This document shows positions 1 through 34,938 of a DNA stretch of 34,938 bases, piece after piece. The stretch covers positions 1-34,938 of the forward strand of contig PARB01000013.1 in NCBI GenBank assembly GCA_002709505.1. Direction: 5' to 3'. The DNA is from Paracoccaceae bacterium. GTDB lineage: Bacteria; Pseudomonadota; Alphaproteobacteria; Rhizobiales; Stappiaceae. A program made the position numbers and the translations under genes. The notes under the pieces were generated by a model. The model saw only the letters and a list, made by a program, of their open reading frames with translations. It searched no databases and was not told where the DNA came from. Numbering within the stretch: the stretch's first letter is position 1; each line of letters begins with the position of its first letter.

Positions 1-2
1 CG

Positions 3-212
3 GGCGCGGCCAGCCAGCAGGCAATCGGCTACGCAGTCTTCGGCGGCATGCTGTTCGCGACGCTTTTCGGTGTGGTGATGATCCCGGTGCTCTATGTGGT
101 GATGCAGATCCTGCGCGAGCGGGTGAAAGGCATCTACATGGGCGCGGATGTGGCCGGCGAGCCGGTGGCGCGGGACGGCGGACCGGCGGCGGGCGACGCC
201 GCAAGGGCCTGA
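3..212 (+). CDS. RND-family efflux permease, C-terminal end (partial)
   Basis: Open frame running in from the left edge; the last 69 residues are visible. They carry the final transmembrane helix of an AcrB/HAE1-type RND pump: the motif AIGYAVFGGMLFATL followed by VVMIPVLYVV is the conserved TM12 segment, and a short hydrophilic tail follows and ends in TGA. RND permeases are inner-membrane proton-driven exporters that work with a periplasmic adaptor and an outer-membrane channel. This is a host gene just outside the prophage. The substrate cannot be inferred from this fragment. The family call rests on the TM12 motif alone but is distinctive. Confidence 0.85.
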   Translation, partial: GAASQQAIGYAVFGGMLFATLFGVVMIPVLYVVMQILRERVKGIYMGADVAGEPVARDGGPAAGDAARA

Positions 213-528
213 CCAAGGGCATGACCGGCGTCACGGTCCCGGGGACACAAGGCGGGGGCGCGTTCTAGTGGCGCTCCCGCTGTTCGCACGCAGGTGCGGT
301 GCGGCCCGCTGGTGCGCGTGCCGCCGATACTCCTTCAGACAAATGAGCCACACTCAAACGGATGAGCCACATCCGGTCGATCGCCGGTGCAGCGGGCCGT
401 GTCGCGTTCTGCCGTGGCAGGCAGGCAACAGGGGCGCATGCCTGATTGATCACGGACGCAGGCGGCCTGTATGGCTGGCCGCGTTGCGGTCAACCGTCCA
501 AAGGATTCGAATGTATCGGGCTTGAAAG
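213..528. other. Host intergenic region between RND gene and tRNA
   Basis: No convincing gene. The open frame 148-525 on the plus strand overlaps the RND C-terminus, has no ribosome-binding site and translates to an arginine-rich GC shadow. The only repeat seen is a 10-bp direct repeat, ATGAGCCACA, at 343-352 and 362-371. No clear terminator hairpin with a T-run follows the RND stop. Confidence 0.5.
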
Positions 529-573
529 TGGTGAGCCGACAGGGGCTCGAACCCTGGACCTACTGATTAAAAG
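529..573 (-). tRNA. 3' half of tRNA-Lys(UUU): prophage attachment-site remnant
   Basis: Read on the minus strand, this segment gives the tRNA 3' half in standard numbering. The anticodon loop is C-U-UUU-A-A, followed by the 3' anticodon strand TCAGT, variable loop AGGTC, T-arm CAGGG/TTCGAGC/CCCTG, acceptor strand TCGGCTC, A73 and encoded CCA (529-531). The 5' half is missing: the bases beyond 573 are AT-rich and cannot pair with TCAGT to make the anticodon stem. A clean break at the anticodon loop is the hallmark of tyrosine-recombinase integration, with the crossover in or just 3' of the loop. The intact tRNA should be rebuilt at the far (right) end of the prophage, outside the window. Confidence 0.85.
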
Positions 574-621
574 TTATTGAATGTATTAATTATATCAATA
601 ACTTACTTGATTTCTTTTTCA

Positions 622-649
622 TGATCACACGCTTTCTTGCGTGTGATCA
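622..649. repeat. Perfect 11-bp inverted repeat at the end of the late operon
   Basis: TGATCACACGC (622-632), a 6-nt spacer TTTCTT, then GCGTGTGATCA (639-649). The right arm contains the stop codon of the last late gene (647-649). Neither strand has a T-run after the stem, so it is not a textbook intrinsic terminator. It could still act as a transcript-end hairpin or as a protein-binding dyad near the attachment site (recombination accessory site). Confidence 0.6.
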
Positions 650-973
650 CGGAGGCTTGGTAATCGCCGCAAGCAGAGCGTCGAAGCGGCGGGTCGTCTC
701 CTTTCCCTGTTCGCGGATATCGTGTCGCAGGCTCTCCAGCGTCTTGTCGACGCGCTGCAAGTGATCGTCGAGATCGGTCCTGCGCACCATGTCCTCGCGG
801 ACGCGGTTGATCCGGTCATGCAGTTTCTCGTCACCGTCCTGGATCATGCGTGTCGACTTCTCGTCGCCGTCCTGGACCATGCGGGTGAGTTGACGGTCGC
901 GCGCGATGATGCCGCCGATCATCACGACAAGCGCCATGGCGCTGCCGACAATCCAGGACAGGTCGGCGTCCAT
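647..973 (-). CDS. Small membrane-anchored coiled-coil protein, last gene of lysis cassette
   Basis: 108 residues. An N-terminal transmembrane helix (about residues 7-24, SWIVGSAMALVVMIGGII) is followed by a long charged helical region. That region includes an imperfect tandem repeat, RMVQDGDEK then RMIQDGDEK (about 31-50), and heptad-like leucines to about residue 88. I chose the ATG at 973 because it overlaps the stop of the holin gene as TAATG, implying translational coupling. A longer open frame up to 1114 runs inside the holin gene and is not needed. Topology and position after holin and endolysin suggest an envelope role in lysis, for example inner-membrane spanin-like, but no lipoprotein partner was seen. 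Function is unproven. Confidence 0.75.
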   Translation of the reverse strand: MDADLSWIVGSAMALVVMIGGIIARDRQLTRMVQDGDEKSTRMIQDGDEKLHDRINRVREDMVRRTDLDDHLQRVDKTLESLRHDIREQGKETTRRFDALLAAITKPP

Positions 974-1503
974 TACCGCGTCGCTCCCTCGATCTTCTCG
1001 CGCGTTCGGCCCCAGGCATAGACGCCCAGCACACCGGCGCCCGTGCCGTAGAAGGCGATGAGAAGCCCGCTGACGGACGCGACGGCGTTGATGGCCTGCA
1101 CATCGGAATTCCACACGGCGCGCGTCACGGCGAGCGCCAGCGCCAGGAAGGCCACTCCGTAGAGGATGCCGAACAGCGGGCGCCAGATCCGCGTCAGCAG
1201 GCCGGGCGCGGTCTGTTCGGCGCGCATGGTCTGGTTGACCTCGGCCAGCATGACGGCCCAGTCCTCGCGGCGCTGGACTTCCACACGGCCGATTGCCTCC
1301 ACGGTGCGGGCCGGGTCCTTGTCATAGGCGGCGGCGATTGCGTCGACGGTCGGCTTGGTGCCGATCTCGCGCGCCAGGCTGTCGATGACGACATCGGCGA
1401 CGGCGCCGCCCGTGCGGCCGCCGACGCTTTCCGCCAGGCGCTTCAGAAGGGGGGCGCCGGCGGCGGCGAGGATCGGGACGAGGGCGGCAAGGGGGAGCGA
1501 CAT
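973..1503 (-). CDS. Holin, GTA-type three-TM family
   Basis: 176 residues. Hydrophobic segments lie at about 5-21, 108-128 and 140-163. The central RIWRPLFGILYG motif and the third helix ending GVYAWGR match the family described as holin of three TMs for gene-transfer-agent release (GTA_holin_3TM). Such proteins open the inner membrane at a timed moment so that endolysin reaches the cell wall. Start: ATG at 1503 with an excellent AGGAGG five bases upstream, which overlaps the endolysin stop region (9-nt gap). The downstream neighbour begins within the stop codon. The family call comes from motif memory and is consistent with the lysis context. Confidence 0.85.
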   Translation of the reverse strand: MSLPLAALVPILAAAGAPLLKRLAESVGGRTGGAVADVVIDSLAREIGTKPTVDAIAAAYDKDPARTVEAIGRVEVQRREDWAVMLAEVNQTMRAEQTAPGLLTRIWRPLFGILYGVAFLALALAVTRAVWNSDVQAINAVASVSGLLIAFYGTGAGVLGVYAWGRTREKIEGATR

Positions 1504-1512
1504 GAAAGCCTC

Positions 1513-2349
1513 CTAGAGCGCGTCGATGAAGTCGGAAACGGCGGAGCGATAGGCGCGGCCGCGCGCGGTGTTGACGCTCCAGCGGTGCAGCAGCCACAGC
1601 GCTACGACCCCGGCCGCGACAGCGCCGCCGATCCAGAGCCAGGGCGAGAGCTGGTCGAGCATCGCGGGATCGGCCACGGCCGACGGTTCGCCGGCGGCTT
1701 GCGTGCCGCACCCGCCGCTTGCGGCCGTGCTGCCGGCGGCGCTGCGCCCGTCGCGCTTCGCGACCTTCTCGGCGTGGGATGCCTCGTCCTGCATGGCGCG
1801 GCGCAGACCGGCGCCGGCGTCGGCATCCTTGAGAGCCATCGCCACGGATCGCGCCTCCACATCGGCAACGCGGCGTGTCCAGCCGCGACCGAAGGTCGAC
1901 CAGTGTCGCAGACGTTGCAGGAATCCCATGCGGATCGCGCACATGCGCTTCACGGCCGCAGGCTTGTTCGGATGATCGCGTGCCTTGCCGACCGTCTCAT
2001 GACCGGCCTGTCCGTCGACCCGCGCGCCAACGGCCTGTTGCAACCACTTCACGCCGCGCGACGGGCCGCTGTTCACGGCCGCGTCGAACGTGCAGTAGTC
2101 GAGCCCGGCCGGCAGGGCATCGGCGGCTACGGCGTTCCAGTATTGCGTACGGTAGATGTGGGCGACTTCCTGGTCGCTGATGAACCGCACAGATCGCGTG
2201 GGCAGCCCCATACGCCGGCGCCAGCCGTCATAGACCCGCTGCGTCACGCCCTTGTTCGTTGCGCCGCCCGGATCGTACGGATGGTTGACGTACCCGCCTT
2301 CGTGCCCGAGCGTCCACGGGAGACAATGCTGAAAATTCGATGCCGACAT
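1513..2349 (-). CDS. Endolysin, GH108 (zliS-type) muramidase with C-terminal membrane segment
   Basis: 278 residues from the ATG at 2349, chosen because GGAGG sits five bases upstream; the frame opens at an in-frame ATG at 2364 that has no ribosome-binding site. The N-terminus carries the GH108 signature HEGGYVNHPYDPGGATNKGVT-like block, with catalytic Glu17 (numbering from 2349), then FDAAVNSG and the PG_binding_3-type region containing VKWLQQAVG and RLRHW. After an Ala/Gly/Ser-rich linker there is a C-terminal transmembrane helix (about 237-256, LWIGGAVAAGVVALWLL) and a short basic tail. GH108 enzymes cleave the glycan backbone of peptidoglycan. The membrane tail is unusual for a cytosolic endolysin that waits for a holin and suggests membrane tethering. 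Followed nine bases later by the holin gene. Confidence 0.9.
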   Translation of the reverse strand: MSASNFQHCLPWTLGHEGGYVNHPYDPGGATNKGVTQRVYDGWRRRMGLPTRSVRFISDQEVAHIYRTQYWNAVAADALPAGLDYCTFDAAVNSGPSRGVKWLQQAVGARVDGQAGHETVGKARDHPNKPAAVKRMCAIRMGFLQRLRHWSTFGRGWTRRVADVEARSVAMALKDADAGAGLRRAMQDEASHAEKVAKRDGRSAAGSTAASGGCGTQAAGEPSAVADPAMLDQLSPWLWIGGAVAAGVVALWLLHRWSVNTARGRAYRSAVSDFIDAL

Positions 2350-2394
2350 GTCGTCGTCCTCCATGATCGTTACAGGGTAGAACGACGGTCCGTT

Positions 2395-2404
2395 GCTTAA
2401 TTGC
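2395..2404 (-). promoter_or_regulatory. GCACTTAAG-like late motif ahead of the lysis genes
   Basis: Minus strand reads GCAATTAAGC, one mismatch from the GCACTTAAGC form upstream of the capsid gene. It lies in the 70-nt gap between tail-fibre stop and endolysin start. Confidence 0.4.
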
Positions 2405-2419
2405 GCGCCCCGCGCGGTG

Positions 2420-5182
2420 CTACGTCAGCACCGGCGTGACGTCGCCGCCGGCAACCAGCCGTTGGCGGGCGTAGGTGTTGGTCCGGTCCGGGCTGCTGTA
2501 GGCCCCGGCAAGGGCCGTGCCTGCAATCTCGTCACCGATGAATGCACCATAGAGGTTGTCGTCAACGACGAGGTTGTAGCAGTTCGCATCGCGATAATAG
2601 ATCGCGTGATTGTAATACCTGCTGTCGGCGCCGAAGACGTTCCGCGAGATCCGGGAATTCGCAACCTTTTCCAGATCCAGACACCGCGTGTTCGATGCAA
2701 CGTCGCGCTGCCGGGTGCCGCCCTCCTTGTGGGTGTTCCGCGTGAAATTCACGAAATCGGCATTCTGCAACGAGATGTCATGCAGGCCGCATTCTTCAAA
2801 AACGATCCCTTCGAGGTTGAGACCGTTGATGTGATTGTTCGTGCCGATGCGCCCGGAAACGCCATAGGGGTATCCCTTCACACCTCCGCTCACGTCCACA
2901 TTTTCGATGCGCTTGTCGAGATAGATGAAATCGCCTGACGTGGCCGTGAAGTCCGTTGCCTCCACCGGGATCGTGGTTCCGTTCGTGAACGCCGAGACGA
3001 CTGCATGTTTGCTGGGATCGGACGACAGCCGCAGGATGTCGCCGGGGAACAGCCTCAGATCGAACGACGCCGCCACCGACAAAGAAGTCGCACCGGCCGC
3101 GACATTCGCGTTCAGCTGCTCGGTGTAACGCGCGCCAGCAGTGCGCACGCCGTAATTTTCGGTGGCCGTCGTCGTCGCGTTCGGATTTTTGGCGAACACC
3201 TCGAAACGGGAGTTTTTCACGCGGTCAAGATTGACGCCGTTGTGAGCGTTCGTCTGGAGGTTGACCCCGCGAATACCGGCGCCCAGCTCGAAATGGAAAC
3301 CCTTGGTCTGCTCGGTTTCGGCAGGGTCGACCCAGACGCGGATGTTCTCGAATACGATGCCCTGCTCGGAATTTGCCGCGTGGTTGGTTGCGTAGAGCTC
3401 GCGAGCCCACACAACGGCGCTGGACGCGGCGGTTACGCCATCCGCGAACAAGGTCACATTCCGGATGGAGCAATTTTTGAACGGCGTGACGTTCCAGTCG
3501 CCGTTGTAGTTGCCCGACCCGCGCACGGTGATAGCGCTCGTTTGCGCGGTCGTTGGATTGACCACTGTTCCATGCACGCCGTCGACGTGGATCCCGGTAT
3601 TCACCAGATCCTTTTCCGCCGCCACCGAATATGTGTTGCCGACATCGCCGGCTTGCAGCGACACGGCCAGCTCGACGTTATCGACCGTCAGACCGTTGAC
3701 CGTGACATTGTAGCAGGCGGAAATGAACACGGCCCACCCTTGAACGGTATCCGAGACCTTGAAATTCTCGACGGTGATATCGTTGGGATGAAAGGTCCGC
3801 GTCGTGATCGCATCGCCATAGGTGCCGATCTGGTCCACCCCCCAATGCATGACCATACCGCCAAGACCGCCGACTGCCTCGCAATTGGTAGCGGTTACCC
3901 CGGCCACGTCGCCGATGATCGTGAAGCTGTTCACCAGGTTCTCGACGGCTCCCGTACGCACAACCTTGACGTCATCGACCTTGACCCGCCGGATGGGGTC
4001 ATACGCCGGCGCGTAGAAGTATCGGCCAATCGTAAGCCCGGTTGAATAGAGACCGTCGTGCTCCCCGATGACCGCCGGATCGATTTTGACCGTATAGCCG
4101 CAGAATTCCATGTCCGAGGATAGCCCCCAAACGCTCGGGGCATTGGACGTTGGCTGAATGAGAAACGTGGTGTGTTCGCTACCGGCGCCCCGAATTTTTG
4201 TGCTGTTGGTATTTTCAAACGGGTTTACCTGAAACTGCCCGCGAGGGACGTTGAGGATACCATTGAATGCCATCGCCGCAACGATGGCGGTTGTCGCGTC
4301 ATAGATAGGTTCGGCAGTGACGGCCGACACCAGCGGGCAACCGAGCTGCAACAGGTTGATGCCGTCGTTCTCCGGAACCAGCTCCCACCAGGCACCGTCT
4401 GCCGACGGGAATTTGCGCTCGTGCGCCGGCTCGGAAGCCGCGCGCTTGTACAGCGCCCCGCCGCCATCGCAGGGTTCCGCATAGCCAAAAGTGCGAAGCC
4501 AGTCCTGCTCGTCGGGAATTTTCGCCGCAACGGCCTGCGCGCGCGTACCGAAAAATGCGCCGAGATCCTTCAGCACTTGCGTCGAAGTGTATGCTTCCCA
4601 ACTCTTGTTGTCCGCAGATCGGCGCGGATAGGTGTTGGCGACGGCCTGCGCATCCGCCGTGCCCGGCACCATCGCGACCGGATGCCCATCGACGTCGAAG
4701 CCGAGGATGCGCGTTGCGCGATCCGCCACGGGCGGAATCGCCGGAAGACTTTCCCCGTCAGGAGCGCGCAGGGTTCGCGCACGATCCGCGTCGCGCAAGC
4801 CGGCGTCGGCGCGCGTTTCCTGCAGGACGATGCCATGCTTGGAAACTTCCTTTTCCAGCTCCAGGAGGTCCAGGCCGATGCCCTTGGCGAGACCGACAGA
4901 CCGTTCGTGCAAACGCGCGCCGCGCACGCGGAAGGTGGACGTCACAGGGTGGATGACGTCGAAGGTGACGGAGAAGGTGTCGAGTGCAGCGGCGGAGCTC
5001 TTGGTGACCGTCACGGCCGAGGTGGCCGTCCATTCCGCATCGCCCGCGTGTTTCAGCTCGACGACGACATCGGCCGTATCGAAGATCTTGAAGTCGAACG
5101 GCCCGAAGGTGACGCTCGCGCCATCGAATGCGAGCGTGCCCGTCGAACGGATTTCACGCGGAAGCGGGTAGGGTTGCGCCAT
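2420..5182 (-). CDS. Tail fibre / tailspike protein with beta-helix body
   Basis: 920 residues. Residues about 1-125 form an adaptor-like N-terminus of the kind that anchors podovirus fibres to the tail (short beta strands, then the helical stretch LLELEKEVSKHGIVLQETRA). A short linker region with ILGFDVDGHPVAM leads into a central block from about 250, including DGGGALYKRA and a GILNVPRGQF pectate-lyase-like start. Long runs of N/V/T-rich parallel beta-helix turns fill 300-900 (NDITVENFKV, YNVTVNGLTVDNVELAVSL). It probably recognises, and may depolymerise, host surface polysaccharide; no catalytic residues could be assigned. Start: ATG at 5182 with AGAGG eight bases upstream. Preceded by the motif at 5236-5245. 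Host-range determinant by inference. Confidence 0.85.
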   Translation of the reverse strand: MAQPYPLPREIRSTGTLAFDGASVTFGPFDFKIFDTADVVVELKHAGDAEWTATSAVTVTKSSAAALDTFSVTFDVIHPVTSTFRVRGARLHERSVGLAKGIGLDLLELEKEVSKHGIVLQETRADAGLRDADRARTLRAPDGESLPAIPPVADRATRILGFDVDGHPVAMVPGTADAQAVANTYPRRSADNKSWEAYTSTQVLKDLGAFFGTRAQAVAAKIPDEQDWLRTFGYAEPCDGGGALYKRAASEPAHERKFPSADGAWWELVPENDGINLLQLGCPLVSAVTAEPIYDATTAIVAAMAFNGILNVPRGQFQVNPFENTNSTKIRGAGSEHTTFLIQPTSNAPSVWGLSSDMEFCGYTVKIDPAVIGEHDGLYSTGLTIGRYFYAPAYDPIRRVKVDDVKVVRTGAVENLVNSFTIIGDVAGVTATNCEAVGGLGGMVMHWGVDQIGTYGDAITTRTFHPNDITVENFKVSDTVQGWAVFISACYNVTVNGLTVDNVELAVSLQAGDVGNTYSVAAEKDLVNTGIHVDGVHGTVVNPTTAQTSAITVRGSGNYNGDWNVTPFKNCSIRNVTLFADGVTAASSAVVWARELYATNHAANSEQGIVFENIRVWVDPAETEQTKGFHFELGAGIRGVNLQTNAHNGVNLDRVKNSRFEVFAKNPNATTTATENYGVRTAGARYTEQLNANVAAGATSLSVAASFDLRLFPGDILRLSSDPSKHAVVSAFTNGTTIPVEATDFTATSGDFIYLDKRIENVDVSGGVKGYPYGVSGRIGTNNHINGLNLEGIVFEECGLHDISLQNADFVNFTRNTHKEGGTRQRDVASNTRCLDLEKVANSRISRNVFGADSRYYNHAIYYRDANCYNLVVDDNLYGAFIGDEIAGTALAGAYSSPDRTNTYARQRLVAGGDVTPVLT

Positions 5183-5235
5183 CGGGCCGGCCTCTCATGA
5201 TCGTCGTGACCATGATGATGAGGCGGGCCGGACGG

Positions 5236-5245
5236 CCTTAAGTGT
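5236..5245 (-). promoter_or_regulatory. GACACTTAAGG late motif ahead of tail fibre
   Basis: Minus strand ACACTTAAGG, 54 bases upstream of the fibre start codon and followed by the short dyad GGCC-GTCC-GGCC. A partial second copy (GCACTTAG, 5262-5269) lies 25 bases upstream, inside the end of the preceding gene. Confidence 0.45.
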
Positions 5246-5257
5246 CAGGAGCCGGTG

Positions 5258-5542
5258 TCAACTAAGTGCTCTCGATGCTTCAAGCAGGAAGAATGCAAGC
5301 TCTTTCTGAGCTGCATAAAGGACCATTCCTAGATAAAAGCCCGCAACCACCCCAGCAAATACGGCAGCAGGTCGCCGCAGTCGACGAGTAGCTTTGTTGT
5401 TGGGGCCGTACAAAACTCGAAACACCAAGATGCCCCCGAAGACTGGCAACCCCAACAAGCCTATCGTGATAGCCATCATCACCAAGGCGGCGACGAACTT
5501 CGCCGGATAGGCGAATAGTAGATCGAAGAGCCAACCGGGCAT
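5258..5542 (-). CDS. Small two-TM membrane protein, unknown function
   Basis: 94 residues from the ATG at 5542, which has AAGG about eight bases upstream. An in-frame ATG at 5572 would add ten residues but has no better site. Two clear hydrophobic helices (about 17-42 and 60-80) are separated by a short basic loop (NNKATRRLRR). No family was recognised. It sits between the largest internal virion protein and the tail fibre, is somewhat less GC-rich than its neighbours, and has its own gaps on both sides. That pattern suggests a late-acquired accessory gene, for example superinfection exclusion, rather than a structural part. Confidence 0.65.
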   Translation of the reverse strand: MPGWLFDLLFAYPAKFVAALVMMAITIGLLGLPVFGGILVFRVLYGPNNKATRRLRRPAAVFAGVVAGFYLGMVLYAAQKELAFFLLEASRALS

Positions 5543-5596
5543 ATCTACGCCTTTTCGCAGCGCTGGAGACAACTGAAGACTTTGCGACTACCCCTT

Positions 5597-8155
5597 CTAC
5601 GGAACAGGCGCGACATCCGGCGCGCGATCCGGCGCCGTGTCGCCGGGCTCCCACCAATATTCCTGTCCGGTGCGTCGCTTGAGGTTGGATTTACGCGCGG
5701 AAAAGCTCTTCGCGGCGCCGGGGTCCACCGACCACTGCAATTGGTCGAGCACCAGCCGGCGATAGGCCCCGCGCGTCGCCCACCAGGACGACAGCACCGG
5801 CGTATAGCGCCCGGCAAAATTCACCGCCTCGCGCCCCGTATGGGTCGTTTCTCCGCGCGCCGCCTCCAGCGTGTTGCCGACGGTCAGGCCGAGCAGATCC
5901 GAGCCGAAGTTTACACCCGGTCCGACAAAGGACGAGGCCACACCGCAACCGAAGCGGTTGGAGATGGCCGAGGCGAAGTCGCCAAGCAGGCCGAAACCGC
6001 CACCCTGGAAGGCCGCGCGCACCCAAAATTGCGTGTTGCGCGGGTCCATGTCTTCCAGATCCTTGCCGTCGGCAAGCGACTTGATCTGCATGGCGATGGC
6101 GCCGCCGACGGTCAGGCCGATGGCCAGTTGCGCGAAATAGGCCGGCACGGCGAAACGCCCGGAGGAATCGAGCGCCCCGAGCCGCGTCATCGCCTCTATT
6201 TGCAGCGTCGTCAAGGACAGGCCGAAGCTCTTGAACTGGAGGCCGAAATCCGCGAATTCACCGAGCGGCGTACCGCGCGGTGCGCCGCCGGTGATCCAGC
6301 TCCGCGCGTTCGGCGTGCCGGAGGGCACCGCGCGTTCCGTCCAGCTCGCGATCAGCTCCGCGTATTTCTCCGCCACCAGCCGGTGCGGAATGCGATCCTC
6401 GGCGGCAAGATCCGACAGCCGGCCCTCGCTTGCCATGATTGACGATGGCGTCAGGAACCCCGCATCGTCGACCGAGGCGCGCATCACGTCCCAATCGTCG
6501 GCCGTGATGCCGAAACCTTCCATGGTCGAGCGCAGGCGATCCGGAAGTTCGTCCAGCCGGTTGCCGGCCATGTCCGCGAGCGCCGCATGCCAGCTCCGCG
6601 CATGCGCCAGACGACGGCCGGTCGTGATCGGCTTGAGGCCGAAGGCCATCATCGAGCGGTCGACCAGGTACTTCGACCAGTTGGACCCGAGCACGAGCCC
6701 GGCGAAGCGCGCTTCCGCTTCCATCACCTGGAGGTATTCGTCCCAAATCGCGCCGTCGCGCATGATCTCCTTGCGCGATTTCGTCGATAGCTGTTTCAGC
6801 AACCCGCCGACATCGCGCATGACCGGCAGCCCGGCGAGTTTCTTCGACATGGCCTCCACGAACGGATCGGTCGCCGCCGCAACGATGGAAGCGGAGCCGA
6901 GCAAGGCGGAGTTCATCACGTTCTTGACGTTGGCCGTGAGTGTGGCGACGCCGGCGGCCGCGACCGGCCGTCCGCGCAGATGGGTGTAGAGACCGCGCAA
7001 GCGCCATTCCGCGAAAGCGCCGGGCTGCGTGCCGGTCGCCCAGCGGGCCGCGCCCGTCGTCTCGCGCGCGAGCGACGGCGAACCGGATGCACCGCGCGCC
7101 ACCTCGCGGCGCACGTTCTGGATCATCCATTCCATCATCGCATCCGGGTTCGGCCCGAGCGTTTCCATCGCGGCGATGTCTTTCGCCATCGAATTGATGT
7201 GGTTGAAGATCGTCTCGATCACGTCTCCGGTGCCGAATTCCGCGTTGTAGCTCTGCCAGTGCGCCGGCGACTTCGCCACGAGGATACGCGCGTCCTGGCG
7301 CTGGCTGGCGAGCGCGCCCTTGCCGCTGGAGCGCATCGACGGCTCCATATGCGCCCAGCCTTCCGTCGTCACCTGGTCGAACATGCGATCAAGGAAGCGG
7401 TCGGCGCCGGCATCGCCGATGGGCTGGCCGGTCAGCGGGTTGATCGACTTGTCGAAATCGAACGCCTCTTTTGCCCTGGCGATCCAGTTGGCCTTGGCCT
7501 CCGCGATGCTGCGCGCGCCGCCGGCCGTGCGGATCTTCAAGCCGTCATGCGTGTGCGGCAGCCCGAAATCCTCGCGCTTCGCAATCGCGCCGCCGGCGGC
7601 ATTGAAGCGCTGGCGCAGGTCCTCGAACACATCGGAAATGGAGCCCGCCAGCGCCGCCGCAGTCTCGTTGCCCGACGCTTCGCCGTGAAGATCCTTCACG
7701 AGATCGTCGATGTCCGCGAGATTGTCGCGCTGCCCGGTCACCGCGCTTCGGCGCCAGTGCCACATGGCTTCGTTGAGCCGGCCTTGCGCCAGCATGATGA
7801 TGGCTTCGGATCGCCCGCGGATGGACGAATACCCCCGGTAACCGTAGTGCGAGAGCACGCCCATGGCCGCCTCGAAGACGTCCGGCCGTCCCTGTTCGTC
7901 CCGGTAGCCGGTCAGCTCGCCCTTGAGCCGCTGGCGCGCTCGCTCGGTCAGCACGGCGCGCCGGCGCTTCTCTATGGCCTGCATCCGCAGCTCGGTTTCC
8001 AGTACCGCTTGCGCCTGCCGTGCCGCCGCCTCGTCGCCGAGCGACATGCGCGCCTCGGCGAACCGGGCGTCGAAATCGTCGTTGAGCGCCTGCGCTTCTT
8101 CGCGGGAGAGCGCGCCCTGTTCGACGGCGGAGATCAGGCAATCCTGAAAGGGCAT
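5597..8155 (-). CDS. Large internal virion / DNA-ejection protein
   Basis: 852 residues from the ATG at 8155. I chose this start because it lies four bases after the stop of the preceding gene, with AGGA eight bases upstream; the frame stays open to 8215 without a signal. The N-terminal 110 residues are strongly helical and charged (ALNDDFDARFAEARMSLGDEAAARQAQAV). A conserved-looking block follows around 310-370 (FNHINSMAKDIAAMETLGPNPDAMM). The C-terminal third contains Ala/Gly-rich amphipathic stretches (AQLAIGLTVGGAIAM). Size, position between the transglycosylase/ParB-domain proteins and the tail fibre, and composition match the last large internal core protein of T7-like podoviruses, which is ejected into the host envelope. 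No enzymatic motif was seen. The family is inferred from context. Confidence 0.75.
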   Translation of the reverse strand: MPFQDCLISAVEQGALSREEAQALNDDFDARFAEARMSLGDEAAARQAQAVLETELRMQAIEKRRRAVLTERARQRLKGELTGYRDEQGRPDVFEAAMGVLSHYGYRGYSSIRGRSEAIIMLAQGRLNEAMWHWRRSAVTGQRDNLADIDDLVKDLHGEASGNETAAALAGSISDVFEDLRQRFNAAGGAIAKREDFGLPHTHDGLKIRTAGGARSIAEAKANWIARAKEAFDFDKSINPLTGQPIGDAGADRFLDRMFDQVTTEGWAHMEPSMRSSGKGALASQRQDARILVAKSPAHWQSYNAEFGTGDVIETIFNHINSMAKDIAAMETLGPNPDAMMEWMIQNVRREVARGASGSPSLARETTGAARWATGTQPGAFAEWRLRGLYTHLRGRPVAAAGVATLTANVKNVMNSALLGSASIVAAATDPFVEAMSKKLAGLPVMRDVGGLLKQLSTKSRKEIMRDGAIWDEYLQVMEAEARFAGLVLGSNWSKYLVDRSMMAFGLKPITTGRRLAHARSWHAALADMAGNRLDELPDRLRSTMEGFGITADDWDVMRASVDDAGFLTPSSIMASEGRLSDLAAEDRIPHRLVAEKYAELIASWTERAVPSGTPNARSWITGGAPRGTPLGEFADFGLQFKSFGLSLTTLQIEAMTRLGALDSSGRFAVPAYFAQLAIGLTVGGAIAMQIKSLADGKDLEDMDPRNTQFWVRAAFQGGGFGLLGDFASAISNRFGCGVASSFVGPGVNFGSDLLGLTVGNTLEAARGETTHTGREAVNFAGRYTPVLSSWWATRGAYRRLVLDQLQWSVDPGAAKSFSARKSNLKRRTGQEYWWEPGDTAPDRAPDVAPVP

Positions 8156-8158
8156 CGG

Positions 8159-8590
8159 CTCAATCCTGCTTCTCGGAGGCTTTCTTTTCTTCGGGGCTGG
8201 GTCCAAAAATTCCACCTTTAAATATATTTTTATTATCCATAAGCGCTTCTTCGGTGACTTTTTTCACTCTTTCGTAAATTATATTGTCTCGAAGGATATT
8301 TAAGCTGTCATCTGTGATTGGTGGATAAGAAACTTTATATCTAAGGAGTTCCTCTTTAGATTTTGTAGAAAATTTCACTCTAGAGTATCTTTCAATAAGC
8401 TCTATTGCCCAGTCTCTTGCGGGCGAAATTTCGTCTTTATTCGGATCTTCACGTAAAATCGCAAGTCCTATCTCAACCATTCTAATGTCATGTTCACGTC
8501 GTTTTGCAATCCACTGAAAAAAGCCTGTTACAATACCACTGCCGAGCAGCGCGGCAACAAGGGTCGCTATGAATTCCATGTCTCAATCCT
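8159..8590. repeat. 9-bp direct repeats bracketing an AT-rich gene
   Basis: CTCAATCCT occurs at 8159-8167 and again at 8582-8590, exactly flanking the AT-rich gene 8160-8579. On the minus strand both read AGGATTGAG and contribute stop and ribosome-binding sequence to the next gene. This is what insertion of a gene by recombination at a start/stop junction would leave. Confidence 0.6.
8160..8579 (-). CDS. AT-rich moron: membrane-anchored small protein
   Basis: 139 residues. An N-terminal hydrophobic helix (about 3-22, FIATLVAALLGSGIVTGFFQW) is followed by KRREHDIRMVEIGLAILR and a charged cytoplasmic-type domain with many Lys/Glu/Asp. Start ATG at 8579 with AAGGA seven bases upstream and a 3-nt gap from the previous gene. 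Base composition is strikingly AT-rich against GC-rich neighbours, and codon use differs (many AAA, ATA, AAT). With the flanking direct repeats this marks a recent insertion between two virion-protein genes. The helix-plus-RRREHDI layout is common among small phage membrane proteins of unknown role. Not expected to be virion structural. Confidence 0.8.
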   Translation of the reverse strand: MEFIATLVAALLGSGIVTGFFQWIAKRREHDIRMVEIGLAILREDPNKDEISPARDWAIELIERYSRVKFSTKSKEELLRYKVSYPPITDDSLNILRDNIIYERVKKVTEEALMDNKNIFKGGIFGPSPEEKKASEKQD

Positions 8591-10973
8591 TGCAGCTCTT
8601 CACGAGATCGGCCAGATCTTCGTCGCGTGTGGCGCGCGCGGTCAGCTCATCAGCGGTAGTGAATCTCTGATTGCCCTCCGCGTCAACGCCATCGGGAAGC
8701 ATATCCCACATCGAACCCTGTCCGGCCTCTTCCAGCTCCGCCGCCGTCGGCTCAGCCGGCTCCAGCTCGTCGCCAGCGCGCGCCGCCTCCGGCGAGCCCG
8801 GCTCGACGGTCGCGGCCGGTTTCAGCTCCGGTTCGGGCGGCGAGAGCAATCGGCCAAGTCCGCCCTCGTCGATCATGTTCCGCACGTCGCCGACGAACTT
8901 GCGCGCGGCAGGTCCCGGCTTTGCGCCTTCGGCAACCTGGCGCGCGGCCGCCGACAGCGCGTCCGAGACGGGACCGCGCGTGCGCGCCATCCGGTCCAGC
9001 AGCTCCCCGACCATCTCGGCCGTGGCCGCGCGCGCTTCGTTTCCGCCGGTATCGAGCCGGTTGCCCGCCGCCTCGATTACCTCGGCGTTGTCGGCAAGCG
9101 TTGCGAACAGCCGCTTGTCGTTGCGCAGGGCCTTCAAGGCGGCATCGAGAACCTTCACGCGCTCGCCCATCAGCGTGCGTTCCATGCGGAACGCGCCGAA
9201 CATATCATTCTGGACTTCCACTTGACGCCCCGAGGACAGGCTTTCCCCGATCAGAAGCCGGGCTTGCCGGTCGGTTTCCGGCGCAAAACGCTGGAGATCC
9301 TGGAGCACCCCGGCATGCAAGGCGGTATCGGTCACCATCTCGCCCACGAGCGCGGCGTGGTTTTCCGGGATCATCCCGTTGACCGTCATTCCGAATGCAT
9401 CGTCCGACAGGCGCGACAGGCCGATGGCCTTGCGCATCATCGGCCCCGATACCGGCAGGCTGTCGTCCAGAAGATCCGGGCTGTCGCGCAGAATGCGCGC
9501 GGCATCGAGCGGCGTTCCGCTTCCCTCCTGCATGTTCTTCTTCGCGGCGAGCGCGCGCACGTCCGCAACACCCCAGCCGTCGGCCTCGCGAAACAGATAG
9601 CCATCGAGCACAACCGCGTCGTCGCCGTCTGCCTGGAGCCGCTTTGCCAGGCCGAGCCGCTGGTGACCGTCGGCGACATAGCGAACGCCGTTGGAGCGCT
9701 CATGCACGAACACCTTGCCGCTTGCCGTTGCGTCCCAGGACTGGACCCCGGCGAGCCGATCCGTGACGCCGGCCGCGTCGCCGCCGCCCTTGTACTGATA
9801 GGCCGCCGCATCGGTCTCCAGCGTCGCGGGATCGAAGCGGGAGAACCGCGCGGGCTTGCCCTGCACCTTGACCGATCCGGACGGCGCGTCGGCGGCTTCG
9901 TCGAAAACTTGCATGACATCTGGCGCGCGCGCCGGCTTTTCGACCGCACCGGACACCGGCGGGCCGTCGTCCGCGATCTGGTCGACCGCGTCGCTTGCCA
10001 GACGGCCGGCCTCTTCCGGCGTGATACCGGCGGGAGGGTCGGCGAACGCCGCCGCCTCGTCGCGGCCGATCTCTATCGCCGTATCGAACTCCGCGCGCGT
10101 GTCCGCGTCGAGCGCGTCGCGCACCGCCGCGACTTCCTTCGGCGCGGCACGGCCGGCGCGGATCATCTCGCCGATCCCGGTCATTGCACCGCCAAGCGCG
10201 CCACCAAGACCGGCGGCAAGCCCGACGTTCTTCGCGCCTTCGGCGATACCCGCTTCAAGGCCGGCTTCCGCGCGGCCCATCTGTGCCGGCACCTGCAACA
10301 CGGTCTCGACAGCGGCATTGGTCGCGGCGTTGCGACCGAACGACGTTAGGATGCGTGCGGCAATCGATACGGCAGCGCCGCCTTCCGGCCCGCCGACGAA
10401 CAGCGTGCCGAGCTGGAGCGGATCGCGCAGATAGCCGCGCACCGTGCCGGCAAAGCCGGCGAGGCCGGAGCCGCCGGGGTTGTCGGGTTCGGCGTTCACC
10501 GCGTCGGCGCGGGCCTCCACGTCGCGGCCGAACCGGCGCGCCTGTTCGTCTATCGACAGCCCGGCGCGAATACGGTCGGCCTTGTCCGGGTATTGCGTCT
10601 GGAGCGCATGCAGGCGTTCGGCGAACAGCCGTTTGCGGGTCGCAACGATGTTCTCGTCCGGACCACGCGCCTTCAATTCGTCCATTGTGGGCCAGCGCGC
10701 GACCCTGAGAGGGTTTTCAAGCTCGATGCCTGTCGCGGCGCGGACGGCTTCAATTCGCTCGTCATAGGCCCGTCTGCGGCGCTCCAGAAGGTTGGTAGCG
10801 TTCTGCGTGTAGGTTTGCGCGTCGTCGTTGGCGCGGAAGATCTCGGAGTAGCGCTGGAAATCGCTGTCGCGCCGCGCCCGTTCGCGTTGCTCCATTTCCG
10901 CGCGGGTGCGCGGCGCGGCCTCCACAAAGCTTTCGTCGCGCCCGTTCGCGGCCTCTGTGAGAAACAGGGTCAT
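8583..10973 (-). CDS. Internal virion protein with ParB-like domain
   Basis: 796 residues from the ATG at 10973, which overlaps the upstream stop as ATGA; the frame continues open to 11291 only as a shadow of the neighbour. The N-terminal 160 residues are a charged helical region. A Gly/Ala-rich membrane-active-looking segment lies at about 247-275. Around 370-480 there is a ParB/sulfiredoxin-like fold: DPATLETDAAAYQYK, then VADGHQRLGLAKRL (433-446), matching the DGHHRLxAAKxL signature of ParB-type CTPase/nuclease domains. Acidic helical regions continue to the C-terminus. Position within the ejection-protein block suggests a virion core protein that carries the domain into the cell. Catalysis or CTP binding is inferred only from the motif. 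Confidence 0.8.
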   Translation of the reverse strand: MTLFLTEAANGRDESFVEAAPRTRAEMEQRERARRDSDFQRYSEIFRANDDAQTYTQNATNLLERRRRAYDERIEAVRAATGIELENPLRVARWPTMDELKARGPDENIVATRKRLFAERLHALQTQYPDKADRIRAGLSIDEQARRFGRDVEARADAVNAEPDNPGGSGLAGFAGTVRGYLRDPLQLGTLFVGGPEGGAAVSIAARILTSFGRNAATNAAVETVLQVPAQMGRAEAGLEAGIAEGAKNVGLAAGLGGALGGAMTGIGEMIRAGRAAPKEVAAVRDALDADTRAEFDTAIEIGRDEAAAFADPPAGITPEEAGRLASDAVDQIADDGPPVSGAVEKPARAPDVMQVFDEAADAPSGSVKVQGKPARFSRFDPATLETDAAAYQYKGGGDAAGVTDRLAGVQSWDATASGKVFVHERSNGVRYVADGHQRLGLAKRLQADGDDAVVLDGYLFREADGWGVADVRALAAKKNMQEGSGTPLDAARILRDSPDLLDDSLPVSGPMMRKAIGLSRLSDDAFGMTVNGMIPENHAALVGEMVTDTALHAGVLQDLQRFAPETDRQARLLIGESLSSGRQVEVQNDMFGAFRMERTLMGERVKVLDAALKALRNDKRLFATLADNAEVIEAAGNRLDTGGNEARAATAEMVGELLDRMARTRGPVSDALSAAARQVAEGAKPGPAARKFVGDVRNMIDEGGLGRLLSPPEPELKPAATVEPGSPEAARAGDELEPAEPTAAELEEAGQGSMWDMLPDGVDAEGNQRFTTADELTARATRDEDLADLVKSCKD

Positions 10974-13732
10974 GGGCGCCACACTCCGGCCGGAAGCCGG
11001 GCGCGAAGACCGGGAATCGCCTCGAAGGACAACACGAACGGCCGACCGTCCGCGCCACGGACCCACATCGGACTGTCCCCGTCGGGGTCGCCTGTCGCGA
11101 AGCGGTATCCGCCTTGCGTCGCGACCGGAAAGGCGCCCTTGATCTGCGCCGCCGGATATGGGCGACCCTCCGCGTCGACCGGCGGGACGGGCAGGGCGCG
11201 AAGATCGGTTTCGGTGACCGCATCGAGCACCTGGCCGAAGGCGTCTGCGCGGATGCCGGTCGGAACGAGCACCTTGCGCGAGGACCACCACAGGCCCGGA
11301 TCGTGATCGGCGAAGCCGCCATACTGCAACTCGCCGATGTAGGTCGCGCCGGCCGCTTCGTTGAGCGCGCGTTCATAGACGGGGCGCGCGTCGTCGGACT
11401 TGGGATCGATGCCGGCTGCATCCAGTCGCGCGCGGGCAATGGACCCGGCTGCGGCGCGAATGCGCGCGCCCTCGGCGGGATGCAGCGAAAACGCCGTGCC
11501 GATCACCTCCGACGAAACTTCGCGCTGACGGTCGCGCAGCACCTGCGGTCGCATGCGCCCGTCCTGTCCCGGCCGCGTGCCTTCCAGCACCAGGCGCGCG
11601 GCCTCCGGATCGCCGCCGGCAGCGATGATTGCGCCCGCGTGCGACAACGGCTCCGCATCTTTCCCGAGTTCGCGCAGCATCGCCGGCAAGGCGGGACCGC
11701 CGGCGCTGACCATGCCGGCCGCGATTGCCATCGCGGCGTCCGGATCGCTGTCGATCAGGCCGCGCAACTGTTTTGCCTCGCCGGCCCGAAAGTATCGCGC
11801 CGGGACGCCGAACCGTTCTGCGGCCGCCTCCGCCGCATCCAGGCGGTTCGCGAAAGCGCTGGCGGCATCGGCCGGCGTTGCGGCATCGAACGGAAGCGGC
11901 TCGACCGGATCGATGACCCCGAACCGTTCGGCGACGCCGAGCGGATCGGTCGCAAGCTCTTTCTTGTGGCTGTCGAGCAAATCGCGGCCGAAGGCGAGAT
12001 CGGCACTGTCGACCTCGCCGTCGTCGCCGCGCACGAGATCGGGCAACGCCCGTTCCACGTCCGCGACCGGCTGCGTTCGGATCGCATCCGCCACTTGGAG
12101 CCGGCGCAGCGCGGATTTGCCGATTTCCGATCCGTCGGGCGCCTGCGCAAGGTCGAGCTGAAACGTCGCGAAATCGTCACCGCCGGCAGTTTCGCCGGCC
12201 GCGTGCCGCTTGGCGAGGTCATCTCCCGCGCGCCGCAAACGTTTCGAGATCTGCTGGTCTTTCGTGCGCCGGTCGCGTTCCAGCCGGGCAAGCTTCGCGT
12301 CGATATCGGCAAACCCCTTGCCGTCGACGCCATCCAGTTCGCCGGCGGCATAATCCGTGCGGATCTGCTCGCGGAGATCGGTGATTTCGTCGGCTGGGCG
12401 GTTGTGCCCTTGCGCGACATAGAACCCGGTCATGGTCTCGCGGCGCGAGCGGGTCTTCGCCTCGCGCGCGCGGTCGGCCGTCATGATCCCGCGTTCGACG
12501 GCGCTGTCATAGTGATCGTCGATGGCGCCTTGCGTCGACATCAGCCGTTCAAGCCCGCCGTCTTCGTCCGGATCGAAGCCCGCGAGCATCCGCGACTTGG
12601 TTTCCTCAACCTCGGCCAGCCGTGTATTGAAGGCCGCGCGGTCGGCTTCCTCGGCCCGCTTTTGCAGCTCCGAACGCGCCTGACGCAGGGCAGCATTGGC
12701 CTGGCGGTCGAAGGTGACGGAATAGTCGGCGGCGATGTCGTCGAACACATGCTCGCTCAGATGCGCCTGTTTCAGCTCTCCGAGCGCGGTTTCGAGGCGG
12801 GCGGGATCATCCTTGTAGGTCTCCTGCACCGTGGCGATGTCATCGCGCATGACGGTGTCGAGCTGTTGGAGATAGGTGCGCGCCCCGGCGCGGTCATAGG
12901 CGGCACCGCGCAGCGTCGCCGATCCCGTCGGCTGAAAACCACCACCGCTTCCGGCGAAGGTGGCCGGCTTTCCGGCGGCAATGGAGCGCGTGTCTCCGGC
13001 TTTCGCCATCCAGAGGTTCGCGAATTCGCGGGCGCTCATGTCCGGACGACCGCCGTTGAGCCGCACGGCATCGGCGCCGACGAGATCGGCCGCCCGTTTG
13101 TCTGGATTGGCGAGCAATTTGGCCGCGCCGCCGCCGCCCTGCTGATGCGCCAGGTACAATTCGCCGCCCGTCGGTTCCCGCCCGAGCGCCTTGCGCAGGA
13201 TGCCCGCATTGGTCACCGCGAGCCGCGCGGCCGCGTCCGCCGATTTCACCGGATCGAACTTGTCGCCGAGCCCGTATTCCTTCGCCGTCTTGTCGAGAAA
13301 CTGGAAAAGACCGCCAGCGCTCGATTTCGGATTTTGCGCCCGCGGATTGAAGGAGGATTCCAGCTCCGCGATTTTCAGCATTGCACCAGGGTCAACGCCA
13401 TGACGCATCGCCGCCTCGCTGACGATGGATCGGATTTCGCCCGGTGCGTTCACCTGCGCACGCGAAGGACGGCCGGGCGCTGGCGACCCCGTTCCTGCGA
13501 GCGATTGCGGCGCGGAGGCAAGCGCATCGGCCTCGCCGCGTCGGGTGCCGTCAAGCACGGCCTCGCGGTCGGCGATCTGGCCCATTTGTCCGGCGAAGCG
13601 GAGCATGGCCGCTGACACGCGGGATTCCAGCTCCCCGCCGTCGGCGCGCGCCACGGGCAACAGCCCCTCGGAAAGCAGGGGGCGGGCTTCGAATTTCCGG
13701 TATTGAACCGGCGTCCGTTGTTTGTTCACCAT
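10970..13732 (-). CDS. Internal virion protein with lytic transglycosylase domain (T7 gp16-like role)
   Basis: 920 residues. After about 95 residues of linker, residues 98-230 form an SLT-type lytic transglycosylase domain. Catalytic Glu125 lies in AELESSFNPRAQN, followed by SSAGGLFQFLDKTAKEYG (138-155) and a later AHQQGGGGAAKLLANP block. The remainder is a long charged helical region with coiled-coil character (280-560). Such proteins open a local hole in peptidoglycan during genome injection. Start ATG at 13732, three bases after the upstream stop; the 3' end overlaps the ParB-domain gene as ATGA. Large size and helical tail match ejection proteins rather than a soluble endolysin. Confidence 0.88.
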   Translation of the reverse strand: MVNKQRTPVQYRKFEARPLLSEGLLPVARADGGELESRVSAAMLRFAGQMGQIADREAVLDGTRRGEADALASAPQSLAGTGSPAPGRPSRAQVNAPGEIRSIVSEAAMRHGVDPGAMLKIAELESSFNPRAQNPKSSAGGLFQFLDKTAKEYGLGDKFDPVKSADAAARLAVTNAGILRKALGREPTGGELYLAHQQGGGGAAKLLANPDKRAADLVGADAVRLNGGRPDMSAREFANLWMAKAGDTRSIAAGKPATFAGSGGGFQPTGSATLRGAAYDRAGARTYLQQLDTVMRDDIATVQETYKDDPARLETALGELKQAHLSEHVFDDIAADYSVTFDRQANAALRQARSELQKRAEEADRAAFNTRLAEVEETKSRMLAGFDPDEDGGLERLMSTQGAIDDHYDSAVERGIMTADRAREAKTRSRRETMTGFYVAQGHNRPADEITDLREQIRTDYAAGELDGVDGKGFADIDAKLARLERDRRTKDQQISKRLRRAGDDLAKRHAAGETAGGDDFATFQLDLAQAPDGSEIGKSALRRLQVADAIRTQPVADVERALPDLVRGDDGEVDSADLAFGRDLLDSHKKELATDPLGVAERFGVIDPVEPLPFDAATPADAASAFANRLDAAEAAAERFGVPARYFRAGEAKQLRGLIDSDPDAAMAIAAGMVSAGGPALPAMLRELGKDAEPLSHAGAIIAAGGDPEAARLVLEGTRPGQDGRMRPQVLRDRQREVSSEVIGTAFSLHPAEGARIRAAAGSIARARLDAAGIDPKSDDARPVYERALNEAAGATYIGELQYGGFADHDPGLWWSSRKVLVPTGIRADAFGQVLDAVTETDLRALPVPPVDAEGRPYPAAQIKGAFPVATQGGYRFATGDPDGDSPMWVRGADGRPFVLSFEAIPGLRARLPAGVWRP

Positions 13733-13735
13733 CGA

Positions 13736-14329
13736 TCAGCCCCGCGCCATGAGGTTCGCGCCATAACCCAAACCGATTGACAGCGCGTCCGCAAAGCCCC
13801 GGCTGCGGGCACGCCGCGCGCGCGAGCGGAAATTCGCGGCCCGCTCGGTCAGCCGCGATGTGCGGACCTCCTGGGTGCCGCTGTCGCTGGTCAGCGCGTA
13901 ATCGGCTTCGCGGAAGGCGTCCTTGCGGGCCTGTCCCGGCGTGCCGAAGGACAGGTCCACACCCGATGCAGCGAAAGCCACGTCCTGCGAGCCGATGGCG
14001 TCCGCCATCTCCCGCTTGATCGAGGCGCGGCGGGAGATGCCTTGCAGGGTTTCCAGCGGCTTTTGCCCTTCCGCGTCGGCGGCGGCCAGATCCAGTTGTT
14101 CCGCCTCGGCGTTCCCCGCTCCAATCGCTGACATTGCGCCGAGCACCGTTGCCGTGCCTTGCAGGAGCGAGGACAGCGAAAACCCGCTGGAGGCAGCCGC
14201 CGCGCCAAGAACTGGCTTGGCCGCAGGCACAGCAACCCCACCCACCGTGCTTGCAAAAGAGCCGGCACTTGCCGCAGCACCGGTGATCGCTTGAAATCCC
14301 GACGTCAGGAGTCCGATTGCAAGTTCCAT
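13736..14329 (-). CDS. Internal virion protein, gp14-like
   Basis: 197 residues. The N-terminal 75 residues are Ala/Gly/Ser-rich and hydrophobic (ITGAAASAGSFASTVGGVAVPAAKP; GTATVLGAMSAIGAGNAEAEQ). They are followed by helical RASIKREMADAIGSQDVAFAASGVDLSFGTPGQ and an Arg-rich C-terminal helix (NFRSRARRARSRG). The GSQDVAFAASGVD block is characteristic of small podovirus ejection proteins encoded immediately after tail tubular protein B. It begins within the TGATG overlap with that gene and is followed after three bases by the transglycosylase ejection protein. It probably forms part of the trans-envelope channel. Assigned by motif plus gene order. Confidence 0.78.
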   Translation of the reverse strand: MELAIGLLTSGFQAITGAAASAGSFASTVGGVAVPAAKPVLGAAAASSGFSLSSLLQGTATVLGAMSAIGAGNAEAEQLDLAAADAEGQKPLETLQGISRRASIKREMADAIGSQDVAFAASGVDLSFGTPGQARKDAFREADYALTSDSGTQEVRTSRLTERAANFRSRARRARSRGFADALSIGLGYGANLMARG

Positions 14330-16461
14330 CAGAGCTTCGCCTCCGGCGTGTAATCGCGCACGCGCAGCCGCCCCGGCCGCGTCTGTGTGATCGTCAGGGT
14401 GGGACCGACTGTCATGCCCGGCATGCCGACGACACGGACAGCCTGCGTCTTGCGCGGCATCGGTGCGCCCACCGGGTCGGTTGCCTTGAGCAGCGGGACG
14501 TTCTTCGGGGTGCCGCCGTTGGCGCCGACGGCGATACTCTCGCTGTCAATCACATTGATCGTCGCCGAGTGAATGCGGCCGGGCCGCAACAGGATCTCGT
14601 CGTTCGGCAGGAGGCGGTAATAGGGCATGCTTTCGTGAACGGGTGGCTGCCACAGGCCAACCTTGACGTCATCGTAGGCGTCGCCCAGGTCGATCTTGCC
14701 GGCCGTCACGGTGAAGGGGCCGAGAATGAACCCGTCGGCTTCCGCCCACACCTCGCGGCCATTCCAAAGCTCCAGGCCGGTGACTTCGCCGGCAAGGTCG
14801 GTTGTCGTGTCGACGGCGCCCTGGAACAGGTTGACGTCCTGTTCTTCCATCACCTCATGGGTGATCGTCGCGCCGCGCTCTACCGTCAGCCAGACCTTGT
14901 TCTGTCCGTCGACCGAAAGGCCGCGCACCTTGCCGCCATCCGCCGCGACCCATTCCACCAGGGCCAGAATGTCCTGGTCGAGGATCACAAGCGCGCAGGT
15001 GAGCCGACCCGTGGCCGAAGGCAACCACCAGCGCGACGCGTTGTTCTTGCGAACCTTCTTTTGCAGCTTCGAATTGTTGATGCGGTCGACAAGATGCGAA
15101 CCGAGCAGGCTTTCCGGCTTGGAGCTGTAGCGGGTCGACACATCGTCGTAATTCGCCGAGTAGAGCACCTGGCCCTGGTTCGGATCGGTCGACGCGGCCT
15201 CATTGCCGGACACATAGAAAACCCGCCCCTCCATCTCGACCGGCTCCACATGCGGCTGAATGCCGTTGGTGGACGTCCGCACCCAATTCAATGGCTTGCC
15301 CTGCTCGATGGTCCGGTTCGAGGCGAACCATTCCGCCTTGTCGGTGAAGACCAGCAGGTATTTGTCCTCGTAGACGGCGTGAATGCGTTCGCTGGTCTGG
15401 GTCCGCAGCGCTTCGAGGCGCGCGGCATTGTCGCCCGTCGCCTCGATATTGAGCCGGAAGTACTCGCCGATCTGCGACATCGCCAGTGCGGCCTGCCGCG
15501 CCGGCGGCGAATAATAGACGGCGCGATCCTGCGCGAGCGTCATGCCGGCGAACCAGCCCTTGGCATCGCTCACCAGCGGCTCGCCCTCGGTCTCTCCGAT
15601 TTCGATGTGATAGGAAAGGGCGCTCGCCTCCGAGGTGTTCACGATCCGCGCGTCGACCTGGTATTCCGCTCCCGCGAGACTCGCCGAGAAGGTGACGCGC
15701 AGAACGATGTAGCGCGTCGTGGTCTGATCGCTCTCGTATGTCACCGCGACATCGGCATTCATGCTGGGGAGGCCGCGCAACTCTGTTTGCACATTGGTCG
15801 CCAGCCGGTCGAAGTCGGCGGTCGTGGAAAGGTCAGGGTCCAGTTCGTCGCCGAGGTTGTCGACCAGCTTGATCGCCTTGGTTTCCTCGCCGTCAATCGA
15901 AAAACTCAGCACCAGCGCGGAGGCCGCGTCACCCCAGCGGACGCCGACGTCCCACACGTCGTTTGTTTTGGTATAGGTGCCGCCGAGATCGACTTCCGGC
16001 ACGCTGTCGTAAGGCCAGAGATCCTTGACCCAGACCGTATCGTCGGTGCCGTCGCGCACCAGGCGGATCGTCTCAAGATCCTGGTGAAAGATCCCGACCG
16101 TATTCGCCTCGCCGTAAAACCCGAGCTCCGGCAGCAGTGCCGACGTGATTTCCGCGATCTCGACGCTCGCGACCTTCACCCGGTCCTGTCGAAAAATGTC
16201 GACCCAACCGACCGAGAAGATCAGCGTGTAGGAGACGGTCGACGACACGGGCAAGGTGAAGTGTTTGACCGTGGCGGATCGCGCCTCTGCGACGAACGCG
16301 GTGCCGGGCATTAACTGGAACCCGGCCTGCGGCACCGGTTCCACGTTCTTGAACTTGAGCCCGGCGCTGTAGTACTGGCGCATGCCGATCTTGCCGGCGA
16401 GATCCCGAGAGAACTCGCCGCTGTTGCAGGATGACTTGAGCGGTCCGGGTTGCGCGGCCAT
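14329..16461 (-). CDS. Tail tubular protein B (nozzle, T7 gp12-like)
   Basis: 710 residues, predominantly beta structure. N-terminal SGEFSRDLAGKIGMRQYYSA-type block, then PVPQAGFQLMPGTAFVAEAR. The middle contains the conserved FRLNIEATGDNAARL and IHAVYEDKYLLVFTDKAEWF region, and STNGIQPHVEPVEMEGRVFYVS, typical of podovirus nozzle proteins built from beta-propeller domains. It forms the distal part of the short tail through which DNA leaves. Start ATG at 16461, three bases after the stop of tail tubular protein A; the stop overlaps the next start as TGATG. Size is close to T7 gp12 (about 800 residues). Confidence 0.88.
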   Translation of the reverse strand: MAAQPGPLKSSCNSGEFSRDLAGKIGMRQYYSAGLKFKNVEPVPQAGFQLMPGTAFVAEARSATVKHFTLPVSSTVSYTLIFSVGWVDIFRQDRVKVASVEIAEITSALLPELGFYGEANTVGIFHQDLETIRLVRDGTDDTVWVKDLWPYDSVPEVDLGGTYTKTNDVWDVGVRWGDAASALVLSFSIDGEETKAIKLVDNLGDELDPDLSTTADFDRLATNVQTELRGLPSMNADVAVTYESDQTTTRYIVLRVTFSASLAGAEYQVDARIVNTSEASALSYHIEIGETEGEPLVSDAKGWFAGMTLAQDRAVYYSPPARQAALAMSQIGEYFRLNIEATGDNAARLEALRTQTSERIHAVYEDKYLLVFTDKAEWFASNRTIEQGKPLNWVRTSTNGIQPHVEPVEMEGRVFYVSGNEAASTDPNQGQVLYSANYDDVSTRYSSKPESLLGSHLVDRINNSKLQKKVRKNNASRWWLPSATGRLTCALVILDQDILALVEWVAADGGKVRGLSVDGQNKVWLTVERGATITHEVMEEQDVNLFQGAVDTTTDLAGEVTGLELWNGREVWAEADGFILGPFTVTAGKIDLGDAYDDVKVGLWQPPVHESMPYYRLLPNDEILLRPGRIHSATINVIDSESIAVGANGGTPKNVPLLKATDPVGAPMPRKTQAVRVVGMPGMTVGPTLTITQTRPGRLRVRDYTPEAKL

Positions 16462-16464
16462 GGC

Positions 16465-17109
16465 CTAATAGCTCCCGTGCCAGGGGGAGGTCCGACCACC
16501 CGCGCCGGAAATCGGATCGGCGGCGGCGAGCGGATGGCCGACCGGCGCCGCCGCCTTGTTCTGCGCCATCAGCCTGCCGAACATTCCGCCTGTGCCCTCG
16601 CGGCTCGGCGTCCCGAACGCGCGCCCCATCAGCTCATCGCGCAACTTGCCGTCATGCGAGATGGGAACCGCGAGATAGGCGGCCAGGGCAACTGCAAATG
16701 CCGCGCGAAAGGCCGGGTCCCAATGCTCCGGATCGCGATAGACCCGAAAGGTCGCATAGATGGCCTTTTCGTCGGCATAGAGAAAATCGCCCTCGATATC
16801 GAACTGGCGCAAGGGCGCGCGATGCGTCGGATCGCAGGTGATCTTGAGCGGATCGCCGATCCGGCCGCCAGGCAGCGCGAATTCATGCGACCAGCCGTTG
16901 ATCGGCGTCGCATCTGTGCGGACAAGCGCGAAGGTTTTCTTGAGAAACTTCCAGTCGAACAGGCCGAAGGTGTGATCGACACAGCGCTGCCAGCACAAGT
17001 TCACCTGTGCGGACAGATCGTCGTCGCCGTCGATGGTGAATGTTGCGAAAGAGCCGGTTTCGGAAAGCGCCCAGTTCACGATGGTGGTTTTGTCAATCAA
17101 GGTAGACAT
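16465..17109 (-). CDS. Tail tubular protein A (adaptor, T7 gp11-like)
   Basis: 214 residues, close to T7 gp11 size. It contains the family hallmark of a Cys/aromatic-rich helix, NLCWQRCVDHTFGLFDWKFLKKTFAL (split here only by the usual spacing), followed by GWSHEFALPG and a block with FRVYRDPEHWDPAFRAAFAVALAAYLAVPI. The C-terminus is Gly/Ala/Pro-rich. This protein forms the dodecameric ring joining portal to nozzle. Directly upstream of tail tubular protein B with a 3-nt gap. The 67-nt gap behind it, to the head fibre gene, contains a small hairpin. Confidence 0.9.
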   Translation of the reverse strand: MSTLIDKTTIVNWALSETGSFATFTIDGDDDLSAQVNLCWQRCVDHTFGLFDWKFLKKTFALVRTDATPINGWSHEFALPGGRIGDPLKITCDPTHRAPLRQFDIEGDFLYADEKAIYATFRVYRDPEHWDPAFRAAFAVALAAYLAVPISHDGKLRDELMGRAFGTPSREGTGGMFGRLMAQNKAAAPVGHPLAAADPISGAGGRTSPWHGSY

Positions 17110-17139
17110 GGACTGGCTCCGGCGGGGGGAGGTGGCGGA

Positions 17140-17156
17140 GCACGGTCGAGCCGTGC
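17140..17156. other. Small hairpin between head-fibre gene and tail tubular A
   Basis: GCACGG (17140-17145), TCGAG loop, CCGTGC (17151-17156), just upstream of the tail tubular protein A start. There is no T-run after it. It may modulate expression between the abundant head genes and the tail genes. Confidence 0.4.
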
Positions 17157-17176
17157 CCCGCGTGGTGTGGGCCGGC

Positions 17177-17617
17177 CTAGGCGGTGGCGTTGATGCCGGC
17201 CGCTTCCAGATTGGCGAGGATCGCGTTGATCGCGGTCTGGATCGTGGTCAGCCGGGTATCGACATCCGCCTTGGAGGCGGCGTTCGACCCGGTTCCGTCG
17301 ACGCCCGTCACGGCCCCAAGCGACACATCGGCAATCGTCGTCTGCCCGAGCACGACGCTTTCAAGGGCGACGGTGACGTCGCCGGTTGCGGGAACGGCGA
17401 CGAAGCGGATCACCGCATGCGACGGCGTGCCGTCCTTGTCGATCAGAGCGAACACGACGTCGCCGGGTTTCACCGTCTTGCGGCTGTCGTTGAAGTAGCC
17501 GGCCGCGATGGTTTCCGCGAGCGTGTCGTTGGTGGAGTAGACATAGGTATCGGTCTGGTTGGTGAGCCCGAGATCCGAGGTCGCGATGCGCGACAGTGCC
17601 TTTTTCGAATGTGCCAT
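17177..17617 (-). CDS. Head fibre / decoration-like protein
   Basis: 146 residues from the ATG at 17617; the longer frame to 17869 runs antisense-like through the capsid gene and is rejected. N-terminal segment MAHSKKALSR; middle compact beta domain (YFNDSRKTVKPGDVVFALIDKD; AVIRFVAVPATGDVTVAL); C-terminal helix TRLTTIQTAINAILANLEAAGI with an i/i+3/4 hydrophobic pattern, typical of a trimeric coiled coil at the end of small phage head-fibre proteins. It lies immediately downstream of the major capsid gene, the usual place for decoration proteins. Function is inferred from position and architecture. Confidence 0.7.
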   Translation of the reverse strand: MAHSKKALSRIATSDLGLTNQTDTYVYSTNDTLAETIAAGYFNDSRKTVKPGDVVFALIDKDGTPSHAVIRFVAVPATGDVTVALESVVLGQTTIADVSLGAVTGVDGTGSNAASKADVDTRLTTIQTAINAILANLEAAGINATA

Positions 17618-17645
17618 GGTTCCATGTCCCGTTTCGTGAGCGATG

Positions 17646-17669
17646 ACCGGCGGCGCGTGCGCCGCCGGT
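17646..17669 (-). terminator. Strong GC hairpin after the capsid gene
   Basis: ACCGGCGGCGC (17646-17656), GT, GCGCCGCCGGT (17659-17669): a perfect 11-bp stem in the 59-nt gap between capsid stop and head-fibre start. No T-run follows on the minus strand, so it may act as a partial terminator, pause or mRNA-end stabiliser. T7 has a leaky terminator at the equivalent place after gene 10. Confidence 0.4.
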
Positions 17670-17676
17670 GTCCGGA

Positions 17677-18627
17677 TCAGGCCGGCCGCGTGGCCGAGTT
17701 GATCGCCTTGAAGCGCAGCTTCACCAGCCCCTCGGGAAGAATGCCGACGGCGGCGCCCGACAGACCCACCTTGCCGAGCATCGGCGTTCCCTCGTAGTCG
17801 GCGTGCGTGGTGATCGACATGTCGTCTTTCTCCCACTCGGCTTCGGCGCCCATGGCGTCCTTGACCCACATGAAGGTGTCGAGATAGCCGCCGTCGTCGA
17901 AGGCGCGTCCGTTCGATCCGGTGCCGAACTTGCCGGTGCCCTGAATGAAGTACTCGTTCGGCAACGCGAGGATGTGGCAGCCCTTGATGGTGCGCTTCTT
18001 CACCTTCTGCGAGCTGGCGAACGGCAGGTCCGTCGGCCCGCGATAGTCGGCATTCTTGATTTCCTCGTACATTTCGAGCTGGCTCATCCAGCTATGCGGG
18101 ATCGGCCAGAACGCCATGTTGTCGTCGTCATCGTTGCCGGCGCCGTTGATGTGATCGATTGCGTCCATCATGTTGAGGATATCGATCCGTGCGGTGCCGT
18201 CGCCGAGCGCAAGAGGGGTGGACGGCGCGTCGGTAAGCGTCGACACACCGTCCGCGAAATTCGCGGCCGCCTCCAGCTTGAGGGTGTCCTTGCGCCGACG
18301 GATCGCGGCCGAGAGCGCACGTCCCACCGCCGCCTGTTCGTTCGGTCCCTGACGGCGTGCGTCCTGCACGCGCATCCAGGCGGACGCCTCGAAATCACGC
18401 ATCGACACCTTGACCATGTCGAGCGCCGGATTGGTGTTGGTGATCTTCTGGATCGCGCCGGAGATTTCGTAGGATTCGACGCGGCCGATGACGGGGAATT
18501 TCACCTCGCCGGCGCCGCCGTCGCCCTGAACCATCGTTCCGTCGAGATAGCCGCCGCGCGCCTGATAGCGGGCACGAACCATGTCGCGGATCTTCTCGCG
18601 ATACCATTTGGGTGCTTCAGTGGTCAT
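17677..18627 (-). CDS. Major capsid protein
   Basis: 316 residues. Reads like a HK97-fold podovirus coat protein: N-arm KWYREKIRDMVRARYQARGGYLDG, E-loop-like GEVKFPVIGRVESYEISGAI, A/P-domain segments NMMDAIDHINGAG and MAFWPIPHSWMSQLEMYEEIKNADY, and a C-terminal strand set ending GILPEGLVKLRFKAINSATRPA. Placed after the scaffold gene and before a decoration-like gene, as in T7-like phages. Start ATG at 18627 with GAGG seven bases upstream. A 166-nt leader separates it from the scaffold and contains both the GCACTTAAGC motif and a large stem, suggesting independent high-level expression. Confidence 0.92.
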   Translation of the reverse strand: MTTEAPKWYREKIRDMVRARYQARGGYLDGTMVQGDGGAGEVKFPVIGRVESYEISGAIQKITNTNPALDMVKVSMRDFEASAWMRVQDARRQGPNEQAAVGRALSAAIRRRKDTLKLEAAANFADGVSTLTDAPSTPLALGDGTARIDILNMMDAIDHINGAGNDDDDNMAFWPIPHSWMSQLEMYEEIKNADYRGPTDLPFASSQKVKKRTIKGCHILALPNEYFIQGTGKFGTGSNGRAFDDGGYLDTFMWVKDAMGAEAEWEKDDMSITTHADYEGTPMLGKVGLSGAAVGILPEGLVKLRFKAINSATRPA

Positions 18628-18726
18628 TGTCGGACCTCATTGATGATCGGTTGGGATCACCCGGAGGCTCGATTAGCCGGACGGTGAGCGGGTCCGGTGA
18701 AGGATAGCCGCGCCGCCCAGGTCGCT

Positions 18727-18763
18727 TCCGCCCGGTGCAGGGACGATTTTGCGGCCGGGCGGA
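18727..18763. other. 9-bp stem in the capsid mRNA leader
   Basis: TCCGCCCGG (18727-18735) and CCGGGCGGA (18755-18763) with a 19-nt loop, between the GCACTTAAGC motif and the capsid start. A candidate 5' stabilising stem for the capsid transcript or an RNase-processing structure. Confidence 0.45.
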
Positions 18764-18766
18764 GCG

Positions 18767-18776
18767 GCTTAAGTGC
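18767..18776 (-). promoter_or_regulatory. GCACTTAAGC late motif ahead of capsid gene
   Basis: Best copy of the recurrent late motif, 140 bases upstream of the capsid start codon and 17 bases past the scaffold stop. The stem at 18727-18763 follows directly downstream on the minus strand. Confidence 0.5.
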
Positions 18777-18793
18777 GATGCTGTGCGTTCGTC

Positions 18794-19699
18794 CTATTTG
18801 ACGACGTCCTGATAAGCCTTCTGGAGCTGGTCGTAGCTCGCCTTGTCAAACTTCGGATTGCCCGGCGTGTTCTCCGGGAGCGCGGCGCGGCGCGCCAGAT
18901 CTTCGCGCGCATTGTTCCCGCCGGACGATCCGCCGCCCATCGGTTCGTCCGACGTATCGCCGCCCATCTGGTGCCGCATGTATTCGATGAACTGATGACC
19001 CTTGGCGCTGTCGCCGAGCTCCGTCTTCACGTACTCGAAAACGCTCTTGTCGACCTTGCCGTCCTCGCGCTGTGCGAGCTGGTCGAGAAAGGCTTCGTTT
19101 TCCTGCATGCGGCGCTCGCGCGCCTGGCGCTGTTCGGCTTCCGGGAGATGCCGCGCATCTTCCGGCGTCAGCGCCGCGCGTTCCGCTTCCACGTCCAGAA
19201 ACGGCTCCAGCGCGCCCATTTCCTGCGCGGCCGCATAAAGCTCCGTGGTCAGCCGCTGAAAGTCCTTCACCGGCACGCCCAGCTCATGCGCCGTTTTCGA
19301 CACCCTCTGGAATGCCGTGTCTTCCGAAAGACCCTTGAGGTGCGGCGCCAGCTCTTCGGGAACATCCTCGCCGAAACTGGCATAGGCGCTGGCGTCTTCC
19401 GGCGCGCCGCGTTCGGTGTCGCGCTTGCGGTAGCCCTTCAACGCATCGTGCAGCTTGTCGATGGTCTCCCGGTCGTTCGAACCGAGAAGGTTCTCTAGCA
19501 ACCCATCTGGCCGATAGATTTCGGAACCGCCTTCGTTGCCTTCACCGCCGCCTTCGCCGCCCCCCTCGGCGGGCGGATCACCTTCGCCACCGCTATTTGC
19601 CGGTGGATCGCCCGCGCCGCCGGCTGCGTCACCGCCGCCGCCACCGCTTCCGTCCTCGGGCGCGCAAAGGATCATCTTCTCAAGCCACCACACGAACAT
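18794..19699 (-). CDS. Scaffold (capsid assembly) protein
   Basis: 301 residues from the ATG at 19699, which overlaps the preceding stop as TGATG; the open frame to 19858 is a shadow. Residues 15-60 are extremely Gly/Glu/Pro/Asp-rich and disordered. The rest is acidic and helical (ETIDKLHDALKGYRKRD; EAEQRQARERRMQENEAFLDQLAQRE), ending with a basic, helical tail (KFDKASYDQLQKAYQDVVK) of the type that contacts coat protein. Composition, size and location immediately before the capsid gene match T7 gp9-like scaffolds. Scaffold guides procapsid assembly and leaves before DNA packaging is complete. Confidence 0.85.
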   Translation of the reverse strand: MFVWWLEKMILCAPEDGSGGGGGDAAGGAGDPPANSGGEGDPPAEGGGEGGGEGNEGGSEIYRPDGLLENLLGSNDRETIDKLHDALKGYRKRDTERGAPEDASAYASFGEDVPEELAPHLKGLSEDTAFQRVSKTAHELGVPVKDFQRLTTELYAAAQEMGALEPFLDVEAERAALTPEDARHLPEAEQRQARERRMQENEAFLDQLAQREDGKVDKSVFEYVKTELGDSAKGHQFIEYMRHQMGGDTSDEPMGGGSSGGNNAREDLARRAALPENTPGNPKFDKASYDQLQKAYQDVVK

Positions 19700-20055
19700 C
19701 ACTTTTTCTCCATTAGGGTTTGACCGTGGGCGATGGCGGCGAGCACCGCTTCGCCGACGCCGTTGATGCCCTGACGTTTTGCGGCGTGCAGGGCGGTTTC
19801 CTGAAGAGTGGCGCCTATCGGTCGGAACGGCGCTCGCAGGGTGATATCCATCAGCCACTCGATGATCTCACGCGCGCGCGGGTCCTTGGCCAGCAGGGCG
19901 AGATGGCGCGCGACCTGATCGCTCGGCTGCAATGGCCGGTCCGCAAGATGCGGTTTCATCAGGTCAGACAGACCGTCCCAGCCGGCGCCGCCGGCCGCAT
20001 CGAGCATCTGGTCGAGAGGCTGGGCCTGACGCCCGCCGAAAATCGGCTCGCTCAT
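19699..20055 (-). CDS. Small conserved podovirus-type protein between portal and scaffold
   Basis: 118 residues, cytosolic, helical, no membrane segment. Features: EPIFGGRQAQPLDQMLDAAGGAGWDGL at the N-terminus, DPRAREIIEWLMDITLRAPFRPIGATLQETALHAAKRQGINGVGEAVLAAIA in the second half. The start ATG overlaps the portal stop as ATGA, and its own stop overlaps the scaffold start as TGATG, so it is coupled to both. It presumably assists head assembly, but no function can be assigned from sequence. No signs of transfer; composition matches its neighbours. Confidence 0.75.
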   Translation of the reverse strand: MSEPIFGGRQAQPLDQMLDAAGGAGWDGLSDLMKPHLADRPLQPSDQVARHLALLAKDPRAREIIEWLMDITLRAPFRPIGATLQETALHAAKRQGINGVGEAVLAAIAHGQTLMEKK

Positions 20056-21671
20056 GCCGCCATCCTTTCTTCCGCTCCGGCCGCGTCGGCGATCATCTTC
20101 GGCGCCTGTTTCGCCGCTTCCTGGGCAAACATCTGCGCCATTTGCGCTTGCTGCCGCTCCTGGATCTTTTGCTGGATCGCGGCCTTTTCCGTCTCGTTCG
20201 GGATCAGATCCTTGTCGATCTGGAGGCCGTCGCCGACACGCTCCATGATCTTGTCGATATTGGCGTAGAGCTCGACGCTGTCCGGCCCGGCGACCGCGCC
20301 GGCGAATTCGAGGTAATTCGCGATCAAGGCGAGCCGGTCGGCGTTCAGTGCAGCCGCCATCGGCGACTGAACCTTGATCGACACAAGCAGCTCGTCGATG
20401 GTCATCGGCATCTGCGAGAACAGGCCGAAGTCGTAGAGGATTTCCGAGACGCGGGGCGCGATCACCGGCATGATCTCGCGCACGAGCCGACCGAAGGCGC
20501 CGATGTGCACGTCCGCGCGCTGGCGAAGACGGGCGGCGATCTCGGACGCCGCCCGTGGAGTTCCCTGATATTCGGGCAGACGCTGGTCGAGAAGCGCTTC
20601 GCGAATTTGCTCCTGAAGGTTGCCGATCAGCATCTTGGCGATATCCATCCGGCCGCCCGCCGGGTCGATCCGCTGCACGTCGGGACCGAGCACGCCGCCG
20701 GTCGCCGACATCGGCCAGAACTCGCCGGGACCGAGCCGCGCGGTATCCGGGTTGAACGTGCCGCCGGCGCGATAGCCCCAGATCCCCATCATCTGGATCG
20801 CGGCGGATTTGAGCGCGATTTCCTGCGCCTTGTTAACGGTCTTGATCGAGGGCAGGGCGGTCAGAACCACGCCGCGCCCGTATGCTTCGCCAGGCACGCG
20901 GTAGTAACGCGGCACCGCAATCGGCTGGGTTCGATAGCGCTTTTGAACGACCGCCTCGGTCGAATTGCCCAGGTAACCGACGAACTGCCATCCGGCCCGC
21001 CGCGACGGGCCGCGCATAAAGAACACCTGATAGAATGTGACCTCTTCGCTGCCCTTCGAGGACCGGGCCTCGTCGCGCCAGTTTTCCGGGTATCGCCCTT
21101 CCGGATAGGCGGACAGGATCTGGTCGCGGGTGAAGGTCTGTTTCCAGGAAATCAGGACGACGCGACCGTAGGCGTCGCACTCCAGCGCGATCTGGTCGAA
21201 GGGAATCGACCCGAAGCGCACCGGCTCGTCGGACGTGCCCTTGATCGGGATGATTGCTCCCGTCCCGACCGAGAGGTCGATGCAGGTTTCGTGGATCGCC
21301 GTGTCCCAGTCGCCGGCATGGAAATACGGGTGCATCAGCTTGGCCTGACGCTCGACAACCCGATTGTAGGTGGAGACGCCGCGCGGCCCGATGGCCATGG
21401 CCGCGACCGGCCCGGTCTCGTATGTGAACGGCGGCTGGCCGGAAGGGAAGAGATCGCGCTGGAGGTTCCCGGCAAAATGCATCGTCGACGTCGGCGCGGT
21501 CATGTCGAAGAGGAAATCGCCGCTTCGTTTTGAATTTCCCGACCCGCCCGGCCGCCGCTGCGGGATCGCGAAATCATAGGCTTCCTGATAAAGCGCATCC
21601 CATGGCGTTCGGTTTTCCCACGCCTTTTCGGAACGTTTCTTGACCCGCTGAAAATCCATGTCGGTGGTCAC
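20052..21671 (-). CDS. Portal (head-tail connector) protein, T7 gp8 type
   Basis: 539 residues from a GTG at 21671 that overlaps the upstream stop as GTGA. An ATG at 21659, with GGGGAG about 11 bases upstream, is an equally plausible start (535 residues). Family features: N-terminal KKRSEKAWENRTPWDALYQEAYDFAIP, DMTAPTSTMHFAGNLQRDLFP, ETCIDLSVGTGAII, YYRVPGEAYGRGVVLTALPSIKTVNKAQEI, and LLDQRLPEYQGTPRAASEIAARLRQ, matching the Head-tail_con family. The C-terminus is an Ala/Gln-rich helix. It forms the dodecamer through which DNA is packaged and ejected. Confident from several motifs and gene order. Confidence 0.92.
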   Translation of the reverse strand: MTTDMDFQRVKKRSEKAWENRTPWDALYQEAYDFAIPQRRPGGSGNSKRSGDFLFDMTAPTSTMHFAGNLQRDLFPSGQPPFTYETGPVAAMAIGPRGVSTYNRVVERQAKLMHPYFHAGDWDTAIHETCIDLSVGTGAIIPIKGTSDEPVRFGSIPFDQIALECDAYGRVVLISWKQTFTRDQILSAYPEGRYPENWRDEARSSKGSEEVTFYQVFFMRGPSRRAGWQFVGYLGNSTEAVVQKRYRTQPIAVPRYYRVPGEAYGRGVVLTALPSIKTVNKAQEIALKSAAIQMMGIWGYRAGGTFNPDTARLGPGEFWPMSATGGVLGPDVQRIDPAGGRMDIAKMLIGNLQEQIREALLDQRLPEYQGTPRAASEIAARLRQRADVHIGAFGRLVREIMPVIAPRVSEILYDFGLFSQMPMTIDELLVSIKVQSPMAAALNADRLALIANYLEFAGAVAGPDSVELYANIDKIMERVGDGLQIDKDLIPNETEKAAIQQKIQERQQAQMAQMFAQEAAKQAPKMIADAAGAEERMAA

Positions 21672-21889
21672 TCCCCGAGCTTGGAGGGGAGAGATGCCTT
21701 GTTCTCGTCCATGAACAGGCGGCGACCGCGCGGCGGGCGACGGCTGCCGCCGGATCGCGCATCGGCCCGGTTCGCTTCGGCGAGTTGCCGGTCGTTGGCA
21801 ATCTGGCGTTCCTGCCGGCTGCGTTCGGCCGCCGCTGCTGCGCCGCCATCGCCACCGCCGCCGAAGATAGCTTTAACGACGTCACCCAT
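21668..21889 (-). CDS. Small Gly/Arg-rich phage protein
   Basis: 73 residues from the ATG at 21889: GGAGG sits five bases upstream and the ATG overlaps the previous stop as TGATG. The frame extends nine residues further without signal. The N-terminus has VVKAIFGGGGDGG, then a charged helix AAAAERSRQERQIANDRQLAEANR and the C-terminal SGGSRRPPRGRRLFMDENKASLPSKLG. Proteins starting with a short hydrophobic patch plus poly-Gly and a charged helix commonly sit next to portal genes in podoviruses. Role unknown; possibly a minor virion or lipid-interacting protein. Confidence 0.7.
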   Translation of the reverse strand: MGDVVKAIFGGGGDGGAAAAAERSRQERQIANDRQLAEANRADARSGGSRRPPRGRRLFMDENKASLPSKLGE

Positions 21890-22287
21890 CACAACCTCCA
21901 GAGATAGACCCAGCATCCGGGCGTTCGCCGATCCGGAACGAAACCGGTCAGGCGCGCCATGCGCTCGCCCGGCCGATGACCGGGGCGCACATGGGTTTCG
22001 ACCCGCTTGCCAGTGTGGGTGATCTCTTCCAGCCTTAACTGCGCAAGGCGAACCAGCGCGTGCATGTGCGTGCGCGCCTCCGGCCGCAGCGACAGGCAGA
22101 ATTCAAGGCATCCTTCGCGGCACGGCCAGAAATAGGCCACCGCGAGCAGCGTATCGCCGGCGTGAATCGAGACCGTATCCCCGCCGCGCCGCATGTACAG
22201 AACCGCCTTGCGCACCCAGCGGGTCGGTCGCGCGCAGGACAGGCAGTCGTCGCGCAGCGCCGGGGAGCGCGTGGTGAGCGTCACCAC
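21889..22287 (-). CDS. GNAT-like (acetyltransferase-fold) phage protein, degenerate
   Basis: 132 residues from a GTG at 22287 with GAGG seven bases upstream; it overlaps the terminase stop. The layout resembles small phage GNAT proteins between terminase and portal: central strand LLAVAYFWP, then a helix LVRLAQLRLEEI, and a C-terminal ARLTGFVPDRRTPGCWVYLWRL, like the GNAT ending where the last strand follows a GF motif. The glycine-rich acetyl-CoA loop (R/QxxGxG/A) is not recognisable; the equivalent region reads SLRPEARTHM. It may have lost catalysis or only share the fold. Four cysteines in the N-terminal half (CLSC, CREGC) could bind metal. Confidence 0.55.
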   Translation of the reverse strand: MVTLTTRSPALRDDCLSCARPTRWVRKAVLYMRRGGDTVSIHAGDTLLAVAYFWPCREGCLEFCLSLRPEARTHMHALVRLAQLRLEEITHTGKRVETHVRPGHRPGERMARLTGFVPDRRTPGCWVYLWRL

Positions 22288-23861
22288 AGCTTGACCTCGC
22301 TCAAGCGGTCGCGGGACTGCCCGGCCTTGCGGCGCGCACGCAGGCCGACAACGTTGTCGCCGCGCCCGAGCTTCGCGGCATCGTCGATCACGCCGTATCG
22401 GCCGCGGTGGCCCAGGCAGATGTATTGCAGGGCGTCATGCGGGTGGGAGTAGCTGTTTTTCGCCACCGCCAGAACATCGGTCTGCCCGGCGCTTGCCTGT
22501 TTGGTCAGCTTGTAGTGCGCGGCGAAACCGCCGATGATCATGTCGCAACCGGGATCGACGATCATGCGTTCGGTGTTGCCGTCGATAGGCCGGCCGAGAT
22601 ACCAGCGCACCGCTTCCTGACGAATGGCCGGTTCGTTCGAGGGTGCCGGCTGGATGTTGAGGTTGAGCGCCCGCCCGACCGTTTCCATGAACGACAATTC
22701 GCCGGCCTGCCTGTCCGCACCCCAGAACGCGCTCGGATCGCCATAGGCTTCGCTGATCGGGAAGCCCGGAAAGCGCGATAGCAAGACCTCAAGGATCATT
22801 TCGGAAAACCGCGACGGACCGGTGCCGGGTTGAGCGCAGATCTCGCAGAGAATCCGCAGTTGCCCGTTCGGCATTAACTGCACGATCACGGCCGCCGGCG
22901 ACCCGCCGGCGTCGATGCCGATCCCGAGCGGGATACCCTTGACTGGCGTAATCGGCGCATCGGCCTTGTGGCGCTGCAAGGCAAATTCCGGATAGACCGG
23001 CTTTCCATCGAGCGCATAGCCGAACTCGCCGTGCACCATCCGCCGCACGATGTGTTCCGGCTGCGTGGCCGCCTCCATTTCGTAGGAGGAACGCGGCTTT
23101 CCGACCCGGTTTTCAGCGTTGGCGGCAAGGCCGGACGGCTGTCTGAACAAGTTAAAGCCGCGCTTTTTCTCTTTTTCGCAGAAACGGTAAACCCAATTAT
23201 CGATATCAGGGGGATTGAGGTCACCCATCACCATGCGCGGCAAAACAACTTCATTGGGCTCAATACTCAATCCCATTTTTTCCATAACCACGCGACCGTC
23301 CCGCGAGACGCGCTCCAGCTCCGACGGTGCGATATCCGTCACCTTCGGATAACGCCCCGTCCGCTGGAACAGCAGGCCGGGCACTCGCTCGTCGAGCATG
23401 TCGCACTCGTTGATCCACCCGTAGGTGATTTCATAGCCCTTGATGTATTGCTCGATGTTGTGATCGCCGATCGCGCCGGTTTCCATGGTGTAATCGACGA
23501 TGACCTCGCCATAGCCGGGCCGTCTGGCGCGCCATTTGAGACGATGCTTGACGGGGCGATCCTGTCCGCCTTCATGATGCACGGTCCAGGCATGGGAGAT
23601 CGGGAAAGCCTCGTACCAGGAGGCAAGCGCGGTGCGGGAGAAGTCGCGGTAGGTGTCGCGGATACAGGCCACCTTGACCCGGACCACGCCGTCGCGGCAG
23701 ACCGGCGCGTATTGCGCGGCCATAAGCGGCCCCTTCATCACGCAGAGCACGGTTTTTCCAGATCCCGCAGGCCCCATGCAAAGGTCGATTGGCCCCCGCG
23801 AATTCAGAAACCGCGCGCCGACCGGACCCGGCGGTTGATAGTGCTGAACGTCGATCCCCAA
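22281..23861 (-). CDS. Terminase large subunit
   Basis: 526 residues from a TTG at 23861, the only start after an in-frame stop 12 bases upstream and before Walker A; AAGGG lies about eight bases upstream. ATPase: Walker A GPAGSGKT (30-37), Walker B-type WINECD with Glu152-Cys-Asp (149-154). Nuclease domain of RNase H fold: GIDAGG (Asp317), YGDPSA (Asp375) and HPHDALQY (Asp476) give the three metal-binding acids. It packages and cuts concatemeric DNA with TerS at the portal. Unlike T7, where terminase genes are last, this one opens the head operon. The unusual TTG start may limit its level. Confidence 0.93.
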   Translation of the reverse strand: MGIDVQHYQPPGPVGARFLNSRGPIDLCMGPAGSGKTVLCVMKGPLMAAQYAPVCRDGVVRVKVACIRDTYRDFSRTALASWYEAFPISHAWTVHHEGGQDRPVKHRLKWRARRPGYGEVIVDYTMETGAIGDHNIEQYIKGYEITYGWINECDMLDERVPGLLFQRTGRYPKVTDIAPSELERVSRDGRVVMEKMGLSIEPNEVVLPRMVMGDLNPPDIDNWVYRFCEKEKKRGFNLFRQPSGLAANAENRVGKPRSSYEMEAATQPEHIVRRMVHGEFGYALDGKPVYPEFALQRHKADAPITPVKGIPLGIGIDAGGSPAAVIVQLMPNGQLRILCEICAQPGTGPSRFSEMILEVLLSRFPGFPISEAYGDPSAFWGADRQAGELSFMETVGRALNLNIQPAPSNEPAIRQEAVRWYLGRPIDGNTERMIVDPGCDMIIGGFAAHYKLTKQASAGQTDVLAVAKNSYSHPHDALQYICLGHRGRYGVIDDAAKLGRGDNVVGLRARRKAGQSRDRLSEVKLW

Positions 23862-23938
23862 GACCCAAACCCTTCACCCGCCGCCGGCGCGCGTCCCGCG
23901 CCCGGCCTCGTCGGATGAGAGTAATTTCGCGCAGCTGC

Positions 23939-23948
23939 CCTTGAGTGC
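23939..23948 (-). promoter_or_regulatory. GCACTCAAGG late motif ahead of TerL
   Basis: One mismatch from GCACTTAAGG, in the 133-nt gap between the AT-rich pair and the TerL start, 78 bases upstream of the start codon. It would allow TerL transcription independent of the AT-rich insert. Confidence 0.4.
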
Positions 23949-23994
23949 GGTTGGATACCGAATGCCTAAAAAATATGTTTAAACACCGCCGTAC

Positions 23995-24345
23995 TTAAAT
24001 ACCTTCCTTCGAAGCAATCTTGCGCAAAATATTGGCCTGTTCGATTTCGAGGGCAATTAGGCTCCCACTTAATCGCTTGAATAGATCATCCGGTTTTTCT
24101 ATTAGATCTGGCTCTCTTTCGAGAATTAATCTGTCTCTTACGGTCATTCTCTTGTGATAAATATGATACTCTCCGTCTTCCTTTTTTAATTTTATAAATA
24201 TAAATATTCCCGCATCAAGAGTTGCTGTGCATTTATTGTTGCAGAGAGATGAAGTTAATTGCGCCGTCGCTAGTGTAGCGTCGATGTCTGCCTTGGAATA
24301 TCTTCCATACAGAATGTCAACTATAGCATCAATTGTTTTCTTCAT
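23995..24345 (-). CDS. AT-rich accessory protein B, unknown
   Basis: 116 residues from the ATG at 24345 (MKKTIDAIVDIL). The frame stays open to 24414 but the extra 23 residues lie in the overlap with the upstream gene and lack a start signal. Soluble, Lys/Ile-rich: ADIDATLATAQLTSSLCNNKCTATLDAGIFIFIKL, then a C-terminal helical region EKPDDLFKRLSGSLIALEIEQANILRKIASK. No family recognised. Composition is strongly AT-rich compared with the flanking terminase genes. It overlaps the upstream gene by 17 bases, so the two form a tightly coupled pair. Plausible roles are phage exclusion or anti-host function; none is shown by motifs. Confidence 0.75.
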   Translation of the reverse strand: MKKTIDAIVDILYGRYSKADIDATLATAQLTSSLCNNKCTATLDAGIFIFIKLKKEDGEYHIYHKRMTVRDRLILEREPDLIEKPDDLFKRLSGSLIALEIEQANILRKIASKEGI

Positions 24346-24859
24346 CAGCGGGGCGAGGGACAGAAATCGAAAAAAAGTCTGGGAGTTCGGAGGCTTCTGA
24401 GAGGGGGGCATCATTCGTCACCGTCATCCTACTTTTCAAAGCATCTTCATGAGACTTCCAGTACCCGATCTTGTTTAAAAATTTCTCCGCCTTCTCGATT
24501 AAGTCATTAAATCTATATTTATCATCACTATCAATATAGGCTGATAAGTATACTCTGTCAGGAAGTATTTCTAAGCTAAAAATATCTTCAAGTCCGCAAT
24601 TTATTAAATACTTCTCAGCTTCATATTCTATTGTGGCTCCGGACACAAGGAGCTCTTCAATTCTTCTTTTCGCGTAATTGCTTAGATCAATATCATTTTG
24701 AACTAAAGAAATTAGTTCTATCTCCGGTTTCTTCATTCCAGGATATTCGTGTTGAGCTATAAGCTCTGGATAATATTGATTATTTTTTTGAATAATTCGT
24801 AATCTTGATCGTAGCATTGATCTATCCGAGTAGCCGTTTTGTTTTGATGCGGAACTCAC
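24329..24859 (-). CDS. AT-rich accessory protein A, unknown
   Basis: 176 residues from a GTG at 24859. An in-frame ATG at 24817 (162 residues, GGA seven bases upstream) may be the true start. Soluble and acidic, with no membrane segment: IIQKNNQYYPELIAQHEYPG, IELISLVQNDIDLSNYAKRRIEELLVSGATIEYEAEKYLI, then ILPDRVYLSAYIDSDDKYRFNDLIEKAEKFLNKIG, alternating strands and helices. No family recognised. It lies between TerS and TerL, where no structural gene is expected, is sharply AT-rich, and is followed by an overlapping partner. The pair looks horizontally acquired. Confidence 0.75.
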   Translation of the reverse strand: MSSASKQNGYSDRSMLRSRLRIIQKNNQYYPELIAQHEYPGMKKPEIELISLVQNDIDLSNYAKRRIEELLVSGATIEYEAEKYLINCGLEDIFSLEILPDRVYLSAYIDSDDKYRFNDLIEKAEKFLNKIGYWKSHEDALKSRMTVTNDAPLSEASELPDFFSISVPRPADEENN

Positions 24860-25206
24860 ATTGAATGGTGTCTATATTTCCGCAACCTTCACTTGGTGTC
24901 TAGGTCTGAGTTCTGTTTTTTCTAGCTTTGTCTCGTCTCGTGTGTGTGAGGCGCGACACCCTGGGGGGAGGGTGCCCACGCGGTTTTTGAAAGCCGGTCG
25001 GGGCGGATGGCGGCTGGCGGCGAGGGCACCCCCGGCGTTCGCGGATACGCCACCGCGCGGCGAGGGGTTGACGCCTCCAGGTCGAAAGGCCGGAGCGGGT
25101 CCGGCTGATTTTCAATCAGCGGCACCGACTGAAAATCGCTATGTATTTCAGTTGCTTGGCAATCACATGTGACCACTGCTCGCGTAGTCGCACGATGGTC
25201 GGAAAC
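24860..25206. other. 347-nt non-coding region, GC-rich and stem-loop dense
   Basis: No gene supported; open frames on both strands lack ribosome-binding sites and are low-complexity. The right part holds three consecutive short stems: GCCGGA/TCCGGC (25089-25105), GCTGATT/AATCAGC with a 3-nt loop (25104-25120), and ACTGAAA/TTTCAGT (25128-25152). A competing pair GATTTTCA (25107-25114)/TGAAAATC (25130-25137) could switch with the last two. A longer-range 8-bp match GGGTGCCC/GGGCACCC spans about 24966-25030. A candidate structured RNA or packaging signal; no T-run terminator was seen. Confidence 0.45.
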
Positions 25207-25821
25207 CTAACTGTCTGAATTATCTTGCTTTTTCCTGACTTCGCCGGTCAAGCTCATGACGCCATCGGGCGCACGCTCGCCGGAGCCTTCCGACTGGTGG
25301 ATGACCATCACGCCAAAGCGCTGTTCGGTCTGGATCGTCTCGGTCGGCCGCTTGCTCTCGAAATAGGGCATCAGCTCGACATTCGCCGATTTGATCAACG
25401 CCATCGCCTCAGCCCGCTTGCACATCAACTGCTCGGCCAACTTCGCAGGATCGGCATTCGCCAGGTCGGCGAGGTTCAGCCCCGGATGGCGGTAGCCTTG
25501 CTTCAACAGATAGTCCCGGAAAAGCTGGTTCGCCTTGTTCTTCGAGCCTTTCGGCCTCCCGCGCCCTTTCGCGGCCCGGAAGGTTTCCGCGACATGCTCC
25601 ACCGGACCACCGAAAAGGCACGCTTCATCATCAAGCAAGGATGGCTGGTCGGGCTCTTCGTCCGGCTCGATCATCGCGGCCAGGTCATCGAGCGCGGCCT
25701 GTGCGGTCGCGGCCGTGTCGCCGATCTTGGCCGCGCGCTCTTCGTCCGGCTCGATCTCGCCCGGCGTGTGTGCCCCTTCCAGCGTCTTTTTCGGGTCCTG
25801 GTCGGCGCCGTCGTCCTGCAT
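25207..25821 (-). CDS. Probable terminase small subunit (AT-hook-like DNA-binding protein)
   Basis: 204 residues from the ATG at 25821 with GGGGA nine bases upstream; the 23 extra residues of the open frame have no signal. The N-terminal half is acidic and low-complexity (PGEIEPDEERAAK; MIEPDEEPDQPS). A basic motif GRGRPKGSKNKANQLFRDYLLKQGYR (about 109-134) has the AT-hook core GRPKGSKNK. A helical region ANADPAKLAEQLMCKRAEAMALIKSANVELMPYFESKRP follows. Proteins with this RPKGSKNK-plus-helical layout are common just upstream of TerL in alphaproteobacterial phages. It should recognise the packaging site, and repeat arrays lie directly upstream. Assignment is from gene order plus the DNA-binding motif. 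Confidence 0.7.
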   Translation of the reverse strand: MQDDGADQDPKKTLEGAHTPGEIEPDEERAAKIGDTAATAQAALDDLAAMIEPDEEPDQPSLLDDEACLFGGPVEHVAETFRAAKGRGRPKGSKNKANQLFRDYLLKQGYRHPGLNLADLANADPAKLAEQLMCKRAEAMALIKSANVELMPYFESKRPTETIQTEQRFGVMVIHQSEGSGERAPDGVMSLTGEVRKKQDNSDS

Positions 25822-25848
25822 CGGTCTAGATCCCCATTTGTTTATTCC

Positions 25849-26093
25849 GGTTAGCTCGACGGCCGGCGCGACGCGCGGTCTTAACCGCAACCTAACCGCG
25901 ATACGCCAATGAAATCAGGAATATAATTCTACAGGTTAGGGGTTATGAGGTTAGATGAGATCGCGTGTATGCACACGCGCGCGCGTATGAACTTTCCTAA
26001 CCGCGCTAACCGCCTAACCATCAATCCATCCTCATGATTTCATTGAATTAATCGGGTTATGTCGCATCTAACCGCGTCTAACCGACGCTAACC
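25849..26093. repeat. Iteron-like cluster of CTAACC/GGTTAG repeats
   Basis: Ten exact copies in 245 bp. GGTTAG at 25849, 25934, 25949; CTAACC at 25892, 25997, 26006, 26014, 26068, 26078, 26088; TTAACC at 25881 and GGTTAT at 25941 and 26055 are near copies. The last three exact copies are spaced exactly 10 bp apart, so they lie on one helical face. Between the clusters are AT-rich stretches (25907-25932, 26033-26053) and an alternating purine-pyrimidine palindrome CGCGTGT-ATGC-ACACGCG (25962-25979). The region is otherwise non-coding (25822-26434) and separates divergent operons. Candidate replication origin, packaging site or master operator. Confidence 0.75.
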
Positions 26094-26141
26094 ACCCGCA
26101 CCCGTCGGCGGAAGAAATCGACCGTCGCACGCCTCGCCCTG

Positions 26142-26151
26142 CCTTAAGTGC
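26142..26151 (-). promoter_or_regulatory. GCACTTAAGG motif upstream of TerS (copy 1)
   Basis: Perfect copy of the late motif on the minus strand, about 320 bases upstream of the TerS start and just outside the repeat cluster. Confidence 0.45.
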
Positions 26152-26268
26152 CCGCGCCGGCTCGGCGATAGCTTCACGCATCGGCCGCAGGCGCGCGAAA
26201 GCGCGGCGGAGGCGGGCGGGTCGGGTCCGGCGCGGGCTCCGTTTCTCTGCCATCAGGGCGGGGGAAAA

Positions 26269-26278
26269 GGTTAAGTGC
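26269..26278 (-). promoter_or_regulatory. GCACTTAACC motif upstream of TerS (copy 2)
   Basis: Second copy 127 bases further upstream; the 3' part differs (AACC). It lies 80 bases left of the rightward DUF932 promoter, so it may also affect that promoter. Confidence 0.4.
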
Positions 26279-26356
26279 GGCGGTCGATTTTTGGCGGAAA
26301 ACGGGCGGGGGAACGAGCGCGACGGCATAAAAATAAAACCAATGGCAATATTTTCC

Positions 26357-26386
26357 TTGACTGCATTTGATACCAATGGTTATAAA
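26357..26386 (+). promoter_or_regulatory. Sigma70-like promoter for the DUF932 operon
   Basis: -35 TTGACT (26357-26362) and -10 TATAAA (26381-26386) with an 18-bp spacer, or TTATAA with 17 bp. Two direct copies of ACCAATGG flank and enter the promoter (26338-26345 and 26372-26379, 34 bp apart) and may be operators. Confidence 0.6.
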
Positions 26387-26399
26387 TTGATTGTCAACA

Positions 26400-26414
26400 G
26401 CGCCAGTGAGGCGC
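26400..26414 (+). promoter_or_regulatory. Leader hairpin GCGCC-AGTGA-GGCGC before DUF932 gene
   Basis: A 5-bp stem with a 5-nt loop placed in the 5' leader, followed by AAGGGA and the start codon at 26435. The same stem with loop ATTGA precedes the next gene (27359-27373), also followed by AAGGGA. Confidence 0.6.
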
Positions 26415-26434
26415 ACCAGCAAGGGAAATTGACC

Positions 26435-27301
26435 ATGTCGATTTACGCAAACACCGCTCGTTTCGATGGCGCCAAGGTTCTTGGTGAGGATGAGTTGCGC
26501 CGCCTGGCGCCGTCGGTCTTCGCCACATCCGCCCACGAAAGCCGCTCCGACCGTTTTCAGCCGATCCCGACAATCGAGATCCTGCGCGGCTTGATGGCCG
26601 AAGGGTTCATGCCGGTCGGCGCAAAACAGTCTCGCAGCCGCGACGCAAGCAAGGTCCACTTCACCAAGCACATGCTGCGGCTGCGTCGCATCGACGAGGA
26701 TAGCAGCCTGCGCGTTGGCGATACGGTCTGCGAAATCCTGTTGAAGAACGCGAACGACGGTTCCAGCGCATACGATCTGATGGCCGGCCTGTTCCGCATT
26801 CGCTGCCTGAATTCCCTTGTGGCGCAAACGGGCACCATCGACAGCGTGAAAATTCGCCATTCTGGCGACGTCCAGGGCAAGGTGATCGAAGGCACGTATC
26901 GCGTCATGGAAGAGGCGCAAAAGGCGCTGGCGGCGCCGGCGAGCTGGGCGGGCGTGGAGCTGGAGCGGGACGAGCGCATGGCCTTTGCAGAAGCCGCGCA
27001 TGTGCTGCGGTTCGGCGACGCTGACGGCAACGTTGACACGCCGATTACACCTGACCAGCTCCTGCAACCTCGCCGCCGCGATGACCGCGCGGCCGACCTC
27101 TGGACCACGTTCAACGTCGCGCAGGAAAACGTCATTCGCGGCGGGCTGCGCGGTATCACCCGCGATGCCAACGGCCGGCGCCGGCGCGTCTCGACCCGCG
27201 CGGTCAACGGGATCGACCAGGACGTGAAGCTGAACAAGGCCCTTTGGATCCTCTCGCAGCGCATGGCGGAGATGAAAGGCGCGGACAGCCTGGCGGCCTG
27301 A
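26435..27301 (+). CDS. DUF932 family protein
   Basis: 288 residues from the ATG at 26435, which has AAGGGA eight bases upstream; the open frame extends to 26291 without signal and across the promoter. Family features: N-terminal ANTARFDGAKVLGEDELRRLAPSVFATSAHESRSDRFQPIPTIEILRGLMAEGFMPVGAKQSRSRD, then HMLRLRR, the DLMAGLFRIRCLNSLVAQTG block and VMEEAQKAL, and a late TTFNVAQENVIRGGLRG. These match the DUF932 proteins of phages and plasmids, whose biochemical role is unknown and which often sit near recombination genes. First gene of the only rightward operon in the prophage body, and transcribed towards the convergent PadR pair. Confidence 0.88.
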   Translation: MSIYANTARFDGAKVLGEDELRRLAPSVFATSAHESRSDRFQPIPTIEILRGLMAEGFMPVGAKQSRSRDASKVHFTKHMLRLRRIDEDSSLRVGDTVCEILLKNANDGSSAYDLMAGLFRIRCLNSLVAQTGTIDSVKIRHSGDVQGKVIEGTYRVMEEAQKALAAPASWAGVELERDERMAFAEAAHVLRFGDADGNVDTPITPDQLLQPRRRDDRAADLWTTFNVAQENVIRGGLRGITRDANGRRRRVSTRAVNGIDQDVKLNKALWILSQRMAEMKGADSLAA

Positions 27302-27311
27302 TGCCCGGCAG

Positions 27312-27336
27312 TGCGGCCGTCCAAGTGGCGGCCGCA
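27312..27336. other. Hairpin after the DUF932 gene
   Basis: TGCGGCCG (27312-27319), 9-nt loop, CGGCCGCA (27329-27336) in the gap to the next gene. No T-run; possibly a weak attenuator or mRNA stabiliser separating DUF932 from the Rmf-like gene. Confidence 0.4.
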
Positions 27337-27358
27337 TCCCCGACAACAGGCCGAATGA

Positions 27359-27373
27359 GCGCCATTGAGGCGC
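27359..27373 (+). promoter_or_regulatory. Leader hairpin GCGCC-ATTGA-GGCGC before Rmf-like gene
   Basis: Same stem and closely similar loop as at 26400-26414, again followed by AAAGGGAG and the start codon at 27396. Two unrelated genes sharing this leader suggests a common post-transcriptional signal. Confidence 0.6.
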
Positions 27374-27395
27374 GCCGAAAGGGAGACAAACAACC

Positions 27396-27644
27396 ATGAG
27401 CAAGTACGACGATTGTCATTTTGCCGCCGGCGTCGCAGCGGCGCACGAGGGGCAGCCAAGGCAGTTGCCATCGTATTTCATGAAGCCAAAAAACAAGAAC
27501 GCGCGGTCATGGCTGGCCGGGTGGGATGCGGCGCGGGAAGAGATGACCGCTCCGACTGAGCCGACACTATGCGGCTTGCAATATGTGATACCGGGATGCG
27601 AAAAAAGGGAACCTATACCGCCCGCACAGATGGACCTTTTCTAG
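27396..27644 (+). CDS. Rmf-like small protein with C-terminal beta-clamp-binding motif
   Basis: 82 residues; start ATG 27396 with AAAGGGAG about ten bases upstream. The N-terminal half resembles the ribosome-modulation-factor fold: HFAAGVAAAHEGQPRQLPSYF, a short basic stretch, then ARSWLAGWDAAREE, with the GxxAAxxG...P...WLAGW spacing. The last five residues are QMDLF, matching the sliding-clamp (DnaN) binding consensus QL(S/D)LF at the exposed C-terminus. It could tether the protein to the replisome or block host polymerase access. Both assignments are motif-based. Second gene of the rightward operon; followed after two bases by an HTH gene. Confidence 0.7.
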   Translation: MSKYDDCHFAAGVAAAHEGQPRQLPSYFMKPKNKNARSWLAGWDAAREEMTAPTEPTLCGLQYVIPGCEKREPIPPAQMDLF

Positions 27645-27646
27645 CC

Positions 27647-27904
27647 ATGACCGACACCATGTCACCGACCGAAATTCAGAAGGCCCGGGTTCAGCTCGGG
27701 CTTTCCGTCGCTGACATGGCACGCATGCTGGGCCATTCGGATCTGCACCAGCGCCGATTGGAGAGCAGCGAGGACGTTGACATGCATCGTCAGGCGCGGC
27801 CGACAACTGTTCGCCTGCTGCGCGCTTATCTGGACGGTTACAGGCCGGACGATTGGCCGATGGAGAGCAAGCCCGGACTCGCGGCGAAGCGGGTGGGTGC
27901 TTGA
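27647..27904 (+). CDS. Small HTH (XRE-like) DNA-binding protein
   Basis: 85 residues from the ATG at 27647, two bases after the previous stop (ATG at 27659 is an alternative). SPTEIQKARVQLGLSVADMARMLGHSDLHQRRLESSEDVDMHRQARPTTVRLLRAYLDGY is the compact alphaproteobacterial XRE-like layout: helix, recognition pair LSVADMARMLG, then a helix that packs against it and RLLRAYLDGYRPDDWP. It probably binds DNA as a dimer and may control its own operon or the late switch. Ends eight bases before the convergent membrane-protein gene, so the two operons collide here. Confidence 0.7.
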   Translation: MTDTMSPTEIQKARVQLGLSVADMARMLGHSDLHQRRLESSEDVDMHRQARPTTVRLLRAYLDGYRPDDWPMESKPGLAAKRVGA

Positions 27905-27912
27905 GCCGAGGT

Positions 27913-28359
27913 TTAGAGCTTCAATACATCAAGCAGCTTACCAAGTCCGAGGTAGGCAGCTGCACCACCGACGACGGCTTTGATCTTGCCTGCGTGATGA
28001 CCTAGCACGATCAAGCAAACCTGCCAGCGAAACAGGCGGTCCGCTCTCTTCTTGTCACCCTTGCATGCTTTGGACAGGATTTTTTCCGCATAGATCTCTT
28101 CCAAGCTTGCGATGGCGTCATCTACCTTCACCCCCGGCATGAGCCAATAAGGCCATGACAGGTCCGGTGGAGAGGATTTCGCTTCGTTCTCTTTGATGAT
28201 TTCCTCAAGGTGATACAAGCTCGAGTTGAAAACTAATTTTTCAAATCGAACTTCTGACATTTTGTCAAAATCTATATATGATTTGTATTGTTCTGTAATT
28301 CCATTTGAACCCATGCTAAGTTCATCTAGGAGTTTTTCAAATTCGTCTTTTTCGGTCAT
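27913..28359 (-). CDS. PadR-linked protein with hydrophobic C-terminus, unknown
   Basis: 148 residues; ATG at 28359, three bases after the PadR stop, with GAGG six bases upstream inside the PadR end. Residues 1-108 are soluble, Glu/Lys-rich and helical (DEFEKLLDELSMG; LEEIIKENEAKSS; DDAIASLEEIYAEKILSKACKGDKKRADRLF). Residues 111-120 and 127-145 are hydrophobic (WQVCLIVLG; AVVGGAAAYLGLGKLL), suggesting one or two C-terminal membrane segments. More AT-rich than its surroundings. No family recognised. Cotranscription with an autoregulated PadR repressor suggests a membrane-acting effector released on induction or stress, possibly an exclusion or toxin-like protein. Functionally unproven. Confidence 0.75.
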   Translation of the reverse strand: MTEKDEFEKLLDELSMGSNGITEQYKSYIDFDKMSEVRFEKLVFNSSLYHLEEIIKENEAKSSPPDLSWPYWLMPGVKVDDAIASLEEIYAEKILSKACKGDKKRADRLFRWQVCLIVLGHHAGKIKAVVGGAAAYLGLGKLLDVLKL

Positions 28360-28362
28360 TTT

Positions 28363-28680
28363 TCACCTCGCCATCGCAAGGCCAGGCAATCCAAGGCCGG
28401 ATGAAAGTTTGCTCGTTTCCGACAAGGACTGGTCAAGAGCCTTTCGGCCTTCCCCAGTTATTGTGAAATAACGTCTGGTTCGACCGCCGCCTTCCGGTTC
28501 GCGATTTTCAACAGCGACCCATTTTTTTTGAGCCATCCGATCAATCGTCGTGTAGACGGCGCCGAACTTGAAACCGTCCCCAATCTTGTCTTCCAGAACG
28601 TTATAGATCTGGGATGCCGTTGCCGAAGGCCCTGCGCGCAAGAGGGCGAGGAGACAGTGTTCTTCGAATTTTCCAATCAT
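28363..28680 (-). CDS. PadR-family transcriptional regulator
   Basis: 105 residues from the ATG at 28680 with GGGAG six bases upstream; the longer open frame runs through the promoter. Winged-helix signature: KFEEHCLLALLRAGPSATASQIYNVLEDKI, then FKFGAVYTTIDRMAQKKWVAVENREPEGGGRTRRYFTITGEGRKALDQ, the GAVYTTxxRLxxxGxV and RRYYxLTxxG motifs of PadR proteins. The C-terminus is short, so it is a PadR-s2-type regulator with a reduced dimerisation helix. A near-consensus promoter overlapped by a 9-bp inverted repeat lies immediately upstream, so negative autoregulation is expected. It controls the downstream membrane protein with which it forms an operon. Confidence 0.88.
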   Translation of the reverse strand: MIGKFEEHCLLALLRAGPSATASQIYNVLEDKIGDGFKFGAVYTTIDRMAQKKWVAVENREPEGGGRTRRYFTITGEGRKALDQSLSETSKLSSGLGLPGLAMAR

Positions 28681-28696
28681 GGAGCACTCCCGGTTT

Positions 28697-28730
28697 TCTA
28701 CATTGTAGACGTATGCAATGTAGACATCAA
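28697..28730 (-). promoter_or_regulatory. padR promoter with overlapping operator palindrome
   Basis: Minus strand: -35 TTGATG (28730-28725), 17-bp spacer, -10 TACAAT (28707-28702). The perfect inverted repeat TCTACATTG-N10-CAATGTAGA occupies 28697-28724, covering the spacer and -10. The inner ACATTG...CAATGT resembles the ATGT-N8-ACAT type of PadR box. Bound PadR would exclude RNA polymerase. Confidence 0.75.
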
Positions 28731-28738
28731 GGGTCAGC

Positions 28739-30586
28739 TCACCCCTCGGCTCGCGGCATCGCCGCGTCATAGGCGCCGAGATCGATCAACAGGCAGAATT
28801 TCGCAACCCGGTTGATCTTCACCGTATGGAAGCGCTGCTCCAGCCCGCGCAGGACGATGTGCGATGGTGCCTGCTTAAGCGCCGTCCACCAGCCGCCTTC
28901 GTAGAAGTCGGTTTCCTGATACAGCTTTGTGAGTGCCGGATGGGTGGCCGGGATCGCGAGGAACGGCCCAATGGCGGGCTCGCCCGCCTTGCGCAGACCG
29001 AGACCCGCCAGCGCCAGCCTTTCGCGCGCGTATTGCAATTCGAGCGCGCCGCGTTCGAAATCCGCGACCACGCCGCCGACTGTCAGACGGTCACCGCTCC
29101 GCCAGCCCTCGATATGGGCTGATAGCAGATGCTCGATGCACTCTTGCCACTTCTCGACCTGTTCGGCTCGCTCCGCTTCCGTGGCCGCGCGGATGACTTC
29201 GGCAAGCGCGGCCTGGTCGGAGACCTCAAGGCCGAGATCTTCCAGCGCTTCCGGGCCGACCAGCAGTTCGGCCGCAGCCAGTAGCGTGCCGTAGGTGTCC
29301 ATTGCGCGGGCATCGAAACCCGCCATGTGCAGCGTCTGTTTCCAGTCTGGCAGGATGCGCGTGCGGAATTCCTGCCAGCCGTCCATGATCTGGCGCAGAA
29401 GCATGCGGCCGTCGGTGTCGCGCACCACCGGCTCGCGGCCGTGGCCCTTGTCCAGCTTGCGCAGGTTCAGCGTCGCCATGCGCGTGCGATCCTGCACGCC
29501 CATCGGGGGAGGGATGATCGCCGAGAACATGAAGCACGATTGCGCCTGGAACGTGGTGCCCTCGTGGTTCGCGCCGCCGCGCGCCATCTTGCCGCCCGAC
29601 GACGCGAGCCGCGCCAGCTCGATAATCGAGGTCGACTTTGAGCTGTTGCGCTTGGCCTCCAGCTCGTCGACCGTCACCGGGAGGCTGTCCTGCTTGACGT
29701 GCTGATAGATGCCGGCGGCCGTGGTGTCGACCAGCGCGATCAGCGCGTCGCCGAGAATGCTTTGAACCAGCTTGTGCAAGGTCGACTTGCCGACGCCAGC
29801 GCCGCCACTGGTGAAGACGATGGGGCGCCAGTCGAGCGCGCCGCCCATGAACGCGCAGGCGATCCAGCCGAGGAACAAGACCGGGTCGAGATAGGGCCGC
29901 TCCCAATTCCAGGTTCGCAGATCCTCCAGGATCGATTGCGCGGGGCTTTGCTCGCGATCGATCGACGTTTCCCAGGGCCGTTCGATGTCGGGCGCGCGGG
30001 TGTAGAGATACCCGTCATGCTCAGACGGCCGCGCGGTCTCCAGCTTGCCGGTCGTGTCGGCCATCCAGAGCCATTCGCCGGAATTCCAGATGAAGTTGCC
30101 GGCATCGGCCATCCAGCCGCCCCGGCCGCGCACGCGCTTTTCCGGATCGAACAGGCCGCGCCGCTTGCCCTCCGAAACCAGACAGATCATCGCCTTGTCG
30201 CGCTCCACGCGGTCGACCTTGTAGATCGGTTGTCCGTCTTCGTTGGTGCCGGTCTTTTTGAACGCCGGCCAGGCCCAATAGGCATAGTTGATTTTCGGCG
30301 CGAACAAGCTGGTCAGAACATGCATGTCCCAGCGCTCGACGGCGTGGAGCTGACCGCTCGCCGACCGGCAATAGGTGGTGACGCCATTGTGGCCGAGGAC
30401 TTCGACCGGGCAGGCTGGCGGCATCCGGTCGAAGGGCGCGCCGTCCCACTTTCCCGGACCGATTCCCTCGCGCGGCAGGTTCGGATCGGGATCGAGGATT
30501 TCCTCGCGCTCCGAAAGCCGACGCGTCGCCTCGATAAAATGGGCTCGGGTTGCCTGTCTGCCGACCTGTGTGCGCCGCTTTGCCAT
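28739..30586 (-). CDS. Phage replication ATPase / helicase
   Basis: 615 residues from the ATG at 30586 (AAGGA about twelve bases upstream, GGGCG nearer); the 23 residues added by the longer frame overlap the terminator hairpin. N-terminal region with WDMHVLTSLFAPKINYAYWAWPAF and DAGNFIWNSGEWLW. The ATPase core has Walker A SGGAGVGKST (260-269), Walker B-like LPVTVDELE (302-310) and FMFSAIIPPPM, the arrangement found in primase-linked superfamily-3-like or RecA-like phage helicases. It probably unwinds DNA at phage replication forks with the Toprim primase of the same cluster. Separated from that cluster by an intrinsic terminator. Confidence 0.8.
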   Translation of the reverse strand: MAKRRTQVGRQATRAHFIEATRRLSEREEILDPDPNLPREGIGPGKWDGAPFDRMPPACPVEVLGHNGVTTYCRSASGQLHAVERWDMHVLTSLFAPKINYAYWAWPAFKKTGTNEDGQPIYKVDRVERDKAMICLVSEGKRRGLFDPEKRVRGRGGWMADAGNFIWNSGEWLWMADTTGKLETARPSEHDGYLYTRAPDIERPWETSIDREQSPAQSILEDLRTWNWERPYLDPVLFLGWIACAFMGGALDWRPIVFTSGGAGVGKSTLHKLVQSILGDALIALVDTTAAGIYQHVKQDSLPVTVDELEAKRNSSKSTSIIELARLASSGGKMARGGANHEGTTFQAQSCFMFSAIIPPPMGVQDRTRMATLNLRKLDKGHGREPVVRDTDGRMLLRQIMDGWQEFRTRILPDWKQTLHMAGFDARAMDTYGTLLAAAELLVGPEALEDLGLEVSDQAALAEVIRAATEAERAEQVEKWQECIEHLLSAHIEGWRSGDRLTVGGVVADFERGALELQYARERLALAGLGLRKAGEPAIGPFLAIPATHPALTKLYQETDFYEGGWWTALKQAPSHIVLRGLEQRFHTVKINRVAKFCLLIDLGAYDAAMPRAEG

Positions 30587-30606
30587 TGTCGCCCGTAATC
30601 CTTGAG

Positions 30607-30639
30607 AAAAAGCCGCCGGCAGTCGAAACCGCCGGCGGC
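30607..30639 (-). terminator. Intrinsic terminator/attenuator before the helicase gene
   Basis: On the minus strand, GCCGCCGGC (30639-30631), a 10-nt loop and GCCGGCGGC (30620-30612) are followed directly by TTTTT (30611-30607). A textbook rho-independent terminator placed between the PGDYG-like gene and the helicase, 21 bases upstream of the helicase start. Confidence 0.8.
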
Positions 30640-30661
30640 ACGCCTCCAGCCGCAACCGGCC

Positions 30662-31540
30662 TTAGCGGCCCTTGGCGGTCTCCGTCAGCGCCAGCGGCGC
30701 CTTGACGAGTTTCAGCGAGAGATCGCGCGGGTCGGGCTTCGCAGCCTTGGCCGCCAGCTCCGCGTCGGTCGGGGTGGGCGGTTCCGCCTCGCGCAGGTGC
30801 CGTTCGGCATGGGCGAGCACGTCGCGGAACACCCGCACCTTGAACCGCAGCGTGTCGTCGCCGCCGCGCGCCTTGCCGCGCATGGAAAGCTGCGTCACCA
30901 CCGCCTCGTCGCTCGCGTCCGGTGCGCTGCGCAGGAAGTCGGCCATGCACACGGCCTGGTCTGCGAGTTTTTCCGGGTCGGGCTGGGGCGCATCCTCACC
31001 AATCAACCCGCGCACGGCCGAGCGCGTCGCCCGGAAGGCAATCCACAGCGCATGGTCACCACCGAACAGCGGCGGGCCAGCGGGCAGGGGCACATGGTCC
31101 TGCGGAGACGGAGCCTCTTGCACGGGCGCCGGGATATAGGTCTGTTCGAAGATTTCCGGCTTGCACGGGTAGTGCTCGCCAGCAACGCCACGGATCACGA
31201 AGTCGCCGCGATCCACCCAATGCGCGCCTTCCAGCGTCGCAATCGAGAGACATTCACCACGCTTCGGGTGCGTGTCCATGGTGGCCGGGGTCGCACTTCC
31301 CCGCGTCCAGTCGATAATGGCGCGATTGCTTTCGGGCGACCCGTCCGCGCGCATCGCTTCCACCTGCACCTGGCGCTTTTCGTAGATGCGCGGTTCCGAG
31401 AAACCTTCCTCGCCGTCCGGAAACTCATTCACCCAAACATGGGAAACTTCAATTCCTCGTATTCTTCCCGCAGACGCGCCTTCTTCAGCGCTTATCTCCT
31501 GACCTTTCGGCTTTGCATTGGTCTTCCGCTTTCTGGTCAT
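30662..31540 (-). CDS. Phage protein with PGDYG-like domain
   Basis: 292 residues; ATG at 31540 with GGAG seven bases upstream, overlapping the primase stop as ATGA. Basic N-terminus (TRKRKTNAKPKGQ). Residues about 105-135 contain GAHWVDRGDFVIRGVAGEHYPCKPEIFEQTY, resembling the PGDYG-type module (P/RGDYIVTGVKGExYPVxPxIFxxTY) seen in phage and bacterial small proteins. A Pro-rich linker follows, then a helical block LWIAFRATRSAVRGLIGEDAPQPDPEKLADQAVCMADFL. Molecular function unknown; location between primase and helicase suggests replication support. Followed by the terminator at 30607-30639. Confidence 0.65.
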   Translation of the reverse strand: MTRKRKTNAKPKGQEISAEEGASAGRIRGIEVSHVWVNEFPDGEEGFSEPRIYEKRQVQVEAMRADGSPESNRAIIDWTRGSATPATMDTHPKRGECLSIATLEGAHWVDRGDFVIRGVAGEHYPCKPEIFEQTYIPAPVQEAPSPQDHVPLPAGPPLFGGDHALWIAFRATRSAVRGLIGEDAPQPDPEKLADQAVCMADFLRSAPDASDEAVVTQLSMRGKARGGDDTLRFKVRVFRDVLAHAERHLREAEPPTPTDAELAAKAAKPDPRDLSLKLVKAPLALTETAKGR

Positions 31541-32661
31541 TCCACGTCTCCTTTTCCCAGGTCGTTGAAGTCCGATCCCGCATGCGGCTTCATCAGATCC
31601 AGCGGCTTACCGCTGTCGCCGAGTTGTTCCAGCGTGCGGTCGAGCTGCTGTTGCGCCTGCGGTTTGTCCCAATCGTTTTCACCGGCAACGATCACGCAGG
31701 ACACAAAGTCGAAATTCACCGGCACATTGCCGATCCCGCTGATCGACCCGGCTGCGGCGACCCGCGCTTCCGGGACATCCATCGCGATCTGCAAGCCGGT
31801 CTCGATGCCTTCGGAGAGGATTAGCGGTGCCGGACGGGTCGCTTCCCAGGGCGGCACGCCTTCCGGGCCGTGCGAGAGCCACACGGCAGCTCCTTTCGTC
31901 GCGGCTTTCATCAGCCGCGGGGAATGCTTTGGGCCGAGGTCCGCCTTGAGCGGATGGAGCGGGTCCAGAAAGGTGACGTGGCAGGCCCGGAACTGACCGA
32001 GTGGCGTGCGCATCGCGGCGATGATCGCGGGAAACGCCGGACCCGGCCGCGTCTTGACGCGCCGCCCGGTCGCCTCGTCGACCGACCATTGCGCCAGCGT
32101 CCAGTACTCGACCTCCTGAGCGAAGCGCAGCGACGTGCGGTCGCGGTGGCGGATCGCGCCGAGATCGATTCCCCGATGCGCCAGATACTCCCGTGCGTGT
32201 TGCTCGACGGTGGAGTTGGCGCCGTCCATAAACCCGCGTTCGTACAGCTTTTCCGCCTGTCTGCGCTGCCACTCGGCCGCGCGACGCGCTTTCTCGTCAT
32301 CCTCCTTGGCGCGCGCCTGCGCGGCGATTGCGAACGAGCGGCGCTCCGTTGCCGTCATTTTTTCCAGACCGAGGAAGTCGCGCGCCCATTGCAGCGCCCC
32401 CTTGAAATCGGTCTGGTGCAGGTACTCGATCAGCCCGAGCACATCGCCCTTGTCGCCGGTCCGCCAGTCCTTCCAGGCGCCCTTGTCGCGATCCAGCCCG
32501 ACCTTGAGTTCCGGTGTCTTGCGATGATCGCCCGTCACCGGATTGTTCGAAACCCACAGCCGGCCCATCCGCCGGCCATCCGGCAGAAGGCGACGGCACA
32601 GGTCCTCGATCTTGTCCTTGAGACCCTGCTTGATCTCTTCCAGCTCGCGACGGTCGCCCAT
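31537..32661 (-). CDS. Toprim-domain DNA primase (phage type)
   Basis: 374 residues; start ATG 32661, three bases after the preceding stop. The N-terminal region (24-100: CRRLLPDGRRMGRLWVSNNP, KDWRTGDKGDVLGLIEYL) looks like a CHC2-type primase start without the full zinc ligands. A long charged helix follows (100-150), then the primase-specific region. Toprim motifs: LSEGIETGLQIA (Glu284), VIVAGENDWDKP (327-334), where Asp-x-Asp is replaced by Glu-Asn-Asp-Trp-Asp, and SDFNDL (363-368) near the C-terminus, as in Toprim_3 phage primases. It makes RNA primers for phage replication; the helicase gene lies two genes downstream. Confidence 0.85.
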   Translation of the reverse strand: MGDRRELEEIKQGLKDKIEDLCRRLLPDGRRMGRLWVSNNPVTGDHRKTPELKVGLDRDKGAWKDWRTGDKGDVLGLIEYLHQTDFKGALQWARDFLGLEKMTATERRSFAIAAQARAKEDDEKARRAAEWQRRQAEKLYERGFMDGANSTVEQHAREYLAHRGIDLGAIRHRDRTSLRFAQEVEYWTLAQWSVDEATGRRVKTRPGPAFPAIIAAMRTPLGQFRACHVTFLDPLHPLKADLGPKHSPRLMKAATKGAAVWLSHGPEGVPPWEATRPAPLILSEGIETGLQIAMDVPEARVAAAGSISGIGNVPVNFDFVSCVIVAGENDWDKPQAQQQLDRTLEQLGDSGKPLDLMKPHAGSDFNDLGKGDVE

Positions 32662-32664
32662 GGC

Positions 32665-32898
32665 TCAGTGCCCGTCCCGGCCGTCAAGGCGGAAGGGGAT
32701 TCCCACTGCATCCTGTGCCGCATCGATGTGGACGAACACGCGCATGAACAGCTCACCGACCGCCGCGCGGGCGTTGGCGTGATCGGGCGAGCAACTGACG
32801 AGGACCTGGCCCATCTGGTCGGCCAGCGCTTCCAGCACCTGGCGCGGATCGCGGCCGGCACAGAGCCGGTTGATTTCGGTGAACAGATCGTCGCTCAT
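32665..32898 (-). CDS. Small phage protein, unknown
   Basis: 77 residues from the ATG at 32898, which overlaps the methyltransferase stop as ATGA; much longer open frames in this phase are shadows. Predicted helical: DDLFTEINRLCAGRDPRQVLEALADQMGQVLVS, then ANARAAVGELFMRVFVHIDAA. No family recognised. The helix-rich layout LADQMGQ is shared loosely with the 65-residue protein at 33626-33823 (FLADQMGRAAR), so the two may be distantly related. Coupled between methyltransferase and primase. Confidence 0.65.
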   Translation of the reverse strand: MSDDLFTEINRLCAGRDPRQVLEALADQMGQVLVSCSPDHANARAAVGELFMRVFVHIDAAQDAVGIPFRLDGRDGH

Positions 32899-33599
32899 CG
32901 CGTCTTCCCCTCCAGCCCACGCATGACGGGATGTGTCTTTGGAAGATCCGAACAGCCGCCGAACCGCAGCACGTCGTCGTCGCGCGACAGCGTTTGTCGG
33001 CAGGGCGGAATGAAACGCAGCAGGGGCGCATTTTCCGCGACTGTCGGATAGAGGCTGTCGACCCAGACGAACCAGGCGTAGCTGGTCGCCGTTCTGGCGT
33101 TGATCGCCCAACGTCCGGCGACCATCGGTACCCGCTCGACGAACTGGAACACCGCCGTCGGCGGCCGGTCGCGGAAGAGCGTCGCATAGCGCGTCTTCCC
33201 CTCGATCCAGTTGGAGCGCACCAACGCCGCGACGATGGCCGGCCGATGGGATAGCGCATGCCGGACGAAGGCAGCAGCCTTGTTGAAGGGGGGATTCATC
33301 ACGATGGCGTCGAGATCCGGATCGGCGCAAAACTCGGTGTCGAGGAAATCGAGAACCGTATCCTGCCCGTAGGGGTGGACGTCGCTTTCATGAACGGTCG
33401 AGAAGGTCTCGCGCAGCACGCCGCTCATGTGACCCGCGCCGCAGCACGGGTCCCAGGCGGTTTCCATCCGCCACTGGTTTCTCCCAAGAGAGATGCGCGG
33501 CAGAAAATCGAACAGCATCAGCATCAAAGCGCGCGTGGCCCAGGGCGGCGTGGGAAAGAAGTCCAGCCCGTCGGGCGCCGGCAGTCGGCGGTTCTTCAC
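32895..33599 (-). CDS. DNA adenine-N6 methyltransferase (phage)
   Basis: 234 residues from a GTG at 33599; no ribosome-binding site is obvious, so the start is uncertain. The N-terminal FFPTPPWATRALM is typical of phage class-I N6 methyltransferases. Motif I WDPCCGAGHMSGVL (49-62) binds S-adenosylmethionine and motif IV MNPPF (101-105) is the N6-adenine catalytic motif. The target-recognition part is short, followed by AWFVWVDSLYP. No restriction enzyme is encoded nearby, so it is an orphan enzyme, likely protecting phage DNA or modulating gene expression. Recognition sequence cannot be predicted. Confidence 0.88.
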   Translation of the reverse strand: MKNRRLPAPDGLDFFPTPPWATRALMLMLFDFLPRISLGRNQWRMETAWDPCCGAGHMSGVLRETFSTVHESDVHPYGQDTVLDFLDTEFCADPDLDAIVMNPPFNKAAAFVRHALSHRPAIVAALVRSNWIEGKTRYATLFRDRPPTAVFQFVERVPMVAGRWAINARTATSYAWFVWVDSLYPTVAENAPLLRFIPPCRQTLSRDDDVLRFGGCSDLPKTHPVMRGLEGKTR

Positions 33600-33625
33600 G
33601 GCCGTGGAGGTGAGGGTGTGGAGGG

Positions 33626-33823
33626 TCAGCGTTCATCCCTCCCGGCACGGCACATTCTGGCGGCGCGGCCCATTTGATCCGCGAGGAACCGCAGCTCCGC
33701 CTCGGTCGGTTCGCGGTTGAAGGTGAACACAAGCGCCTGCGAATTCTCGCCGTCGCGGCCGGCGCTGATGCAGTTCAGCGGATCGGCGACCTTGCGCCGC
33801 AGGAGATCAACGATCTTCGACAC
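33626..33823 (-). CDS. Small phage protein, unknown
   Basis: 65 residues from a GTG at 33823 with a perfect AGGAGG six bases upstream, which decides the start. The first 17 bases overlap the upstream regulator. KIVDLLRRKVADPLNCISAGRDGENSQALVFTFNREPTEAELRFLADQMGRAARM: two short helices flanking a strand. No family recognised. The strong ribosome-binding site implies good expression early in infection or after induction. Confidence 0.65.
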   Translation of the reverse strand: MSKIVDLLRRKVADPLNCISAGRDGENSQALVFTFNREPTEAELRFLADQMGRAARMCRAGRDER

Positions 33824-34364
33824 GGCCTGCCTCCTTTCGACCGGATGCGGCGAAGTTCATCACGCTCTCGATTTGGCCGATGAGCGAGCTGTCGTCGTCA
33901 TCGTCGCGCATGTCCTCGACGGCATTTACCGCGAGGCTGACCGCCGCCGCCGTCATGCCCGAAACCCGCGCCAGATCGGCCTGCGACACGCCAAAACACA
34001 CGTTGGCGATGTAGAGCGCGCGGCGTCGGACCCGCGCTGCGGCAAGCCAGGCGGGGTCGGACGTCGCCCGCCGTGCCGGGTCATGTGCCAGCACGTCGAG
34101 CGGCACCACCTGTTCGCCGCGCGCGGCGCAGACGATTGCGACCAGATAGGTGATTGTGTGGGGGTTCAGCGCGCGCTCGCCCATCCGTTCAAGCAGACAA
34201 AGTGTATTCTGTAGTCGAAGGATCGTTGATCGACGAGGTTGAGCGCATCCGGTAAGATACCGTCTGTACTGTCTTTGCGTCAGACCGGCGACTGTAGCCA
34301 GTGACTCCTGTGAGACACTCAAACTCTTGCGTTTCGCCTCTATAGCGACAAGCACGCTATCCAT
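33807..34364 (-). CDS. Early regulator with two HTH-like regions
   Basis: 185 residues from the ATG at 34364 with GAGG six bases upstream; it overlaps the Cro-like gene by eight bases. N-terminal HTH: KSLSVSQESLATVAGLTQRQYRRYLTGCAQPRRSTILRL, an XRE-like helix pair. C-terminal second HTH-like segment VCFGVSQADLARVSGMTAAAVSLAVNAVEDMRDDDDDSSL, reminiscent of DnaA/CII-like helices in alphaproteobacterial prophages. The acidic patch DDDDD may contact RNA polymerase or another protein. Position second after Cro suggests an activator of lysogenic or delayed-early promoters (CII-like role), by inference only. Confidence 0.65.
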   Translation of the reverse strand: MDSVLVAIEAKRKSLSVSQESLATVAGLTQRQYRRYLTGCAQPRRSTILRLQNTLCLLERMGERALNPHTITYLVAIVCAARGEQVVPLDVLAHDPARRATSDPAWLAAARVRRRALYIANVCFGVSQADLARVSGMTAAAVSLAVNAVEDMRDDDDDSSLIGQIESVMNFAASGRKEAGRVEDR

Positions 34365-34581
34365 GCCGGACCTCGTGAACGGAGTTGGCATAGGCGTCGT
34401 GCAGTTTGCTTGCCGTTACATCGTCATCGGTCGCCACGACAATTCTTGAGATTGATGCAGGGGAGGGAAAGCGCCGGCAGTATTCCCAGTCGGCAATGGT
34501 ACCTGCCTTGCATCCGATAATGTCGGCCGCTTCCGCACGTGTAAGGCCCCGGTCTGATTGCCACTTCGCCAGTGGGTGCAT
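34357..34581 (-). CDS. Cro-like XRE-family repressor
   Basis: 74 residues from the ATG at 34581 with AAGGAG nine bases upstream; the longer frame crosses the promoter. HPLAKWQSDRGLTRAEAADIIGCKAGTIADWEYCRRFPSPASISRIVVATDDDVTASKL is a compact HTH with Q/D-R-G-LT-RAEAADIIG as helices 2-3, the size expected for Cro/CI-type small regulators. First gene of the leftward early operon, divergent from the XRE repressor at 34696. It should bind the GGCA-N3-TGCC operators and set the lytic/lysogenic switch. Confidence 0.75.
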   Translation of the reverse strand: MHPLAKWQSDRGLTRAEAADIIGCKAGTIADWEYCRRFPSPASISRIVVATDDDVTASKLHDAYANSVHEVRHG

Positions 34582-34614
34582 GCGCTCAAGCTCCTTGGAA
34601 AGTGATTCGCATCT

Positions 34615-34670
34615 TGTAGAATAGGGCAATATGCCTTATTTCAGTCAATAGATAATATGGCATTCTGCCA
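34615..34670. promoter_or_regulatory. Immunity-region operators and cro promoter
   Basis: Two inverted repeats: O1 GGCA-ATA-TGCC (34625-34635) and O2 TGGCA-TTC-TGCCA (34658-34670), centres 34 bp apart. Leftward promoter: -35 TTGACT (minus strand, 34648-34643) with a weak -10 TATTCT (34623-34618) at 19 bp or CCTATT at 17 bp; O1 lies between -35 and -10. A TAATAT at 34653-34658 may be the -10 for the rightward repressor gene and abuts O2; its -35 is poor, as expected for a repressor-activated promoter. Confidence 0.65.
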
Positions 34671-34695
34671 GAAGATAGAAAATGCGAGGCTTAGT

Positions 34696-34938
34696 ATGCT
34701 GTTCCTCGCTATGGCAAAACGCGACCGAAAGAATGATCGCCACGAAGTCTTCATCTATGAATGGAGGCGACGGCTCGGCGTGACGGTGTCGACTCTCGCA
34801 GCGAATGCGGAAATCGACCAGGGCACACTCTCGGCATTGGAGAGCGGCAAGCGCCGGTTGAATCTCGATCATATTTTCAGGATTGCGAAGGCTCTTGACC
34901 TAAAGCCCTATGAGCTTTTTTTGCCGCCCGATGATGAA
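34696..34938 (+). CDS. XRE-family (CI-like) prophage repressor, N-terminal part
   Basis: 81 codons visible, cut by the window end. The start ATG at 34696 has GAGG six bases upstream; an internal ATG at 34711 lacks one. KNDRHEVFIYEWRRRLGVTVSTLAANAEIDQGTLSALESGKRRLNLDHIFRIAKALDLKPYELF is a standard five-helix XRE DNA-binding domain. Divergent from the Cro-like gene with shared operators, so it is the likely maintenance repressor. Whether a C-terminal peptidase (LexA-like) domain follows cannot be seen here. Confidence 0.8.
   Translation, partial: MLFLAMAKRDRKNDRHEVFIYEWRRRLGVTVSTLAANAEIDQGTLSALESGKRRLNLDHIFRIAKALDLKPYELFLPPDDE

Follow-up and report, generated by a model that had tools for sequence, protein, structure and literature searches.

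The window analysed here, a 34,938-bp stretch that forms the first half of a 68-kb contig, carries terminase, primase and helicase genes of a Stappia prophage (Table 1). The feature of interest is a cluster of CTAACC/GGTTAG hexamers that fills the gap between a candidate gene for the small terminase subunit (terS) and a second conserved block preceding a DUF932 gene; divergently read genes flank the cluster, and genes for HTH-like and PadR-like proteins lie nearby. The TerS candidate found no PHROG family at E 0.001 and no match in the annotated phage collection, and its assumed ATG is 27 bp from the array. The helicase gene is 2.6 kb from the array, with other genes between; for this gene the ATG at 30586 was assumed as the start, and the open frame continues to a TTG at 30655.

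Table 1. Features at the repeat array and in its surroundings, in window coordinates
Feature	Coordinates	Strand	Basis or content
Large terminase subunit, TerL	22281..23861	-	phrog_2 match
Small terminase subunit candidate, TerS (KGRGRPKGSKNK)	25207..25821	-	named by position and motif, without family match
Iteron array, proposed replication origin	25849..26093	.	10 exact GGTTAG/CTAACC and 3 one-mismatch sites; conserved in relatives
Outer cluster, terS side	25849..25897	.	sites 25849-, 25881+ (TTAACC), 25892+
AT-rich stretch, candidate unwinding element	25905..25931	.	AT 0.70; between inner and outer clusters
Inner cluster, terS side	25934..25954	-	sites 25934, 25941 (degenerate), 25949
Dyad centre	25963..25988	.	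alternating purine-pyrimidine stretch, AT 0.35
Inner cluster, helicase side	25997..26019	+	sites 25997, 26006, 26014
AT-rich stretch, candidate unwinding element	26025..26054	.	AT 0.67; between inner and outer clusters
Outer cluster, helicase side	26055..26093	.	sites 26055- (degenerate), 26068+, 26078+, 26088+
Conserved inverted-repeat element beside array	26127..26278	+	compensatory base-pair changes
D5/SF3-like helicase, proposed initiator	28739..30586	-	PHROG matches, AlphaFold2 model, PDB fold matches, association with arrays
Primase (DUF7146 and Toprim_3), replication module	31537..32661	-	family matches

Ten exact copies of CTAACC or GGTTAG occur in the window, and all ten fall inside the array, where 0.096 would be expected per 245 bp from the composition of the window and 0.126 from local composition (Poisson probability of at least ten, 1.7e-17 and 2.4e-16, respectively). 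A sequence-only reading of this DNA had reported ten exact copies in 245 bp against about 0.1 expected, and its count and positions hold, including those at 26068, 26078 and 26088; its claim of 10-bp phasing is borne out for that right-hand triplet and for no other part of the array, the remaining gaps between neighbouring sites being 7–15, 32, 41–42 and 48 bp. The larger regularity is one of site clusters arranged around a dyad near 25976, with a CG stretch (the "Z-DNA-like" palindrome of the earlier reading) at the centre. Three one-mismatch sites fit the array (TTAACC at 25881 on the plus strand; ATAACC at 25941 and 26055 on the minus strand) and bring the total to 13, against a mean of 0.98 and a maximum of 5 such sites per 285 bp elsewhere in the window (500 random draws). 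The runner-up hexamer in the window, CGGTTA, reaches 7 copies per 250 bp and overlaps the CTAACC motif, and all others reach at most 6; a search of the genome that contains the window for the CTAACC pair pattern returned this array as the sole location. AT-rich DNA separates the iteron sets on both sides of the dyad, with one stretch between the inner and the outer cluster of each half; in place of a single AT-rich region with one iteron set on either side, the array shows four clusters about a dyad. Third-position GC skew changes weakly across the array, from -0.07 on the left to +0.01 on the right, which is compatible with two forks leaving in opposite directions without deciding the matter.

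Other signals in this part of the window can be described briefly. Next to the array lies an inverted-repeat element whose surroundings (26100–26290) fold more stably than shuffled sequence on the plus strand (z -3.7; minus strand, z -1.05). An alignment of seven sequences, the window included, gives 36 consensus pairs with 91.3% of pair cells kept, and nine pairs have changes on both sides (shuffle mean 4.0; nine reached in 1 of 500 shuffles); both figures are scored in the same alignment from which the structure was derived, and the RNAalifold covariation term is small (-0.14). Candidate identities for the element are an RNA, a cruciform and a portion of a cos site. A search for Rfam families in 25700–26500 gave two sub-threshold mir-H2 matches with E above 4, which we regard as chance, and a terminator scan around the array found one terminator-like site against 1.2 expected. 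Further along, a small open reading frame at 27396–27644 resembles ribosome modulation factor at a level (E 7e-5) that does not pass the Pfam cut-off.

Is the array a peculiarity of this one prophage? Homologs of the TerS candidate were found in 6 of the 101 genomes searched, the one that contains the window included, and in three viral contigs, one of which is the window's own phage; the named relatives are Stappia stellulata SN27-3 and a Stappia MAG, and the close-relative loci number eight in all with duplicates counted. Large parts of the phage are syntenic among these relatives. The earlier reading had counted loss of the repeats in related prophages as evidence against its interpretation; no loss was seen in the five close relatives that were aligned (G005, G013, G001, G014 and IMG20180), all of which keep the array in place with near-identical spacing, and all of which have matches to the helicase, the primase, TerS and TerL. 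The candidate regulator genes behave differently. Counterparts of the DUF932 and HTH genes are present in G005 and G013 only, with no match in G001, G014 or IMG20180, although the array is kept there, and among the close-relative phages compared the PadR-like gene occurs solely in the window's own phage. Relatives of the DUF932 protein turned up at seven loci, and since six of these have no CTAACC cluster, the exception (L013) being the window's own phage, the array does not follow DUF932.

The array is associated with the helicase, whose identity was approached by sequence and by fold. Its best PHROG match is phrog_21086, a family with no assigned function, and its second is phrog_35358, labelled DNA primase (E 3e-39). 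A sequence search of the PDB gave no match, and a search of the PDB with the helicase profile gave a weak match over the P-loop region (E 0.0027, "phosphate-loop protein") along with chance-level matches. The fold search was more informative: the AlphaFold2 model (mean pLDDT 78, pTM 0.60) matched AsfvPrimPol, poxvirus E5/D5 and the C-terminal region of NrS-1 with a Foldseek probability of 1.00 at low TM scores of 0.20–0.29 by query length, and the SaPI5 primase-helicase (7ola) appeared at rank 39. The predicted fold is thus D5/SF3-like, with remote similarity. Because the TM scores are low, we assign a DNA-binding role to the C-terminal domain by analogy; in these terms that domain is the proposed binder of the iterons.

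The association between helicase and array becomes clear when relatives of the helicase are followed to places where the iteron word is no longer CTAACC. We sought such relatives in the class (385 genomes) and in the order (397 genomes). Not counting the window's own, 43 places were listed, of which 31 were fetched, and 12 weak or partial matches were left out. Among six distant relatives whose helicase is 37–52% identical (L090 and L096–L100), no CTAACC cluster was found, and at the same place there are arrays built of other words, i.e. GGTAAC/GGTTAC, GGTAGAC, GGTTAC, GGCAAC and GGGGACAC. A hexamer-cluster scan that is blind to the word found an array downstream of a helicase relative in 41 of 43 loci, the window included, with best scores of 9.9–20.9 in those loci against 5.1 and 4.1 in the two without an array (L363 and L372, the latter on a contig that ends about 2 kb past the gene). 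The 41 arrays have 18 top hexamers, which cluster into 8 motif groups at a similarity cut-off of 0.7, into 11 at 0.75 and into 14 at 0.8. The arrays represent fewer than 41 independent cases because several rows are close relatives: L354–L357, L096/L099, L365/L366, and L100 and L360 with identical figures.

The layout is steady while the word changes. Geometry was counted in 40 of the 41 arrays, L350 having no definable centre. Measured from the centre, 171 sites lie at 20–60 bp and 249 at 75–130 bp, with 2 sites at 60–75 bp between these belts and 22 past 130 bp. The centre was defined as the middle of a 44–110 bp gap, so the empty central zone is partly a matter of construction; the empty zone at 60–75 bp is independent of how the centre was set. 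Averaged over the 40 arrays, AT content is 0.65–0.68 at -70/-60 and 0.66–0.74 at +50 to +70, and it falls to its minimum of 0.24 at the centre; a CGCGCG-type centre is found also in relatives that use other iterons. L371, for example, has the near-palindromic spacing 11, 12, 42, 9, 9, 56, 9, 8, 42, 12, 11, with sites on the strands in the order >>><<<>>><<<.

In this lineage terS, too, is a steady companion of the array. In all 36 loci with a TerS relative (36 of the 41 arrays) the TerS candidate starts between -44 and +95 bp from the array end, and the distance from array to TerL match is 775–1210 bp in 35 of the 36 and 1988 bp in the window; distances to the helicase reach 6.5 kb. The five remaining loci, L373–L377, separate helicase and TerS. 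There no TerL match was found in the fetched stretch (tblastn, E 1e-8) and no TerS match after the array, and the arrays directly follow the helicase gene, at -4 to 97 bp from its stop. The terminases in the two of these loci that were scanned, L374 and L375, belong to phrog_9 and phrog_15. In three scanned loci a phrog_9306 protein occupies the TerS place right after the array (L374:3536-4135, L375:3469-4128 and L376:3408-4067).

Plasmids extend the pattern. Three Arsenophonus nasoniae plasmids of 7.9–11.6 kb, paNv_CAN17, paNv_CAN18 and paPv15, each carry about 12 sites 50–350 bp after the helicase gene, and each uses its own word. The gaps on paNv_CAN17 are again near-palindromic (12, 12, 12, 43, 8, 102, 8, 43, 12, 12, 12), and the arrays of paPv15 and paNv_CAN18 are similar and less regular. 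Searches with the window's TerL and with a TerS profile found no relative on any of the three; a gene annotated as terminase small subunit is present on paNv_CAN17 and paPv15, and paNv_CAN18 has no annotated terminase in its gene table, which may be incomplete. Because L380 and L382 have such an annotated small subunit and no TerL relative, these plasmids (L380–L382) may be phage satellites. A protelomerase is annotated on L380 and L381, and L381 and L382 are recorded as linear. The Arsenophonus plasmids were among ten records fetched out of 37 named ones, 23 of phages and 14 of plasmids, in which the helicase found a match. Scores of at least 14 were reached by these three, by an unassigned phage (L384) and by Acinetobacter phage Acjo_20 (L387), in which the array lies upstream of the helicase; L388 and L385 reached 11.3 and 9.9, and L383 and L389 only 6.5 and 5.0. 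By record name, arrays were moderate in Atlantibacter plasmid pLH84-a-B and Serratia phage MQ-4 and weak in the Phaeobacter and Leisingera plasmids, and none was found in Bordetella phage PBb001.

Correlation between proteins and iteron words points to the same partner. In a Mantel set of 33 phages (three near-duplicates and the five rows without TerS were left out), iteron similarity correlates with similarity of the C-terminal part of the helicase (r 0.439; the rows are partly redundant and kinship is ignored). The C-terminal part keeps r 0.226 (p 0.0005, kinship ignored) when the N-terminal part and TerS are given, against r 0.049 (p 0.17) for the N-terminal part given the C-terminal part; for TerS a weak residue of r 0.13 is left (p 0.0065, kinship ignored).

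The GGTTAG word itself is used more widely. In scans of viral contigs for GGTTAG triplets, counting arrays with at least 6 sites and at least 2 per strand and with the window's close relatives outside the count, 19 of the 32 mixed arrays among the matches listed are no more than 200 bp away from where an open reading frame of at least 400 aa has its 3' end, against 2.9 expected from random positions with related contigs counted separately (e.g. L115, L138 and L142). One-strand clusters, with at most one minor-strand site, do so in 4 of 32 cases among the matches listed against 1.5 expected. Scans of 13 of the 19 reading frames placed 12 in primase or helicase families (VapE-like, AAA_25, phrog_35358, phrog_8841 and others) and the remaining one, in L042, in a family of unknown function. 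Further neighbours include a primase/helicase match in L137, where the array overlaps the gene, and an FtsK-like match in L102; the L106 cluster lies inside a primosomal/replication-initiation gene. Among the matches listed, 13 of the 32 mixed arrays are away from any large-frame 3' end. Under a looser definition of a mixed-strand cluster (at least 6 sites in 450 bp, at least 1 per strand), GGTTAG gives 44 of 145 among the matches listed, some loci of the window's own family included, against 7 of the 120 matches listed for the same-composition control word GTAGTG. GGTTAG is therefore over-represented relative to the control; we do not claim a universal GGTTAG-binding protein, because other words occupy the same scaffold, and a search by GGTTAG triplets selects for those origins that happen to use that word. 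Individual examples of mixed-strand GGTTAG arrays at the 3' end of primase-helicase genes are L109, L141, L145, L146, L149, L127, L115 and L156. Mixed arrays near TerL were seen in L101 and L133, and L147 and L150 are alike by gene layout and site spacing; these four arrays, none of which is close to a large-frame 3' end, are unexplained by the helicase rule.

We conclude, with a probability of about 0.86, that this Stappia prophage starts its replication at the array, an origin that would be a variant of the SaPI/PICI type with the phage's own D5/SF3-like helicase as its likely initiator. Of the three roles that the sequence-only reading had left side by side, origin, packaging site and HTH operator, the first is thus well supported, and the others are weighed below. 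Mechanistically, the C-terminal domains of helicase subunits would bind the iteron clusters on either side of the dyad, one ring per half, so that two helicase rings would form in head-to-head orientation; the DNA would melt at the AT-rich stretches that separate the inner from the outer clusters; and the primase would start both forks, which would leave in opposite directions. We infer that the six to seven sites per half fit one hexamer per half.

How does such an origin compare with known ones? At lambda ori, in gene O, and at P4 ori/crr, a phage initiator recognises iterons and there is an AT-rich melting region. The lambda O protein is not a helicase and its iterons lie within its gene, and the P4 alpha protein is a primase-helicase that uses another iteron in another layout. 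The closest likeness is to the origins of SaPIs and PICIs, in which a pair of iteron sets, located 3' of rep, borders an AT-rich region on both sides (PMC6092414); short iterons grouped in sets about AT-rich DNA are common to these origins and the present array (PMC6092414, PMC7581432). The known origins lie next to a primase-helicase gene or 3' of it, as do the arrays of L373–L377 and of the three plasmids, and the window's array is 2.6 kb from the helicase gene with other genes between. For several E. coli PICIs the iteron sequences are given separately (PMC6092414, PMC7581432). The present array differs in having four clusters about a dyad and a GC-rich centre with AT-rich stretches on both sides, and in that the phage origin lies up to 6.5 kb from the helicase and close to terS. 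Because it has four clusters and two AT-rich stretches arranged about a dyad, we file the array, which occurs on phages and small plasmids, as a variant of the SaPI/PICI-like iteron origin rather than as a PICI origin proper. The SCCmec helicase Cch2 binds origin-like repeats downstream of its own gene through its C-terminal domain (PMC7581432), a likeness in that direct repeats lie downstream of a D5-type helicase gene; its site differs in that only three iterons of 5 nt are reported and they form no dyad array (PMC7581432). At the RepA origin of the Vibrio cholerae PLE, too, replication depends on iterons to which an initiator encoded by the element itself binds; this origin differs in its RepA_N-type initiator and its three semi-palindromic repeats of about 30 bp (PMC7145576, PMC8263062). 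A search of titles and abstracts, with subscription journals largely outside it, found no description of this array.

The alternatives start from the neighbourhood of terS. One is that the array serves two purposes, as a helicase-bound origin that is also read by TerS and hands replicated DNA to packaging; the steady closeness to terS in this lineage, the helicase association elsewhere and the weak TerS correlation would all suit it, and the closeness can be a by-product of a gene order in which the origin stands between helicase and late operon, so we consider it improbable. Somewhat less probable still is a packaging site proper, pac or cosB-like, with TerS binding the repeats and starting packaging next to its own gene. 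The lambda terminase acts at cosB, and lambda cosB and SPP1 pac are sets of repeated TerS-binding sites beside terS, which is how the array looks in the window, 27 bp from the assumed terS start; the constant presence of terS beside it in 36 of 36 loci, the steady distance to TerL and the residual TerS–iteron correlation fit as well. A packaging site would be expected only with its cognate TerS, however, and 5 of the 41 arrays and the three plasmids have no TerS relative; unlike cosB or pac, the arrays occur also with other terminases (in two of the five loci) and on plasmids with no relative of this terminase, and 19 of the 32 GGTTAG arrays among the matches listed elsewhere lie at large reading frames, mostly primase-helicases where scanned. 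Because the five loci and three plasmids keep the array at the helicase gene, packaging is unlikely to be its main role, and we propose that the TerS candidate is a neighbour of the array rather than its binder. The weakest alternative, an operator array through which an HTH, PadR-like or DUF932 regulator controls the divergent operons, takes its appeal from the intergenic position and the nearby regulator genes, and we regard it as very improbable because DUF932 and HTH counterparts exist in only two of the five close relatives and the array is kept in the other three, where PadR-like counterparts are missing too, and similar arrays sit on plasmids; a sigma-70 scan around the array found no promoter, a simple scan that says little for this bacterial class.

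With the array read as a helicase-bound origin, a broader picture can be drawn, tentatively and at somewhat less than even odds: these phage and plasmid origins would make up one family whose dyad geometry is steady, with some 6–7 sites in each half to match one hexamer there, and whose iteron word is a fast-changing lock that co-evolves with the C-terminus of the helicase. To our knowledge, few temperate phages have a mapped origin, and the word-blind scan gives a candidate origin in 41 of 43 loci of this helicase family. The 8–14 iteron words on one scaffold amount to a natural test set for how an initiator helicase reads its origin; with the same variants one could ask if a hexamer is loaded by some six sites in each half, and in what way the specificity of an origin shifts. 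The array also ties phage origins to those of the SaPI/PICI type, and further to small plasmids, of which some are recorded as linear with a protelomerase gene.
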